Below are positions 1-64,000 of a DNA stretch of 64,000 nucleotides, in pieces; the first letter of the stretch is position 1, and each line of letters starts with the position of its first letter. The position numbers and the translations under genes were made by a program. Source of the DNA: Paenibacillus sp. FSL R5-0623 (lineage in GTDB: Bacteria; Bacillota; Bacilli; Paenibacillales; Paenibacillaceae); NCBI RefSeq assembly GCF_037974265.1, contig NZ_CP150233.1:5766001-5830000 (forward strand), in the 5' to 3' direction. The notes under the pieces were generated by a model, which did no database searches, had not been told where the DNA came from, and saw only the letters and a list, made by a program, of their open reading frames with translations.

Positions 1-1723
1 CACACGTAAGATCACCAAACTCCTCAAAGGCTTCTAAATATCGAATAGCTTCAATCTTACTATTGGTCGCAAGCATTGCTTTGAACTGGCTTCCCTGTGT
101 CTTATAGTTGTCCAAAAAATGCTGATTAATATCAAATGCAATCATACTAATCCGCTGATTAGATGAGGCAATCCGCTCAAACTGACTCCACTTTTTCATG
201 ACCTCATCTTTTTGCTTGTCATTTAAGTTACGAGTGATCATCTCCAAGCGGGTATCAATCGCCTTTTGATTGACTGTTTGATCGATCATTTTCCCCTCGT
301 ATAGAAGTGGGACAATCGCCTTGTCTCTTACACCGTCAGCAATCGTATATGTATGAATTAGTTTACCAAACTTAATCATGGTGCTCTTTTCTTTCTTCAT
401 GAGCGGCGTGCCTGTGAAACCCAAATAACAGGCGTTGGGGAAAACCTTTTTCATCTTAATGTGAAGTTCACCATACTGTGTCCGATGCGATTCATCGACT
501 AAGATGAATATATCTCTGGACTCTATAGGTTTTAGCTGTGTCGAAGCCGTATCGAACTTATGAACCAATGTTGTCACAATATCCGCATTGTTGTCTTTAA
601 TGAGATCGACAAGATGCGACCCTTTAGTCGCCCTGCTTGCTTTTAATCGTGTATGTTTAAACGTCTTATGTATCTGCTTATCCAGTTCCACTCGATCGGT
701 TACGATAACCACTTTTGGATTAAAATCATTCATCTCGGATAGGATATATTTCGCCAGCATCACCATCGTTAAGCTCTTGCCTGAACCTTGGGTATGCCAT
801 ATGACACCAGATTGACGATTCCCATTTTCGTCACGTTCTTGGATGGTCTTGATGATTTCCTTGATCGCAAAATATTGTTGATATCGAGTTACCTTCTTAA
901 CATCTTTATCAAAAAGGGTAAAGAAGTGAGTTAGTTCCAGCAACCGTTCAGGATGAAACAGAGAGATGATATTCTTATCTTGCGTTGTCGGCAAGCGACC
1001 TACGACGGTTTCATCCAATAGTGAATGCAACCATTCTTCTTTCTCTTCCTTCCACACCGACCAGAACTTCTTTGGCGTGTTGCACGTTGCATACTTCGTC
1101 TCATTTTTGTTCGTAGACATGACGATTTGTACATACTTAAAGAGCTGTGGAGCATAGTCCTTCCCCTGGTTGCGAATCATTTGACTAATGCCTTGTTCCA
1201 TCGAGATTGATGCCTTCTTACATTCAATAACAGCAAACGGGATCCCATTCACGAACAACACAACATCGGGACGTATAGTACCACGCCCATCCATACGTTC
1301 TACTGTAAATTCTTCAATCACATGAAAAACATTATTCTCGAAGTTATCCCAATCAATGTAATGAATCGTGAATGACTTCTTTGAGCCGTCGGGTAAGAAC
1401 TCCGTGTAGCTTCGCCCCAACATCAGTGTCTCGAAGATCTTCTCATTCGTTTTCACGAGTCCGTCTGTTAATGGCTCATCAAGATCCCGAATGGCTTGCT
1501 GAATATTGGTCTGGCTGAATTTATAGGTAACTCCCTTGTATTCATACGAGTTAAAATCTTTCAATTTTTCTTCCAATACCGTTTTCAACAAAACGTCATA
1601 GAGACTACCACGTATTGATTCCGCTTGCTCTGGTGTTAGGATTCTATATTGTAATCCCTTTAGAATATCAAGCGCTGGCTGTTGGCTGATATTACGCTCG
1701 TCATTGTTATTTTCTCGTTCCAC
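1..1723 (-). CDS. hsdR: Type I restriction endonuclease subunit R (HsdR), C-terminus outside window
   Basis: Motor and nuclease subunit of a type I restriction complex, which translocates DNA and cuts unmethylated DNA. About 574 N-terminal codons are present; the remainder lies beyond the window edge. Seen: a PD-(D/E)XK nuclease core near residues 150-170 (RPDVV...AVIECKK), Walker A TQGSGKS near residue 310, and a DESH helicase box near 408. The start is GTG at 1723, chosen because GGAGGTG lies a few bases upstream. It is the last gene of an operon behind hsdS, 43 bases away, with a terminator-like hairpin in between that may lower its expression. Family identity is certain; target sequence is unknown. 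Confidence 0.96.
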   Translation of the reverse strand, partial: MERENNNDERNISQQPALDILKGLQYRILTPEQAESIRGSLYDVLLKTVLEEKLKDFNSYEYKGVTYKFSQTNIQQAIRDLDEPLTDGLVKTNEKIFETLMLGRSYTEFLPDGSKKSFTIHYIDWDNFENNVFHVIEEFTVERMDGRGTIRPDVVLFVNGIPFAVIECKKASISMEQGISQMIRNQGKDYAPQLFKYVQIVMSTNKNETKYATCNTPKKFWSVWKEEKEEWLHSLLDETVVGRLPTTQDKNIISLFHPERLLELTHFFTLFDKDVKKVTRYQQYFAIKEIIKTIQERDENGNRQSGVIWHTQGSGKSLTMVMLAKYILSEMNDFNPKVVIVTDRVELDKQIHKTFKHTRLKASRATKGSHLVDLIKDNNADIVTTLVHKFDTASTQLKPIESRDIFILVDESHRTQYGELHIKMKKVFPNACYLGFTGTPLMKKEKSTMIKFGKLIHTYTIADGVRDKAIVPLLYEGKMIDQTVNQKAIDTRLEMITRNLNDKQKDEVMKKWSQFERIASSNQRISMIAFDINQHFLDNYKTQGSQFKAMLATNSKIEAIRYLEAFEEFGDLTC

Positions 1724-1749
1724 TTTTACACCTCCGAAAGTAGGGATTA

Positions 1750-1780
1750 GAAGAAAAGGGCAAAGGTTAGACCTTTACCC
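1750..1780 (-). terminator. Terminator-like hairpin between hsdS and hsdR (possible attenuator)
   Basis: On the minus strand GGGTAAAGGT (1780-1771), loop CTA, ACCTTTGCCC (1767-1758) form a 10-bp stem with one T-G pair, followed by TTTTCTTC. The stem includes the last codons and stop of hsdS. Because hsdR has only a 43-base gap and no obvious promoter of its own, this probably attenuates hsdR rather than ending the operon. That role is inference. Confidence 0.65.
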
Positions 1781-3092
1781 GCACTTTTCCTGTTAGTAAG
1801 AGTTGCATTAATCCTTTTTTCTGTTTTTTCAAAGAATCTACTTCTCTTTCAAGGCATTGTATTTCCTCTACTGCTAACGATAATACCTCGGCGATTTTTC
1901 TTTGCTCATTTTTAGGCGGACAAGCAACTGGGATATCGAAAAAGTCATTAACATCTAAATTTAATAATCCATCGTTTCTAACACCTGTATTTATCACACG
2001 AGTCAAATGTCTATTCAATTTTCCTGATATAAAATAATGTTTATAGAACTCAGTGTCACCCTCAATGATTTGAAAACTATAATAAACATTTGGTATGACA
2101 GCCTCATCATAGTCTTCCAGCCTAAAAATACAACCACATGGATACGTTTTAGAATTGCCTTTGTTATAGGCAAATTCATTTTTCTTAATCAGAATATATT
2201 TTGATAGATTCTCACCCGCAATAACTTTACTAAACCTATCACTTTGATTAAGAAAACCGCTTAATGAAGAAATTGTTAAAACAGGGTACTCCTCTTTCCC
2301 CTCATTTTTCCGTAGCATCCTTTTTGATATCTTCTTTAACTTTGCTACCATCCATTCTTCAGGAAGTATTCCTACCTTTGTATCCTTATAACCTACAGGA
2401 ACCTCTCCTCCCTTAATCATTTCAAGACGTTCTTGTATTTCTCCTTCCGTATACTTTTCCCTGTCATTCCATCTGATTTGCCCCATCAACAATTTCTGCA
2501 TCAACCCCTTTTTCCGCTCTTTTTTCTGCTCGATTAGCTTTTCTTTTAGTTCAATAGCTTTATCCCAGATAGAGAGGATTGAGGCGATCTTTTGTTGTTC
2601 TTCTGGCGGTGGAATTGGAATTTCAAAAGCAAACAGGTCTTCTAAAGTTATGCTTGCTTGGTTCGCATTACCCCTGGCACTGCTTTCTATATGGTAAACG
2701 TACCTTCTTGTAGTTAGGTTGTTATATAAAAATAGTTGATCAACATTTGATTTTGCTCTAAGTCTTACAGCATTTTGATTAAGTAGAGATCCCTCTATAC
2801 TGCGAGGTACTGTTATTACCTTACCAACCATTGAATCGTATAGGGGAGGTCTTGAACCTACTGTTGTAACGATTATATCTCCATCTAACAGTTCATATTC
2901 TTTGTATACATCTTTTGTTTCAGAAGATAGGTAGATCGGATCTTCATCTCTAATTGAGTTGTAGGTTGTATCGGAGACTCGGATTACTCTAATTCCCTCA
3001 CTACGATAATCTATAGACTTAAACGCATATCCTTTTTTATAATCAACTAAATCACCCAGATTCGATAATTCCCAATTCGTGTTCTGCATCAT
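1767..3092 (-). CDS. hsdS: Type I restriction-modification specificity subunit (HsdS)
   Basis: DNA-recognition subunit that pairs with HsdM and HsdR and sets the bipartite target. The 441-aa length is usual. Two target-recognition halves are visible. The first (about 1-215) ends in the conserved region FEIPIPPPEEQQKIASIL and a charged coiled-coil spacer ending KKGLMQKLLMG. The second (about 235-441) ends FDIPVACPPKNEQRKIAEVL, another spacer, and KKGLMQLLLTGKV. The repeated helix endings are the hallmark of HsdS. The start is MM at 3092/3089, with GTAGGTGAG upstream and only 5 bases after hsdM. Confidence 0.95.
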   Translation of the reverse strand: MMQNTNWELSNLGDLVDYKKGYAFKSIDYRSEGIRVIRVSDTTYNSIRDEDPIYLSSETKDVYKEYELLDGDIIVTTVGSRPPLYDSMVGKVITVPRSIEGSLLNQNAVRLRAKSNVDQLFLYNNLTTRRYVYHIESSARGNANQASITLEDLFAFEIPIPPPEEQQKIASILSIWDKAIELKEKLIEQKKERKKGLMQKLLMGQIRWNDREKYTEGEIQERLEMIKGGEVPVGYKDTKVGILPEEWMVAKLKKISKRMLRKNEGKEEYPVLTISSLSGFLNQSDRFSKVIAGENLSKYILIKKNEFAYNKGNSKTYPCGCIFRLEDYDEAVIPNVYYSFQIIEGDTEFYKHYFISGKLNRHLTRVINTGVRNDGLLNLDVNDFFDIPVACPPKNEQRKIAEVLSLAVEEIQCLEREVDSLKKQKKGLMQLLLTGKVRVKV

Positions 3093-3097
3093 CTCAC

Positions 3098-4627
3098 CTA
3101 CAATCCAAGTTCTTTAAGGTATTTGTCCATCTGTGCTTCTGCCTCTTGAATCTCCTGCTTAATACTTGTAATATTCACTTTCACTTGCTCCATATTAACT
3201 TGATCTTCTTCCTCAAACGTATCCACATACCTTGGAATGTTGAGGTTAAAGTCGTTCTCTTTAATCTCATCAACTGTAGCTACATATGAGTATTTATCAA
3301 TGGATTCGTACTTTTCATACGTTTCCATGATTATTTGAAGATCTTCTTCTCTTAACTTGTTTTGATTCTTACCTTTTTCATAGTTACCTTCACTTGATCC
3401 ATCTATGAACAGCACATCTTTACGCTTACGATCTTTCTTGAAAACCATAATACACGCTGGAATATTTGTACCAAAGAATAGTCCTTCTGGAAGTCCTATT
3501 ACAGCATCTAATAGATTCATTTCAATAATCTGTTGACGGATCTTCCCTTCGCTTCCTCCACGGAATAAAGCCCCATGTGGCAGAATCGTTGCCATGCGAC
3601 CGTTCTCAGCTAATGAATACAACATGTGTTGTACGAAGGCATAGTCTCCCTTGGATGTTGGTGGTACGCCCCATTCAAATCTTCTATGTTGATCAAGGCT
3701 CGCTTCCATTTTGAACTTCTCATCAGTATTTCCTTCACCTGCAAACCCCATCGCCCACTTGTCCAAAGAAAAAGGTGGATTAGCAACGATCGCCTGGAAC
3801 CGCATCAACTTTCCATCTTCCAAGTGCAATGGATTCGATAACGTGTCGCCCCATTCAATCTTTGCATCATCAATGCCATGCAAGTACATGTTCATGAGAG
3901 CCAATGAATGTGTTTGCCCATTCCTTTCTTGCCCATAGATAGCAACCTTCTTACTCGGCACTTGATTAGCTACCTTAATCAGCAAGGAGCCTGAGCCACA
4001 TGTTGGGTCATATATACGGTCATTTTCTTTTGGCTTCACCAATCGAGCAAGAAGTTCTGATACCATGGAAGGTGTAAAGAACTCTCCGCCCTTCTTACCA
4101 GCATCTGAGGCAAATCGTTCAATCATAAATTGATATGCATCGCCAATGACATCTTCACTGCCTACAACAGAAGGCTTCAAAGTCAGCTTATTGAAGTCCT
4201 CCAACAATGCACGAAGCATCGCATTTCTTTCCTTCGCTTTACCAAGTGTTGCTTCGCTGTTAAAGTCGATATTACGGAATACACCACGCAGTTTCCCTGT
4301 ATTCTCGTTCTCCAACCGTTCCAAAGCTTTGTTGATGATTTCACCGATCTCCGTATCCGTACGTTTGCTATATAAATAAGCGAAAGTGGAGAGTTCATCT
4401 AAAACGAACCGTTCCCTGGATAATGCACGTTGAATCCGTCGCTCATCCCCATCATAGCGTTTCGTATATTCTTCGACATGCTCTTTATACGCATCACTTA
4501 AATACTTGATAAACAGCATCGTCAGGATGTAATCCTTATATGTACTGGAATCAATTTTTCCTCGAAATGTATCCGCCGCTTGCCATAAAACTGCATTTAT
4601 TTGTTGTGATGTGACTTGCTCAATCAT
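3098..4627 (-). CDS. hsdM: Type I restriction-modification DNA methyltransferase subunit (HsdM)
   Basis: Adenine-N6 DNA methyltransferase of the type I complex, 509 aa. Seen: an N-terminal helical HsdM domain, then the SAM-binding motif DPTCGSG at residues 207-213 and catalytic NPPF at 283-286, both canonical. The phrase GEFFTPSMVSELLARL just before motif I is also typical. The start at 4627 is preceded by GGGGGAAGAAAG. It is probably co-transcribed with the upstream methylase-specificity fusion (111-base gap) and hsdS. Unlike its neighbour at 4739-6715, every catalytic residue is intact, so this is the working methylase. Confidence 0.96.
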   Translation of the reverse strand: MIEQVTSQQINAVLWQAADTFRGKIDSSTYKDYILTMLFIKYLSDAYKEHVEEYTKRYDGDERRIQRALSRERFVLDELSTFAYLYSKRTDTEIGEIINKALERLENENTGKLRGVFRNIDFNSEATLGKAKERNAMLRALLEDFNKLTLKPSVVGSEDVIGDAYQFMIERFASDAGKKGGEFFTPSMVSELLARLVKPKENDRIYDPTCGSGSLLIKVANQVPSKKVAIYGQERNGQTHSLALMNMYLHGIDDAKIEWGDTLSNPLHLEDGKLMRFQAIVANPPFSLDKWAMGFAGEGNTDEKFKMEASLDQHRRFEWGVPPTSKGDYAFVQHMLYSLAENGRMATILPHGALFRGGSEGKIRQQIIEMNLLDAVIGLPEGLFFGTNIPACIMVFKKDRKRKDVLFIDGSSEGNYEKGKNQNKLREEDLQIIMETYEKYESIDKYSYVATVDEIKENDFNLNIPRYVDTFEEEDQVNMEQVKVNITSIKQEIQEAEAQMDKYLKELGL

Positions 4628-4738
4628 CTTTCTTCCCCCTAAATTCTACTTCCCTATTATTGTTCAAGTAGCCTTTATTACAATAATACATGATAGGAAG
4701 GAGAGTGAGTATCTCTCCCTCTTTAACAATTATCGGTA

Positions 4739-6715
4739 TTAATCAATCATCACATAAGAATCAGAGATTCCCATAATATGATAGCTCTCACTATAGTTGT
4801 GCTCCTGCCTCTTTCTCGCTTGCTCCATCACTGCTTGATACTCTTCGTCAGATCCAAGTAACAATTGTGCGATATCACGTTGCTTATCAATCGCAAGCTT
4901 TGGCAACTTAATCGACGCAACATCCTTATGACTCAATACAGTGACGGTTGTTCCACGCTGATAGGCTTGTAGGTAATATTGTCCAATGGGACTCTCCAGA
5001 AACGCCTTAATAAAATTCGGGTCGTATTGCATTGGGTCCAATACACGAATTCGAAGAAAATTCTGAGAAAATACCAACGGCTTCTCTTTGACATCTTCTT
5101 GAGTCACCACAGTCATTTTAAGCGTAGTACCACGACTGGACAGTAATAAGTCACCTGGCTCCAACTCATACTCTCGTGCTCTTTTTGGACTCAATGTAAT
5201 CCCCTTCAGTCCATCTGGTATGATCTTTCCTTCTTGCACATCAACAAGATTCACCAAGTAATGGGTTGGCTCTGCATCATCGGAATCATCCTTTGTAGGA
5301 TTAAGCCCCCTATCGACCTCTGCAATTTCACCCAGTGCTATTTTCGGGAGATCAGACTGCTCATAGTGCTTACGGTTAATGTTTGCTCGCCCGATCTTAG
5401 TGTCTACCTCTGCCTTTTCGAAGTACCTCAAAGGGAGCAGACTCCAATCATTAGATGAGATCTCGCTGACTGGCACGCTTCTGCTGTACCCATCGATTTG
5501 AGAGTAATTACGATATGCCATAACAATGTCTTCAATGTCAGACTCACGCAGTTCATTCTGATTTCGCATCGCCTTCTTGAAGCCATCTTCGGCATTGATG
5601 AACAATATTCGGTCACTCATCGTAGTAGGTTTGTTCTTATTAATAATCAGTACAGCCACAGGTATTCCAGTACCGATGAATAGGTTGGATGGCAAGCCAA
5701 TGACGGCTTCAATCAACCCTTCCTGGATCAAGTTTGCACGAATTTTCGCTTCGGAAGCACCCCTTTGAAGTACACCATGAGGAACCACAATAACCGCCTT
5801 ACCGTCTTTCTTGAGGGAAGCAATACTGTGAAGGACAAAAGCCATATCCCCATAAGCCCGACTCGGAAGACCGTATCTGAAACGTCCGTATACATCTTTC
5901 TCAGCTTCATCATAGCCCCAATTACTCACTGCGAACGGTGGCGAATTAAGGATCCCATCAAACTTCATTAAGTGTCCATCTTCATCCTTCAACTGAGGTG
6001 AGGTGATGGTATTACCCAGCTTAACATCAGTTATTTCGGGATATAACCCATGTATGATTAGATTCATTATCCCTAAAGCACGAGTCTGAGGATTGATCTC
6101 TTGACCAAATAGCTTAACCTCCTCATGGTTCAACTGTGCGTACTTATAAGCCTCGATTAAAAAACCATTTAATCCTGAAGCATGGTCACATATCATTCCA
6201 CTTGTCTTATCGAGAAGGCGTGGAAGAAGTGTGCTAATGCTTTTTGGACTATTTCCCTCCCCGCCCTGAGTACCTTCCCTTGAAATGAAAGCCTCCAGTA
6301 AATTGTCTAAGTATCGTGTAACTGTTCCAGTTAATGGATTTGAATCCTCGTATAAGTCACGATTGTAAGAATGGCGATTTAAAATATTTTCGACAACCTT
6401 ATATAGACTCAGATCATTATGATATCGGCTGTAATCATTTAAAGTAAAGACATCCTTTAAGGAATGATTCAATCTCTCCAGCTCTCGAAAAGCTATGGAT
6501 AGCCTTTTTCCTAAATCTAATCCATTCGATGTAACCACCTCCCAGGACTGGTTATTCGGGATATTGAATCCATGATCGGTGTTTTCACATAAGAGCTTAT
6601 AAGTCAGCATCGGTTGCAAAGTAAGCCTCATCTCGCTGTTTTGCATCTCGCTTCTCCAATTATCCCCAATAACCCATGCATCTTTCTCAGCCTCATTAAG
6701 AACTGCGTTTCTCAT
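4739..6715 (-). CDS. HsdM-like methylase fused to a half-HsdS domain, altered catalytic motifs
   Basis: First gene of the restriction operon, 658 aa. Residues about 1-440 follow the HsdM fold, but motif I reads DHASGLNGFL (about 177-186) instead of DPxCGxGxxL, the preceding FTP is NSP, and motif IV reads NSPPF (257-261) instead of NPPF. Residues about 460-640 look like one HsdS target-recognition half, ending VLSHKDVASIKLPKLAIDKQ. SPPF is the motif IV form known from cytosine-N4 methylases, so either altered chemistry or an inactive regulatory or decoy subunit is possible. The start ATG at 6715 is chosen over an upstream in-frame Met (6769) because GAGGAGG precedes it. The family is clear, the function is not. 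Confidence 0.85.
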   Translation of the reverse strand: MRNAVLNEAEKDAWVIGDNWRSEMQNSEMRLTLQPMLTYKLLCENTDHGFNIPNNQSWEVVTSNGLDLGKRLSIAFRELERLNHSLKDVFTLNDYSRYHNDLSLYKVVENILNRHSYNRDLYEDSNPLTGTVTRYLDNLLEAFISREGTQGGEGNSPKSISTLLPRLLDKTSGMICDHASGLNGFLIEAYKYAQLNHEEVKLFGQEINPQTRALGIMNLIIHGLYPEITDVKLGNTITSPQLKDEDGHLMKFDGILNSPPFAVSNWGYDEAEKDVYGRFRYGLPSRAYGDMAFVLHSIASLKKDGKAVIVVPHGVLQRGASEAKIRANLIQEGLIEAVIGLPSNLFIGTGIPVAVLIINKNKPTTMSDRILFINAEDGFKKAMRNQNELRESDIEDIVMAYRNYSQIDGYSRSVPVSEISSNDWSLLPLRYFEKAEVDTKIGRANINRKHYEQSDLPKIALGEIAEVDRGLNPTKDDSDDAEPTHYLVNLVDVQEGKIIPDGLKGITLSPKRAREYELEPGDLLLSSRGTTLKMTVVTQEDVKEKPLVFSQNFLRIRVLDPMQYDPNFIKAFLESPIGQYYLQAYQRGTTVTVLSHKDVASIKLPKLAIDKQRDIAQLLLGSDEEYQAVMEQARKRQEHNYSESYHIMGISDSYVMID

Positions 6716-6753
6716 TCTAAACAACCTCCTCGTTTTTGCGATTACATTAAATA

Positions 6754-6768
6754 TGTATTGACAATACA
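6754..6768. promoter_or_regulatory. 15-bp palindrome in the leader of the restriction operon
   Basis: TGTATTG-A-CAATACA is a perfect 7+1+7 inverted repeat, 39 bases upstream of the ATG at 6715 and downstream of the predicted promoter. It looks like a repressor operator. A similar sequence lies at 6841-6855. Confidence 0.55.
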
Positions 6769-6810
6769 CATTAAAACCAGTTGTGTACGTGCTGTATTTC
6801 CTTGTTTTCT

Positions 6811-6839
6811 ATAATAACTAATCCACGCCATTTTGTAAA
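6811..6839 (-). promoter_or_regulatory. Predicted sigma-A promoter of the restriction operon
   Basis: On the minus strand TTTACA (6839-6834), a 17-base spacer and TATTAT (6816-6811) give a near-consensus vegetative promoter about 95 bases upstream of the methylase-specificity fusion. Confidence 0.6.
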
Positions 6840-6840
6840 G

Positions 6841-6855
6841 AGTATTGTTAATATT
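6841..6855. promoter_or_regulatory. Second operator-like sequence upstream of the restriction promoter
   Basis: AGTATTGTTAATATT resembles the palindrome at 6754-6768 (shared GTATTG and AATA blocks) and lies immediately upstream of the -35 element. The two copies therefore flank the promoter. Confidence 0.4.
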
Positions 6856-6923
6856 CTTTTTTAGTATTAGTCTGTTACTTTTATTGGTTTGACGACACAT
6901 TTAATCTACATGTACTCTCACTA

Positions 6924-6951
6924 TAAAAAAAACGCAAATAAATGCGGTTCA
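6924..6951 (-). terminator. Weak terminator-like hairpin
   Basis: On the minus strand ACCGCA, loop, TGCGT followed by eight Ts. The stem is short with a bulge. It lies just past the end of the decayed gene at 6961-7759 and would separate it from the restriction operon. Confidence 0.4.
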
Positions 6952-6960
6952 TCGACTTGC

Positions 6961-7759
6961 TCAATACAATTTGGGTACCATTGCCACGAGCATCTCATCA
7001 AGAATGTAAGCCAGCTTTCTTATCGTACCGTCCAGGTCATCTTCTGGTTTAAAACTAACTCCTATCTTCCGATTCTTCGCCATAAATGCAGGGTGAACTG
7101 TTCAAAGTTCAGTAACTTTCTCTTGAATCAAGGTGTATAGTATTTCCTGACATGACTCTAAGTGTAGATATATCGAGGCGAGTCAATATTTATTTCGAGT
7201 ACTCACTCTAAAGTTAACGCCACTTCGACCTCCGCCAATCGAGATCTGACAATCATAACTGTTATGCTTCTTAGCTTTCTACACATTGGTTAAATAGGGT
7301 ACGTAATCTCTTAGCTTTACAAGTATATATTGCTTAACGTCTTCAACTCGCTCATAATTATAATCTGTGACAGCAATTGCTCGTCCAGTATGAGTTGACG
7401 GAACTTGTAAATAAACGTCAAATAGCTCCAGCGGCGGACACACGGAATCCCCTATTCATTGTAACTGTCCCATACATCAAGCTTGTACAATTATTTAAGC
7501 TCCTCTACCTTAACGACGGCTTCTTCATCTACACTCAAGGCATAAAAATCGATGTACTTATTTTTTGGCTTCTCATGTATGTTTTTAATTGTTCAAGATG
7601 ACCCTCATGGAATCCTGAAACAATCCAAATAATAGTTCCTTTCGATATTGCATTTAATATTTCAAGCACTTTCTCTAAGTAGTGTTTATCAGATTGATTG
7701 ATCTGTGTTTTAACAAAAATTGGTAATCTCCGAGACGAATTAATCGCATACATATCCAC
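6961..7759 (-). pseudogene. Decayed nuclease-like gene (DUF4268-like fragments)
   Basis: Several coding-looking fragments follow one another on the minus strand in different frames. The first, from ATG 7753 (or GTG 7759), reads SSRRLPIFVKTQINQSDKHY... then IWIVSGFHEGHLEQLKTYM. It runs out of frame at a T6 run (7561-7566 on the plus strand); with one more base it would continue NKYIDFYALSVDEEAVVKV. A later piece (7183-7278) reads CQISIGGGRSGVNFRVSTR, and the last piece (ending 6961) reads PEDDLDGTIRKLAYILDEM. From memory, the IWI-HLEQL and ISIG-GRSG pieces recall PD-(D/E)XK-like proteins carrying DUF4268. The N-terminus also appears to be missing. The gene is not functional as read; family assignment is tentative. 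Confidence 0.55.
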
Positions 7760-7770
7760 TTTCCTAAATG

Positions 7771-7815
7771 AAAAAAGCCGAGGTAAACCAGATAAATGCC
7801 TGATTTCTTGGCTTC
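7771..7815 (-). terminator. Probable terminator downstream of the Xre-like gene
   Basis: On the minus strand AAGCC...GGCTT enclose an imperfect 35-base hairpin (GAAATCAG pairing with CTGGTTTAC) followed by a T run. It lies about 170 bases after the 7983-8336 gene and just before the decayed gene. Confidence 0.45.
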
Positions 7816-7982
7816 TTGCAACTCAGAATGCTATGGAGTGTTATAGTAAGACTATATTCTTGAATTATAAATGTTAATTACTCATTCCCAAATCAACTGC
7901 CACTTTAATTATTAAACAATTTTATCGTTCTCAAGGTTTATCGCTAAATACGTTCTTCTCAGATATAACTTTCAATCCTTAC

Positions 7983-8336
7983 TCACTTTTTATAATACAT
8001 CGAAAATACATCCAAAATCTGCTCCAGTCCATCCAGCGCCTCTTGAGCCAGCACAGTTCTTTCTGTTTGAGCGGGTGGTGATGGAAACAAATTGGGCTTG
8101 GGTGTTACTTTCAAGAGATCATTCTCCGCGAAATTAAATCTCCGATTGATTTGCAATATATAAGCGTTATATGTCGATGTATCAATATTTCCCCCACCTT
8201 GCAGTAATAATTGATCAATCGACGGTCTGGGTATATTCGTTAATTTTGCAAACGTTGATCTTGAATACCCTTTTTGCCGCATGAATCCAATTATGGACTC
8301 TTTAACGGTTTGCTGATGATTATAATAGTTAACCAT
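7983..8336 (-). CDS. Small Xre-like helix-turn-helix protein, partner of Fic
   Basis: 117 aa. The N-terminal 60 residues look like a helix-turn-helix: GFMRQKGYSRSTFAKLTNIPRPSIDQLL has the QxGxSxxxFAxLxxIPRxxIxxLL pattern of Xre-type regulators. The rest is a proline-containing linker and a short helix. The start at 8336 has GGAGGAGCG upstream. It follows the Fic gene by 93 bases, probably in the same transcript. A role as antitoxin or autoregulator for Fic is inferred from position only; Fic carries its own inhibitory motif, so repression of the pair is more likely than direct neutralisation. Confidence 0.7.
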   Translation of the reverse strand: MVNYYNHQQTVKESIIGFMRQKGYSRSTFAKLTNIPRPSIDQLLLQGGGNIDTSTYNAYILQINRRFNFAENDLLKVTPKPNLFPSPPAQTERTVLAQEALDGLEQILDVFSMYYKK

Positions 8337-8429
8337 AGATTCCGCTCCTCCCCCATTTTCAATGTCCTAATTTGTCCTACCACAATGGCTATAAATTCTT
8401 TACACGCCTGCTCGTGCCATCTCCCTTGA

Positions 8430-9113
8430 TTACTCCTTAGGAAGTGAATTCAGAAATGCTTTATATCGCTGTTTCTCTTTCTCTATGGTTGAAACAGCAT
8501 AAACCGCAAATCCTTCTGCATTTTGCTCTTCAAGAAATTGAAAATATTCGAGCTTATTTTTCTTTTGAATTACAAGAGGCACAACTTGATTTTGTAACAA
8601 CAGAAACATCATAAGCAATCGACCTGTTCGTCCATTACCATCGGAATACGGATGGATTCGCTCGAACGCAATGTGACTGGAGCAGATTGAAAGAATGATA
8701 TCATCAGATGACTTCGCTTTTTGAATACGATTGTTCAGATTTAGAAGCCACTGATCCATAAGTGAAGGCGTTTCTTTGGGAGAAGCTGTAGAGAATGTCG
8801 CTCCTACAATTACATTCTCGTGAGACTTGAAATGCCCCTTCTCATGATCAAGTCTATCCATCAGAAGAGAATGAACATCATGAATGAAAGATATCGTAAG
8901 TTCCTGATCGATATTCTCAATAATATAGTTGAAAGCTAACTGATGATTTTCTAATTCGTAGAATTCGCGTACAGATACTTTGCCTGGAATCATTCGATAA
9001 AGTAGGATGGAAACAGCTTCGCTAAGCGTGATCGTGTTATTCTCAATGGCACAAGAATGATGTGTCATACGCACTAAGAGGTCGTCGAAATAATCTTTCG
9101 GAAGATGCATCAT
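8430..9113 (-). CDS. Fic-domain protein (class II type, self-inhibited)
   Basis: Fic enzymes usually transfer AMP from ATP to hydroxyl groups of target proteins. The 227-aa protein has the full active-site motif HPYSDGNGRTGR at residues 154-165, with catalytic His154 and the anion-binding loop. An N-terminal helix contains SCAIEN (residues 20-25), matching the (S/T)xxxE(G/N) inhibitory motif before the core, as in class II Fic proteins. The start at 9113 has AGGTGATAA upstream. Palindromes at 9129-9143 and 9198-9211 in the divergent region suggest autoregulation. Target protein is unknown. Confidence 0.92.
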   Translation of the reverse strand: MMHLPKDYFDDLLVRMTHHSCAIENNTITLSEAVSILLYRMIPGKVSVREFYELENHQLAFNYIIENIDQELTISFIHDVHSLLMDRLDHEKGHFKSHENVIVGATFSTASPKETPSLMDQWLLNLNNRIQKAKSSDDIILSICSSHIAFERIHPYSDGNGRTGRLLMMFLLLQNQVVPLVIQKKNKLEYFQFLEEQNAEGFAVYAVSTIEKEKQRYKAFLNSLPKE

Positions 9114-9128
9114 TTATCACCTATCCTT

Positions 9129-9143
9129 AAATCTTGAAGATTT
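9129..9143. promoter_or_regulatory. 15-bp palindrome in the fic leader
   Basis: AAATCTT-G-AAGATTT is a perfect inverted repeat between the predicted fic promoter and its start codon, consistent with an operator for the Xre-like protein (inference). Confidence 0.5.
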
Positions 9144-9153
9144 GCTTGATATG

Positions 9154-9182
9154 AAGATACACAAGCATATTGATTCCGTCAA
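9154..9182 (-). promoter_or_regulatory. Predicted fic promoter
   Basis: On the minus strand TTGACG (9182-9177), 17-base spacer, TATCTT (9159-9154). A reasonable sigma-A match about 40 bases upstream of the Fic start. Confidence 0.5.
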
Positions 9183-9197
9183 TAAAAACTGGATGGT

Positions 9198-9211
9198 GTT
9201 ACAATTGTAAC
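9198..9211. promoter_or_regulatory. 14-bp palindrome between fic and the divergent ORF
   Basis: GTTACAATTGTAAC is a perfect palindrome placed upstream of the fic -35 element and 5 bases before the TTG start of the ORF at 9216, so it could serve both directions. Confidence 0.45.
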
Positions 9212-9215
9212 CACA

Positions 9216-9623
9216 TTGAAAATAAATCCAACCTCCATCTTGTTTTTTGGTCAAAATAGGATTATACATAATCTAACCGATCAGACAGGGGGATTGAAAC
9301 AGTTGGATAAGTTGACCGATCTTGAAAGCTTAACAAAGGAATTTATATTTGCCATAAAGTTAGTGAAAAATACAGACAAGTCAGGAGAGCCGAGTTCGAA
9401 GGAGATTCAGAGGGCAACGATTATTTTTATCGACGATACCATGCTATATGTTACTGAACATCTCAAAAAGGGTTATTGGTATGATTGGGTTTCCAAAGAT
9501 GGGAAGTCGCTGTTTCATCACGATCCTGAAAGTACAGCTCAAAACTTCTATCATCGGGATTTGTATTCGATAGTAAGGGGAATTGTTACGTTTCACCTCT
9601 TGATAGGTGAAAACCATGAGTAG
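9216..9623 (+). CDS. Uncharacterised 135-aa protein
   Basis: I do not recognise this protein. It starts at TTG 9216 (no clear ribosome site; the frame could be truncated at its 5' end) and ends at 9623. No signal peptide or membrane segment is evident. The body is well mixed and looks coding: SLTKEFIFAIKLVKNTD, RATIIFIDDTMLYVTEHL, then GYWYDWVSKDGKSLFHHDP and NFYHRDLYSIVRGIVTFHL. It is divergent from fic across a 102-base region with palindromes. Neighbour genes are defence-related, so a related role is possible, but this is only context. Confidence 0.6.
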   Translation: MKINPTSILFFGQNRIIHNLTDQTGGLKQLDKLTDLESLTKEFIFAIKLVKNTDKSGEPSSKEIQRATIIFIDDTMLYVTEHLKKGYWYDWVSKDGKSLFHHDPESTAQNFYHRDLYSIVRGIVTFHLLIGENHE

Positions 9624-9649
9624 TGATTCAAATCAGTCTTGGTTACCTT

Positions 9650-10051
9650 TGGTCAATTGTGCTGGTAGCCACTCATTGAAGAGTGTATAAAAGTCTTTTC
9701 GCAAACGCTTTTTATTGAACCCTATACGCTGGAATCAGCGTTTCTTTAGGTTCTAATTGCAGAATACTTATCAGATGAACGCCTTGAACAACCCTATAGT
9801 TGCTTGCAATGTAACCATAGCGTAGGCTCTTTTCAAAATTAGAATGAGTTCACCATACCAATATAGATGGTCGCAATCTTATAATGAATAAGCCACTTTC
9901 TTCCGAAGATAGCATGCGTAAGACCGATAGATGGACTTTTTATTCCTATATATAGGACTATGTATTCCGAAAGTTGTTTTGCCTCATATATGATAACTTT
10001 CACCTCGTCTTTTAAAATCCCAACGATATCGATATTCGTCTGAAATACCAT
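9650..10051 (-). pseudogene. Possible decayed coding region, family unknown
   Basis: A 70-codon ORF (10051-9839; VGILKDEVKVIIYEAKQLSE...) has no ribosome site. Downstream in another frame lies a second coding-looking stretch, SLRYGYIASNYRVVQGVHL then QLEPKETLIPAYRVQ, ending in a stop, and a third fragment, LLYTLFNEWLPAQLTKG. Together these suggest a broken gene on the minus strand, but I cannot name it and chance ORFs are possible. Otherwise the 490-base gap between 9624 and 10111 holds nothing I can identify. Confidence 0.3.
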
Positions 10052-10111
10052 TTCAAAAATAAGCTAACCAAATAAAAAGAAGCCTTGGGATTACCCTCAA
10101 CCTCTTCGGTA

Positions 10112-10276
10112 TTACTTATTCTCTTTTAATATATTGACCTCTTCAATTGGAAGCCCAGTGATCTCAGCAATTTTATCTGGAGCAAGGTCATTCAGCATTT
10201 TTTTGGCAAACTCATAAGCCTGTTCTTTTTAGGCTTGCTCTTTTTCCTCTTGGCAGATCTTCTCAAACTTTGTCAT
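10112..10276 (-). pseudogene. C-terminal fragment resembling an Rpn/PDDEXK-family nuclease, with in-frame stop
   Basis: Read from ATG 10276, the fragment starts MTKFEKICQEEKEQA, then hits TAA, and continues KEQAYEFAKKMLNDLAPDK and IAEITGLPIEEVNILKENK. The tail with a short helix, TGLPIEEVNIL and a lysine end resembles the extreme C-terminus of Rpn/PD-(D/E)XK transposase-like nucleases. Only about 55 codons are present. It overlaps the 3' end of the Nudix gene by 14 bases. Probably a relic; the assignment rests on a short pattern. Confidence 0.5.
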
Positions 10277-10838
10277 TTTCATCCGCTCCCTTACATTCTT
10301 CAAATATCCCTCTCCCATATAGGTTCGCTAATACTTCAACGGCTTTTTCAAGAATAGCCTTTTCCCGTACAATCATAAATTGGGTTGAATAATCATCGCA
10401 AATTATTTCCGAGCTGTTCATTGCTTCTATTGCTTTTTTAAATGTCATCCATTCAACTATCATTCCAAGCTCTGCTTCACTTTCAGTAAGCATCGCGTTA
10501 CTTACGCGGTTTTGCGCTTTTGCTACAAAACAGTAGGAATGTTGCATAAAATTATTTTTGTTCTTATGCTCCTCGATGTAACCCAATTCATGTATAATCT
10601 CAGCTTCATAGCCCGTCTCTTCCTTTATTTCACGTAGAAACGCATCTCTGATCTCTTCACCTTCATCAATTCCCCCGCCAGGCAACTTGTAAAGGTTAAT
10701 TTTTGACATGTACATCATAGCAACGTTAAGCCTATCATCAACTAATAAACCTCTTGAGGCATAACGTGTTGTTGTTTCCATGAACTCAGGAGCACCACCA
10801 ATAAAATCACTGTCAGTTATTCTTCTTAACAATTGCAT
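10263..10838 (-). CDS. Nudix hydrolase
   Basis: 191 aa. Nudix enzymes hydrolyse nucleoside diphosphates linked to another group, using divalent metal bound by the Nudix box. The box is complete at residues 55-77 (GGGIDEGEE, then LREIKEETGY), matching Gx5Ex7REUXEExGU. The start at 10838 has AGGAGTGAG upstream. It stands alone between the relics at 10112 and the abortive-infection genes; its C-terminal tail (GADENDKV) overlaps the fragment at 10112-10276. Substrate cannot be inferred. Confidence 0.9.
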   Translation of the reverse strand: MQLLRRITDSDFIGGAPEFMETTTRYASRGLLVDDRLNVAMMYMSKINLYKLPGGGIDEGEEIRDAFLREIKEETGYEAEIIHELGYIEEHKNKNNFMQHSYCFVAKAQNRVSNAMLTESEAELGMIVEWMTFKKAIEAMNSSEIICDDYSTQFMIVREKAILEKAVEVLANLYGRGIFEECKGADENDKV

Positions 10839-11034
10839 GAACTCACTCCTGTCACTTGCTCCGTAATCCTAAGACTTTTGAATAAATTAAACTTTAAAGG
10901 CTATTTGCCGAAATTGAAGGTGTATCACTCCATCCAGCAATTCAACGATAGAGATAGGGAAACTGCCTTTACTGGCTGTTAGGTTTATTGAATAATTAAA
11001 CAACCCACCTGTGACATAGTATGTTTGACTAATA

Positions 11035-11553
11035 TTAAGTCGCTACCTTCTGGTCTACGTATTGAAGAATGCTACGAAATAAGTTAATTACAAATTTGGC
11101 TTCAGGTTCATTTATAATTTCTTCATTCGGATGAGAAAAAGACCTGTTGTTTCGGATTTCATTTAAATTCTCAAGCATTTTGGCTATTGCATTAACAATC
11201 TGATTAATTGGTAAATGACTCTGGCTGTGTTCAATTAGAAATAAAGGATGTTCTTGTTTTAGTTTACTCCAATAATCTTGTATTTTGGGATTACTCAAAT
11301 TAATTTGTAGGTCTGCTTTTTTGCATGTTTCCTTCAAGTAACCATGTAACGCAGTATGTGCTCGATCAATAGCGCTCCTACAATTATGTTGGGATATAAG
11401 TGTTTGACACTGATCAAGCGTCTCTTGAACAAACTCAAAATTATAAACCAACTCATTGATTTCAACTAAACCTTGTCCATTTATTTGATGAATCCAACTC
11501 ATTATGCTATCTAAAACTCGTTTTTTGTTCTCATACTCGGATATGTTTATCAT
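11035..11553 (-). CDS. Abortive-infection protein, C-terminal (Abi_C-like) half
   Basis: 172 aa from ATG 11553. The region SAIDRAHTALHGYLKETC followed by a helical domain and LNEIRNNRSFSHPNEEI plus VINLFRSILQYVDQK is the pattern of the Abi_C domain found in phage-exclusion proteins. The ATG overlaps the stop codon of the upstream ORF as ATGA, so the two halves are translationally coupled. In homologues I recall, the N-terminal half and Abi_C are one polypeptide, so this is either a split system or the product of a frameshift. TTG 11565 in the same frame is an alternative start. Confidence 0.75.
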   Translation of the reverse strand: MINISEYENKKRVLDSIMSWIHQINGQGLVEINELVYNFEFVQETLDQCQTLISQHNCRSAIDRAHTALHGYLKETCKKADLQINLSNPKIQDYWSKLKQEHPLFLIEHSQSHLPINQIVNAIAKMLENLNEIRNNRSFSHPNEEIINEPEAKFVINLFRSILQYVDQKVAT

Positions 11554-11825
11554 TTCATTTTCCAAATGATTTCAAAATAAGTTAATGGATATTTATCCAC
11601 TATCCCTTGTAATATCTTCGCTTGAGATAATGGAATTGCTTCGCTAAGGATCTTCATAAATTTTTGTCTCGTTGTTCCCTCGTACTTATACGGATCAATA
11701 TCCAATCCACAAAACATTGGATAAAATTGTGAATGACTGGCATATGTAAAATCACCTAAACGGCCACTTGCCCCACCTATGTATGAAAGTACAGTATTGA
11801 TTTCCTTGCCAGAGAGCTTGAACAT
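11550..11825 (-). CDS. N-terminal half of an abortive-infection-type protein
   Basis: 91 aa from ATG 11825, which is preceded by AGGAGGATAT; an upstream in-frame Met at 11855 lacks such a site. The sequence SGKEINTVLSYIGGASGRLG, then FYPMFCGLDIDPYKYEG and TRQKFMKILSE, matches from memory the N-terminal region that normally precedes Abi_C in single-chain proteins. It ends at 11550 inside the start codon of the next gene. There are no catalytic residues I can assign. It could act together with the C-terminal half or be a broken gene. Confidence 0.65.
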   Translation of the reverse strand: MFKLSGKEINTVLSYIGGASGRLGDFTYASHSQFYPMFCGLDIDPYKYEGTTRQKFMKILSEAIPLSQAKILQGIVDKYPLTYFEIIWKMK

Positions 11826-11883
11826 ATATCCTCCTATTTTTCCAAAAGTTTTCACTTTTCTGAATTAATACATCACAACATAG

Positions 11884-12747
11884 TCAATTCCCATTCAAAC
11901 CAAATGCCCGTGACCCCAGCTTTTGCTTGTATTTCTGTTCGAAACCGACAACCTCAGTTTGAGTTAATGATTTAGGAAGTGTTCGCAAAATCGAGTATTG
12001 AAAATTCTTGTAACGCTCTGGCTCTACCTGTAATAATGCCATCAATCTGATATTTCCTCCGTGTCGCGTTTCAGCATAGCTTCTCCAGCGCCCCATAATA
12101 CCGAGTTTCCCTGATGCTGATCCTACATACTGACTTCCATTGGTCATATCAGTTATTAAATACACACCAGCAACAGAGGAAAGCATGGTGTGCCATATTC
12201 TATTTGGATCAGGACTATTAACAATCGTTTAAAGCTCATCAAAAGTTAAGATTACATCTTCAAAACCAGGGAATTCCTTAACATATCCAGCAGGAAGTAT
12301 TTCAACCACTCGCTTCGGATTGTCTTTTTTTAGCCACTGAAAACAAGCCCTCGTCGATGATCCCCAATCAATAACAAGCCGATCAACCAGATCATTTAGT
12401 AGATCAGTCTTCTCGATTTCATAATGAAATAATGGTTGCTCAAATACCTCCATATATGGGTAATCAGGAGGAACATTCGCCAATGATTTATTGAAAGTTG
12501 ACTTTCCAATTACTTTGTATGCCCCAATGTAGATTGCTTTTGACTGCTCATACCCCAAAAACGAAATGAGATACTCACAATTCCCAAACACATCCTTACT
12601 TTGAATGCTTTGATAAAAATCAAGCATGCCACGCTTATAAAGATATTTGGTATCATAATTCGGATCTTGATGCCGAACCAACTTTATCGATTTAGAAATA
12701 TCCAGATCTCTCATTGAAAGCAATTCACTTAGAAGCACCAATCTCAC
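11884..12747 (-). pseudogene. GIY-YIG nuclease-family protein interrupted by a nonsense codon
   Basis: Two ORFs in the same frame, 12747-12229 and 12186-11884, form one protein of about 287 codons split by TAA at 12229-12231. Reading through gives ...GFEDVILTFDEL-stop-TIVNSPDPNRIWHTM, then LSSVAGVYLITDMTNGSQYVGSASGK. The GVYLI...YVGSA core, RW, and a late Glu (EVVGFEQKYKQKLG) are GIY-YIG hallmarks. A single A-to-T change (AAA to TAA) would explain the stop. Start is GTG 12747 with a weak site. The C-terminal piece may start at ATG 12186, but this looks like a recent disruption of a DNA-cutting or defence protein. Confidence 0.85.
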
Positions 12748-12909
12748 CTTACCTTGTCTTTAGCATCGTTTGATTATCAATCTAACTACCGCTTGCGATT
12801 TCCACTTTTTCAGATAAACGAGGTTCACAAAAGTTTTTCCAATGATACATAGGGCAAGTCAGCATCCCTTCACTCCTGCCACCATAAAACCTGTTACTTT
12901 GTAGAAAAA

Positions 12910-13349
12910 TAAAAATAACTGTCCCCAAAACACCAGCCCTCAATCCCTTACCCCACAAGGCTTTACCGCCATTTCCGAGATAAAAATTCGTGTCCCCAAA
13001 ACGCTGAGAAAAAAGACCTGAAAACTGGAAAGAAACTGGTTCAATTGTGAACGAATACGACTAATAATTCGTGTCCTGAAAGGAAAGAGAAGTACCTGAA
13101 AAAAGTGGGAATCGGCATTTAAAACGCCTGGGTAAGAGCCTGGGAAATGCCTGAGTAAAATCTTGAATCAACTGCTTTCAATCCCCAAAAGCCTTGAGTA
13201 GCCTGGGTTTCTGCTTGATTACCTATTCGGGATTTGGATGGGAATTCCCTGCTGGGATGCTTTAATGGACGAGAAAAAGACTGGAGAAATGGTTGGGGCA
13301 ATCGTCAACCAGGCTCCAGTCTTTGGTGGTTTGGGGACAGTTAATTTTA
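12910..13349. repeat. Stretch bounded by inverted repeats, possible non-autonomous element
   Basis: The left end (about 12910-12934) and the reverse complement of the right end (about 13324-13349) share AACTGTCCCCAAA-CACCA with near-matching A/T flanks. The 440 bases between contain further GTGTCC(C/T)-type motifs (about 12990 and 13070) and no convincing gene (a 60-codon minus-strand ORF looks like chance). The right part contains the terminator hairpin of the TrmH-family gene. The repeats may be ends of a miniature element or REP-like units; no transposase is present. Confidence 0.45.
13270..13324 (-). terminator. Rho-independent terminator of the TrmH-family methylase gene
   Basis: AAAGACTGGAG (13276-13286) pairs with CTCCAGTCTTT (13314-13324), with an inner TGGTTG/CAACCA stem. 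On the minus strand it is followed by TTTTTCTC. Located about 60 bases after the stop at 13387. Confidence 0.85.
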
Positions 13350-13386
13350 GTTAGGGACGTTAAAAATACAATTAGACAGGAATTTT

Positions 13387-14181
13387 TTAGTTATTAAACA
13401 TCCGCTGTCTCATCGCCTCAAACAGCAAAATCGTTGCCGCCATTGCCGCGTTGAGCGACTCTGCCTGTCCCTGCATCGGAATTGTAATCGAATCATCCAC
13501 CAAACGTGCCGTAGCATCCGAGATGCCTTTGCCTTCGTTACCAATGACAAGCCATACCGACTGCGTAAAATCATAACTATAACATGAATGCTCTGCCTGC
13601 AAAGAAGTACTAACCAGCTTCACGCCCGCAGCCTTCGCTTCGGGAAGCAAGGATTCCAACTGGCCCTCCACAATGGGCAGATGGAACAGCGAGCCCATCG
13701 TCGAACGAATCGTCTTCGGATTATATACATCAGCACAACCAGCGCCAAGTACGACTCCAGCGGCTCCAGCTGCATCCGCACTACGGATGATTGTCCCTAC
13801 ATTACCTGGGTCTTGCACTCCGTCCAGCACAACAACAAGCCCGCGCGCTCCGGTAATTAGGCTTTCCAGTGGCTCACTGCCTTTACGCACAATCGCGAAT
13901 ACAGGCTGTGGTGTCATTGTATCCGTACATTTGGCGATAACCGCTGGAGATACACTAACCCACTCCACACGCTGTAGCGGATTCTCAAGCCCGGCGAGTT
14001 CGCTAGGTACGCCTTGCTCTCCATCGTACACGATGCACTCCAGATCTGCTCTGGCACGCAGTGCTTCCTGTACCAGGTGAATGCCCTCAATGATATATTT
14101 ATGTTGACGGGTACGATGCTTTTTCTCCAGCAACTGCGCCCATTCTTTTACGCGTGTATTCTGCGGTGATACAATATCCAT
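13387..14181 (-). CDS. TrmH/SpoU-family RNA 2'-O-methyltransferase
   Basis: Methylates a ribose 2'-OH in rRNA or tRNA using SAM. The three knot motifs are clear: NVGTIIRSADA, IGNEGKGI and IPMQGQAESLNAAMAATI. The N-terminal substrate-binding region (TRVKEWAQLLEKKHRTRQ...FIIEG-like IIEGIHLV) matches the YsgA-type subfamily. I choose ATG 14181 (264 aa) because GGGAAGG precedes it and the family starts there; GTG 14211 or ATG 14208, overlapping the previous stop, are alternatives. Likely co-transcribed with the upstream potassium-channel regulator gene. Confidence 0.93.
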   Translation of the reverse strand: MDIVSPQNTRVKEWAQLLEKKHRTRQHKYIIEGIHLVQEALRARADLECIVYDGEQGVPSELAGLENPLQRVEWVSVSPAVIAKCTDTMTPQPVFAIVRKGSEPLESLITGARGLVVVLDGVQDPGNVGTIIRSADAAGAAGVVLGAGCADVYNPKTIRSTMGSLFHLPIVEGQLESLLPEAKAAGVKLVSTSLQAEHSCYSYDFTQSVWLVIGNEGKGISDATARLVDDSITIPMQGQAESLNAAMAATILLFEAMRQRMFNN

Positions 14182-14207
14182 CTTTCCATCCTTCCCATCT
14201 GCATCCA

Positions 14208-14870
14208 TCACTTCGGATACGCAAGCTCCATTTTCGTCAAATGATCCTTGTGACCCACAATGATCAGCACATCTCCAGCCTCGATCCGGTCCTCCGCGTA
14301 CGGGGAGATGTTCATCGAATTCCCACTGCGAATCGCCATCACGTTACAACCGAAACGTGCACGGATATTTAATTCCATTAGGTTCTTACCGATCATCTGC
14401 TCGGAGGCTCTCATCTCCAGAATGCTGTAATCCTCAGATAACTCGATGTAATCCAGTATATTAGGCGAGGTCAGATGATGGGCTACGCGCAGTCCCATAT
14501 CCCGCTCAGGATAGATGACTTTATCTGCGCCAATCTTTTGCAGCACCTTACCATGAAGTTCATTTTGAGCTTTTACGATCAGAACGGGTACACCCATATC
14601 TTTCAATATCAGGGTTGTCAGAATGCTCGCCTGAATATCTTCACCAATCGCCACAACGACAACGTCGAAATTCCGTATGCCCAGCGCACGTAGCGCTTCT
14701 TCATCTGTTGAATCTGCCGATACCGCATGGGTCACCACATTGGACATTTCCTGAGTCCGCTGCTCGTCCGCATCAATTGCTAGCACGTCGAATCCCATGC
14801 CACTCAGTGCATTGGCAACACTTGATCCGAACCGTCCCATCCCAATTACGGCATACTGTTTCTTGGCCAT
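14208..14870 (-). CDS. TrkA-family potassium uptake regulatory subunit (KtrA/KtrC type)
   Basis: 220-aa cytoplasmic gating ring subunit of a Ktr potassium channel. The RCK_N domain has the nucleotide-binding GMGRFGSSVANAL and an acidic strand end (AIDAD); the RCK_C domain follows from about residue 135 (LSEDYSILEMRA... to AGDVLIIVGHK). The start ATG 14870 has GGGAGG 12 bases upstream; the longer frame to 14957 is not needed. No KtrB-type membrane subunit is nearby. RCK_C domains of this family are known to bind c-di-AMP, so post-translational control is likely. KtrA versus KtrC cannot be decided. Confidence 0.93.
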   Translation of the reverse strand: MAKKQYAVIGMGRFGSSVANALSGMGFDVLAIDADEQRTQEMSNVVTHAVSADSTDEEALRALGIRNFDVVVVAIGEDIQASILTTLILKDMGVPVLIVKAQNELHGKVLQKIGADKVIYPERDMGLRVAHHLTSPNILDYIELSEDYSILEMRASEQMIGKNLMELNIRARFGCNVMAIRSGNSMNISPYAEDRIEAGDVLIIVGHKDHLTKMELAYPK

Positions 14871-15037
14871 TAGGGTCTTAACCTCCCGCTGCACTTCAGC
14901 ATGATGCATCATTACGGATACCCATGCTAACGTAAATAATCCTTCGTAGTATACCACAAAGCCTGATAAACTTGAATGCGCTCGCGCTTCCCAGGGAACA
15001 GTATTAGAGCAGCCGAATATACGAGGAGGGAATTGCG

Positions 15038-15271
15038 ATGCCCATTACATTAAGCTTGCGTGAAGCGATTGTTCATAAAGTTCATGACAAGAGTGATGAT
15101 CAGCTCCGGGAGATGATTGAAGGTTCAGTAGATGGACCAGAAGCTGCATTACCTGGACTTGGCGCCATTTTCGAGATGATCTGGAAGAACACAGAACCTG
15201 CCAAGCAGGAAGAACTCATTCAAATCGCGCAGGAGCATCTGCACACCATTCCCGTTCAACCGCTTCGTTAA
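15038..15271 (+). CDS. sspI: Small acid-soluble spore protein SspI
   Basis: 77-aa minor spore protein of the SspI family, expected to be made in the forespore. The match covers the length: SLREAIVHKVHDKSDDQLRE, then EAALPGLGAIFEMIWKN. GGAGGG lies just before ATG 15038. It stands alone between a divergent potassium-channel gene and the prfC gene, and is followed by a strong terminator. Direct evidence that the organism forms endospores. Confidence 0.93.
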   Translation: MPITLSLREAIVHKVHDKSDDQLREMIEGSVDGPEAALPGLGAIFEMIWKNTEPAKQEELIQIAQEHLHTIPVQPLR

Positions 15272-15383
15272 TCGAAGCATTGGAGGGTAAGGTAACCATC
15301 ATTACGTTTGTTCTGTCTGCAAAAGAAAGCTTTCCCTTATTCGGCTGGATCATACCCGCCTCCAGGTAAGGTGTATAGCAATA

Positions 15384-15419
15384 GATCCCTCCGCCGATTG
15401 GCGGAGGGATCTTATTTTT
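15384..15419 (+). terminator. Rho-independent terminator downstream of sspI
   Basis: GATCCCTCCGCC / GGCGGAGGGATC, 12-bp stem with a 4-base loop, followed by TTATTTTT on the plus strand. Confidence 0.9.
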
Positions 15420-15499
15420 AACAAGCTCTATCTCATCACATGAACTTGTCACGTTTAACTAACCCTCTAACAATTCCCACAAAATACTTCTGTCTTCAC

Positions 15500-17083
15500 T
15501 TAAGGCGCAGTCTCCAGGAATTGAGCTGTAGGATTTTTATCCATAGCCGTTCTCATTGCATACTCATTTTCGAAGAGCACCACATAATTACCTTTTTTAT
15601 CTTTTACAAGCGCAGAGTTAATCCGGAATTTGCTTGGGTCCAGATTCTCGTCCACGATCCAGCGAGCGAACTGATAAGGCATGCGCTGCAATTGCACATC
15701 TACCCCATACTCGCCTTTCATCCGGTATTCAAATACCTCGAACTGAAGTTGACCAATTACGCCGAGGATTGTCTCGTCGAAACTTGCCGTCTGGAATACC
15801 TGAATGGTTCCTTCCTCCGTCAACTGATCAATTCCTTTTTGATACTGTTTATGTTTCAACGCATTTTTCACGGTAACTTTGGCGAAAATCTCTGGTGAGA
15901 ACGTTGGCAACTCCTCAAAGACAACCTCGCTGCCTTGACTCAGTGAATCGCCTATCCGGAAGATACCCGGATCGAACAAACCGATAATATCGCCAGCATA
16001 CGCTTCTTCCACAATATCCCGGTCTTGTGCCAGGAATTGCTGTGGCTGTGACAGCTTGATCTCTTTGCCCACACGAGTATGCTTCACACTCATTCCACGT
16101 TGGAACTTGCCTGATACAATACGCAGGAACGCAATACGATCCCGGTGTGCCGGGTTCATATTCGCTTGAATCTTGAACACATAACCGCTGAACTTCTCGT
16201 TCGTTGGCTGAATCTCTCCTGCCGTACTGCGACGTGGTTCAGGCTTCGGCGCCAGTTCCAGGAAATTCTCCAAGAAGGTCTGTACGCCGAAATTGTTGAT
16301 CGCACTACCGAAGAAAATAGGAGTCAGTTCGCCACGTTGAACTTTCTCCATATCGAATTGGTCGCCCGCAATATCCAGCAACTCCAGATCCTGACACAAT
16401 TGATCATGCAGATATTCCCCTGCCATCTCACGGATAATCGGATCTTTGTAGCTATCTACCTTTTGTACTTTGATCGTCGAGTGATCGTCCCCTTGGAACA
16501 ATTCCACCTGATTTTTCATCCGGTCGTAGACACCACACAGCTCGCGACCTGTACCAATAGGCCAGTTCATCGGAACCGAACGAATACCCAGTACATTCTC
16601 AAGCTCTTCCATCAGGTCAAATGGGCTTTTACCCTCACGGTCGAGTTTGTTGATAAACGTAAAGATTGGAATGCCACGCTTCGCACATACCTGAAACAAC
16701 TTGATCGTTTGTGCCTCGACACCTTTTGCCACGTCAATCAACATTACCGCGCTATCGGCAGCCGTCAGTGTACGATACGTATCTTCACTGAAGTCCTGGT
16801 GACCCGGTGTATCCAAAATGTTAACGCGATGATCCAGATAATCAAATTGCATTACGGAAGAGGTAACCGAGATCCCCCGTTGTTTCTCAATTTCCATCCA
16901 GTCACTTGTTGCGTGTTTGCTGGCTTTCCGAGCTTTTACCGTTCCCGCAAGGCGAATCGCGCCCCCGAACAGCAACAGTTTCTCGGTCAATGTAGTTTTA
17001 CCCGCATCCGGGTGAGAGATAATGGCAAACGTCCGGCGTTTGTCCACTTCCTGTTGAAGAATTTCATTTGCAGCTTTGCTCAT
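15500..17083 (-). CDS. prfC: Peptide chain release factor 3
   Basis: GTPase that recycles release factors 1 and 2 from the ribosome after termination. 527 aa. The GTPase domain shows P-loop SHPDAGKTT, switch region RGISVTSSV, DTPGHQDF and NKLD; domains 2 and 3 follow (EVFEYRMKGEYGVDV). The residue order and the SHPDAGKTT variant are specific to RF3 rather than EF-G. Start ATG 17083 is preceded by AAAGGGA; the longer frame to 17140 is discarded. Two short GC-rich hairpins lie just upstream (17118-17168). Confidence 0.96.
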   Translation of the reverse strand: MSKAANEILQQEVDKRRTFAIISHPDAGKTTLTEKLLLFGGAIRLAGTVKARKASKHATSDWMEIEKQRGISVTSSVMQFDYLDHRVNILDTPGHQDFSEDTYRTLTAADSAVMLIDVAKGVEAQTIKLFQVCAKRGIPIFTFINKLDREGKSPFDLMEELENVLGIRSVPMNWPIGTGRELCGVYDRMKNQVELFQGDDHSTIKVQKVDSYKDPIIREMAGEYLHDQLCQDLELLDIAGDQFDMEKVQRGELTPIFFGSAINNFGVQTFLENFLELAPKPEPRRSTAGEIQPTNEKFSGYVFKIQANMNPAHRDRIAFLRIVSGKFQRGMSVKHTRVGKEIKLSQPQQFLAQDRDIVEEAYAGDIIGLFDPGIFRIGDSLSQGSEVVFEELPTFSPEIFAKVTVKNALKHKQYQKGIDQLTEEGTIQVFQTASFDETILGVIGQLQFEVFEYRMKGEYGVDVQLQRMPYQFARWIVDENLDPSKFRINSALVKDKKGNYVVLFENEYAMRTAMDKNPTAQFLETAP

Positions 17084-17434
17084 AGGTTTAATCCCTTTCG
17101 TCCGTTCATTCACGTTAATCCGGCATGGCCGGTCCATCATTCAATCTTTATGCAATCCGGCGAGGCCGGTTGATTGTACACGAGTTTTTACGTACTAGGT
17201 ATTTACACACTAGATTAATTTTACACATTTACAATGGAGTTCATCCTCCTCAAATCTGTGCTTTCATGTATACCGTGAACTGCTTCTTAACCCAACTCTC
17301 CTATTGTACCATAATCTGTACCGAAAATAACCGATTACTACCGCAGATTCTTCTCTTTTCACTTGCAAAAAAAAGCACCCTTCAGCCATTTCCATGGCAT
17401 CCAGGCACTCCTCATTCATTTTTATTTATCGGGT

Positions 17435-17836
17435 TTAGAAAATCAATGCATCCAGTGCGTATTGTCCGCCACCTGTCAGGGCCAGCGCTACACCAACCAC
17501 CAGAATCGCGAGATTATATTCGAATCCGTTCTGTGTGGACCAGTATCCGTTCGCACCATGGACTTTCACAATCGCAATGACCATCGTCAATGCAATCAGA
17601 ATGCCACCTACCGGTGTGAGCAGACCCAGAGCCAGCAGCAATCCGCCACCAAATTCCGCGAGTCCAGCCAGTAACGCCACCAATGCACCAGGCTTCATGC
17701 CCATCGACTCAAACCAGCCGCCTGTACCCTTGATCCCGTAACCTCCGAACCAACCAAACAGCTTTTGAGCCCCATGCGCCATGAACGACAATCCAATCAC
17801 CAAACGAATCAACAACAACCCTAGATCCAACATCAT
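17435..17836 (-). CDS. DoxX-family membrane protein
   Basis: 133 aa with four hydrophobic segments (about 5-25, 50-70, 75-95, 105-125). LLIRLVIGLSFMAHGAQKL and the central LAGLAEFGGGLLLALGLLTP are characteristic of DoxX/quinol-oxidase-subunit-like proteins. Start at ATG 17836, preceded by GGAGGAAAAG. Monocistronic. Function in Bacillota is not settled; some relatives are linked to redox stress. Confidence 0.88.
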   Translation of the reverse strand: MMLDLGLLLIRLVIGLSFMAHGAQKLFGWFGGYGIKGTGGWFESMGMKPGALVALLAGLAEFGGGLLLALGLLTPVGGILIALTMVIAIVKVHGANGYWSTQNGFEYNLAILVVGVALALTGGGQYALDALIF

Positions 17837-18114
17837 TTTCTTTTCCTCCATTCAATATATACAAAATAGTATTCTTAGATTAAAGATATTATGCCAAATT
17901 TTTTTCTTCATGATTCTCTGTGTCGCAAACCCCTTCAACTGGTTTACATTTTATCTCATGAATGATAACTTATCCGAAACGTTTGCCCGAATGAAGTTTG
18001 TCATTTGCGTAACTCTTTAACTCATGTGTTGAGTATAAGTTACGTACTTACTTTTTGTCAACAACTTAATTTAAATTACTTATTTCCTTATGATGGATAC
18101 CTACCTTTTCCCGC

Positions 18115-18158
18115 TAAAAAGCCTGGGGACACCGCAAAATTTGCGATTTCCCCAGGCT
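18115..18158 (-). terminator. Rho-independent terminator of zwf
   Basis: AGCCTGGGGA (18120-18129) pairs with TCCCCAGGCT (18149-18158); the minus strand continues TTTTTAGC. The remaining 280 bases between zwf and the DoxX gene show nothing else. Confidence 0.88.
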
Positions 18159-18191
18159 CATCATATTGTGTATGTTCTTAATGCCCTTACC

Positions 18192-19742
18192 CTAACCATT
18201 CACTTGCCAGATCACGCTGTCCTCGTCCTGACCATTTACCGGCCACCAGTGGAATCCGTCCTGCTCCAGCAGCTTATCTGTCGCTTCTGGCCCCCATGTT
18301 CCAGCAGGGTACGTATGAAGCTCTCCCTGATTCTGTCCCCAGGCTGCTGCGATTCGATCCACAAAAGACCATGCTGTTGCCACTTCATCCCAACGGGTAA
18401 AGTACGTAGAATCCCCCTCTGCCGCATCGTGCAGCAGACGTTCATACGCTTCAGGCGAGTTAATTCCAATCATGCAGCTCTGACAGAAATCCATCGCGAG
18501 TGGCTGAATCTCGGAATCCGAGCCTGGTTTCTTGGCATTGATTTTGATATATATGCCTTCCATCGGATTCACCCGAATGACCAGCAAGTTCGGTTCGAGC
18601 TTATATTTTTTCCCAAGGTACACGTTGTTTGGCATCGACTTGAACTCAACTACGATCTCGGTCGTTTTCACCGGAAGACGCTTGCCTGTCCGAATGTAGA
18701 ATGGAACTCCCGCCCAGCGGAAATTATCCACGAATACACGTGCTGCAAAATAAGTTTCCGTATTCGACTGCGGATCAACCTTGTCTTCCTGGCGATACCC
18801 CGGAAGCTGCTTGCCACGGTACTCCCCTTCGGCATATTGCCCCCGCACAACGTTGTTGCTCACTTCCTCATCCGAGGTGAAAGCCCGTAGAGAGCGTAAT
18901 ACCTTCACCTTTTCATCCCGAATGTCTTCCGGGAATAGGCGACTCGGCGGTTCCATCGCAATCATCGTCAGCATCTGAAGCATATGATTCTGCCCCATGT
19001 CACGTAGTGCACCGGAGTGATCATAATAACCACCACGTTCTTCCACGCCTACCGTCTCACCCAGCGTAATCTGAACGTTGGCAATATGTTTGTTATTCCA
19101 GAGTGGTTCAAAAAAGGCATTTCCGAAGCGGATCACTTCGATATTTTGCACCATCTCCTTGCCCAGATAATGATCAATCCGATAGATTTCCTCTTCACGG
19201 AATACCTCACGAATCTGCTCATTCAGATGTTCAGCCGATTGCAGATCATAACCAAATGGTTTTTCGATCACCAAACGGTTCCACCCCTGACTTTCCAGCA
19301 TACCGCCGTCCCGCAAACTGTACGAGACACTGCCAAACAGCTCAGGTGCCAGTGCCAGATAGAACAGCCGATTCCCCGGCGTGTTAAACTTTGATTCCAG
19401 ATGCTCCGTCTGCGCACGCAGCTCTTTAAATCCGTCCACATTATTGATGTCCAGTGCTTTGTATTCAAAATGATCGACAAAAGCGTTCCACTCATCAGGT
19501 TCCCCCGCTGGATAACGGCAGAATTCCTTAATGGATTCATAGATGTCTTCCCGGAATTCTTGTGGGGACCTCGGACGACGTGCTACGCCAATAACCGCAA
19601 AGTCTTCGGCAAGCTTGCCTTCACGGTAAAGACTGTAGATAGCCGGAAACAACTTCCGGCGGGCCAAATCACCCGTTGCTCCAAAAATGAAAAATACTGC
19701 GCCTGGTGTCTGTACTTCATCTTGCAATTGTTTTTCAACCAT
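18192..19742 (-). CDS. zwf: Glucose-6-phosphate 1-dehydrogenase
   Basis: First enzyme of the oxidative pentose phosphate pathway: glucose-6-phosphate plus NADP to 6-phosphogluconolactone. 516 aa, usual length. The NADP-binding GATGDLARRK lies at about residues 20-29 and the active-site RIDHYLGKE near residue 190; VIEKPFG precedes it. Start ATG 19742, AGAGGAG upstream. Monocistronic with its own terminator. Confidence 0.97.
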   Translation of the reverse strand: MVEKQLQDEVQTPGAVFFIFGATGDLARRKLFPAIYSLYREGKLAEDFAVIGVARRPRSPQEFREDIYESIKEFCRYPAGEPDEWNAFVDHFEYKALDINNVDGFKELRAQTEHLESKFNTPGNRLFYLALAPELFGSVSYSLRDGGMLESQGWNRLVIEKPFGYDLQSAEHLNEQIREVFREEEIYRIDHYLGKEMVQNIEVIRFGNAFFEPLWNNKHIANVQITLGETVGVEERGGYYDHSGALRDMGQNHMLQMLTMIAMEPPSRLFPEDIRDEKVKVLRSLRAFTSDEEVSNNVVRGQYAEGEYRGKQLPGYRQEDKVDPQSNTETYFAARVFVDNFRWAGVPFYIRTGKRLPVKTTEIVVEFKSMPNNVYLGKKYKLEPNLLVIRVNPMEGIYIKINAKKPGSDSEIQPLAMDFCQSCMIGINSPEAYERLLHDAAEGDSTYFTRWDEVATAWSFVDRIAAAWGQNQGELHTYPAGTWGPEATDKLLEQDGFHWWPVNGQDEDSVIWQVNG

Positions 19743-19957
19743 GGGCTCCTCTTTCTTCCGGGAAGATAACCTTCACGCTCTCCCCGAGCTATGTAATGGT
19801 GTTATATATGCACGACATACAACTGTCAATTACCAGCAAGTTCCTTCTTGGATGTGATGCCATTTTAGCATATCAACTGAATGGATGCACTATTTCAAAC
19901 TCATTTTTCTGATAAAGATTCTCAATATTGGGTCCCAATTCATGAAAAATTCATCCC

Positions 19958-20707
19958 TTAATATTCAATCGTAATCACCGGAAACCCCACTGTAATTCGA
20001 TTGTCGAGCTCATCACCAACCTGGTGAACTGCGAGTTGCATATTCAACATGTGCGAGCCACTCTTGATCGATAGGGGCAGCTCAGCCGCCTTATAAGAGA
20101 CACTTGCAGTGCCTGCATCTGTATAACGTTCGACGGAGGCGATATCCACCTTTGTGGACAGCTGTTCTTCGATCAGTGCCAATTGCTGACTCGCATCATG
20201 TTCAGTAGCAGTAACTGCTGTACCTTGCACAGACATATTCCAGGTTGCCTTCATGCCTGAATCTACAAGCAGTTGGCCGATCTGTTCATGTACTGTCATT
20301 AATGCCTTCCGATCCGTGTGTGCATCCCCTGAAATTTGTACGATGGCGTAGTAGCCGTTATCTCCTGTCTCGATGACATTGACCAACATGCCTACACCAC
20401 CATTAGCTGTACCTACAACCAGCTCACTGCGGTAGACATTGTGGCCCGTCTGACGTACCCGTACTGGTTGTTCAAGTTCCAATTGACTGGCCAGTAATAC
20501 GGCCTGCGCTTGTGCATCTCCCTTGCCTTCTCCTTGCCATTTAATAACCAGACGATCCACATTATCAATTACACTGTCAGCAGTATAGATTAGCTGTTCC
20601 AGTTCGGCAGCTTTGGATTCGTTCTTCTCTGCGTATACCTGTGTCACACCAATAAGAATTATGATTGCTATTGCCAATATACCTGCTGTCATCCATCGAT
20701 TTAACAT
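19958..20707 (-). CDS. ywmB: YwmB-family protein
   Basis: 249 aa. An N-terminal hydrophobic segment (residues 7-26, AGILAIAIIILIGVTQVYA) suggests a signal peptide or anchor, so the rest is probably outside the membrane. The body, with an alpha/beta pattern ending NRITVGFPVITIEY, matches the YwmB (TATA-box-binding-like fold) family of spore formers. GGGGGATTC precedes ATG 20707. The biological role is not known. It follows a terminator, so it has its own promoter. Confidence 0.8.
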   Translation of the reverse strand: MLNRWMTAGILAIAIIILIGVTQVYAEKNESKAAELEQLIYTADSVIDNVDRLVIKWQGEGKGDAQAQAVLLASQLELEQPVRVRQTGHNVYRSELVVGTANGGVGMLVNVIETGDNGYYAIVQISGDAHTDRKALMTVHEQIGQLLVDSGMKATWNMSVQGTAVTATEHDASQQLALIEEQLSTKVDIASVERYTDAGTASVSYKAAELPLSIKSGSHMLNMQLAVHQVGDELDNRITVGFPVITIEY

Positions 20708-20792
20708 TTGAATCCCCCGCTTCTTTCTTGCATTCTATGAATCTATCAACAGCATGCCCCTTTCGCATATTTGCTATACTTCTTCTGCACAC

Positions 20793-20837
20793 AACAAAAA
20801 AGCCCCACCCGCCACATGCATGGCAGATCGGAGCTTT
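20793..20837 (-). terminator. Terminator between liaR and ywmB
   Basis: On the minus strand AAAGCTCC ... GGGGCTTT enclose an inner TGCCA/TGGC stem, followed by TTTTTT. The repeat element at 20857-21066 lies between this hairpin and the end of liaR. Confidence 0.65.
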
Positions 20838-20856
20838 CCATTCATACGTATAGAGG

Positions 20857-21066
20857 TTGTTCAAAAAGTCCGCTTTTGATTACGAAGGGTGCCTAGCGGC
20901 ATCATCAACATCGAATATGGAATTCAGCCGAAATAAGTAGAGGCTTACGAAGAATGTTTCCTTTAGAAACATTGCGGTTGCTCACGTAACTCGATCTACG
21001 CTCCGCTACTCCATTTCTAACTTCATCCCCTCTTCTTGGTACTGAAAACCGACCTTTTTGAACACG
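20857..21066. repeat. Miniature inverted-repeat element (about 210 bp)
   Basis: The left end GTTGTTCAAAAAGTCCGCTT and the reverse complement of the right end GTGTTCAAAAAGGTCGGTTT form imperfect terminal inverted repeats. No ORF of note inside; the interior has CGGTTGCTCACGTAACTCG-type short palindromes. Structure fits a non-autonomous transposable element; I believe this repeat is widespread in Paenibacillus, but could not check. Confidence 0.6.
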
Positions 21067-21157
21067 CACTTATATATAATCATCTCTTATCTATAACTTC
21101 CGCACATTAATGCACGGTTCTTTGGCTTAATGATGTTATTGCATATAGTTCTTGTTA

Positions 21158-21832
21158 TTACTCTGCAAGTCCGTTTTTATAAGCATAGATCGCGGCCTGT
21201 GTACGGTCGTCTACGCCCAATTTTGCCAGTAAATTCGTGACATGGAATTTGACTGTCTTAATGCCGATGATCAGATCATCAGCGATGTCCTGATTCGATT
21301 TGCCTTTGGCGAGCAACCGGAGCACATCCATTTCTCGGTCTGTCAATTCATCATGCAAAGGAGCTGCTGCCTGTGGCTGCCGGAAGCGATTCATCATTTT
21401 GGAAGCCACCTGTGACTCCAGAACGGATTGCCCACGAGCTGCTGCGCGAATCGCATCTGCAACTTCATTGGCTCTTGATGTTTTCAACAGATAACTGAAT
21501 GCGCCTGCTTCAATAACAGGATACATTTTTTCATCATCCAGGTAACTGGTCAATACGATGACTTTGCACTCCGGATACATTTTAAGTACCTGACGAGTAG
21601 CCTCAATGCCATCCATGCCTTCCATAACCAGGTCCATTAGAACAACATCAGGCTTATATTCCTGTGCGAGCCGAATGCCTTCCTCTCCACTACCTGCTTC
21701 ACCAACAACTTCAATTCCATCTTCGGTATCCAGTACCGCTGCAAGACCAATACGTACCATCTCATGATCATCCACGAGCAATACTTTGATCGACGTTTCC
21801 GTCTCCGTTTCGACTTCCGGTTCCATTGACAT
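21158..21832 (-). CDS. liaR: Response regulator LiaR-like (NarL/FixJ family)
   Basis: 224 aa. Receiver domain with acidic pocket LLVDDHE, phospho-acceptor Asp in VVLMDLVMEGMDG, and the C-terminal LuxR-type helix-turn-helix (LTDREMDVLRLLAKGKSNQD...IKTVKFHVTNLL). Partner of the LiaS-like kinase, whose 3' end it overlaps by 65 bases; the start ATG 21832 is preceded by GAGGAAG. Activates cell-envelope stress genes in relatives; the probable targets are its own operon (palindromes near 26340-26392). Confidence 0.9.
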   Translation of the reverse strand: MSMEPEVETETETSIKVLLVDDHEMVRIGLAAVLDTEDGIEVVGEAGSGEEGIRLAQEYKPDVVLMDLVMEGMDGIEATRQVLKMYPECKVIVLTSYLDDEKMYPVIEAGAFSYLLKTSRANEVADAIRAAARGQSVLESQVASKMMNRFRQPQAAAPLHDELTDREMDVLRLLAKGKSNQDIADDLIIGIKTVKFHVTNLLAKLGVDDRTQAAIYAYKNGLAE

Positions 21833-22883
21833 GTTCTTCCTCGCTTTCATCGTTCATCAAAGGTATCGTAATCTCAATCCGCGTTCCCTTACCAGGCGCT
21901 GTTACAAATTGTATGGCCCCACCAATCTCCGTAACACGTTCACGCATGTTAGCCAGACCGTAAGAAGCTTGTTTATTCTCATCCAGATCGAAGCCTTGCC
22001 CATCATCACGAATCAATACCCGGATCGCATCACTACGGCGCTGGATCCGTATCTCCATTTTTTCCGCTTTTGCATGCCGTAACGTATTGGACATAGCCTC
22101 CTGGACGATTCGAAACAGATGATTCTCGATGCCTTTGATCAGATCAATGTCTTCGTCCATTTCGAACACAATGTCCATGGGTACTTTGGTTTTCAGTTCC
22201 ATCACCAGATCACGCAGACCTTGTTCTAGATGTTTACCCTCCAGATAGACTGGCCGCAGATGTAACAGTAGCGCACGCATCTCGGACTGAGCTACCGAAG
22301 CCATCTCCTCAATCAAAGCCACCTGCCGCTGAGCACGTTCAAAATCCTTCTCCATCTTCCGTCCAACGGCCGTTGCTGTCATGGATATCGCGAACAATTG
22401 CTGCGATACCGCATCATGCAGTTCCCGTGCCAAACGCTGCCGCTCTTCCACAATAGCCGTAATTCTGGCTTGTTCAGCAAGCTGTGCATTATGAGTAGAC
22501 AATCGCTGGAGCGAAGATACCTGATCTTCCCACTTTTTGCCGATTCGTCCGAGTTGGTCACTCAAACGGCCCACATCATCATCGCCCAGATCAGGTACAG
22601 TGCGTGATAGAGAGCCCTTCTCCCACAATAGAAGTGTTTCCCGTAGCAGTTCAAGCCGGCGTTTAACCCGATAACTCTGATAGAACCCAAAAACCGCACC
22701 AATCCCAATTAGAAGCAGCAATAGAGCCAGGCCCGATTGAATCAGATGGCGCCAGCCTGCAAACGGAGCAAGATAACCATATGTATACAATACATACAAA
22801 ATAACAGCGAGCACAATGAAAACCAGGAGGATCCCTTCACCCATACTTCGGGTTACCATGTCGGTATGTCGTTTTGTCTTCAT
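21768..22883 (-). CDS. liaS: Sensor histidine kinase LiaS-like
   Basis: 371 aa. Two transmembrane segments (about 15-35 and 45-67) with a very short outer loop, as in intramembrane-sensing kinases; then a HAMP-like region, HisKA_3 dimerisation helix with phospho-acceptor His in ARELHDAVSQQLF, and a HATPase domain (NTLRHAKA, DDGQGF, GLANMRERV). A 30-residue polar tail rich in Glu, Asn and Gly follows and overlaps liaR. GGAGGAG precedes ATG 22883. LiaF, encoded just upstream, is expected to hold it inactive until envelope damage. Confidence 0.92.
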   Translation of the reverse strand: MKTKRHTDMVTRSMGEGILLVFIVLAVILYVLYTYGYLAPFAGWRHLIQSGLALLLLLIGIGAVFGFYQSYRVKRRLELLRETLLLWEKGSLSRTVPDLGDDDVGRLSDQLGRIGKKWEDQVSSLQRLSTHNAQLAEQARITAIVEERQRLARELHDAVSQQLFAISMTATAVGRKMEKDFERAQRQVALIEEMASVAQSEMRALLLHLRPVYLEGKHLEQGLRDLVMELKTKVPMDIVFEMDEDIDLIKGIENHLFRIVQEAMSNTLRHAKAEKMEIRIQRRSDAIRVLIRDDGQGFDLDENKQASYGLANMRERVTEIGGAIQFVTAPGKGTRIEITIPLMNDESEEEHVNGTGSRNGDGNVDQSIARG

Positions 22884-22914
22884 CGGGGTCTCCTCCTTCT
22901 CTTCATCTATTTTA

Positions 22915-23562
22915 CTACGGATTACTGATGCTTAGGTCGCCAACTATATAAGAAATGACAAATTTTGCTTTATGTTCACTGGATTCATATCCAGGTGTTC
23001 TCCATACTAATTTGTTCATCATACCGCTATCTTGTTCTCCAAGAAGATTAATCCGGCCAAAAAGAACCGATGCTTCAATCTCCACACCATAATCTTCCGG
23101 TAGTGTGAGGCGAACATTACCCATAACTCCTTGCAGCAGCACAATTGTTTGTTTCTCCTCCGGAATCGAAAGAGATAGATCGGCGTTAACCTCACCTATG
23201 GCATGCCACAGACTCATACTACGTAACGTCCAGGATGATTGATCCCAGTAGTACCGAGCCATGAAATTCTGTTTCTTCATAACGCCTTCGTCCAGATGAA
23301 TCTTTTTGTTTTTTGAATAAAAGTAAGCTAACGATGCCAGTACAATCAAAAATACAATCATTAAATTATCCAGCAATAACAGTGCCGCACCAATGCCAAG
23401 ATACCGATGACCTTTGCGGGTATCCCCATTGCGGACTTGAAGCATTCCAACCGTTAACAGAATCAGTGCGGCAGCGGTCAGGAAATTAATATTGTCATTC
23501 AATAACATCATTGTGCCAATAATCATAATGACAACTGCAAGCCATTTACTCTTTTGATTCAT
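22915..23562 (-). CDS. liaF: LiaF-like membrane inhibitor of LiaRS
   Basis: 215 aa. Four short hydrophobic segments in the first 100 residues (starting WLAVVIMIIGTMMLL), then a cytoplasmic beta-rich domain with GEVNADLSLSIPEEKQT and GVMGNVRLTLPEDYGV, which is the LiaF/DUF4097-type C-terminal repeat. Start ATG 23562 with GAGGAGG upstream; longer frame not used. Position before liaS and after the PspA genes supports the name. Confidence 0.9.
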   Translation of the reverse strand: MNQKSKWLAVVIMIIGTMMLLNDNINFLTAAALILLTVGMLQVRNGDTRKGHRYLGIGAALLLLDNLMIVFLIVLASLAYFYSKNKKIHLDEGVMKKQNFMARYYWDQSSWTLRSMSLWHAIGEVNADLSLSIPEEKQTIVLLQGVMGNVRLTLPEDYGVEIEASVLFGRINLLGEQDSGMMNKLVWRTPGYESSEHKAKFVISYIVGDLSISNP

Positions 23563-23712
23563 CCCCGCCGCACCTCCTCTGTAAGTTAATCTCTCTTTAT
23601 TCAACGGAAAAGCCATACCAGGCAATGAAGTCCTGTATGGCTTAACTTTTGTTCTACCAACCGTACATTATACACGATTTATAGAATATCATATTGTCCA
23701 CTAAGCGAACAG

Positions 23713-24420
23713 TTATTCTTTTGAAGTTCCGTTCGCTTCATTCTTGGAACCATTGCCCATTTTGTTCTTGAGGGCTTGTAATTGCTGGTCCACTTTGAAT
23801 TGTTTTTCCACATCTACAGGATTTGTGTACGTAGATGATGTGTTGCGATAAGGTGCACGAGCTACGTCAGCTTCAGCTTCCAGCTGCATGATTTTCTCTT
23901 CCATGCGGTGGAATCCAAGTGATGCGCCGCCACTTTCGATCGAATGCAAGCTGTTGATAGAAGACATTTGTTTTTTAGCTTTTGCCATTTGTGCACGGGA
24001 TACAAGTTCATTACGTTTGTTACGCATTTTGTAGAACTCATCTTTCATATCATGCAACTGTTGCAACAGATCTTTTGCTTGTGCTTCGGACTGTGCATGC
24101 AGTTCGCTGTACTCCGTAATTTTTTGATCAAAGTAGATTTTCTCTTCCAACAATTTGCGTGCCACTTCTTCCTGACCGTTAGATAGAGCAGCTTCTGCTT
24201 GGGACTCACGTTGTACCGAAGTACGCTCCGCTTCATCCAAACGTTGTTTCATGCGGCGCTCATTTGCCATTTGTTTGGCAACAGTTACCTCTGCCTCATG
24301 AATCTCAGCCTCCATATCACGCAAGTACTGGTTCAACATTACAATCGGGTCCTCTACTTTATCCAACATATCATTTACCGATGCTTTCGTCATATCCTTA
24401 ATCCGTTTAAATACTCCCAT
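23713..24420 (-). CDS. PspA/IM30 (LiaH-like) envelope-stress protein, copy 2
   Basis: 235 aa, almost wholly helical. [20 protein letters not shown] at the start and [15 protein letters not shown] are typical of PspA/Vipp1 proteins, which polymerise on damaged inner membranes. Start ATG 24420, one base after the stop of the PspC gene. A second PspA is encoded at 25187-25858; the two differ throughout, so it is an old duplication. Confidence 0.93.
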
Positions 24421-24421
24421 T

Positions 24422-24931
24422 TTACTTTTCTCCCTTCTCGTAACGAGATAATTTTTGGCGAAGCTCTTCAACTTCTTTTTTCAGTGCTTTTTTCTCGATA
24501 TCTTTCATCATGGAATCAAGTTCACTTTCTTGCGGTGCTCCTGCTCCGTAGGCGTTGTTATCATAAGAACGGGGACCAGATTGAGGTCTGCCGTTGTATC
24601 CAGGGCCGGGACCGAAGTTACCAGGACCTTGTTGGTTGTGATTATTTTGAAAAGGACCTCTTGGTGGCTGGTGATCATAGTTGTTATATCCTCTGCCAGG
24701 ACCAGGGCCTGGGCCCGGACCGTAGCCATATGGATCATAAGGCGGATACGGTTCTTTTGGTACCACCAGTGCTGCAATAAAGTATATTAACAACGACGTG
24801 CCGCCAGTTACGAAAATACTGATAACAAAGATGATACGCAGCAGGGTGGAATCCATTCCGATGGTTTCGGAAATTCCGCCGCACAAGCCGGTTAACATCC
24901 GGTCACGCGTTGAGCGGTATAATTTGCTCAT
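24422..24931 (-). CDS. PspC-domain membrane protein with Gly/Pro/Asn-rich tail
   Basis: 169 aa. PspC domain at 1-60 ([20 protein letters not shown]..., one membrane segment [20 protein letters not shown]). Residues 62-130 are a low-complexity tail with [13 protein letters not shown] and [10 protein letters not shown] runs, then a charged helix ([21 protein letters not shown]) that could bind the PspA coiled coil. It overlaps nothing but ends 1 base before the PspA start, so expression is coupled. Confidence 0.9.
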
Positions 24932-24948
24932 GTGTTTGCTCCTTTCGT

Positions 24949-25182
24949 TTACTTGTATCCTCTTACGTTGGAATCATAAGCATATGGATCAACGTGATTG
25001 GATTCCTTTGGTACCACCAACGCAGCGATGAAGTAGATCAACAATGATGTACCTCCCGTAGCGAAAATACTGATGAAGAAAATGATACGTAGCAGCGTGG
25101 TATTCAATCCAAGATTTTCAGAAATGCCGCCGATCAAACCTGTTAGCATTCGATTACGCGCCGAGCGGTATAATTTACTCAT
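24949..25182 (-). CDS. Short PspC-domain membrane protein
   Basis: 77 aa; nearly the same PspC domain as its neighbour (MSKLYRSARNRMLTGLIGGI, membrane segment [20 protein letters not shown]) but with only a 17-residue tail. ATG 25182 follows AAAGGAG. Probably the parent or product of a local duplication with 24422-24931. Confidence 0.9.
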   Translation of the reverse strand: MSKLYRSARNRMLTGLIGGISENLGLNTTLLRIIFFISIFATGGTSLLIYFIAALVVPKESNHVDPYAYDSNVRGYK

Positions 25183-25186
25183 GTGA

Positions 25187-25858
25187 CTACTCCTTTCTGT
25201 CATTGTTCAATTTCTGTCTTAAGCGTTCCAGTTCCTTATCCAGCGTAGAGGATGACATGCTGCCAGTCACTCCGGAACCGTCTTGGCTCATCCGCCGGAT
25301 ATCGCGGAGACTTTGTGCTTCATATTCGAGATCAGAGACTTGATCATCCAGTCGGTTAAACATACGGGGTACATTCTGACCGTTGTGGTTCCCTCTCTGG
25401 TTCATACGTTGTTGTAACTGAATCGTCTGCATACGAGCGTAGTAGTATTGGCGTTTGCTGTATACATTCTGATATTCAACCTTCAGCTGGTCGATCTGTT
25501 CATCCAGCTCCTGTAATGCCGCATAACTTTGTGCATACAATTCATTGTACTGTTCCATTTTTTCCTCGTGGAGGATTTTCTCCTGCAAGGCCAGCTTAGC
25601 GAGATGTTCTTCCCCTGCTTTTAGAGCCATGGAAGCCTGTTCTTCCCGTTTGTTCACCATACCTGCTGCCTGATCGGCTTGTTGTTTCATTTGTCTGGTA
25701 TGGCTTGCATATTGATGACGAAGTTTCTCGGCTTCACCGATGTCTTGGCGGGTCGAGACCAGAAACTGATCAATCAGTTTGACTGGATCCTGACTTTGCT
25801 CCAAATGTTCGTTCAGATTGGCTACGGTAATATCCCGCATTCGACGAAATACACTCAT
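25187..25858 (-). CDS. PspA/IM30-family protein, copy 1
   Basis: 223-aa coiled-coil protein; MSVFRRMRDITVANLNEHLE and SQDPVKLIDQFL match the PspA N-terminal amphipathic helix and first helix. The C-terminal 50 residues are Ser/Gln-rich. First PspA gene of the operon, 35 bases after the LiaI-like gene. Confidence 0.92.
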   Translation of the reverse strand: MSVFRRMRDITVANLNEHLEQSQDPVKLIDQFLVSTRQDIGEAEKLRHQYASHTRQMKQQADQAAGMVNKREEQASMALKAGEEHLAKLALQEKILHEEKMEQYNELYAQSYAALQELDEQIDQLKVEYQNVYSKRQYYYARMQTIQLQQRMNQRGNHNGQNVPRMFNRLDDQVSDLEYEAQSLRDIRRMSQDGSGVTGSMSSSTLDKELERLRQKLNNDRKE

Positions 25859-25893
25859 TATGTTCTGTCCCTCCTTTTCATAATCGTGAAAGC

Positions 25894-26202
25894 TTAGTAC
25901 CGACCACGACGACTGCGGTTATTGCTTAGCATTGAGATACCAAAGATGATTAACCCGATCGCGATGATCGGTCCGATCAACCATGCCAGTTTACCCATCA
26001 GTGAGATGATACCGATGATGAGAACAATCCAGCCAAGCATCACATTCCCTCGTTTAACTCCGTAATATCCCAGTGCAATCATCAGGACCGGAATCAGATA
26101 ACCCATTAAGTGTCCAAGAAGTGGGGTTAACTTTCCGAAGAGGAGTAGTGCTCCCAGCGCAATCAATACAATCGCCCAGCCATTTCCCTTATTCAATCTC
26201 AT
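25894..26202 (-). CDS. LiaI-like small membrane protein
   Basis: 102 aa with four hydrophobic segments, beginning GNGWAIVLIALGALLLFGKL and ending in RSRRGRY. Resembles the N-terminal membrane part of LiaF and LiaI-type proteins (DUF5668 type). First gene of the Lia/Psp operon. In relatives LiaI anchors the PspA homologue LiaH at the membrane; the same role is likely here. Confidence 0.78.
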   Translation of the reverse strand: MRLNKGNGWAIVLIALGALLLFGKLTPLLGHLMGYLIPVLMIALGYYGVKRGNVMLGWIVLIIGIISLMGKLAWLIGPIIAIGLIIFGISMLSNNRSRRGRY

Positions 26203-26309
26203 AATTGTTGTTCACCGCCCTTCCATTCGTTCGTTTTAATGTGTTGAGTCATTTGTTCGTTTGTTTCTTGTTTTTTGCTTCTGTGTTTCTTGTTTAACCT
26301 TATGTCCTT

Positions 26310-26337
26310 ATTCTAGGGGATTCCGCGACTTTTCAAA
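26310..26337 (-). promoter_or_regulatory. Predicted promoter of the lia/psp operon
   Basis: On the minus strand TTTGAA (26337-26332), 16-base spacer, TAGAAT (26315-26310). The -35 is poor, as expected for an activator-dependent promoter. Confidence 0.4.
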
Positions 26338-26341
26338 ACAG

Positions 26342-26392
26342 ACCGTGGACGGTTTTTCATCCTAGACTCAGGTCGGGGATCTAGTTGGACCT
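26342..26392. promoter_or_regulatory. Candidate response-regulator sites upstream of the lia/psp promoter
   Basis: ACCGT-GG-ACGGT (26342-26353) abuts the predicted -35, and AGGTC-13 bases-GACCT (26370-26392) lies just further upstream. The placement fits binding of a LiaR dimer. The rest of the 555-base gap to the AraC-type gene shows nothing else I can name. Confidence 0.4.
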
Positions 26393-26758
26393 TTGACTGT
26401 CCCTATATAAGACCAACGTTCCACCTAAGCTGAATAGCACTCCAGATACCTTCTATTCCCCGTATTCAGGCTCTACTTCACCCCATATCACCAGGTAGCA
26501 AGAATGATGTCCACGTCTCTATTTACGTTTACCCTTCACTTTCGTTTCCCCTTATTCCGTATTCGACAATCCATCGAAGTTGTATCCCAGGTTTTCATTA
26601 CAAAAGGAGTACACATCAATAATCCAATGCCAATCTCTTTTGCCTCAAATAGAATTACTTATTTATCCAAATAAACAAAATTTAGATTGTTCTATATGTA
26701 AGCGTTTACTAAAATAGAAAGTGTTACTATTTCTAATGTCAGGGGTGGAACTGAAACT

Positions 26759-29152
26759 GTGCGACCAATCAGCTATCTCCATAAAATGATCATCTTCGGA
26801 ATCCTGTTAAGCACCCTGCCCATTTTGTTAACGGGAATTGCCGCATTTATCTATTCATCCAACCAAACTGAGTTGCATCGTACACAGGCCAACAGACAGT
26901 TGCTGGAACAAATGCAATCCAACGTAGAGCACAAACTCGCTACAGTCAGTTATATGCTTGATCAGGCGGTTCGCTCTCCAGTAACCCTCCGTTCCCTGTC
27001 TGCTTCTTCTTCTTCACTAGAAGGGAACGGACCTTTGCTTGCCGACAAGTTACAGAGCGAATTTCTGAATATGAAGTCATGGGAACCTTTGCTGGATATT
27101 ACCCTAGTGAACCAATCTCAGAACTGGCTTATTGATCATGCCGGATTATATCGCAATACGGATTTTCCACTGGCTCTTCCCATGAAGGAATTGATTTCGG
27201 ATACGTTAACTTCTGGATGGCAGCTCTCCCCTTCATCGGTGTTCAGTAATGATGAGCGGTCACCCGGTACAGGCTGTATCTATCATATTGCCCTTGCGAG
27301 GTCTATTCCGAATCTGAATACGTCTTCCGATGCTGCCCTGATTGCGGGAATTCCTGCATGCTCTTTGCAAAATACACTAGGCGAAGCCTCCTTAGGCAAT
27401 GCTGCCTCAGGACTGATCATTTTGAATCGGGAACAACGTATCTTGGTCCATCCCGATCCTGTATACATTGGACAACCGTTGGCTGCCATTGGATTACAGG
27501 ATCGGGATACGGAAGCTAACATAAACAAACTATCACCCATCACATTTTCAACAGGCTTTGAAAACCAAGAAGTTAAGATCGGCGATACACATTACTCCCT
27601 GACGTATAGCCCTTCTACCTTAAAAGGATGGACTTACGCTCTAATCTCACCTACCAATATTCTGACACAAGAATATATCAATATCGGATTACACACCTTG
27701 TATATCAGTATCTTCTTACTTTTACTTTCATTACTACTCGCCTGGCTCGGTTCCAAGCGAATGCATATCCCGATTCGTAAACTTTTAACTCAACTTGGTG
27801 ACAACCACCTGTCCAAAGAAGGAAACACAGTAGCTCAACAATCACCACCATTTTCTGATGAGTTCGAACAGATTAGAGCAGGGGTCTCACAATTATCTGC
27901 CTCTCGCTCCCAATTAGAGAACACACTTAATATGCATCTGCTGCAGATTCGCAATCATTTTATGATGAATCTGTTCCAGGATAAGATCCCTGTTCATACT
28001 CTTCATGACACCCTGAATGAATATGGCTACACACATCAGGTTCGGGAATGGCAACAAATTGCTGTTATTACACTACAGGCCGATCTCATTAATCATACAA
28101 AATATAGTGCTAGTGATCGTGACCTCTTATTATTTGCTATTCAAAATATATTGGAGGAAACGGTTGTGTATAACCAACAATTGCTTCCCACTGTGCTGGA
28201 GCATACGGTAGTCACGGTGATTGGCACCGTGGAACAGGATCATTTTATTTTTTCACAGCAGCTATATGTATTAACAGACCAGTTAAAACAACAGATTGAT
28301 AAGATTCTGGCTCTACAAGTCAGTATAGGATTCAGCCAGCCGCACAACTCTCTAGATCACATCCCTCAGGCTTACACAGAAGCCATGGAAGCATTGAGGC
28401 ATCGGATGAAGCTGGGAACAGGCATTATTTTTCAATATGAGAACATAGATCATCACGCTCTCACTTGGTCCATGACCTACCCGGAATCATTGGAATATTC
28501 GTTAATCCAAGCTATTCAAAGTGCGGACGAAGTCCAGGCCTCTGCTCTTCTGCAACAACTGCTTGAAGTGATCTTTGGTATGGAGGTTACACCCGAGGAG
28601 TATGAGGTGGCTCTTACGAGGCTACTCACGCATATTTTGCAAATGACTCAGGAATCCGGCATACGACTCGGACAGATCTCCCAAGGTCGTGGCTCGATGT
28701 TTCATGAACTTCATGGTTTGCAGTACGCCGCTGAAGTGGAGAATTGGTTTAAACATCAAGTCATCTTGCCCATCATCCAGGTTTTTAAAGCAAGACAGTA
28801 TGCCCAGTACCAGCATATATCTGAGAAAATGATTGCCATGATTCATCAAGATTATGATAAGGATCTGACGCTTGAGGAATGTGCCTTGAAGCTTCACTAC
28901 AATGCCAACTACTTAAGTAGTGTCTTCCGCAAAGAGACAGGCTGTGCATTTAGTGAATATCTGACCAAGTACCGATTTAATATCGCTAAAAAATGGCTGG
29001 ACGAAAGTGATCTAACCGTTAAAGATATCGCAGCACGACTTCGGTACAACAATCCTCAAAACTTTATCCGATCATTCCGTAAATGGGAAGGAATCACCCC
29101 CGGTCAGTATCGGGAGCGTAAGCAAAAAGCAGATTTGTCGAATAGAAATTAG
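26759..29152 (+). CDS. AraC-family regulator with extracellular sensor domain
   Basis: 797 aa. Membrane segments at about 10-30 and 310-330 enclose an extracellular sensor region of 280 residues (Cache-like length). A cytoplasmic region follows, and the last 100 residues are an AraC DNA-binding domain with two helix-turn-helices (LTLEECALKLHYNANYLSSV and VKDIAARLRYNNPQNFIRSF). Such proteins are abundant in Paenibacillus and usually control a nearby sugar transporter, but none is adjacent here. Start is GTG 26759 with AGGGGTGG upstream. Confidence 0.93.
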   Translation: MRPISYLHKMIIFGILLSTLPILLTGIAAFIYSSNQTELHRTQANRQLLEQMQSNVEHKLATVSYMLDQAVRSPVTLRSLSASSSSLEGNGPLLADKLQSEFLNMKSWEPLLDITLVNQSQNWLIDHAGLYRNTDFPLALPMKELISDTLTSGWQLSPSSVFSNDERSPGTGCIYHIALARSIPNLNTSSDAALIAGIPACSLQNTLGEASLGNAASGLIILNREQRILVHPDPVYIGQPLAAIGLQDRDTEANINKLSPITFSTGFENQEVKIGDTHYSLTYSPSTLKGWTYALISPTNILTQEYINIGLHTLYISIFLLLLSLLLAWLGSKRMHIPIRKLLTQLGDNHLSKEGNTVAQQSPPFSDEFEQIRAGVSQLSASRSQLENTLNMHLLQIRNHFMMNLFQDKIPVHTLHDTLNEYGYTHQVREWQQIAVITLQADLINHTKYSASDRDLLLFAIQNILEETVVYNQQLLPTVLEHTVVTVIGTVEQDHFIFSQQLYVLTDQLKQQIDKILALQVSIGFSQPHNSLDHIPQAYTEAMEALRHRMKLGTGIIFQYENIDHHALTWSMTYPESLEYSLIQAIQSADEVQASALLQQLLEVIFGMEVTPEEYEVALTRLLTHILQMTQESGIRLGQISQGRGSMFHELHGLQYAAEVENWFKHQVILPIIQVFKARQYAQYQHISEKMIAMIHQDYDKDLTLEECALKLHYNANYLSSVFRKETGCAFSEYLTKYRFNIAKKWLDESDLTVKDIAARLRYNNPQNFIRSFRKWEGITPGQYRERKQKADLSNRN

Positions 29153-29164
29153 AAAAGGAGCACG

Positions 29165-29315
29165 ATTGTAAGTCGTACTCCTTCGGCCAGCTCGGCCAGC
29201 TCCATGTGGCTCCCCGAACAGGGCTCGGACCTGTGACAACTCGATTAACCGTCGAGTGCCCTACCAACTGAAATATCATGGAATATGCTTCAGTGATCAT
29301 TCTCTGAAAACTAGG
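29165..29315 (-). pseudogene. Degenerate copy of tRNA-Asn and flanks
   Basis: Positions 29207-29282 repeat the tRNA-Asn gene at 32145-32220 with several changes (for example CGGTTAA for CTGTTAA in the anticodon loop, and a damaged acceptor and D arm). Similarity extends left into the 5' part of the tRNA-Ser gene (CTCCTTCGGCCAGCTCGG) and right into the 23S-tRNA spacer (ATATGCTTCAGTGATC...CTGAAAACTAG). The anticodon GTT is kept but the folded tRNA would be defective. Confidence 0.85.
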
Positions 29316-29448
29316 TCTGTGTTTTGCTTTTCATTGTCTCGATGTATGAATTAAGTTGGCTTTAGCCCATGTGCAGTCTCATGAAGCAGCTTAACATCTT
29401 CAAGTAACCGAGGATTTTGTTTAGTATAGTCAACTAATTATTCGCTTC

Positions 29449-29478
29449 AAAAAAAGAGGGAGCACATATCTGCTCCCT
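29449..29478 (-). terminator. Rho-independent terminator
   Basis: AGGGAGCA (29457-29464) pairs with TGCTCCCT (29471-29478); the minus strand continues CTTTTTTT. It ends transcription of the methyltransferase gene and of the relic at 29498. Confidence 0.85.
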
Positions 29479-29497
29479 TCACTTACAAATTTCACTT

Positions 29498-29665
29498 CTA
29501 TAATCTTAACTTCATATGTTTCACAAGTGCATCTTCTTGTGGTGGTGGTGCAATGCTTTCTAGCGTTATCTCAGACGTAAGACTAAGTCGCCCGTCCCGA
29601 TTCCTAGCTCCTGTATACGTAACAAGCCTATACGATTTATCGCTTATCCATAGTGCGAACTGTTT
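29498..29665 (-). pseudogene. 3' remnant of an unidentified gene
   Basis: An open frame of 55 codons, overlapping the last 29 bases of the methyltransferase gene in another frame, reads KQFALWISDKSYRLVTYTG, then RDGRLSLTSEITLE and PQEDALVKHMKLRL before TAG. It looks coding and is followed by the terminator at 29449. It lacks a start and any upstream part. I do not recognise the family. Confidence 0.55.
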
Positions 29666-30563
29666 TCATATTTGGCTGCTCAAGTTGAATTAGAATTTTA
29701 CCAAACCTTGCTCCGCGTGAGAAGGTCACTGTACTATCCTTGTATGTATCTCGGATATACTTCTCAGCCAATCTGAGGGAATCTTCATCCGATGGTAACT
29801 CATACGTATTAAGCCATTCTGGCAGCTTCTCTACAACATCTTCCACCGATACTTCAAATGAGTTAACTTCTCTCGTAATGATCATGGTGTATGAATACCC
29901 CTTCAAATACAACAATTGTTGAATATAACCCATATCACCAGCCTTATATGAAGAAGTTACCCCCAGTATATCCTTAAGTTCATCCATTAGTGTGTGTTCC
30001 TTCTGTCCTGCCATAGTACTTATATACACATACTTCCGGGCACAATTGATCGCCTGCTCGATCGTTTGCCAATCCGACATCGCCGGACACATGGATGCAA
30101 ATGCAAAGTCATATTTCTTCTCCCAACCCTTATCCTTGATAGAGATTTCTTCATATCGTTCATTTACGATTTCGATATTGGATTCAAGAGCTGGAGGTAT
30201 CGTCTCTTTCATAAGGGAGATAAGCAACTCAGAAGGCTCAACTGCGGTCACACTTGCACCCTTCTCCGCAAAAGGGATGGTAAATATGCCTGAGGCCGCT
30301 CCAATGTCTAGAATGGACAAGCCGGCAAACTCTACTCCCTGGTTTTCAATCCAGCCCATAATGCGCTCAGAACGCCGCTTTCCTTCTTCAGTGAACGACT
30401 GTGCATGATAATCCCTGGCCCACCGCTCAAAAACTTCTTCTGTATTAACGGGGACGCTTTTCTTCTTATATTTTGAACTTCTCGGACGATTCTTCCATGC
30501 CTCTTCCCATACAGAAAGATCAAATAACAGATCGGTACCCGATACATTTTTTCCATTAGTCAC
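29637..30563 (-). CDS. Class I SAM-dependent methyltransferase
   Basis: 308 aa. The Rossmann-fold motif I is SILDIGAASGIFTIPFAEKG (about residues 83-102) followed by an acidic end VTAVEPS. The N-terminal 60 residues (WEEAWKNRPRSSKYKK...) are typical of small-molecule methyltransferases in Bacillota. Starts at GTG 30563 with AGGAGTGAAG upstream. Substrate unknown. It sits between the tRNA cluster terminator and the truncated gene end, so it may be a later insertion into this spot. Confidence 0.85.
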   Translation of the reverse strand: MTNGKNVSGTDLLFDLSVWEEAWKNRPRSSKYKKKSVPVNTEEVFERWARDYHAQSFTEEGKRRSERIMGWIENQGVEFAGLSILDIGAASGIFTIPFAEKGASVTAVEPSELLISLMKETIPPALESNIEIVNERYEEISIKDKGWEKKYDFAFASMCPAMSDWQTIEQAINCARKYVYISTMAGQKEHTLMDELKDILGVTSSYKAGDMGYIQQLLYLKGYSYTMIITREVNSFEVSVEDVVEKLPEWLNTYELPSDEDSLRLAEKYIRDTYKDSTVTFSRGARFGKILIQLEQPNMKTVRTMDKR

Positions 30564-30699
30564 TCTACTTCACTCCTCTATATTAACGACTTTACTTATC
30601 TACAATATACCGAATATAATCATACGTCAATCTTTATTAACGTCCATCTTCTCTTACTCTAGATTTTCTTACTGCACATAAATCGTTTCATATAAAATA

Positions 30700-30740
30700 A
30701 AAATAGCCCTACACATTGCATAAGCAACATGTAGGGCTAT
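30700..30740 (-). terminator. Terminator of the rRNA-tRNA operon
   Basis: ATAGCCCTACA (30703-30713) pairs with TGTAGGGCTAT (30730-30740), with an inner GC/GC contact; the minus strand continues TTTTTATTTTAT. Confidence 0.88.
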
Positions 30741-30746
30741 TCAATA

Positions 30747-30825
30747 TACCGGCGAGAGGACTCGAACCTCCACGGTTTCCCACTCGATTTTGAGTCGAGC
30801 GCGTCTGCCATTCCGCCACGCCGGC
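30747..30825 (-). tRNA. tRNA-Leu(CAA)
   Basis: Anticodon loop CTCAAAA, long variable arm, standard arms. CCA is not encoded. Last tRNA of the cluster. Confidence 0.93.
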
Positions 30826-30831
30826 ATATGC

Positions 30832-30905
30832 TGGAGGCGCCACCCAGATTCGAACTGGGGATAAAGCTTTTGCAGAGCTGTGCCTTACCACTTGGCTATG
30901 GCGCC
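30832..30905 (-). tRNA. tRNA-Cys(GCA)
   Basis: Anticodon loop CTGCAAA; acceptor GGCGCCA/TGGCGCC; 3' CCA encoded. Confidence 0.95.
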
Positions 30906-30911
30906 ATATTT

Positions 30912-30986
30912 TGGAGCGGACGACGGGAATCGAACCCGCGACCCTCGCCTTGGCAAGGCGATGCTCTACCGCTGAGCCACGTCCGC
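30912..30986 (-). tRNA. tRNA-Gly(GCC)
   Basis: Anticodon loop TTGCCAA; acceptor GCGGACG; 3' CCA encoded. Confidence 0.95.
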
Positions 30987-30990
30987 ATAA

Positions 30991-31065
30991 TGGCTGGGGA
31001 TATAGGATTTGAACCTATGCATGACGGAGTCAAAGTCCGTTGCCTTACCGCTTGGCTAATCCCCA
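30991..31065 (-). tRNA. tRNA-Gln(TTG)
   Basis: Anticodon loop CTTTGAC; acceptor TGGGGAT; 3' CCA encoded. Confidence 0.95.
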
Positions 31066-31087
31066 ATAAAAAATGAAAAAACAAAGG

Positions 31088-31161
31088 GGCGATCGAGGGG
31101 AATTGAACCCCCGAATGCCGGATCCACAAACCGGTGCGTTAACCACTTCGCCACGATCGCC
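31088..31161 (-). tRNA. tRNA-His(GTG)
   Basis: Anticodon loop TTGTGGA; the extra G at position -1 pairs with C73 as usual for tRNA-His; CCA not encoded. Confidence 0.94.
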
Positions 31162-31189
31162 ACAAAAGGTTATTTTCTAAAAAGTTAAT

Positions 31190-31263
31190 TGGCAGGGGCA
31201 GCAGGAATTGAACCCACACCAACGGTTTTGGAGACCGTTGTTCTACCTTTAAACTATGCCCCT
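31190..31263 (-). tRNA. tRNA-Trp(CCA)
   Basis: Anticodon loop CTCCAAA; acceptor AGGGGCA; 3' CCA encoded. Confidence 0.95.
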
Positions 31264-31269
31264 AAAAAC

Positions 31270-31355
31270 TGGTGGAGGATGATGGATTCGAACCACCGAA
31301 CCCGTACGGGAGCAGATTTACAGTCTGATGCGTTTGGCCACTTCGCTAATCCTCC
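31270..31355 (-). tRNA. tRNA-Tyr(GTA)
   Basis: Anticodon loop CTGTAAA, long variable arm as expected; 3' CCA encoded. Confidence 0.95.
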
Positions 31356-31364
31356 AGGATTACA

Positions 31365-31440
<76 letters not shown>

Positions 31441-31459
31441 ATATTAAATTGTTTTAAAA

Positions 31460-31535
<76 letters not shown>

Positions 31536-31630
31536 ATAATAAAGTCTAATCTTAATTCCTTACACTTTATATAGGGCATCAGTGCCATACAGCAGATGTA
31601 GTGAACAGTTTGCCTCATGTAAAGATTAAA

Positions 31631-31708
31631 TGGCGGAACCGACGGGATTCGAACCCGCGATCTCCTGCGTGACAGGCAGGCATGTTAGGCCAACTACACC
31701 ACGGTTCC
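31631..31708 (-). tRNA. tRNA-Asp(GTC)
   Basis: Anticodon loop CTGTCAC; acceptor GGAACCG; 3' CCA encoded. A 95-base spacer to tRNA-Phe contains no further gene. Confidence 0.95.
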
Positions 31709-31735
31709 AGATCACTTTCTCAAAGGAAAGTATAA

Positions 31736-31809
<74 letters not shown>

Positions 31810-31826
31810 TCGTTATAAAGTTTATA

Positions 31827-31902
31827 TGGTGGAGGCTGAGGGGATCGAACCCCCGACCCTCTGCTTGTAAGGCAGATGCTCTCCCAGCTGAGCTAAGCCT
31901 CC
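31827..31902 (-). tRNA. tRNA-Val(TAC)
   Basis: Anticodon loop CTTACAA; acceptor GGAGGCT; 3' CCA encoded. Confidence 0.95.
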
Positions 31903-31968
31903 GAACAACACATTTATGATCATATCATAATCTTGTTGTAAAAATCAACTTCTTTTTTGAAGTTATTA

Positions 31969-32040
31969 TGACCCGTAGGGGATTCGAACCCCTGTTACCT
32001 CCGTGAAAGGGAGGTGTCTTAACCCCTTGACCAACGGGCC
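31969..32040 (-). tRNA. tRNA-Glu(TTC)
   Basis: Anticodon loop CTTTCAC; acceptor GGCCCGT; CCA not encoded. Confidence 0.94.
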
Positions 32041-32049
32041 TTAATATTA

Positions 32050-32141
32050 TGGCGGAGAGAGAGGGATTCGAACCCTCGAGACGCTTGTGACGCCTACACG
32101 ATTTCCAATCGTGCTCCTTCGGCCAGCTCGGACACCTCTCC
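32050..32141 (-). tRNA. tRNA-Ser(GGA)
   Basis: Anticodon loop TTGGAAA, long variable arm; 3' CCA encoded. A 5' part of this gene is also found in the degenerate copy near 29165. Confidence 0.95.
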
Positions 32142-32144
32142 ATA

Positions 32145-32220
32145 TGGCTCCCCGAACAGGGCTCGAACCTGTGACAACTCGATTAACAGTCGAGTGCTCT
32201 ACCAACTGAGCTATCAGGGA
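32145..32220 (-). tRNA. tRNA-Asn(GTT)
   Basis: Anticodon loop CTGTTAA; acceptor TCCCTGA; 3' CCA encoded. First tRNA after the 23S gene, with no 5S gene between them. Confidence 0.95.
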
Positions 32221-32288
32221 ATATGCTTCAGAGATCGTTCTCTGAAAACTAGATTCGAAACGAAACACGCGAATTATCACTTGCTATT

Positions 32289-37133
<4,845 letters not shown>

Positions 37134-37270
37134 GTATTGAAAAGAGCGATAAGCTCATTTTGAATCTGACGAGATTAAAAATCTCATTTGTGCTCTAGTC
37201 GATCCAAGCCAAGGCTTGTCTCAACTTTTGCGTTCATTCTGCAAGCAGAATGTTCACTCACTCGTTGTTC

Positions 37271-37285
37271 AGTTTTCAAAGATCA
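37271..37285 (-). promoter_or_regulatory. boxA antitermination element of the rRNA leader
   Basis: Minus strand TGATCTTTGAAAACT, the boxA-type sequence also found in the 16S-23S spacer. Confidence 0.6.
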
Positions 37286-37342
37286 AACACGATTTGTTTT
37301 ACTTATTTTTCGTCTCAACCAAGTTTCGGCGGCGACTTAAAT

Positions 37343-37372
37343 AATGTAACACATTTCGTTTGTTTTCGTCAA
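37343..37372 (-). promoter_or_regulatory. rRNA promoter P2
   Basis: Minus strand TTGACG (37372-37367), 18-base spacer, TACATT (37348-37343), about 210 bases upstream of the 16S gene. Confidence 0.7.
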
Positions 37373-37459
37373 GAACTTTTTTTAAAGCTTTAGTTCTTCA
37401 CTTTTTCTCTGTAGAAATTATCATTTGTTGGCGATAATCTCGTTTGGGGAACGAAATAT

Positions 37460-37489
37460 AATGTATCATATATCGTGAATGAGAGTCAA
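37460..37489 (-). promoter_or_regulatory. rRNA promoter P1
   Basis: Minus strand TTGACT (37489-37484), 18-base spacer, TACATT (37465-37460). Same -10 as P2; tandem promoters are normal for rRNA operons. Confidence 0.65.
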
Positions 37490-37509
37490 CATCTTTTTAT
37501 AAATTATTA

Positions 37510-37545
37510 AACAAACAAAAAAGGAAGGTTTCCCCTCCCTTATGT
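37510..37545 (-). terminator. Terminator of ygxA, ahead of the rRNA promoters
   Basis: Minus strand AAGGGAGG, loop GGAAA, CCTTCCTT followed by TTTTGTTTGTTT. It isolates the rRNA promoters from ygxA transcription. Confidence 0.75.
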
Positions 37546-37576
37546 GATCAATATAGCGTCAGGCTTCGGGAGGAGG

Positions 37577-38464
37577 TTATGCCTCTATCCAATACCGAAT
37601 CTCCCGGCCCTCTCCTCCGATCGATGGCCATCCTGCCGATTCTTTTACAATAGAACGAAAGACCAGCTTACGTATCACCAAAGGCAGATCTTCTCGAATA
37701 AATCTTAACTGCGGATGATGAACAAGCTCATTCATGCTCCACGGCTCCTTGCGACTTCTTAACACACGCAGCAGCAGTTCTGAGCATTCACTCATTTTGG
37801 ACATTACGGAAAACTCACAGGCAAGCAGGACAAGCTCTACTCGCTGCTCCAGCGTCTCCGAGCTTACGGTAAGCTCTTGATATAGTTTCCATAAAGCGCG
37901 ATCCAGATTCTGCACATGTGTCCAGACGGCATGATCCGGGTATATCCCCTGTTCAATCAATACAATTCTTGCCCAGTTCCCCAGAGCCTCTAATACATTG
38001 TAGTAGGCGTCTACAACATGACCTTCCTGAATATGACGTTTGGCCTCCACATACATTCTCAAGAAACTGGTGAATTCATGAAGCAGCTTCTGCTCACGCA
38101 ATTCTGCCCCAAAGGTAGACAGTTCTTCTCGCAAATCACTTAAGGCGCTATCCGCTTCCCAAATAATCTCACCTTCAATCAGACACTGGGTGAGATTATT
38201 ATGATTCCCGGTTACTACACTACTCTTTAATTCATGACGGCTCGCATAGATCATCTGATAACGAAGATCACCATATCTGTAATGTCCCACCGCCGACTTC
38301 AATTGATCATCATTATGAACAACAAGTACTAATAATTCGAAATCTTGAATTAGGGAGCCGTGGAATCGCTCTCCCGGGTGGGAATAAGCGATAGCCCCAA
38401 CTGCCCCTGTCTCTTCCGACTGTTCGGACAAAAAAGCAAGGTTCTTTAATTCCACGATTCCCTC
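37577..38464 (-). CDS. ygxA: YgxA-family nucleotidyltransferase-like protein
   Basis: About 295 aa (ATG 38464; the alternative upstream Met at 38476 lacks a better site). N-terminal region with GSLIQDFELLVLVVHND resembles a nucleotidyltransferase fold in which the metal-binding acidic pair is not evident; a helical C-terminal domain follows (AYYNVLEALGNWARIVLIEQ). Its position beside ygzB, perR and the rRNA operon is the same as B. subtilis ygxA. Function unknown. Confidence 0.85.
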   Translation of the reverse strand, partial: EGIVELKNLAFLSEQSEETGAVGAIAYSHPGERFHGSLIQDFELLVLVVHNDDQLKSAVGHYRYGDLRYQMIYASRHELKSSVVTGNHNNLTQCLIEGEIIWEADSALSDLREELSTFGAELREQKLLHEFTSFLRMYVEAKRHIQEGHVVDAYYNVLEALGNWARIVLIEQGIYPDHAVWTHVQNLDRALWKLYQELTVSSETLEQRVELVLLACEFSVMSKMSECSELLLRVLRSRKEPWSMNELVHHPQLRFIREDLPLVIRKLVFRSIVKESAGWPSIGGEGREIRYWIEA

Positions 38465-38577
38465 CATACATTTCATGGCAGATAAGCGCCAAGTCAGTTA
38501 TAATGTAATTCTACATCCAGACTGAAGTTTCCTTCTTTTCCAGGTCCAATACTACTCATACGATAGGAGCATTTTTC

Positions 38578-38958
38578 ATGATTTTTAAATCAGCAAAAAT
38601 TAATGCTTTTCGCACTTGGGGATTACTACTGACCATGCTAGGTATGGGCCTAATGATACTGGGAACAGCCGGGATTGTTTTCTGGGGACATGCAGGCAAG
38701 GTCTTCGCAGCTGTAGGGCTCGTCATCGGACTGATTGCCATGATGGCCAGTCTAGCCATTTATTTCTGGGCGGGTATGCTCTCCACCAGTGCAGTACAAG
38801 TCGACTGTCCGGAATGCGGGAAGTTAACCAAAATGCTTGGCAAAACAGATCGTTGTATGTTCTGTCATACCATCCTCACCCTGGACCCTAATAAAGCCAA
38901 TATGACCAGTCAACAACTGAAAGCACCTTCTACACAAGTTCCCCCCACCGATGGTTAG
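38578..38958 (+). CDS. ygzB: YgzB/DUF2614-family zinc-ribbon membrane protein
   Basis: 126 aa with two membrane segments (about 14-34 and 42-64) and a C-terminal zinc ribbon CPECGKLTKMLGKTDRCMFC. TAGGAGC precedes ATG 38578. Divergent from ygxA. In B. subtilis this gene lies between perR and ygxA; here the GH18 gene is inserted between it and perR. Role unknown. Confidence 0.9.
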   Translation: MIFKSAKINAFRTWGLLLTMLGMGLMILGTAGIVFWGHAGKVFAAVGLVIGLIAMMASLAIYFWAGMLSTSAVQVDCPECGKLTKMLGKTDRCMFCHTILTLDPNKANMTSQQLKAPSTQVPPTDG

Positions 38959-39018
38959 CATGAAATGATCTCCAACCGCTAAATTTCTTTTCCCTTAATT
39001 CCATTGAAGAACAAAAAA

Positions 39019-39047
39019 AGGCCCGGTATGTTTACCGGACCTTTTTG
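39019..39047. terminator. Bidirectional terminator between ygzB and the GH18 gene
   Basis: AGGCCCGGTA (39019-39028) pairs with TACCGGACCT (39033-39042); plus strand continues TTTTT and the minus strand ends in TTTTTTT. Confidence 0.85.
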
Positions 39048-39227
39048 GACTTGGCTTGTAAGTAGGCCTTGTTGCTGTTATCAAGGCTAAGATATGAAGC
39101 TAAGTTATAATTTCTAAGGCTAATAAAATGATAGATTACATGTAAGATGGTATCAGACGGGAGCAACTTCTGACTTTTGCAAAGCAAAACAAGAGAAGCG
39201 ATCCGTCGAACACGAAGCATGAGTAAA

Positions 39228-40958
39228 TTATTTCTGGTAACCGGCCTGCTTCAATACCTCCCATGCAGAGGCATTAGCAAAACTCCGATTCCACGCAGCC
39301 ACTCCGCCCAGCTTCAGCGAAGCAATCAAGTCCACACGCGCCTGAAGGGACACGGCATCTTCGATCCATATTTTCTTGGTGGCTCCGTCTTCCTTATATT
39401 CCACATAGTTCTGTCCACTTGCCTGATCCAGTTCAGGTTTGAGTTTCTTCTCTTGGATCAGCTCCACAATGGTATTCATGCCCACTGCTTTGGAAGATAC
39501 TTTAACCTCACCCTGATCATTCTTCTCTTCCGTCCATATCCGGGTATAGAGCGGAACCGCCATGATCAACTTGTTAGAAGGGACTTCATCCTCCTCAAGT
39601 ATGCGTCTCATGGAAGCCTCGGTCCAAGGCAGAGATGCTACCGAACCTGCCTTGGGACTGGCCGCCCAATGTTCATCATAAGCCATCACAATAACATAGT
39701 CTGCAAAAGAACCTAATGCACGGCGATCCAGAAAGGCAGACCACATCTCACTGTTCGATTTTGGTGTTACATCGATTGATAACATCAATCCATGTATACG
39801 AGCCATCGCCTTGATCTCGCGCACAAACTGCGTAATATTCGGCCCGTCATCGGTATACACGTTCTCAAAGTCGATGTTGATACCATCCAATTGATACGTC
39901 TGTGCATACTCTAACATCTGCTCAATAATATGAGTGCGTGTCTCGTAAGAAGCTACAGCTTCTTTTGTAACGTCCGGATCAAAGCTGTTATCCATGAGTC
40001 CCCATACTTCCATACCCGAACGGTGAGCCCAGTTCACGTAAGCTTGGTTTCCCTTGCTTTTCACAGTGCCTTGTCCATCCGTAATATGAAACCATGTAGG
40101 GCTGACCACATTCACACCAGACATTTTACCGATAGAGCCCACATCAGGCTGACGATTGTACACGGCCTCCCAAACCAGATTTACCGGTTTATTCTGCCAC
40201 TTCTTCTCTGCTGCAGTCAGCGTATATTTGGGCAAGTCCACCTTCTTTTTCTCGGTGAGGACGATATAATCATTATCTACATATCCGGCATATCCATTAT
40301 CGAGTTGAACAAAACTCTGTTTATCACCCGTCTGCCATACACGTACCCGTGCATCCTTTTCCATATCGGCAATGATTGGTGAGGATTCTCCCCCACGTTT
40401 ATATAACGGCACCGTTTTGTCGGCTTTGGATGATAACGTATCAATCTCTGCATACTGTATCATGTCTCCACCACGCATCAGCAGCACAGCACCTGTTACT
40501 GAATCTTCCTGTACGGTTATGCCATATACTTCTTTCAAAGGTTTGAGCGGAATATAGGCTTCTCCGTCCTTAACCTCAGGCTTAACTGTCATAGGATAAT
40601 TTTTGTGATTAAGTTCTGCTTGTGTGCTTCCATCTTTCATATGAAGGACTCGCTGAGGAGAGGCAATGATGATATCTCCCGATTCTGATTCATAACGTAT
40701 GCCTGCATCAATCGCTTCTTGCAGCACATCTACAGGCAACTTGAGTTGATCTCCTGTACCCAGAGCGTCTCCATCCATCAGTTGGCCATCTACAAAAATA
40801 GGCTGGCTTCTTCCTACCCAGTCGGGGTCTTCATGGGTCTGATTCAACCATACATTTGTTATAAGCCAGTAAGCCCCCCCGGCGATCAGACAAGCCCCTA
40901 GAAAACCGGGCCAAAATGAACGTCGCTTCTGACGTGTATATCTGCTTTTTCTACCCAA
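39228..40958 (-). CDS. Secreted or membrane-anchored GH18 family protein (SleL/YaaH-like)
   Basis: 576 aa. After a basic N-terminus, residues about 15-33 form one membrane segment (FLGACLIAGGAYWLITNVWL). Then come a copper-amine-oxidase-N-type beta domain (about 75-180), an SH3-like domain (about 190-245), and a GH18 TIM barrel to the end. The catalytic signature LDGINIDFENV (Glu near 366) is intact. Such proteins act on peptidoglycan or chitin-like chains, in spore formers often in the spore cortex. Start is TTG 40958, with GGAGGTAGACG upstream. Confidence 0.88.
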   Translation of the reverse strand: MGRKSRYTRQKRRSFWPGFLGACLIAGGAYWLITNVWLNQTHEDPDWVGRSQPIFVDGQLMDGDALGTGDQLKLPVDVLQEAIDAGIRYESESGDIIIASPQRVLHMKDGSTQAELNHKNYPMTVKPEVKDGEAYIPLKPLKEVYGITVQEDSVTGAVLLMRGGDMIQYAEIDTLSSKADKTVPLYKRGGESSPIIADMEKDARVRVWQTGDKQSFVQLDNGYAGYVDNDYIVLTEKKKVDLPKYTLTAAEKKWQNKPVNLVWEAVYNRQPDVGSIGKMSGVNVVSPTWFHITDGQGTVKSKGNQAYVNWAHRSGMEVWGLMDNSFDPDVTKEAVASYETRTHIIEQMLEYAQTYQLDGINIDFENVYTDDGPNITQFVREIKAMARIHGLMLSIDVTPKSNSEMWSAFLDRRALGSFADYVIVMAYDEHWAASPKAGSVASLPWTEASMRRILEEDEVPSNKLIMAVPLYTRIWTEEKNDQGEVKVSSKAVGMNTIVELIQEKKLKPELDQASGQNYVEYKEDGATKKIWIEDAVSLQARVDLIASLKLGGVAAWNRSFANASAWEVLKQAGYQK

Positions 40959-41036
40959 ACGTCTACCTCCGTTAATTATGCTGATCATAAGGATGTGCGC
41001 ATAAGTTGTTATAAAATGAGCATTTTGCATAAATGC

Positions 41037-41077
41037 TAAAAAAAAACGTGAAGAATCCATACTGAATTCTGCACGTT
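41037..41077 (-). terminator. Rho-independent terminator of perR
   Basis: AACGTGAAGAAT (41045-41056) pairs with ATTCTGCACGTT (41066-41077), with one mismatch; the minus strand continues with nine Ts. Confidence 0.85.
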
Positions 41078-41097
41078 AATATTGTAATTCAACTCTC

Positions 41098-41520
41098 TTA
41101 ATCCCTGCAACTTTTACAAACTCCATATACTTCCAATCGGTGACCGTGTACTTCGAATCCTGTACTAGACTCCGCCTGAAGCTCTACACTTTTGAGTGAA
41201 GGATAGCTGAAGTCTTCAATCTTGCCGCATTGATCACAGATAACATGATAATGATCCGTCACATTGGCATCGAAGCGACTTGAATTATCTCCGTATGTCA
41301 ATTCCCGGACCATGCCAGCTTCCAGAAACATCTTCAAATTATTATATACCGTTGCCACGCTCATACTGGGAAATTGGGGTTCAAGGGCTCGGTAAATTTC
41401 ATCGGCTGTCGGATGCCCCATGGATTCCATCAGATAGTTCAATATGGCATGACGCTGGGGTGTAATACGGACACCGGTCGTTTTCAGATGCTCCAACGCA
41501 TGTTGGACACGTGTTGCCAT
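41098..41520 (-). CDS. perR: Peroxide-sensing Fur-family repressor PerR
   Basis: 140 aa. Winged-helix DNA-binding domain ([29 protein letters not shown]), then regulatory metal ligands [16 protein letters not shown]. The residue after CGKIE is Asp (EDF), as in PerR, where Fur has Glu. Two structural-zinc CxxC pairs (CDQCGK, CKSCRD) are complete. The start ATG 41520 has GGCGGTGG upstream. Expected to repress oxidative-stress genes through Fe/Mn binding. Confidence 0.93.
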
Positions 41521-41687
41521 AAAACCCACCGCCTTACCTTTCATTCTCTGGTGAAGAGTAAGTTACTGTCTCCTCGCTCAGAGTTGATTCCCGGCCATTA
41601 AGAACGACAATCCATCTTTCATGCCGTGTAATCTTGCCAGTGTACATTTATTGTACGGCGATTACAAGTTTATTGTCAACGCGGCAG

Positions 41688-43097
41688 TCAAGGAACCTCT
41701 GTAGAATCCTCCTGGGAATTTGCTCCGTCTTCGGTTGTCTGTTCCAGATTCTCAGCCGTATCTTCAGAATCAGGTGTAACTGTTTCAGGCGTAGATACAG
41801 CCGGGTTACTCTGAATGGTGAGATCGCTGTTGCCTTCGATTTTCACCCTGTACTCGCCCTCACCGAGCTGGCCTTCTATGGTTTTATTCTGTACTTTGAA
41901 CGGCAGATCCGTACTCAGATCTCCATAACTGCTGGAACCCACAAGACTGTAGTCTCCACGATCAGGAAGTAATACGTTAATGGCTCCCACCGCACTGTAC
42001 ACATCCCAGTCCCCTCCGACTTTGGTAGATACGATGTTAATACTGCCATTAAGTGATTGGGCTTTGATTCCCAGATTGGCTCCATCCAGCGTAATATTGC
42101 CGTTGCGTGTCTCTGCGATGAATTCACCAACGGAGTCCGCAATACTGATACTTCCCACTTGTGTAGCAAGATCTACATCGCCGGAAATACCGCGAGCCTT
42201 CATGTCTCCACGGTTACTGTCCAGATCGACATTACCTATGGCGTTGGCTACAATGACATCTCCGTTCAACGTTTTCCCGGAGATATCTCCAACAGCATTG
42301 GTAATCCGGATACGTCCGTTACCCGTTTCGGCCAATATGGTACTAATGGCCTCCGGACGATTTAATAATATGGCTCCATTGGAAGTTCGAATATCCAGAT
42401 TAAAACGACGATCATCCGGGATCGTTATGGTAAGATTCATACGCGGCTGTGTTTTTTCATTGACTCCATACGTCTTGCCTGTAGCTTTGATATAAATCAC
42501 TTTTGTACCATCGGCCTCTACAAAAGAGGCTGCTGCAACGGCCTTTGCCTGTACTTCCGTCGTCTGATCTACCCAGATCACCGTCCGTACTTCAATCTCA
42601 TCCGTATCTCCGCGTTGTACCGAGATATCTCCGTTGACACCTTCAACCACCAGGTCTGACGTATCCATGCGAACAGGTACACGAATCGTGCCCTTATCCT
42701 CCATATATCCTGCCGCTTGACTATAGTCCATGGATGCCGCTCCGAGATTTAGACTCACTCTATTCCATAAGTGCATGTAATGATCCTGCTCGGTGACGAT
42801 AAATACGGAAGCTGCCAAAATCAGTGAGGTTAGAATGCCTTTGGCATCGGGTCTGAAACGTACTTTGATTTGCTCATCAGGATTGCTCGGGTTATCCGAT
42901 TGCACCTTGTTTCTTCTGCGTGTCCACAGGAACAGCACAATATATTCAACACCTAAAACAACGAGCAAAAATGGCCACCAGTCCACCATCTCATATACAA
43001 AGTCAGTTCCCCACCGTTTATCCAAAATCAACAGCACACCGACCGCTATGATTAAGGCGGCAGCCGTATAGCGGCCAACCCGGACTTTACGGTTCAT
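41688..43097 (-). CDS. DUF4097-family beta-helix protein with membrane anchor
   Basis: 469 aa. Three hydrophobic segments in the first 110 residues, starting YTAAALIIAVGVLLILDK. Residues about 150-410 are a beta-solenoid with repeating GNGxIxITN- and GDVDLxT-type rungs, characteristic of the DUF4097/LiaF-like family. A Thr/Glu/Asp-rich tail of 40 residues ends the chain. Start ATG 43097, with GAGGAGGGAACG upstream. Probably envelope-associated; 26 bases after the TM2-like gene, so the two are likely one operon. Confidence 0.83.
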   Translation of the reverse strand: MNRKVRVGRYTAAALIIAVGVLLILDKRWGTDFVYEMVDWWPFLLVVLGVEYIVLFLWTRRRNKVQSDNPSNPDEQIKVRFRPDAKGILTSLILAASVFIVTEQDHYMHLWNRVSLNLGAASMDYSQAAGYMEDKGTIRVPVRMDTSDLVVEGVNGDISVQRGDTDEIEVRTVIWVDQTTEVQAKAVAAASFVEADGTKVIYIKATGKTYGVNEKTQPRMNLTITIPDDRRFNLDIRTSNGAILLNRPEAISTILAETGNGRIRITNAVGDISGKTLNGDVIVANAIGNVDLDSNRGDMKARGISGDVDLATQVGSISIADSVGEFIAETRNGNITLDGANLGIKAQSLNGSINIVSTKVGGDWDVYSAVGAINVLLPDRGDYSLVGSSSYGDLSTDLPFKVQNKTIEGQLGEGEYRVKIEGNSDLTIQSNPAVSTPETVTPDSEDTAENLEQTTEDGANSQEDSTEVP

Positions 43098-43123
43098 CAC
43101 GTTCCCTCCTCGTATCATTTCCA

Positions 43124-43717
43124 CTACATTTTTTTCTTGTTCAACATCACCCAGAACTCACGACCAAACAATAGCAAACCGCCTACGATCATGAGAACCG
43201 CAAATGAATATCCACCGTACATGGCGAGAATCTCTTGAAACCAACGTGGTTTGCGGAAAAACAGCACCATCAAAGACCCTCCCACAATCAGAAGTAATCC
43301 AAACGATATGCCTCTCTCCCAGACCATCATTGCATCTCTTGTAGAACGTTCATTGGTTATCGGCTTGTCCGGAGTTGCCTGGGTCACTGCTCTACGTCTG
43401 CGCATCATGACCCAATCTGCAGATTGCAACACATCATATACATTGTAAAAGTAAATAACCGGGATACACAAAGCCAGCAAGATGAGCAATGGCACATTGA
43501 TCTGTATTCCAATGGATGAGAAGTACAATACTGCTGACAGATCAAGCAAAACAAGCAGCATAAAGGTCAAACCTCTCATGTACAATCTCAGATAAATATG
43601 ACCCAGCCCAGGGATAATGGCACTCAGTAATCCCGCAATAAACTTGTGAGCCCGATTTCTCACCGGTTTGGTCTGAACTGCATGGGTCTTTTTGTTCAAT
43701 TGACGTCTCCGTTTCAT
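43124..43717 (-). CDS. TM2-like multispan membrane protein
   Basis: 197 aa. Basic N-terminus, then FIAGLLSAIIPGLGHIYLRL, the glycine-rich repeat of TM2-type domains, and three or four more segments. AGAGAGGAG precedes ATG 43717. First gene of a two-gene operon with the DUF4097 protein. No function can be assigned. Confidence 0.75.
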   Translation of the reverse strand: MKRRRQLNKKTHAVQTKPVRNRAHKFIAGLLSAIIPGLGHIYLRLYMRGLTFMLLVLLDLSAVLYFSSIGIQINVPLLILLALCIPVIYFYNVYDVLQSADWVMMRRRRAVTQATPDKPITNERSTRDAMMVWERGISFGLLLIVGGSLMVLFFRKPRWFQEILAMYGGYSFAVLMIVGGLLLFGREFWVMLNKKKM

Positions 43718-43814
43718 AACATACTCCTCTCTTCTGATCTGACCTTCCGCTCTTCATGCATTTGGTTAGATAGTACCCTAAAGAGCAAGGAGAGTAACTG
43801 GAAGAAATATGGAT

Positions 43815-43857
43815 ATGACCAAAAACCCTCCGGCACTACTGGCCTGTGGAGGGTTGT
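43815..43857 (-). terminator. Terminator of the mgtC-like gene
   Basis: ACCCTCC...GGAGGGT with inner GGC/GCC contact; the minus strand continues TTTTTGG. Confidence 0.8.
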
Positions 43858-43864
43858 AATTCAT

Positions 43865-44575
43865 TTATTCGATCGACACCTTGGTAACGTGTTCCCATTG
43901 TCTTAACTTGGATACCAAACCTACCGTTTGGAAATCATGCGGTACCTGGACATGTAATACAATCTCAATTTTACGTTCAACCGACACCATCTCTGCATAA
44001 GCCAGGTCTTGTTCATTCACGGTAATTTTACGGATCTTGATCTTCTCCTGCTCCATACATGAAGACAGTTGTTCGAGAAAACCAGGTTCAGACAACGTAT
44101 GAAGTGTAACGACATGCATCTTGTTCCCTCGTAAATACCTCAGCTCCAGTTTGTTAAATACCCAGAGATTAAGCAATACCAGGACGGTAGATACGATCGA
44201 TGCAAAAAAGAATCCCGCACCTGCTGCGAGCCCAATGGCTGCAACAACCCAGATTGAAGCAGCTGTAGTCAGTCCGGTAATGGATTTTCCCGTAAAGAGA
44301 ATTGTCCCTGCTCCCAGGAATCCGACACCAGTAATTACAGCAGTAGCCAGACGCGCTGGATCGATCCTTACATTTAATTCATTAGCAAAATCTTTAAAGC
44401 CATAAACAGACAACATCATAATCAGTGCAGAGCCAAGACATACCAGGATATGGGTACGCAAACCGGCAGCATGATTGGACCGTTCCCGCTCCAGGCCTAC
44501 GAGCCCTCCAAGCAGCATAGCCAGCAATAATCGTAATAAAATGTGCCACTCATCAATGAACCAGGGATCGCCCAA
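43865..44575 (-). CDS. MgtC/SapB-family membrane protein
   Basis: 236 aa. Five hydrophobic segments; LLAMLLGGLVGLERERSNHAAG and AVITGVGFLGAGTIL are the hallmark MgtC motifs, followed by an ACT-like soluble tail (MHVVTLHTLSE...). In enterobacteria MgtC is linked to magnesium limitation; no Mg transporter is adjacent here. Start is TTG 44575, with GGAGGAAT upstream. Confidence 0.9.
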   Translation of the reverse strand: MGDPWFIDEWHILLRLLLAMLLGGLVGLERERSNHAAGLRTHILVCLGSALIMMLSVYGFKDFANELNVRIDPARLATAVITGVGFLGAGTILFTGKSITGLTTAASIWVVAAIGLAAGAGFFFASIVSTVLVLLNLWVFNKLELRYLRGNKMHVVTLHTLSEPGFLEQLSSCMEQEKIKIRKITVNEQDLAYAEMVSVERKIEIVLHVQVPHDFQTVGLVSKLRQWEHVTKVSIE

Positions 44576-44607
44576 AGTCGGTATTCCTCCTCAAGTTGTT
44601 AATATTA

Positions 44608-45069
44608 TTAAAGTTTATTCTTGTGAAAAGTCGTTAATTCCACTCCAGGTGCAATCTGTGTGACTTCCACGGGGTTAAAACCAAATTTGGTGTACAGATT
44701 CACTGCGGGTTGATTCAGCGTTCCTGTGGAGACGATATAACGCGGAAGATCCGCATGCTGTTCCAACACATACGTCATTAAAGATGCCGCAATTCCCTTG
44801 CGAAAGTGATCCGGGTGCACCATCATTCGTGTAATGGTCAGTGTGTTCTCCTCTTCCTCCGCTACAGCGACAGCCCCGATAAGTTCTCCGTCATCATGGA
44901 CACCATAAAAGTGCTCTCCGCAATCCCGAAGTGTCTCCATCGTATCCATCAAAGGAGGAATCTCCTGAAATCCGATGATTTCAGCTTCCAATCGATAGGC
45001 CACATGTTGAAGTCTCCATAACTGTCCCAACGTCTCCAGATCACTTAGTGACAATGATTGAATATTCAT
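44608..45069 (-). CDS. GNAT-family N-acetyltransferase
   Basis: 153 aa. Core motifs: LIGAVAVAEE, LTITRMMVHPDHFRKGIAAS (acetyl-CoA pyrophosphate loop, R/Q-x-x-G-x-A) and NLYTKFGF near the end. Start ATG 45069 with GGGGGAAC upstream. Substrate unknown. Transcribed just before the mgtC-like gene. Confidence 0.9.
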   Translation of the reverse strand: MNIQSLSLSDLETLGQLWRLQHVAYRLEAEIIGFQEIPPLMDTMETLRDCGEHFYGVHDDGELIGAVAVAEEEENTLTITRMMVHPDHFRKGIAASLMTYVLEQHADLPRYIVSTGTLNQPAVNLYTKFGFNPVEVTQIAPGVELTTFHKNKL

Positions 45070-45107
45070 ATCCGTTCCCCCGTCCGAATTTCTTTTATAT
45101 CTTTCAT

Positions 45108-45142
45108 AACAAAAAGAGGCTGTCACAGGGACGAGCCTCTTT
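45108..45142 (-). terminator. Terminator of gatCAB
   Basis: AAAGAGGCT (45113-45121) pairs with AGCCTCTTT (45134-45142); the minus strand continues TTG and T-rich sequence. Confidence 0.85.
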
Positions 45143-45164
45143 CTGTCCGGCCTCACCGGAAGGA

Positions 45165-46604
45165 TTAGCGGTTCAGTACATCTGCAAGCAGTTGGTTGGC
45201 TAGAGCGGGATTCGCCTTGCCTTTACTTTCTTTCATAACCTGACCAACAAGGAAGCCAATGGCTTTTTGTTTACCAGCCTTATAATCTTCCACAGATTGA
45301 GGATTGTTCGCCACAACCTGCTCCACGATGGCTAGAATGGCACCTTCATCACTAATCTGCACAAGACCCTTCTCTTCAACGATCTGCTGTGGAAGCTTGC
45401 CGCTCTCCAGCATTTCCTTGAATACGGTTTTCGCGATTTTACTGTTAATGGTGCCCTTCTCAAGCAAGCCAATCATCTCACCCAAACCTTGGCCTGTTAG
45501 TGGAACCTGAGTCACCTCGAGGTTGCTCGTATTCAGGTAACCCAGTAAGTCGCCCATAATCCAGTTGGATACGGATTTTGCATCCTGAGTGAATTTCAGG
45601 CTATCTTCAAAAAGATCAGCAATAGCTTTCGATGAAGTAATAACCTCTGCATCATAACTAGGCAATCCGTAATCAGCCGTGTAACGAGCCTTACGTTCGT
45701 CCGGAAGCTCAGGTATGGTAGCCTTGATCCGCTCTTTCCAGTCTGCATCAATATGCAGCTTCACGAGATCCGGGTCCGGGAAATAACGATAGTCATGCGC
45801 CTGTTCCTTGCCACGCATCGACAGTGTTTTTCCTTGAGCTTCGTCCCAACGACGCGTCTCCTGAACCACTTCACCGCCATCATCCAGAATTTCAGCCTGC
45901 CGATACTGTTCATATTCCAGACCACGCTGCACACCACGGAAGGAGTTCATGTTTTTCAGCTCGGCTCTTGTCCCCAGCTTCTCCTGACCATGTGGACGCA
46001 AACTGATGTTGGCGTCACAACGCAGTGAACCTTCTTCCATCTTCACATCCGACACATCACAGTACTGCATGATTGCACGCAATTTTTCAAGATACGCACG
46101 CGCTTCTTCCGGAGAAGAAATCTCAGGTTCGGATACAATCTCCACCAGCGGGGTACCGACACGGTTGAAGTCCACCAAAGACGCGTATCCGCCATCGATA
46201 TGTGTAAGCTTCCCTGCATCTTCTTCCAAGTGAAGACGTGTGATGCCAATTCGTTTCGTTTCACCATTCACTTCGATATCAATCCAGCCGTTCTCACCGA
46301 TCGGTTGATCGAATTGCGAGATCTGATAGGCTTTGGGTGAATCGGGATAAAAGTAGTTTTTACGGTCAAACTTGCTGACATCAGCAATCGTACAATTCAG
46401 GGCCATCGCTGCCTTCATAGCGTAGTCTACCGCCTGACGATTCAGTACAGGCAGTACGCCCGGATGTCCGAGACAGACCGGGCAGGTATGTGTATTCGGC
46501 GGAGCTCCAAAAGCTGTGGAGCAGCCGCAGAAAATTTTGGAGTTTGTATGCAACTCCACGTGGACTTCAAGTCCAACGACCGTTTCATATTTAGATGCGG
46601 ACAT
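45165..46604 (-). CDS. gatB: Asp-tRNA(Asn)/Glu-tRNA(Gln) amidotransferase subunit B
   Basis: 479 aa. Catalytic kinase subunit that activates Glu-tRNA(Gln). [23 protein letters not shown], zinc-ligand pair CPVCLGHPG, and the C-terminal YqeY-like domain ([20 protein letters not shown]) are all present. ATG 46604 preceded by GGAGGAATAT. Third gene of the operon. Confidence 0.98.
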
Positions 46605-46630
46605 TTCTATATTCCTCCGTTCCGGGCAGT

Positions 46631-48088
46631 CTACAGCTGCGGACGCTGCTTGTGGAATTCTGTATTTTGTTCAAACGCATGCGCTACACGCAATACGGTT
46701 GTTTCATCAAAGGCTTTACCGATAATTTGCAGGCCAACAGGCAATCCATCCGAGAATCCACATGGAATGCTAACGGCAGGGACACCAGCCAGGTTGACTG
46801 GAATCGTCAAAATATCGTTCAGATACATCGTAAGTGGATCATCCACCTGTGAACCCAGTTTGAACGCCGTAGTTGGCGCAGTTGGTCCGATAATCACATC
46901 ATATTTGGCAAATACATTGTCGAAATCCTGTTTGATCAATGTACGAACTTTCTGTGCTTTCAGATAATAGGCATCATAGTAACCCGAGCTGAGTGCATAC
47001 GTTCCAAGCATGATACGTCGTTTCACTTCGGGACCAAAGCCTTGACTGCGGGATTGATGATACAGATCCAACAAGTTGTCCGGATTGTCTGCACGTACGC
47101 CATAACGTACACCATCAAATCGAGCCAGGTTCGAAGAAGCCTCTGAAGAAGCCAGCAGGTAATACGTAGCCACCGCATATTCGGTATGCGGAAGGGATAC
47201 TTCTTCCCATGTTGCCCCCAGTCCTTCAAGAACTTTCAATGCAGACAGAACTGTCTCTTTCACTTGTGGATCGACGCCTTCACCGATGTATTCTTTCGGA
47301 ACAGCAATACGAAGTCCTTTGACATCACCTGTCAGTCCGCTCAAATAATCGGGGATTTCTACTTTTGCGGATGTCGAATCTTTGGCGTCATAACCAGCAA
47401 TGGCTTGCAATACATAAGCAGAATCTTCAACATTTTTCGTCAAAGGACCAATCTGATCCAGGGATGATGCAAATGCAACCAATCCAAAGCGGGAAACAAG
47501 TCCGTACGTTGGCTTCAATCCAACAACACCACAATACGAAGCAGGCTGTCTGATGGAGCCACCTGTATCTGATCCAAGCGTGAAGTATGCTTCTCCCGCA
47601 GCCACAGCTGCTGCAGAACCACCGCTGGAACCTCCTGGAACACGATCCAGTGCCCATGGATTACGTACAGGGGAGAAACTTGAATTCTCATTGGAGCCGC
47701 CCATGGCGAATTCGTCCATATTAAGTTTACCAATAGTTACGGTGTCCGCAGCTTTCAATTTCTCGACAACTGTCGCGTCATACACCGGGTCGAAATTACG
47801 AAGGAATTGGCTGCCACACGTCGTGCGCAGTCCATTCGTAACGATGTTATCCTTAATACCTACAGGCAGACCAAAAAGCAAACCTTTCTCCTCGCCGCTA
47901 ACCAGACGGTCATCCAGTTGACGTGCACGAGCGCGCGCTTGTTCTTCATCCAGTGCCAAATATGCCTTAACTTTATCATCATGCGCGCCAATGTTCTGAT
48001 ACGCCTGATCCACCAGATCGCTGACCGACAGCTCTTTGGCATGTAGCTTGTTATGTAACTCAGGCAACGATTGTTCAAATAAACTCAC
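46631..48088 (-). CDS. gatA: Asp-tRNA(Asn)/Glu-tRNA(Gln) amidotransferase subunit A
   Basis: 485-aa amidase that supplies ammonia to GatB. The amidase-signature catalytic triad is intact: Lys79 (GIKDNIV), Ser154 ([12 protein letters not shown]) and Ser178 ([12 protein letters not shown]). Start is GTG 48088 behind GGAAGGAGG. Confidence 0.98.
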
Positions 48089-48115
48089 TGTTTTTGTCCT
48101 CCTTCCGGTTATCCG

Positions 48116-48403
48116 TTATTCCATTACAGCAGGCACTTTAAACTGCCCGTCTTCTTCTTCCGGTGCATTGCGCATCACCTGTTCAATCGACAGGCTTTCT
48201 TTGGTCTCATCTTCACGCATAACATTGCTTACGTGCAGAACGTGAGTGGTGGGTTCGATGTCTTCCGTATCCAGCTCATTCAGCTTTTCTGCATATTTTA
48301 AAATCGCGTTCAGCTGACCTGTCAGGGTCTGTTCTTCTTCAGCAGTCAAGTTGAGCCGGGCCAGCTTGGCCACATGCTGAACGTCATTATTCGAAATACT
48401 CAT
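48116..48403 (-). CDS. gatC: Asp-tRNA(Asn)/Glu-tRNA(Gln) amidotransferase subunit C
   Basis: 95 aa. Small linker subunit; VQHVAKLARLNLTAEEEQTL and the C-terminal MREDE...RNAPEEEDGQFKVPAV match the family. First gene of gatCAB; the presence of the operon means Gln-tRNA, and possibly Asn-tRNA, is made by transamidation. Confidence 0.97.
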   Translation of the reverse strand: MSISNNDVQHVAKLARLNLTAEEEQTLTGQLNAILKYAEKLNELDTEDIEPTTHVLHVSNVMREDETKESLSIEQVMRNAPEEEDGQFKVPAVME

Positions 48404-48572
48404 TAGCGGATGCCTCCTTCATTCGTTCTGATTCCCGAAACGACCTGAAACGAATCGCTCGTTTAACGGGCTAAAGTCTCAAGATAACTTTTTTCATTAT
48501 AGGTGAGATAGTTCGACAATTCAATGCAAATGACCTCACAGGCTTCCGGGAAGCTAAAAACGAAATTATAAA

Positions 48573-48602
48573 ATAAAAAAGAGCCGGCATCAGCCGACTC
48601 TT
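48573..48602 (-). terminator. Terminator of the 48609 gene
   Basis: AAGAGCCGGC (48579-48588) pairs with GCCGACTCTT (48593-48602); minus strand continues TTTTTATTTT. Confidence 0.85.
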
Positions 48603-48608
48603 AAAATG

Positions 48609-48992
48609 CTAAATCCATGCACGCAGATTAACCTGCTTTATAAAATCCGCCTGTGACATAACATCGTTCGCGGGTTCTTCTTCCTCTTCCACAACTTGAA
48701 AATCTCCATTCATCAGATGATGAAACAGTTTCTCATTGTGTGTCGCAAGGGCGTAATCTATCAACGCTTCTCGCTCGACCCGCTCAGCTTCCTGCTTCAG
48801 CAGAACCTCTTCCAGATCGATGTCGCCGGATGGAACAAAAAAGTTCCGGTTCACCTGCGGCACTCGAAGCACGTAATCGAACGCATTGTCCGGATTCCGG
48901 TCATAAGCGATGACGAAACCATATTCCCCTACAGGAAGATTCTGCTCAAACGAATCCGCGACGATGACAACCTTCTCTCCTAATCGCAGCAT
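48609..48992 (-). CDS. Uncharacterised 127-aa protein with IDEAL-like motif
   Basis: N-terminal 60 residues form a small beta domain (GEKVVIVADSFEQNLPVGEY...PSGDIDLEE). Near residue 80, REALIDYALATHNEKLFHHL resembles an IDEAL-type helical motif. An acidic stretch EEEEEP follows. I do not know the function. Monocistronic with terminator. Confidence 0.6.
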   Translation of the reverse strand: MLRLGEKVVIVADSFEQNLPVGEYGFVIAYDRNPDNAFDYVLRVPQVNRNFFVPSGDIDLEEVLLKQEAERVEREALIDYALATHNEKLFHHLMNGDFQVVEEEEEPANDVMSQADFIKQVNLRAWI

Positions 48993-49122
48993 CGTCTAAC
49001 CTCCTGGTAGTCTATCTTTTTATTATTTGTATAGTCTACTAGAAAAGAATAACGATGTCTAGGAATACTAGAATTAAACAACATATTTGTGCAAAATCTT
49101 TTTTTCCATTTTTAAAATAATG

Positions 49123-49353
49123 TTATTTCAGATTTCGTCCATCTGGCTTGCGCTGTGATCGAATCACGACGAACCAGTATATGATGAGCGGCGTAGGAAA
49201 TCCGGTGATCCCCCATAATCCCCATAACCAGGGGAATCGTCCACGTCTGCGTGCGTCCTGAAAGATCCATGTGCCCTGAACCAAGAGAAAAATGCCAAGT
49301 AATGTAAGCCAGAGTGGAGAAATCTCATCCAATGAATAATGCATTTTATTCAT
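49123..49353 (-). CDS. yxlD: YxlD-like membrane protein (PLDc_N type)
   Basis: 76 aa; two membrane segments (LWLTLLGIFLLVQGTWIF, and FPTPLIIYWFVVI). The motif FQDARRRGRFPWLWGLWGI matches the PLDc_N family, and the position is that of yxlD in the B. subtilis sigY operon. ATG 49353 overlaps the yxlC stop by 8 bases. Proposed to take part in anti-SigY control. Confidence 0.8.
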   Translation of the reverse strand: MNKMHYSLDEISPLWLTLLGIFLLVQGTWIFQDARRRGRFPWLWGLWGITGFPTPLIIYWFVVIRSQRKPDGRNLK

Positions 49354-49681
49354 GATGAACCTCCTTCCGGCGTCGTCCGGCCCAGATCACAGCCAAAATC
49401 ACCGCAACAGCTGTACCAAGAGCCTGGATTCCCAGATATAGAGCTGGAGCAGATACGAAAAATAATGCCCCGAAGGTAATGGCAAACAATCCAACCAACC
49501 AGAAACATATCATCTCGATCCAATTGGCTCGACGTCTAATCTGTCTCCGTTCCCTGACTTGGGCTTCAAGTACACCCAAAGAAGGAATACTTGTCGGCTC
49601 AAATGCATCATCCAGCACTTTCATGTGTTGCTGCAATCGTTCTACAACTTCTTGTTCCTGTGCATCATCTGATCTGCTCAT
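49346..49681 (-). CDS. yxlC: YxlC-like membrane protein, probable anti-SigY partner
   Basis: 111 aa. Soluble N-terminal region, then two membrane segments (ICFWLVGLFAITFGALFFV and AVAVILAVIWAG) and a basic tail (GRRRKEV). In B. subtilis YxlC is a negative regulator of SigY. Starts 2 bases after the sigY stop, with AAAGGAG upstream. Confidence 0.82.
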   Translation of the reverse strand: MSRSDDAQEQEVVERLQQHMKVLDDAFEPTSIPSLGVLEAQVRERRQIRRRANWIEMICFWLVGLFAITFGALFFVSAPALYLGIQALGTAVAVILAVIWAGRRRKEVHHE

Positions 49682-49683
49682 CC

Positions 49684-50214
49684 TTATTCCAGCTCCTTTC
49701 TTAACTGACGGAGACCATAAGCTGTGCGTGACTTCACCGTTCCCGCAGGAATACTCAGCATTTCCCCGATCTCGTCATACCCGTATCCATAATAATGCTT
49801 CAGTAGCACTGCAACACGATGTTCGGGTGTCAGTCTTGTCATCGCATCCATGACATCTGTCCATTCTTCATTTCGAGTCTCAAGTTGCCAGCGGAATCGA
49901 CGTACAGCCTGATCCCGGATGAGAGCAAGCCAGTTCTGTTCTCTCTTCTTACGTCTTGTCTTATCGATATAGATGCGAGTCGCAATGGTGATCATCCATG
50001 ATGAAAAGGCAGACGTGCCATCATATCGATGGATATTTTCCATACAACGAATCATCGTATCCTGCACCGTCTCTTCTGCGAGGTTAGCGTCCATTGTCAC
50101 TTTGACAAGATACTTATACACAAACGTGTAGTGACGTTGCAACAACGCTGCGAGTGCACTATCGTCTCCCGATACTGCTTTGCGTACCTCTTCCAGCTCA
50201 GCTGCCTTTATCAT
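49684..50214 (-). CDS. sigY: ECF sigma factor SigY-like
   Basis: 176 aa. Region 2 shows YKYLVKVTMDANLAEETVQDTM and DGTSAFSSWMITIATR; region 4 shows LTPEHRVAVLLKHYYGYGYD and the recognition helix SIPAGTVKSRTAYGLRQL. The combination with yxlC and yxlD identifies the SigY group. AGGTGATTTC precedes ATG 50214. A SigY-type promoter at 50249-50274 implies autoregulation. Confidence 0.88.
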   Translation of the reverse strand: MIKAAELEEVRKAVSGDDSALAALLQRHYTFVYKYLVKVTMDANLAEETVQDTMIRCMENIHRYDGTSAFSSWMITIATRIYIDKTRRKKREQNWLALIRDQAVRRFRWQLETRNEEWTDVMDAMTRLTPEHRVAVLLKHYYGYGYDEIGEMLSIPAGTVKSRTAYGLRQLRKELE

Positions 50215-50248
50215 GAAATCACCTGCTTTCCGTTCAATCTGGAGTTAA

Positions 50249-50274
50249 TACGACAGGCTCCACAAAAACGTTCA
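50249..50274 (-). promoter_or_regulatory. SigY-type autoregulatory promoter
   Basis: Minus strand TGAACG (50274-50269), 16-base spacer, CGTA (50252-50249). This matches the TGAACG/CGTC-type elements of B. subtilis SigY promoters. It drives sigY-yxlC-yxlD. Confidence 0.7.
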
Positions 50275-50286
50275 ATGAAATCAAAA

Positions 50287-50312
50287 AAAATTAAACCCGA
50301 CAATTTCCCGGG
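50287..50312 (-). terminator. Weak terminator of the 50316 gene
   Basis: Short CCCG/CGGG stem followed by TTTAATTTTTTTT on the minus strand. Confidence 0.5.
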
Positions 50313-50315
50313 CAA

Positions 50316-50582
50316 TCAGACTTGATTCCGGTAATCCTGCAGCTTGTCGAACCACGGTTGGTTGCGGGCTCCGTTTCTTAAAACACGGCTTGTCCATATG
50401 TTCTGCTGAGACTTCATCACTTCATTGGTCACGCCAGGGTTATGTATTAAAGTTTGCTCAGTACCCGTTTCTCTTTTCCCACTTTCCAATAAACGACGGT
50501 TTTCTTCAATGATCGGATACTCGACACGCTGATTCAACGGAATAACTCTTGGTTTCTCCACTTTGATATTCCCCACTCTCAT
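50316..50582 (-). CDS. Uncharacterised 88-aa protein
   Basis: Polar, no membrane segment; VEKPRVIPLNQRVEYPIIEE and a basic middle. No ribosome site is seen before ATG 50582 because the inverted-repeat element (50587-50854) ends 4 bases upstream of it. A GTG at 50574 in frame is an alternative. It may be a gene cut from its own 5' region by the element. I do not recognise it. Confidence 0.5.
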   Translation of the reverse strand: MRVGNIKVEKPRVIPLNQRVEYPIIEENRRLLESGKRETGTEQTLIHNPGVTNEVMKSQQNIWTSRVLRNGARNQPWFDKLQDYRNQV

Positions 50583-50586
50583 GATC

Positions 50587-50854
50587 TATATAAGTTGAAC
50601 TAAAGATTATTTACACTGACACTACGCTGACAGAATAACCTTCCAATCGCTGTTATCCCCAGATTTTTTGATTCCCTTTTCTTAAAGGGAAAATCCGGTG
50701 ATAGCGTATGCTTCCGATGCAGCTTTCTTTCAGAAAGCTTTTGGGCGAAGTGTATGCTTTCGAAGTAGCTTTCTTGCAGAAAGCTTGTAGCTTCGCTTTT
50801 TCAGTTTTTTCTGTCCTCTCCATTATCATGTAAATGATTAGTTCAACTTATATA
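50587..50854. repeat. Miniature inverted-repeat element (268 bp)
   Basis: Terminal inverted repeats TATATAAGTTGAACTAA are perfect over 17 bases (50587-50603 and 50838-50854), with further partial match (ATTTACA / TGTAAAT). The interior has no gene but several short stems, for example CTTTCAGAAAG. No transposase is encoded. The 310 bases to its right, up to 51168, hold only the terminator at 51001. Confidence 0.85.
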
Positions 50855-51000
50855 CTATTTTTAAAATTTATTTTTTCTAAATCAATCTGTACTTGCTGCT
50901 ATCTTGCTATTGGTCTCAAACTGGCTTGTGATGAAGCGCATCTTGCATCTCTATGTAGCGTAAAAAAAGGCTGATTCTGCGATAAAAAGGGGCTGAAAAC

Positions 51001-51040
51001 AAAAAAAGAACGCAAACCGGGTATAGACCACAGTCTGCGT
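51001..51040 (-). terminator. Terminator of the MBL-fold gene
   Basis: ACGCA (51010-51014) pairs with TGCGT (51036-51040), with inner GAC/GTC-type contacts; the minus strand continues TTCTTTTTTT. Confidence 0.65.
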
Positions 51041-51168
51041 GCTTCGCGAGGTTGGGTGTTTCTTGGTGATGCTTCAGTTAGATGATGCCTTAACGCTTGT
51101 AACAACTAATTGCTATTCTAATGAAAAAGTTGTCACTTGTCCAGACTTTCTTCACATATCATGTCGGA

Positions 51169-51801
51169 TTATCTTGCGGACACGTAAGGATTGTTCTGTT
51201 TCTCATAACCAATGGTCGTTTTGGGACCATGACCTGGATATACTTTCACTTCATCAGCAAAGGTGTAAAGCTTGTTCTGGATTGAATCAATCAGATCCCG
51301 CTCACGCCCTCCTGTCAGGTCCGTTCTGCCCACACCCATGCGGAACAGCACATCACCGGCAAACAGGTCGTTATCACAAAGCAAACTTACACTGCCTGGT
51401 GAATGTCCAGGTGTATGGAACACTTTAAACGTATGACCAATCAGATTCAGCTTCTGCCCTTCGTCCATGGCATATTCAGCAGGGTCTGTCGAAAGGGGTG
51501 GTGTCGCCTGCGGCCAGTTCAAAGATCCATTTAATTTTGGGGTGGTGAGCCAGTCGCTCTCCAAGTCATGAAGATACACGGGACATCCCTTCAATTTACG
51601 GATCTCATCTACCCCGCCCATATGATCAAAGTGAGCATGAGTGAGGAGAATGGCTTCAATCTCCAAGTCTTGAATCGCCTTAAGCAGCGGCCCTGGATTC
51701 ATGCCTGGATCGATAATGACGGCTTTGCCCGGATCATCTCCTTGTAGGAGATACGCATTGGTCTGAAGCGGGCCTAGTGTAAACGTACGAATGTTAAGCA
51801 T
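51169..51801 (-). CDS. MBL-fold metallohydrolase (glyoxalase II-like)
   Basis: 210 aa. The metal-binding motif THAHFDH (near residue 56) with a later TPGHSPGS and YPGHGP marks a two-metal hydrolase of the glyoxalase II or YqgX type. No strong ribosome site; it starts 6 bases after the thioredoxin-like gene, so translation may be coupled. Substrate not known. Confidence 0.9.
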   Translation of the reverse strand: MLNIRTFTLGPLQTNAYLLQGDDPGKAVIIDPGMNPGPLLKAIQDLEIEAILLTHAHFDHMGGVDEIRKLKGCPVYLHDLESDWLTTPKLNGSLNWPQATPPLSTDPAEYAMDEGQKLNLIGHTFKVFHTPGHSPGSVSLLCDNDLFAGDVLFRMGVGRTDLTGGRERDLIDSIQNKLYTFADEVKVYPGHGPKTTIGYEKQNNPYVSAR

Positions 51802-51807
51802 ATCGGC

Positions 51808-52377
51808 TTAGTAACCCGAAATCAGTTCACGCAGCTCACGGATAATGGCCGCATGTGACTCCGTTCCTTTCCCATAACGTTTACCAATCTCTTGACGCGC
51901 TACAGCCAAATTTTCTTGATAATCTGCTGCTTCACGATCCGGATTAAGGCGTTTGAATTCAATCATGACTTCCTGTACATGCTGCGGACGAGGTCCCCAC
52001 TGACCTAACACATGACCACCTGTATCTGCAAAAATAACGACTGGCACGGAACGGCCACCCATCGTCAGGAACTCATCCATCACTTCCGGATGGTTCTCCA
52101 TAATCAGAACTTCTGTTGGGATTCCTGAAATTTCAAGCGCCTGGAACACAACCGGAATATTACGGACAACATCCCCGCACCAGTCAGCAGCCAGAATTAA
52201 CACACGCAGATCATCGCGATGGTTCAGACTCTCAAAAAACTCACGATCCTCTTCGTTCGACCAAGTAAAGCTATCATAATTGGCCTGGAATTCACTTTGG
52301 TTCTTGGTCATACTCTCGATAAAATCTTTGGGTGGCAGACCTTTACCGAATTTGTGAGACAAGTTGGGTTTACCCAT
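51808..52377 (-). CDS. Thioredoxin-like protein lacking the CxxC pair
   Basis: 189 aa. The thioredoxin fold is suggested by VLILAADWCGDVVRNIPVVF, but the expected CxxC is WCGDV, so only one active-site Cys is present. GRSVPVVIF carries the cis-proline. A long helical C-terminal tail follows. It lies between the DedA gene and the MBL-fold gene, 2 bases after the DedA stop. Confidence 0.75.
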   Translation of the reverse strand: MGKPNLSHKFGKGLPPKDFIESMTKNQSEFQANYDSFTWSNEEDREFFESLNHRDDLRVLILAADWCGDVVRNIPVVFQALEISGIPTEVLIMENHPEVMDEFLTMGGRSVPVVIFADTGGHVLGQWGPRPQHVQEVMIEFKRLNPDREAADYQENLAVARQEIGKRYGKGTESHAAIIRELRELISGY

Positions 52378-52379
52378 GA

Positions 52380-52994
52380 CTAGACACTTCCTTTCTTTTT
52401 ACGAACATTCATCCATTTAATAAGTACATAAACGATCATAAGGGCGAGAGCGACAAGCAAAATAGGCATAACATATGGTGCCGCTTTCTCATCAATATGC
52501 TCCCATTGATCTCCAAGAATCATCCCTAAATATATAAACAATGCAGTCCAAGGTATAACAGCGAGTGTAGTAAGCAAGATGAATTTGCCTGTGTGCATTT
52601 TCGTGATGCCAGCCGGGATGGAGATCGCATGTCTTACTACCGGAACAAAACGCGCTGTGAAAATGACACCTGTACCATACTTGCGAAACCACTCCTCGGA
52701 ATGGTCGATGTGTTTTTTCTGGATGAGTATGTATTTACCGTAGCGTTCAAGTACAGGTCTGCCGCCATAACGGCCAATCCAGTAAATAAATAACTGGGCA
52801 ATCACACCGCCCACCGTACCAAAAATCATAGCACCGAAGAAGTTGATATTACCTTGTGAAACGAGAAAACCTCCATACGCCAGCACAATTTCGCTTGGGA
52901 TAACTTCCAACATTAATCCAAGCATGATTCCAAAGTACCCAAGACTTTGAATCCAATCGAACAATTGGCCAACAAGGTTATGAATAAAGTCCAT
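52380..52994 (-). CDS. DedA/SNARE-associated family membrane protein
   Basis: 204 aa. VIPSEIVLAYGGFLVSQGNI and the family motif FTARFVPVVRHAISIPAG are conserved, with four to five membrane segments. The family is linked to lipid carrier recycling and envelope integrity. First gene of a three-gene operon. Confidence 0.92.
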   Translation of the reverse strand: MDFIHNLVGQLFDWIQSLGYFGIMLGLMLEVIPSEIVLAYGGFLVSQGNINFFGAMIFGTVGGVIAQLFIYWIGRYGGRPVLERYGKYILIQKKHIDHSEEWFRKYGTGVIFTARFVPVVRHAISIPAGITKMHTGKFILLTTLAVIPWTALFIYLGMILGDQWEHIDEKAAPYVMPILLVALALMIVYVLIKWMNVRKKKGSV

Positions 52995-53154
52995 CTCAAC
53001 CCTCTTTCTCCATCCTGATTGGCGGTGCCCCTCCGCACCATGGATGTTCGTCCCTATTTTATCACAGGGCTGTGGACGTTGCTACTTCACGAGGTTGGGA
53101 TAGTGTCCCGTTCGCAGCAGTCCGCATATGGTATGGGGAGAGGAGCGTGAGAAG

Positions 53155-53502
53155 ATGTCACACAAGTCAATACCCGGTTCTCCGCCGGTCAAACATACGC
53201 AATCCGGTCAAAACCTTCCTTCTGCTAGAGGAATTCGCAGAGCATGCAGCAAGGAATTGTACCGGACAGCCAAAAGGCTAAAAGTATATGTCTCTCCCGA
53301 ACGGATGAAGCAGGCGGAAGAATATTATTACGGTAAGGTGATCACAAATCTGCTCTGGATTGGGGAGAATCGCGACAACCGCAAGAAATTATGTGAGTGG
53401 TGGAACACGGATGTCAGTGCAGAGATCGCCGCGATGTGGGAAGTAGATGTTGAACCATTAAAAGATGCGTTTCAGCATGCATTTGGCGGGTATCGTCTGT
53501 AG
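53155..53502 (+). CDS. Uncharacterised 115-aa protein
   Basis: Start ATG 53155 with GAGGAGCGTGAG upstream. Two recognisable segments: ELYRTAKRLKVYVSPERMKQ and LLWIGENRDNRKKLCEWW, with an acidic end. No membrane segment. I cannot name the family. It is divergent from the DedA operon. Confidence 0.65.
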   Translation: MSHKSIPGSPPVKHTQSGQNLPSARGIRRACSKELYRTAKRLKVYVSPERMKQAEEYYYGKVITNLLWIGENRDNRKKLCEWWNTDVSAEIAAMWEVDVEPLKDAFQHAFGGYRL

Positions 53503-53561
53503 GAATGCAGCAATGAGTCAGGTAGCTGTGTCTTCAAATCACGTCAAGATCCAGCAGTGAT

Positions 53562-56036
53562 TCAAGGACTCCGCTTGGTCAACTCTGGAGTAAAGAGAGG
53601 AGAAGAAGCCGAAGCAAGCCTGCGCAGGTTCTCTCCATAGCCTGGAGCATGTTTTTCCATTACAAAACGACGATCATTACGAACGTCTCCTCCTTCCACT
53701 TCCTCAGCCAGCAGTTGATACCGTTCATACATCCGGACACCAGCGGCGGCAGTCTGTCGGGCTCGATCTCTATATCCTGCCTTCCATTCCCGCCTCGCTG
53801 CCTGCTCCATCCAATACAAAGCCGTGGATTGGCTAATGCCATCATACCGATTCAATGCGATCGCTTGTTCAAAATATTCTCCAGCCTGCTGTCCTTCGCC
53901 GAATTGGGCTGCCAATCGCCCCAGTTCGATGTAAATCTGAGGTTGCATCGGGAAATGGGACAGGCTGCTCATAAGGAGTGACTCTGCTTCTTGTCCCAGT
54001 AGAGATCGTGCAAAGGATATCACGATATCCGGTCGATTCGGATTCGATTGAAAAGCAGCCATAAGATGCACCTTCTGTGCTGGAGTGCCATCCGGTTCAG
54101 ACATCGCCTGACGGTACTGCACTTCTGCTACAGCATATCGGGTGGTCAACCATACTGTTCCACCAATCCAGAAAAGGATGATCATCACTGTGGATACCCT
54201 TATTAGTCGAGCAGTTACTCGCTGAAGAATATGAAAGAAGGAACGCATCGGGACAGCTGATGGGTGAGATTGGGTTGGTAAATATCGCAAGAAAAGAGAT
54301 CTGAATTTAGATCTCGATTTGGATCTCAATTTGGATCTGGAGGGAGTGTATTCCACAGTTACGCCGGATCGCTGGACCCCTTCTGTTTCCGTCTTCATTG
54401 CAGTTGCCCAAGCACCAAGCCAGATGAAAAGCATCCAAAATAATGTAAAGCTCCAGTCAAAATCCATCGCCCCATGCAGGCCAAAAACAAGCACGGATGG
54501 CATGAGCTGTGGTGCAAAATGAAAGATGCTTCGCAGGGTGAGGAGAAACCACCCTGCGACAAGCAGGATGCCGATCATGCCCGTGTCCAGGGCGAGATCG
54601 AGCAGGCCGTTGTGGACCTCGCCTCCGACATAAGGCGAGGATTGAATGGCGCGAAACATGTTGCGCCATGTATCTCCCCCGTGGCCAAGCCATGCGGCCT
54701 CGGCCCACAGCTGGAGGGCGTCCCGCCACATCTGTAGGCGGGACACCCCAGTGCCGACACCCGCCGCGAGGCGATCGGCGGTGGAGGCCACGGCCATCAG
54801 TGCGGCGGCGGCTCCCGCCAGCACGATGGCCGTCAAAGCAGCGGCGCGCGGAGCCTTGGCGGCGGCGCTGTGCCATAGACGGCACAGCAGCAGCGTGCCG
54901 AGCAGCGCAGCTGCCCATGCCCCGGCCAGTGCCAGCAGGCCGGGCACGGGTGCAGGCGCCAGCTGGGCAGCAGCCAGCTGGCGGTACAGCCAGGCCGCGC
55001 ACGCCAGTGGCGCGGCCGTGGCCAGCAGCAGCGGCAAGCGGGCACCGCGCCGCTGCAAAGCAAAGGCGGCGACCGCAGCGCAGCCGGTCGCCAGCCAAGC
55101 GCCGCGCGACTCGCTCAGCAGGAGCGCGGCTTGCGCGGGCATGAGCGGCAGCACTGCCGCGATGAGTCGCCCGGCCGGCACAGGCCGGGCTATGACTCGC
55201 GCGGCGGCTGTCAGCCGCTCCAATGCGTACATGCCAACAACGGCACCGTACGCATTCGGGTACTGCAATAATCCGCCGAGCCTTGCTCCGGCGGAGCTGA
55301 TCTCGGGGTCAGCAGTCCGCATCACCCCGAAGGGCAGCGGCAATATCCCGCACACGGCAAGGATGCCGCTTAGCACAAGCAAGCCGCCTGCCATCTGCCA
55401 ACCGCAGGCTAACCAACGCGCACCATCCGTGCGCGCAGCCAGTATTGCAGTGAGCAGCGTAAACATCGCAAGCAGGCTCCACCGCAGCATTTCATTCATG
55501 CTGCCCTGTTTACTCACCGAGCCTGCCCATGCATGTAGCCCAAACCAGGTCATCATCCCCAGCGGCCACAATACCCGCCACATTCCCGGAAATCGAAATA
55601 TTGTTTCAACGATTCGTTCACTCGCCTTCTGTGGACGAATACCTACAAGGAAAAGAAAAAACATGATCAATATGCTTCCTGCTGCGATCAAAAGGATAGG
55701 GTACAGATCCGCTGAATAATACAATCCCCGACTCAGACATCCTCCAAGCAGCAAGACAATGGAGAGCATGCCCAACCCAACAGTCCACCCAGATCCTGAA
55801 TAACGTTTACACCTCAAACTTTGAGAAAAACTCCCTGACGCAGCGGTCTGGATAGCTCCATTTGGATCATTTTTATCATCTTTTTTATACGTATCATCTT
55901 TGTTGTATGTATCTTCCCTATTATATGTACTGTCCCTACTGTCTTTACTTCCTCTATTGTCCCCATTACATAAGTCCCTGTTATCTACATATTCTGTATT
56001 CCTTACAACTCCCTTATCCATTGTCCTATTCTTCAT
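53562..56036 (-). CDS. O-antigen-ligase-like membrane protein with TPR tail
   Basis: 824 aa. Start ATG 56036 (GGAGGGTGGAG upstream). Residues 10-60 are low-complexity, Asn/Asp/Lys-rich, with imperfect repeats such as TYNREDTYNKDDTYKKDD. About 10 membrane segments follow; the Wzy_C-type region (GGDTWRNMFRAIQSSPYVGG and EVHNGLLDLALDTGMIG) is near residues 450-490. Residues about 660-800 hold TPR-like helices. Such proteins polymerise or ligate cell-surface polysaccharide. The region encoding residues about 220-460 is much richer in G+C and alanine than the flanks. An antisense ORF of 357 codons there is probably an effect of this composition. Confidence 0.8.
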   Translation of the reverse strand: MKNRTMDKGVVRNTEYVDNRDLCNGDNRGSKDSRDSTYNREDTYNKDDTYKKDDKNDPNGAIQTAASGSFSQSLRCKRYSGSGWTVGLGMLSIVLLLGGCLSRGLYYSADLYPILLIAAGSILIMFFLFLVGIRPQKASERIVETIFRFPGMWRVLWPLGMMTWFGLHAWAGSVSKQGSMNEMLRWSLLAMFTLLTAILAARTDGARWLACGWQMAGGLLVLSGILAVCGILPLPFGVMRTADPEISSAGARLGGLLQYPNAYGAVVGMYALERLTAAARVIARPVPAGRLIAAVLPLMPAQAALLLSESRGAWLATGCAAVAAFALQRRGARLPLLLATAAPLACAAWLYRQLAAAQLAPAPVPGLLALAGAWAAALLGTLLLCRLWHSAAAKAPRAAALTAIVLAGAAAALMAVASTADRLAAGVGTGVSRLQMWRDALQLWAEAAWLGHGGDTWRNMFRAIQSSPYVGGEVHNGLLDLALDTGMIGILLVAGWFLLTLRSIFHFAPQLMPSVLVFGLHGAMDFDWSFTLFWMLFIWLGAWATAMKTETEGVQRSGVTVEYTPSRSKLRSKSRSKFRSLFLRYLPTQSHPSAVPMRSFFHILQRVTARLIRVSTVMIILFWIGGTVWLTTRYAVAEVQYRQAMSEPDGTPAQKVHLMAAFQSNPNRPDIVISFARSLLGQEAESLLMSSLSHFPMQPQIYIELGRLAAQFGEGQQAGEYFEQAIALNRYDGISQSTALYWMEQAARREWKAGYRDRARQTAAAGVRMYERYQLLAEEVEGGDVRNDRRFVMEKHAPGYGENLRRLASASSPLFTPELTKRSP

Positions 56037-56081
56037 CTCCACCCTCCTTCCTTCCACCGCTCCATATGCATAACAAAAAGA

Positions 56082-56109
56082 CAGAAGATCCCGATAACGG
56101 GTCCTTCTG
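56082..56109 (-). terminator. Terminator of the 56224 methyltransferase gene
   Basis: CAGAAG (56082-56087) pairs with CTTCTG (56104-56109) with an inner CCCG/CGGG; minus strand continues TCTTTTTG. Confidence 0.8.
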
Positions 56110-56223
56110 CCTGATATACATCTGACAGTTATGATGTTGCTTGCTACGAAGTATGTGCATTGAATATCATTTTAAATTCAGAGACCCTAGTTGCAGTATG
56201 TCCCTGGATTGTCATTGGCACAC

Positions 56224-57471
56224 TCAGCAAAGGTCGCAATTTGCGGAATCTTGAACGGTTTCTTTGCTCGATTTTGATTTCCCGTCGGCCTGCTTGCTAT
56301 CGCCAGGAAGCAAATCCGCACAAGCCCGCTCCAAATATGGATCGGCATGAATGAAATCACGAAAAGCCGTATATTCATTCCACATCTCCGTCACTTCGCC
56401 GGCCTGACCGCGAACAGCACGAATCAATATGTTTTTAGGCGTATTCTCCATATCGATGAATTCAAGCAATTGTGTCTTGTATCCCATCAGATCAAGCAAC
56501 TTGGCACGAATCCCATCCGTAGCCAGTGCGGAAAAACGTTCCTTGAGGATGCCATGGGACAACAATGGATTCATCACGGAGGCCTCTACTTGATCAAACA
56601 GTTCATGCTGACAGCAAGGAACAGACAGAATAACAGAAGCCCCCCAACGAACTGCCTTCTCCAAAGCAGCATCGGTAGCTGTATCACAGGCATGCAACGT
56701 GACAACCATATCCACTTCATTCAATTCATCGTAGTCCGCGATGTCTCCAACCAGAAACTTCAGATCGCCATAATGCAATCGATTAGCCAGATCATTACAG
56801 TGTTCAATGACATCTGCCTTCAAGTCCAACCCAATAATCTTGAGTGAACGACGTTGTTGTACAGACAGATAATGATATAACGCAAATGTCAGATAAGACT
56901 TGCCACAACCAAAGTCAACGATGGTCAGTGGACGTCCTTCCGGTAGATGCGGAATGACATCCTGCACCATCTCGAGGAAACGGTTGATCTGTCTGAACTT
57001 GTCATACTTGCGGGCCAGCACTCGACCTTCTTCGTTCATAATGCCAAGTTCAACGAGGAACGATACGGGTACTCCCTCTTCCAATACATATTGCTTCTTG
57101 CGATTATGCGACAGATCCACCGCAGTTTTGGAAGCAGATTTGGTCAGAATGGATACTTTATATTTTTTGCTGATCAAAATTTGATAGTCTGCCTCGGTCG
57201 TACAGAGCAGGCCTTGACGAAACGTCTCTTCGCATAACAAAGTCATGCGCTCAGCCGCTTCAGCCGGAGTCAAATTCTCGTGCAGCACTTTGTTGTTATA
57301 ATGGAATGCAAACTGATAATGCAGCTGATTCTTCAGTGTCACCGGCTTGACTTGCACTTTGGTATACGAGACATTGTCCCGTCTGCGCAGCTGGCTCCAG
57401 GTCGCTGTAATCAGCGAATTCTGTTCAAAGATGTCTTGTATAAGCTTTCGCAATGAATCCACGGGGTACAT
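56224..57471 (-). CDS. SAM-dependent methyltransferase (Methyltransf_32-like)
   Basis: 415 aa. Motif I VDFGCGKSYLTFALYHYL near residue 190, an acidic end DLKADVIE, and the motif HACDTATDAALEKAV. N- and C-terminal helical regions flank the domain. The start at 57471 has no close consensus site. Resembles the GSTCD/rRNA-type methyltransferases of Bacillota. Substrate not determined. Confidence 0.83.
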   Translation of the reverse strand: MYPVDSLRKLIQDIFEQNSLITATWSQLRRRDNVSYTKVQVKPVTLKNQLHYQFAFHYNNKVLHENLTPAEAAERMTLLCEETFRQGLLCTTEADYQILISKKYKVSILTKSASKTAVDLSHNRKKQYVLEEGVPVSFLVELGIMNEEGRVLARKYDKFRQINRFLEMVQDVIPHLPEGRPLTIVDFGCGKSYLTFALYHYLSVQQRRSLKIIGLDLKADVIEHCNDLANRLHYGDLKFLVGDIADYDELNEVDMVVTLHACDTATDAALEKAVRWGASVILSVPCCQHELFDQVEASVMNPLLSHGILKERFSALATDGIRAKLLDLMGYKTQLLEFIDMENTPKNILIRAVRGQAGEVTEMWNEYTAFRDFIHADPYLERACADLLPGDSKQADGKSKSSKETVQDSANCDLC

Positions 57472-57566
57472 CTCACTTTCGGTTTGGTTTGGTCAACCGT
57501 TACCATACCACAATTACGTTCCCTCTCCAAGTAAAGGCATGTAACAGGCCTTGATCCTATCCATAT

Positions 57567-58271
57567 TTAGAAGTTCATCTCTTGACGACTTAGTTCAGCT
57601 AACCCCTCTTCAACTTCGGTACGCGGCAAACCACCATGCTCCAGCTGTTCATCTGTGAGTTGGCTCAACCTTTCATAGAATGCCTGTACATCATCTCGGT
57701 AGCTCACCGGGAATTCATCACCAAGCTGGAGCAATCTGTACCAACTGTTCTCTGCTTGGTCGTAACGTCCTTGTTGTTCACGATAGAGGGCAAGCTGTCT
57801 TTCAGTCCGGGCAGGAAGTACATATTCTTTCGTGAGCCCCAATACACCCTCAACCCGTTCCGGTGCATTCAATAACTGGGGATTGGCGCCATGATTCAAT
57901 GCATACAGGTAAAAATGAAGTGATCTCATCAATCGAATGACAGCCTCATCCTCTGTGTCCATTCTCTCCTGATCATCTATGCCTTCCACTCTGGCCTTCT
58001 CTTGATAAATGTAGGCTTCTTCTTCAATCAGCCTGGCGGCTTGCTGCAGATTATCCACTTCGATAACTCCGCGAAAACGGAACATTTCAATAACATCCTC
58101 TGCTGGCAACGAGTTCAGTAGCGATAAGTTCAACCCAAACTGCCTACGCATCAGCTCATCCAGCTCAGACAATGCCTCGGTATGCTTACGCTGCTGTTTG
58201 AGCGTGAACACTTTGCCAATTGCTTCAGTCATTTCCTCCATCATGCGGAGCAGATAATCTTTTCTGAACAT
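57567..58271 (-). CDS. DUF6483-family protein
   Basis: 234 aa, mainly helical. FRKDYLLRMMEEMTEAIGKV at the N-terminus and two TPR-like segments later (RQLALYREQQGRYDQAENSW). ATG 58271 preceded by GAGGGGG. Function unknown. Confidence 0.72.
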   Translation of the reverse strand: MFRKDYLLRMMEEMTEAIGKVFTLKQQRKHTEALSELDELMRRQFGLNLSLLNSLPAEDVIEMFRFRGVIEVDNLQQAARLIEEEAYIYQEKARVEGIDDQERMDTEDEAVIRLMRSLHFYLYALNHGANPQLLNAPERVEGVLGLTKEYVLPARTERQLALYREQQGRYDQAENSWYRLLQLGDEFPVSYRDDVQAFYERLSQLTDEQLEHGGLPRTEVEEGLAELSRQEMNF

Positions 58272-58410
58272 GCTGTATGCCCCCTCATCTTTCGACCCTA
58301 TACATCCAATCGTTCTCATATCGTTCCTTTATATTTATTTTAATTCATGCCATGACAAAAAGCCAAAAACAAGACACGTACGTCTTTGCTCTGGCTGTAA
58401 ACACACTAAA

Positions 58411-58440
58411 CCCCTGCCTATCCCAAAGGGACATGGCAGG
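58411..58440 (-). other. Stable hairpin without clear T-tract
   Basis: CCCCTGCC and GGCAGGGG form an 8-bp stem with 14-base loop in the 271-base gap between the hydrolase and DUF6483 genes. On the minus strand only TTT follows, so termination is doubtful. Nothing else is seen in this gap. Confidence 0.4.
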
Positions 58441-58542
58441 GGCACGGTTGGAATGGAACTGGTTACTCCTCCTCCACAAGAGGTAGAATCATCCAGAAAC
58501 CAAACTATATTTTAATAAAATCAACATAAATCACTTCATCAA

Positions 58543-59334
58543 TTATTTTGATAATCCAGCCATGAATTGTTTAAAGACCTGAATTAATTCTTCAGGAGCT
58601 TCATACATGCTCATATGACCTGCACCCGCAATCACGGCTTGCACGATATGTGGCTTGTCACTTGTAAATGTACGTTCTGGCGGGATAACAGCATCCTTCT
58701 CTCCCGCAACCAGCAATACAGGTAAAGGTGTAGCCGATAACACATCGCGGCGATCCGGGCGTTCTCGCATAGCAAGTGCAGCACCAACAGCACCTTGAGG
58801 AGCAGTCTGGTATCCAATTTCCTTCACACGTGTTACATGCTTAGATAACGATTCCACATGTTCCGGTGCAAACAGTCCGGGAACCAGTCCATCTACAAAA
58901 TTTACGATACCTTCGGTCTGAATGGTGGATACAGCACGAAGGCGCTTTTCCTTAGCTTCTTCACTGTCCGGATAGGCTGTCGAATGGATCAGACCAAATG
59001 CATTCAAACGCTCCGGGTGACGTTGTGCAATCGAGAGCGCAATGTATCCCCCCATCGAGTGTCCCAAAAGGACCGCTTTTTCCACATTCAACTCATCCAT
59101 CAACTGTAATACATCGTTGCCCATCTGTTCGATGGTATAACTTCCTACAGGTGCATCTGTTTTTCCGTGTCCACGCAGATCAGGTACGATACAGCGATAG
59201 CTGCGTGCCAGTTCAGGTACGACCTCATCCCAATACGATGAACTGCCACAATATCCGTGGAGCAAAATGAGTGCTTCTCCCTTACCTTGTTCGGCATAAC
59301 AAATCGTTGTTCCATCACACATCACTTTTTCCAT
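58543..59334 (-). CDS. Alpha/beta-fold hydrolase
   Basis: 263 aa. Nucleophile elbow GHSMGG (Ser near 93), oxyanion HGYCGSSS, acid AGEKDAVIP and catalytic His in GAGHMSMYE are in order. No signal peptide, so cytoplasmic. Substrate unknown. Start at 59334. Confidence 0.9.
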   Translation of the reverse strand: MEKVMCDGTTICYAEQGKGEALILLHGYCGSSSYWDEVVPELARSYRCIVPDLRGHGKTDAPVGSYTIEQMGNDVLQLMDELNVEKAVLLGHSMGGYIALSIAQRHPERLNAFGLIHSTAYPDSEEAKEKRLRAVSTIQTEGIVNFVDGLVPGLFAPEHVESLSKHVTRVKEIGYQTAPQGAVGAALAMRERPDRRDVLSATPLPVLLVAGEKDAVIPPERTFTSDKPHIVQAVIAGAGHMSMYEAPEELIQVFKQFMAGLSK

Positions 59335-59394
59335 ATGAATCCCTCTCTCTGCGCGAATGATATAATTCAGGTTGTATATTATTAAGCCTACATA

Positions 59395-59952
59395 TCATGA
59401 ATGAAACGTTTGTCTCCATTTCCATGCTTCAATTGCGGCGTCTGCAATCGTTCGGGACATCCCCATGACGAAGTGAAGCGAGGTCATCTGCAAAATGGAA
59501 TAGGGCCTTGGTCCATTCGCATTAACCACAGCTGCTACACTGTATTGTCCAACAGGGGGTAGCTTACCTCCGACCGATTGGGCCGGGATGAGTGGGTTAT
59601 TCGAGAGATAGTATGTACCTACGGCCTGCTTGGGACCCAGACATGCATCAATCGCTATGATGGCATGGTGTGCAGGAATAAGTGCCAATTTCTTTTCCAG
59701 CGTATCTGCATCACAAGGGGAAGACAGCGTGCCAATTACGTTCTCCATTCCACTCTCTTGCAGTAAACTTCCTGTCAGTGGACCCAGAGCATCCCCGGTG
59801 GAACGATCCGTACCAATGCAGACAAACGTGATTTCAGCTGGAGAATGAAGTTGAACGATGTTTTTGAAAAATAAGACCAGATTCTCTGCCGGTACGCCTT
59901 TGCGGACTTCCCTTGCTTGATGGCGAACCATTTCTCGCTTATACGCTGCCAA
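59395..59952 (-). CDS. yyaC: Spore protein YyaC-like (GPR-family fold)
   Basis: 185 aa from TTG 59952, which has GGAGGGAATACAGC upstream; the GTG at 59973 precedes that site and is rejected. Key motif CIGTDRSTGDALGPLTG matches YyaC, a spore-former protein related to germination protease. IAIDACLGP and SVGGKLPPVGQYSV are also present. Expected only in endospore formers. Confidence 0.88.
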   Translation of the reverse strand: MAAYKREMVRHQAREVRKGVPAENLVLFFKNIVQLHSPAEITFVCIGTDRSTGDALGPLTGSLLQESGMENVIGTLSSPCDADTLEKKLALIPAHHAIIAIDACLGPKQAVGTYYLSNNPLIPAQSVGGKLPPVGQYSVAAVVNANGPRPYSILQMTSLHFVMGMSRTIADAAIEAWKWRQTFHS

Positions 59953-60110
59953 GCTGTATTCCCTCCAGTACACTCAGGTTTCCATGAAATCCTGTTGTTG
60001 TATCCATCATTGTAACCGATGCTTGGTTTCCTCGCAAAAGCATTAGCCTGAGCGCTTCCAATCATGATACAATAACAAGAGTTTCCGATACGGAAGGGAT
60101 GAACTTAACG

Positions 60111-60335
60111 ATGGATTTAACACAAGCAACAGCAGCCAATATGGAATATATGATTGAAGCGATCAAAACCAAACTTCGTATGGCAAGCGGTGCCGCCATG
60201 CAAGCTTCTTCATTCCCACTTGAGAAATACGAAGATCTGTTTGACCTGTATGAAATGATTCTGAGCAAGGAACATCTCAGTATCTCTGAAGTGGAAGCTG
60301 TCGCTTCGGAACTGGGTAATCTTCGTAAATCCTAA
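60111..60335 (+). CDS. DUF1128-family protein (YfkI-like)
   Basis: 74 aa. ANMEYMIEAIKTKLRMAS and KYEDLFDLYEMILSKEHL match the family. GGAAGGG lies 12 bases upstream of ATG 60111; ATG 60099 is an alternative. Divergent from yyaC. Function unknown. Confidence 0.85.
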   Translation: MDLTQATAANMEYMIEAIKTKLRMASGAAMQASSFPLEKYEDLFDLYEMILSKEHLSISEVEAVASELGNLRKS

Positions 60336-60343
60336 GCAAAAAA

Positions 60344-60384
60344 AGGACCTGTTTTCCACATCACCGTGGGAACAGGTCCTTTTT
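60344..60384 (+). terminator. Terminator of the DUF1128 gene
   Basis: AGGACCTGTTTTCCAC / GTGGGAACAGGTCCT stem (60344-60380), followed by TTTTT on the plus strand. Confidence 0.9.
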
Positions 60385-60431
60385 CACATGTTTATATTTC
60401 CAGACTATCCTTTACGGAATACATCCCATCC

Positions 60432-61157
60432 TTAAGGCAGGTCAACCAAAACAAATTCGGCAGGTTCACTGTCTGTGCTCGTGATTTGCAGATCACAGCT
60501 TTTGCGAATTCGTGCGGCATCCCCTGGCTTGAGGTTGAAGTTACCATCCGAACAATGAATCTCTACATGTCCACTGATCAGAAAAAGATGTGTCCGTCGA
60601 TCTTCGTGTTGCGGGTACATTAACTTCTTCCCGGACTCCAAATGGGACAGGTAACAGGTTACATCCTGGGAAATAGGCAATGCGCCTTCGCTTCCCTCGC
60701 CCCCTTGCCCGGATACAATCGGACATAGACGATTCAAATGCTCCTGCGGCTCTATTCTCCGATTCGTATAGGAAGGTTTCAGCATACGCTCCGATGGCAA
60801 AAACCACATCTGTAGGAAACGTACCGGTTCATCCGCTGACGGATTGGTCTCGGAGTGTTCAACACCCGTACCCGCACTCATCACCTGGACCGTACCTGGT
60901 TCAAGCAATTGTTCTGTTCCCATACTATCTGTATGTTTGAGTGTACCTGATATGACATAACTGACAAGTTCAAGATCATGATGTGGATGTTTCTTAAAGC
61001 CTTCTTGCGGCATCAGCGTGTTTTCATTATGAGCCAACAGACAGCCAAAATGGGCGTTGCTTGGATCATCATAATCCGCAAAGGAAAAGCTGAATTCACT
61101 GTGTATCCAACCTCGATCCGACGTGTGCCTTTCTTCCGATGTCACCACTTTAATCAT
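60432..61157 (-). CDS. Pirin-family cupin protein
   Basis: 241 aa. Two cupin domains; HPHHDLELVSYVISG gives the metal-binding His pair and Glu, with HSETNPS later. ATG 61157 is 8 bases after GGAGG. The family includes quercetinase-like YhhW proteins. Substrate not known. Confidence 0.9.
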   Translation of the reverse strand: MIKVVTSEERHTSDRGWIHSEFSFSFADYDDPSNAHFGCLLAHNENTLMPQEGFKKHPHHDLELVSYVISGTLKHTDSMGTEQLLEPGTVQVMSAGTGVEHSETNPSADEPVRFLQMWFLPSERMLKPSYTNRRIEPQEHLNRLCPIVSGQGGEGSEGALPISQDVTCYLSHLESGKKLMYPQHEDRRTHLFLISGHVEIHCSDGNFNLKPGDAARIRKSCDLQITSTDSEPAEFVLVDLP

Positions 61158-61295
61158 GTTCATCCACCTCCAAGGGTTTAGAGCTGCCACATTACCGCGG
61201 CAGTCCATGCGTGTATATGAATTGTATAGATGAATACCAGTTGGTATGCATCTTTACCCCGGGTCCGGCAACTCTAATCACGCCCCTTCTTAAGG

Positions 61296-62315
61296 TTATA
61301 CGCTATCTTCAAGTGAGTGGAGAATGAACTCACTATCTGCATGACCTACAAGGGTACCCGCATCATTTCGAATGCCCGATGGAAAGACTTCAGCCAGTCG
61401 TGCAATAGTTTGCTCATTGGAATAACCAATCTGTTTCAGAATGGATTGGGTAATGATGGCCCACTCTTCTTCGGAACCATCAAGTACCTTGAAGGTGATT
61501 CCCAGTCGTTCCTTCTTCAGGCCGAATCCGAATACACCCTTGAATCCACCTTTCGCTACTATATTATCGTCTTCCAGGAGTACTGAATCTACCCGCTCCG
61601 TGCCACCTACCATCAACGGATGTTCATTCATAGCTGATGTTATGGTCTCTACAGCTGTTCTTGTGGAAGGATCAGGAATAAGATCCGGACAAGCTAGCTT
61701 CAGATAAGCATTCGACAATGCCGACAACGGCAAAGAAAATACCGGAAAGCCGCAGCCATCCGTCCCAAGCTCAATCTCTTTTTCCTCAATACCTGCCAAG
61801 TCGGCAAAGGTTTCAAAAATCTCACGTTGTACTGGATGATCCGGTTCAGCGTAACTGCCCAGATCAACCTGCTTCATCTGACTGTACCCCAGAATTCCCA
61901 GATGTTTTCCGGAGCAGTTGTGCAAGATGCGCCGTTTCTCTCCTTGTGCACGTAACCATTGATTACGGCTTTCTTCATTAAGCGGATAGCTTGGTGCACA
62001 GATCAGGCATTCTTCTCCCAATCCGATCTTACCGGATAACTGCTCCAGCACCCGAATGTGTTCCGGTTCCGAACGATGCGAGGAGGACATAATGGCAATC
62101 TCCTGTGCTGATAGGCCATAGTGACTGGCAATTCCTGCCCGAATACCTGGAATAGCTTGAAAAGGTTTGGCAGATGAGCGAGTGAACGCTCTAAAATGAG
62201 GGTCACCAGCCGAGTATACGATTCGGCCATACTCATCCGTAATACTTATGTGTCCGTAGTGGGCGCATTCCATAACGCCTGCACGGTATTCTTTAATTAA
62301 CAAGGCACTCTCCAT
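61296..62315 (-). CDS. Asparaginase (type II-like, PF06089 family)
   Basis: 339 aa. RSSAKPFQAIP, MSSSHRSEPEH, HNCSGKHLG and the late segment VGGTERVDSVLLEDDNIVAK match the family of asparaginases distinct from classical AnsA/AnsB. ATG 62315 has AAAGGAGAG upstream; the longer frame to 62363 is not used. No signal peptide. Confidence 0.88.
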   Translation of the reverse strand: MESALLIKEYRAGVMECAHYGHISITDEYGRIVYSAGDPHFRAFTRSSAKPFQAIPGIRAGIASHYGLSAQEIAIMSSSHRSEPEHIRVLEQLSGKIGLGEECLICAPSYPLNEESRNQWLRAQGEKRRILHNCSGKHLGILGYSQMKQVDLGSYAEPDHPVQREIFETFADLAGIEEKEIELGTDGCGFPVFSLPLSALSNAYLKLACPDLIPDPSTRTAVETITSAMNEHPLMVGGTERVDSVLLEDDNIVAKGGFKGVFGFGLKKERLGITFKVLDGSEEEWAIITQSILKQIGYSNEQTIARLAEVFPSGIRNDAGTLVGHADSEFILHSLEDSV

Positions 62316-62492
62316 GCGAGTTCTCTCCTTTGTGCTCCCGATTTCATCTCTGCTTTGCGTCACGACGCCGCATGGGATATCTTAAATAGTATAGTACAAA
62401 AGCGACGTTTTTACAGTTTTTTCGACAGGCATTTCGGGTATAGCTTTATCATCTATGTTCATCTACTACAATAACTGAAGGAGAAACTCATT

Positions 62493-63194
62493 ATGCCGCG
62501 CAAAACGTATTCACCAGCCTCATTCAGTTCAAATTCCGGCACGTTATTACGTCCACTCCTCAACTGGGGTTTGGCTGGTCTGGCCCTCAGCGCATCAGTC
62601 GTATTCATCCTGGCAGGTCTGGGTGCCTGGTTGGGTGCTGATGTTATTATTCGTCTGGATGATCAAATTCAGCAATTATTTTATCTGAATTCAGTTTCAC
62701 GTCTTCATCTATTCCCTTACACTGCATTCATAACCGCACTGGGCTCATTCCAGATCTCTGCTGTGGCTGCAGGAGGTTTTGCTCTTCTTTTCTTCATACA
62801 ACGCAGTCCAAGGTTTGTTATATATGGATATGCGCTCACAGGAAGTTTTGCCATGATGTGGGTTCTGAACACGTTATTGAAGGAATTTTTCAGACGAAGC
62901 AGACCGGAACTGGATCATCTGCTGGTCGTTCACGGGTACAGCTTTCCCAGCGGACATGCCATGATCTCCATGGGCTTCTACGGCATGCTCTTTGTAATCT
63001 GGGCCATTGAACGACAGCGACATAACTGTTCCGGTGTGTGGCTTCCTGTTCTATGTGGTATCAGTTTTATTTTCTTGATTGGTATCAGCCGGATCATGTT
63101 GGGCGTTCATTATCCTACGGATGTATTTACTGGATTTACTGCTGGATTGGCATGGATCTTCTGCATGGTTAAAGGCATTAAACAAAGCCGCTAA
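62493..63194 (+). CDS. PAP2-family membrane phosphatase
   Basis: 233 aa. Six membrane segments. The three phosphatase motifs are intact: KEFFRRSRPE, PSGH, and SRIMLGVHYPTD. Likely acts on undecaprenyl- or lipid-pyrophosphate. Starts at ATG 62493 with GAAGGAG upstream. Confidence 0.93.
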   Translation: MPRKTYSPASFSSNSGTLLRPLLNWGLAGLALSASVVFILAGLGAWLGADVIIRLDDQIQQLFYLNSVSRLHLFPYTAFITALGSFQISAVAAGGFALLFFIQRSPRFVIYGYALTGSFAMMWVLNTLLKEFFRRSRPELDHLLVVHGYSFPSGHAMISMGFYGMLFVIWAIERQRHNCSGVWLPVLCGISFIFLIGISRIMLGVHYPTDVFTGFTAGLAWIFCMVKGIKQSR

Positions 63195-63328
63195 AGAATG
63201 AATTCCTCTGATTTCCAGTTCATTCATCCTCATCTTTATTGTTTCACAGGGTTGCACGGGGTTTATATACGAAGTAAGCAAACGCGAACAGACAACATCC
63301 TACATCAAGTTTAAAGGAGGCGGTTGTT

Positions 63329-63586
63329 ATGTGGGGCATCATTATCAGCATTGTGATGGCGGTCATCATCGGTTTGATCGGAGATGCACTAGCCGGTCAC
63401 AATATGCCTGGAGGCATCATCGGTGCAATGATTGCCGGATTTGCCGGAGCTTGGCTGGGAGCACTTTTGCTTGGTAACTGGGGACCGGTTATCGGTAACT
63501 TTGCCATTCTTCCTGCCATCATTGGTACAGCGCTCTTTGTTTTCTTGCTGGGGCTTGTGTCCAGACTGCTAAGACAGGCTGCCTGA
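63329..63586 (+). CDS. GlsB/YeaQ/YmgE-family small membrane protein
   Basis: 85 aa, glycine-rich with three hydrophobic segments; AGHNMPGGIIGAMIAGFAGA is the family signature. AAAGGAGGCG precedes ATG 63329. Stress-associated in other bacteria. Confidence 0.85.
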   Translation: MWGIIISIVMAVIIGLIGDALAGHNMPGGIIGAMIAGFAGAWLGALLLGNWGPVIGNFAILPAIIGTALFVFLLGLVSRLLRQAA

Positions 63587-63650
63587 TTCGGGCAACAAGG
63601 TGTTCGGTGTTTCGTATTTGTTTTTTAATTTGAAGAAGGAGTGATTAGAC

Positions 63651-64000
63651 ATGAATAAAGTAGAAGAACAATATCCTGTACAGACGGGTTCGACTTTCGC
63701 CAAAGGAATTTTCATCGGGGGTTTGCTGGGAGCTGCAGCAGCACTACTCTTTGCACCTAAACCGGGACGTGAATTACGTGGTGACCTTTCCGAGAAAGTG
63801 GGCATCGTTACTGACCGCACCAAAGAAGTGGCAACTGTTGTAAGTGACAAAGCCACTGAACTGGCTAAAACGGTCTCTTCCAAAACTTCCGATATTGCAA
63901 AAACGGTAAATCAAGGCCGCAATGATGTCATGGACTCTGTGAGAAAAGCGTCAGCTGATGTCGCTAACGAAGCATCCCGTGCATCGGATGAAGTGGCTGC
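63651..64000 (+). CDS. YtxH-domain protein, C-terminus outside window
   Basis: 116 codons are visible. A single hydrophobic segment (FIGGLLGAAAALLFAPKPGR) followed by LRGDLSEKVG and an Ala/Lys/Ser-rich helical tail. AAGAAGGAGTG precedes ATG 63651. YtxH proteins are general-stress associated; probably co-transcribed with the 63329 gene. Confidence 0.88.
   Translation, partial: MNKVEEQYPVQTGSTFAKGIFIGGLLGAAAALLFAPKPGRELRGDLSEKVGIVTDRTKEVATVVSDKATELAKTVSSKTSDIAKTVNQGRNDVMDSVRKASADVANEASRASDEVA

What the first reader, a model, noticed from the sequence alone, without database searches (positions are those of the whole stretch)
4739..6715. Extra HsdM-like methylase fused to half an HsdS, with altered catalytic motifs, leads a type I restriction operon
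Seen: the first gene of the operon has an HsdM-like fold but motif I reads DHASGLNG and motif IV NSPPF, and it carries one target-recognition half at its C-terminus. The neighbouring HsdM is canonical. Known: motif IV SPP(Y/F) is typical of cytosine-N4 methylases and NPP(F/Y) of adenine-N6 enzymes. Inference: the fusion may be a second, differently acting methylase, or a catalytically dead subunit that competes for or modulates the complex. I know no standard name for this four-gene arrangement.
Basis: partly seen in the sequence, partly recalled or inferred. Interest (0 to 1): 0.75.

Follow-up and report, generated by a model that had tools for sequence, protein, structure and literature searches.

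The report
Dead methylase repurposed as defence-operon switch
The first gene of this bacterial anti-phage operon encodes a DNA-modifying enzyme that appears to have lost its chemistry and kept its DNA-reading half, and a conserved mirror-image DNA tag at its own promoter, found in front of its relatives across many bacteria, suggests that it now works as the on/off switch of the defence genes behind it.

Summary
In detail: window 4739-6715 (-) encodes an HsdM-like methylase fused to one HsdS target-recognition domain, leading an hsdM-hsdS-hsdR operon. It belongs to one clade (98/90 support) found across Bacillota. The clade has lost catalytic motifs in many different ways: 1 of 22 keeps G[ST]G in motif I and 2 of 22 keep NPP(F/Y), against 26 of 26 HsdMs. 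It is under purifying selection and stands first before unrelated systems (several type I families, a helicase/type-IIG-like pair, one orphan). Between two near-identical strains hsdM, hsdS and hsdR differ while fusion and promoter do not. A palindrome, GTA-N7-TAC, is by far the most enriched of 832 bipartite palindromes upstream of these genes (13 sites found, 0.59 expected). It recurred in new loci (9 sites, 0.52 expected) and usually brackets the promoter; its best form occurs once in the 6.97-Mb host genome, at this promoter. Engineered HsdM-half-HsdS fusions and half-HsdS proteins dimerise and read such palindromes (ACCN5GGT, GAAN7TTC). Best reading: a pseudo-methyltransferase that autoregulates the operon, probably as a repressor. 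DNA binding and repression are inferred, not shown. I found no description of such a regulator in the papers searched.

The parts
4739..6715 (-). Fusion gene: degenerate HsdM-like methyltransferase (residues 1-440) plus one HsdS-type TRD with C-terminal helix (residues 441-658)
5396..6715 (-). HsdM-like half; nearest solved fold PacII M1 (7vru_A)
   Evidence: Pfam PF02384; PDB sequence E 1.7e-63; Foldseek E 3.9e-33
6164..6187 (-). Altered motif I, DHASGLNG (canonical DPxxG[ST]G)
   Evidence: read; alignment
5933..5947 (-). Altered motif IV, NSPPF (catalytic Asn position is Ser)
4742..5395 (-). Half-HsdS: one TRD plus C-terminal helix, presumed DNA reader of a GTA half-site
   Evidence: PADLOC Specificity_I; AF2 pLDDT 80.6; VIA Z 21.2 to Esub1, 18.8 to PacII S
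6755..6767 (-). Proximal operator candidate GTATTGTCAATAC (perfect palindrome, GTAN7TAC); the only exact GTATTGNCAATAC in the genome
6842..6854 (-). Distal operator candidate ATATTAACAATAC (one mismatch), 2 bp upstream of the -35 box
6811..6839 (-). Promoter: TTTACA, 17 nt, TATTAT (10 of 12 matches, the best in the region)
3098..4627 (-). hsdM, canonical (NPPF, DPTCGSGS)
1767..3092 (-). hsdS, two TRDs
1..1723 (-). hsdR, N-terminal 574 aa; runs off the window
4697..4721 (-). RNA hairpin between fusion and hsdM; stem present with different sequence in four Paenibacillus loci; no U-run

Best explanation
The fusion is a pseudo-methyltransferase transcription factor. Two copies pair so that their half-HsdS parts form a pseudo-HsdS, as engineered HsdM-half-HsdS fusions do, and read the symmetric bipartite site GTA-N7-TAC. 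Copies of the site lie upstream of the -35 box and between the -10 box and the ribosome site of its own operon, so bound protein would repress (or balance) transcription of itself and of the restriction genes behind it. Shown here: the architecture, loss of catalytic motifs, selection, single clade, first position before unrelated systems, and conserved promoter palindromes. Inferred: that this protein binds them, that it dimerises, that the effect is repression, and what relieves it.
For: (1) In 250 bp upstream of 13 fusions, GTAN7TAC ranks first of 832 half-site x spacing palindromes: 13 sites in 9 loci against 0.59 sites expected. (2) In loci not used for discovery: 9 sites in 6 of 8 against 0.52 expected, 0 of 5,000 shuffles as high. 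Lactococcus plasmids carry a perfect 25-bp palindrome, AACTTAGTATTTCGAATACTAAGTT. (3) 4.4 sites/kb in these promoters against 0.20/kb elsewhere in the same loci; AT-rich windows outside give 0.057 per window against 1.1. 2 of 14 hsdM operons without the fusion have a site. (4) Sites end 2-4 bp before the -35 box (four Paenibacillus loci and L045; the distal sites of the window and L045 have one mismatch) or 10-12 bp before it (L046, L048, L008), with a second copy before the RBS in most. (5) GTATTGNCAATAC occurs once in 6.97 Mb, at this promoter. (6) The fusion is the gene shared by all loci; the systems behind it differ. (7) Catalytic motifs lost, dN/dS 0.15-0.18, one clade 98/90. (8) Window versus L006: fusion dS 0.018, hsdM dS 1.27, breakpoint near 4500 inside hsdM. 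(9) Precedents: the HsdM-half-HsdS fusion dimerises and reads ACCN5GGT (PMC6158711); half-HsdS EcoR124INT reads GAAN7TTC, the same spacing (PMC2877798).
Against: No binding or expression data. L043 and L044 keep NPPF, and L043 also keeps DGAAGSGG and GGEFFTP, so the oldest-looking branch may still methylate. L045, L049-L051, L130 and L148 lack exact GTAN7TAC; they have near-matches or other palindromes by the -35 box (GTT-N6-AAC in L130 and L051). In L008, L126, L127 and L148 the region upstream of the preceding gene was examined because the fusion's own upstream region had no exact site, a choice made after looking. The distal site position would also suit an activator. Another regulator could own the sites.
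Confidence: 0.72

Rival explanations
1. Dead modulating subunit: the fusion pairs with the resident HsdM and/or HsdS and tunes or blocks their activity as a decoy or mixed complex.
For: Homologous to HsdM (about 33-40% to the neighbour), always encoded with MTase genes in the type I loci, carries half an HsdS.
Against: The same fusion serves different hsdS genes (L006) and a 73% relative serves an unrelated type I family (L007/L055). Others precede a helicase/IIG-like pair, decayed type I genes, or no RM genes (L048, L046/L047, L148). It does not explain the promoter palindromes.
Confidence: 0.12
2. Second active methyltransferase (m4C or m6A) giving the operon a second mark at a palindromic site such as GTAN7TAC.
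For: NSPPF resembles SPP(Y/F) of N4-cytosine enzymes; m6A/m4C type I systems with two M subunits exist (PacII, PMC9613975); L043/L044 keep NPPF.
Against: Motif I G[ST]G kept in 1 of 22; motif IV is E/F/D/V/I/H variants in most relatives. PacII-type M2 uses NPPY with a full-length S. Concentration of the sites at one promoter fits an operator, not a protection mark.
Confidence: 0.08
3. The palindromes belong to another, unlinked regulator and the fusion has some other role, for example a stand-alone phage sensor.
For: Binding by the fusion is untested; one near-match locus (L148) is an orphan.
Against: The sites recur in Paenibacillus, Salimicrobium, Lactococcus and other Bacillota loci where the fusion is the only shared gene; spacing and symmetry are those expected of a half-HsdS dimer.
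Confidence: 0.08

Closest known systems
Engineered HsdM-half-HsdS fusion (M1/2Sfus, PMC6158711) and half-HsdS MTase EcoR124INT (PMC2877798)
   Same: Same domain order (HsdM then one TRD) or same half-HsdS dimer; reads a symmetric bipartite site, GAAN7TTC with the same 7-bp spacing
   Different: Those are active methylases made in the laboratory; the natural protein has lost catalytic motifs and is linked to promoter sites
PacII M1/M2, non-canonical m6A/m4C type I MTase (7vru, PMC9613975)
   Same: Nearest solved relative by sequence and fold; a second, different HsdM in one operon
   Different: PacII M1/M2 keep NPPF/NPPY and share a full HsdS; neither is fused to a TRD
BrxR/CapW WYL regulators (PMC9122601) and RptR (PMC12255303)
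   Same: First-gene or upstream regulators of diverse defence operons, including type I RM, with palindromic sites or inverted repeats at their own promoter
   Different: BrxR is winged-HTH + WYL and RptR a small helical protein; neither descends from a methyltransferase
Methyltransferases that regulate their own genes (Ecl18kI, SsoII, EcoRII; reviewed in PMC12707154)
   Same: An MTase polypeptide controls transcription of its RM operon
   Different: Those are type II enzymes with a fused repressor domain; here the TRD itself is the presumed DNA-binding part and catalysis is lost
Esub1 (8vsq, 8vsr)
   Same: Closest solved structure of the TRD half (VIA Z 21.2 over 196 residues)
   Different: A free-standing ~200-aa half-HsdS without an HsdM part; I found no paper on its function in the library

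Membership tests
Type I HsdM (active modification subunit) | HsdM / N6_Mtase fold | tested here: met
   PF02384 253 bits; Foldseek to HsdM chains
Type I HsdM (active modification subunit) | Motif I G[ST]G and motif IV NPP(F/Y) | tested here: not met
   DHASGLNG / NSPPF; family 1 of 22 and 2 of 22 against 26 of 26 HsdMs
Type I HsdM (active modification subunit) | Reaches the curated NCBIfam hsdM cut-off | tested here: not met
   143.6 bits against 242.75; the neighbour scores 297.8
PacII-type m6A/m4C second M subunit | NPPY motif | tested here: not met
   NSPPF here; NPPY in no fusion; definition in PMC9613975
PacII-type m6A/m4C second M subunit | Stable partner of the operon's HsdM and HsdS | not testable with these tools
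   Partners vary from locus to locus, which argues against a fixed complex
Half-HsdS / HsdM fusion methyltransferases | HsdM fused to a single TRD | tested here: met
Half-HsdS / HsdM fusion methyltransferases | Methylates a palindromic bipartite site | not testable with these tools
   catalytic motifs degenerate; no methylome data
Type IIG restriction enzyme | N-terminal nuclease domain | tested here: not met
   No nuclease family in the Pfam scan at E<=1
Defence-operon autoregulator (BrxR/RptR-like role) | First gene of diverse defence operons | tested here: met
Defence-operon autoregulator (BrxR/RptR-like role) | Conserved palindromic sites in own promoter | tested here: met
Defence-operon autoregulator (BrxR/RptR-like role) | Binds the sites and changes transcription | not testable with these tools
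   needs EMSA and reporter assays
BrxR/CapW (WYL) or C-protein (HTH) family | WYL or HTH domain | tested here: not met
   No WYL or HTH family in the Pfam scan at E<=1

The most novel reading that the evidence does not exclude
The repressor is a tripwire for anti-restriction proteins. Because it is built like the type I methyltransferase core, phage DNA mimics of the Ocr/ArdA kind, which bind that core (Ocr inhibits EcoR124INT, Ocr and ArdA inhibit PacII), would also pull it off its operators and switch on the defence operon just when restriction is under attack. This would explain why a pseudo-methyltransferase, not a small HTH protein, leads such varied systems. It is inference only.
Probability: 0.2. 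Interest if true: 0.92.

Novelty: new variant of a known kind. Interest (0 to 1): 0.78.

Why it matters
Regulators that sit in front of diverse bacterial defence systems are known (BrxR, RptR), but those I could find are ordinary small or winged-helix DNA-binding proteins. Here the regulator appears to be a retired restriction-modification enzyme whose target-recognition domain reads one conserved operator instead of a fast-changing target. That gives a natural example of TRDs as transcription factors, a half-site (GTA) tied to a family of TRD sequences, and a directly testable idea that the repressor senses anti-restriction proteins. Database names such as 'N-6 DNA methylase' now hide these proteins among methylases.

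Tried and rejected
m4C methylase reading: xSPPF is restricted to the Paenibacillus sub-clade. Shared specificity with hsdS: hsdS is swapped while the fusion TRD stays. Decaying pseudogene: purifying selection. Phage origin: no full-length relative among 50,697 phage records; viral contigs gave mainly ordinary HsdM and no clear full-length fusion. Regulon: only one exact GTATTGNCAATAC in the genome; 15 places in all with up to one mismatch against 19 for the reversed control, so no wider regulon is supported. AlphaFold of the whole protein modelled only the methylase half well because the alignment lacked TRDs, so the TRD was modelled alone. No paper on DUF2325 with restriction or on Esub1 was found.

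Full report
OBSERVATION. The window lies in a 6.97-Mb one-contig genome whose nearest record is Paenibacillus polymyxa ISL-58 (99% identical fusion). On the minus strand run: the fusion (4739-6715), hsdM (3098-4627), hsdS (1767-3092) and hsdR (1-1723, cut by the window edge). The fusion is an N6_Mtase protein with a single HsdS-type TRD. AlphaFold models of the two parts match HsdM (PacII M1, 7vru_A, Foldseek E 3.9e-33) and half an HsdS (Esub1 Z 21.2, PacII S Z 18.8). The arrangement of the two parts was not modelled with confidence.

RELATIVES. A full-length search found 14 fusions among 399 Bacilli genomes, 4 among 346 genomes of the order (overlapping), 5 further ones among 348 genomes of the phylum, and plasmid copies in Salimicrobium, Lactococcus and Paenibacillus crassostreae. 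The methylase part forms one clade apart from 26 HsdMs (98/90), while the HsdMs beside the fusions fall in several places of the tree. Several fusion branches are long, so their inner order is unsure.

CATALYSIS. In 26 HsdMs, motif I always has G[ST]G and motif IV NPP(F/Y). In 22 fusions these are kept in 1 and 2 cases; the rest have DHASG, DGTAG, DSMCG, NGCLG and so on, with xSPPF, EPPF, NFPF, NVPF, DPPF, VPPF, SIPF, DLPF or HPPL. The different changes in different branches, with dN/dS of 0.15-0.18 in unsaturated pairs, point to loss of catalysis with conserved function. L043 and L044 are the exceptions and may show the ancestral, active state.

NEIGHBOURHOOD. In most loci the fusion is the first RM-type gene of the operon, sometimes after a DUF2325 gene (L008, L042) or an unnamed ~170-aa gene (L126, L127, L148). 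Behind it stand type I systems of different families, an EcoEI-like type I system (L044), a PLD-helicase with a IIG-like methylase (L048), decayed type I genes followed by Druantia I genes (L046, L047), or none (L148 orphan; L043 has only a UvrD-helicase fragment). Between the window and L006 the DNA is about 99% identical through fusion and intergenic region, then drops to about 80-86% inside hsdM and lower in hsdS; dS is 0.018 for the fusion and 1.27 for hsdM. hsdMSR has thus been exchanged behind a constant fusion and promoter.

PROMOTER PALINDROME. Reading the upstream regions suggested repeats of the form GTA-N7-TAC. An unbiased count of all 64 half-sites x 13 spacings in 13 loci put this pattern first by a wide margin: 13 sites in 9 loci, 0.59 sites expected. 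In eight loci not used for that count it occurs 9 times in 6 loci, 0.52 expected, and 0 of 5,000 dinucleotide shuffles did as well. For four of these eight (L008, L126, L127, L148) I used the region upstream of the preceding co-directed gene, a choice made after seeing no exact site directly upstream of the fusion; L008's fusion-proximal region had been in the discovery set without a site. In the other four (L128, L129, L130, L147) three have exact sites. The density is 4.4 per kb in these promoters and 0.20 per kb elsewhere in the same loci. In operons of HsdM without the fusion it occurs in 2 of 14. In the Paenibacillus loci and L045 the distal site ends 2-4 bp before the -35 box and the proximal one lies between the -10 box and the RBS; L046, L048 and L008 have gaps of about 10-12 bp. 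In the window the proximal site is perfect (6755-6767), the distal one has one mismatch (6842-6854). The perfect form GTATTGNCAATAC is found once in the whole genome, here. L049-L051 and L130, whose TRDs are more diverged, have other palindromes next to the -35 box (AAAGTTATGCATAACTTT in L051; TAGGTTATAAAAAACCTA in L130), which would fit a changed half-site but was not tested statistically.

MECHANISM. HsdM fused to half an HsdS is known from engineering to dimerise and to read a palindrome (ACCN5GGT, PMC6158711), and a half-HsdS of EcoR124I reads GAAN7TTC (PMC2877798). GTA-N7-TAC has the same form. I therefore propose that the natural fusion dimerises on GTAN7TAC and controls its own operon, most likely as a repressor, since the promoter is near consensus and sites bracket it. 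What relieves repression is unknown. DNA mimics such as Ocr inhibit EcoR124INT and, with ArdA, PacII, so release by such proteins is a natural idea but pure inference.

NOVELTY. Known regulators of defence operons found in the library are BrxR/CapW (WYL), RptR, CapK/CapS and C proteins; methylases with a fused repressor domain are known in type II systems. I found no report of a pseudo-methyltransferase with a TRD in this role, but the library holds open-access papers only. I file it as a new variant of a known kind: the role is known, the protein family and the DNA-reading part are not.

Noticed in passing
window 4697-4721 (-): A 9-bp hairpin between fusion and hsdM; L040, L041 and L055 have a stem of 9-12 bp at the same place with different sequence and no U-run, perhaps a second control point.
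   Followed up: partly
window ~4500 against L006: Sharp identity drop inside hsdM between two near-identical strains: hsdMSR exchanged by recombination behind a constant fusion.
   Followed up: partly
L008:7595-7918, L042:11721-12035: A DUF2325 gene precedes the fusion; by reading the DNA, similar sequence precedes it in L043 and L044 too.
   Followed up: partly
L008:9896-10351, L126:11213-11713, L127:4216-4731, L040:1441-1968, L041:14831-15403: A recurring ~150-190-aa protein of no Pfam family, weakly alike, near the fusion genes.
   Followed up: partly
L046 and L047: Fusion and both palindromes intact although the type I genes behind are decayed; Druantia I genes follow.
   Followed up: no
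L048:303-6337: Fusion followed by a PLD-domain helicase and a type-IIG-like methylase, matching PADLOC 'HKD+Snf2' and REase_MTase_IIG models.
   Followed up: no
L147:11987-15314: Lactococcus plasmid: hsdS with a XerA-type recombinase and further partial hsdS genes in the fusion operon, probably specificity switching.
   Followed up: no
L043:3257-5176: Fusion that keeps motif I DGAAGSGG, NPPF and GGEFFTP, possibly a still-active ancestral form with one GTAN7TAC site.
   Followed up: no
window 8430-9113 (-) and 11035-11565 (-): Fic-family protein and an Abi_C protein upstream of the operon, suggesting a small defence island.
   Followed up: no
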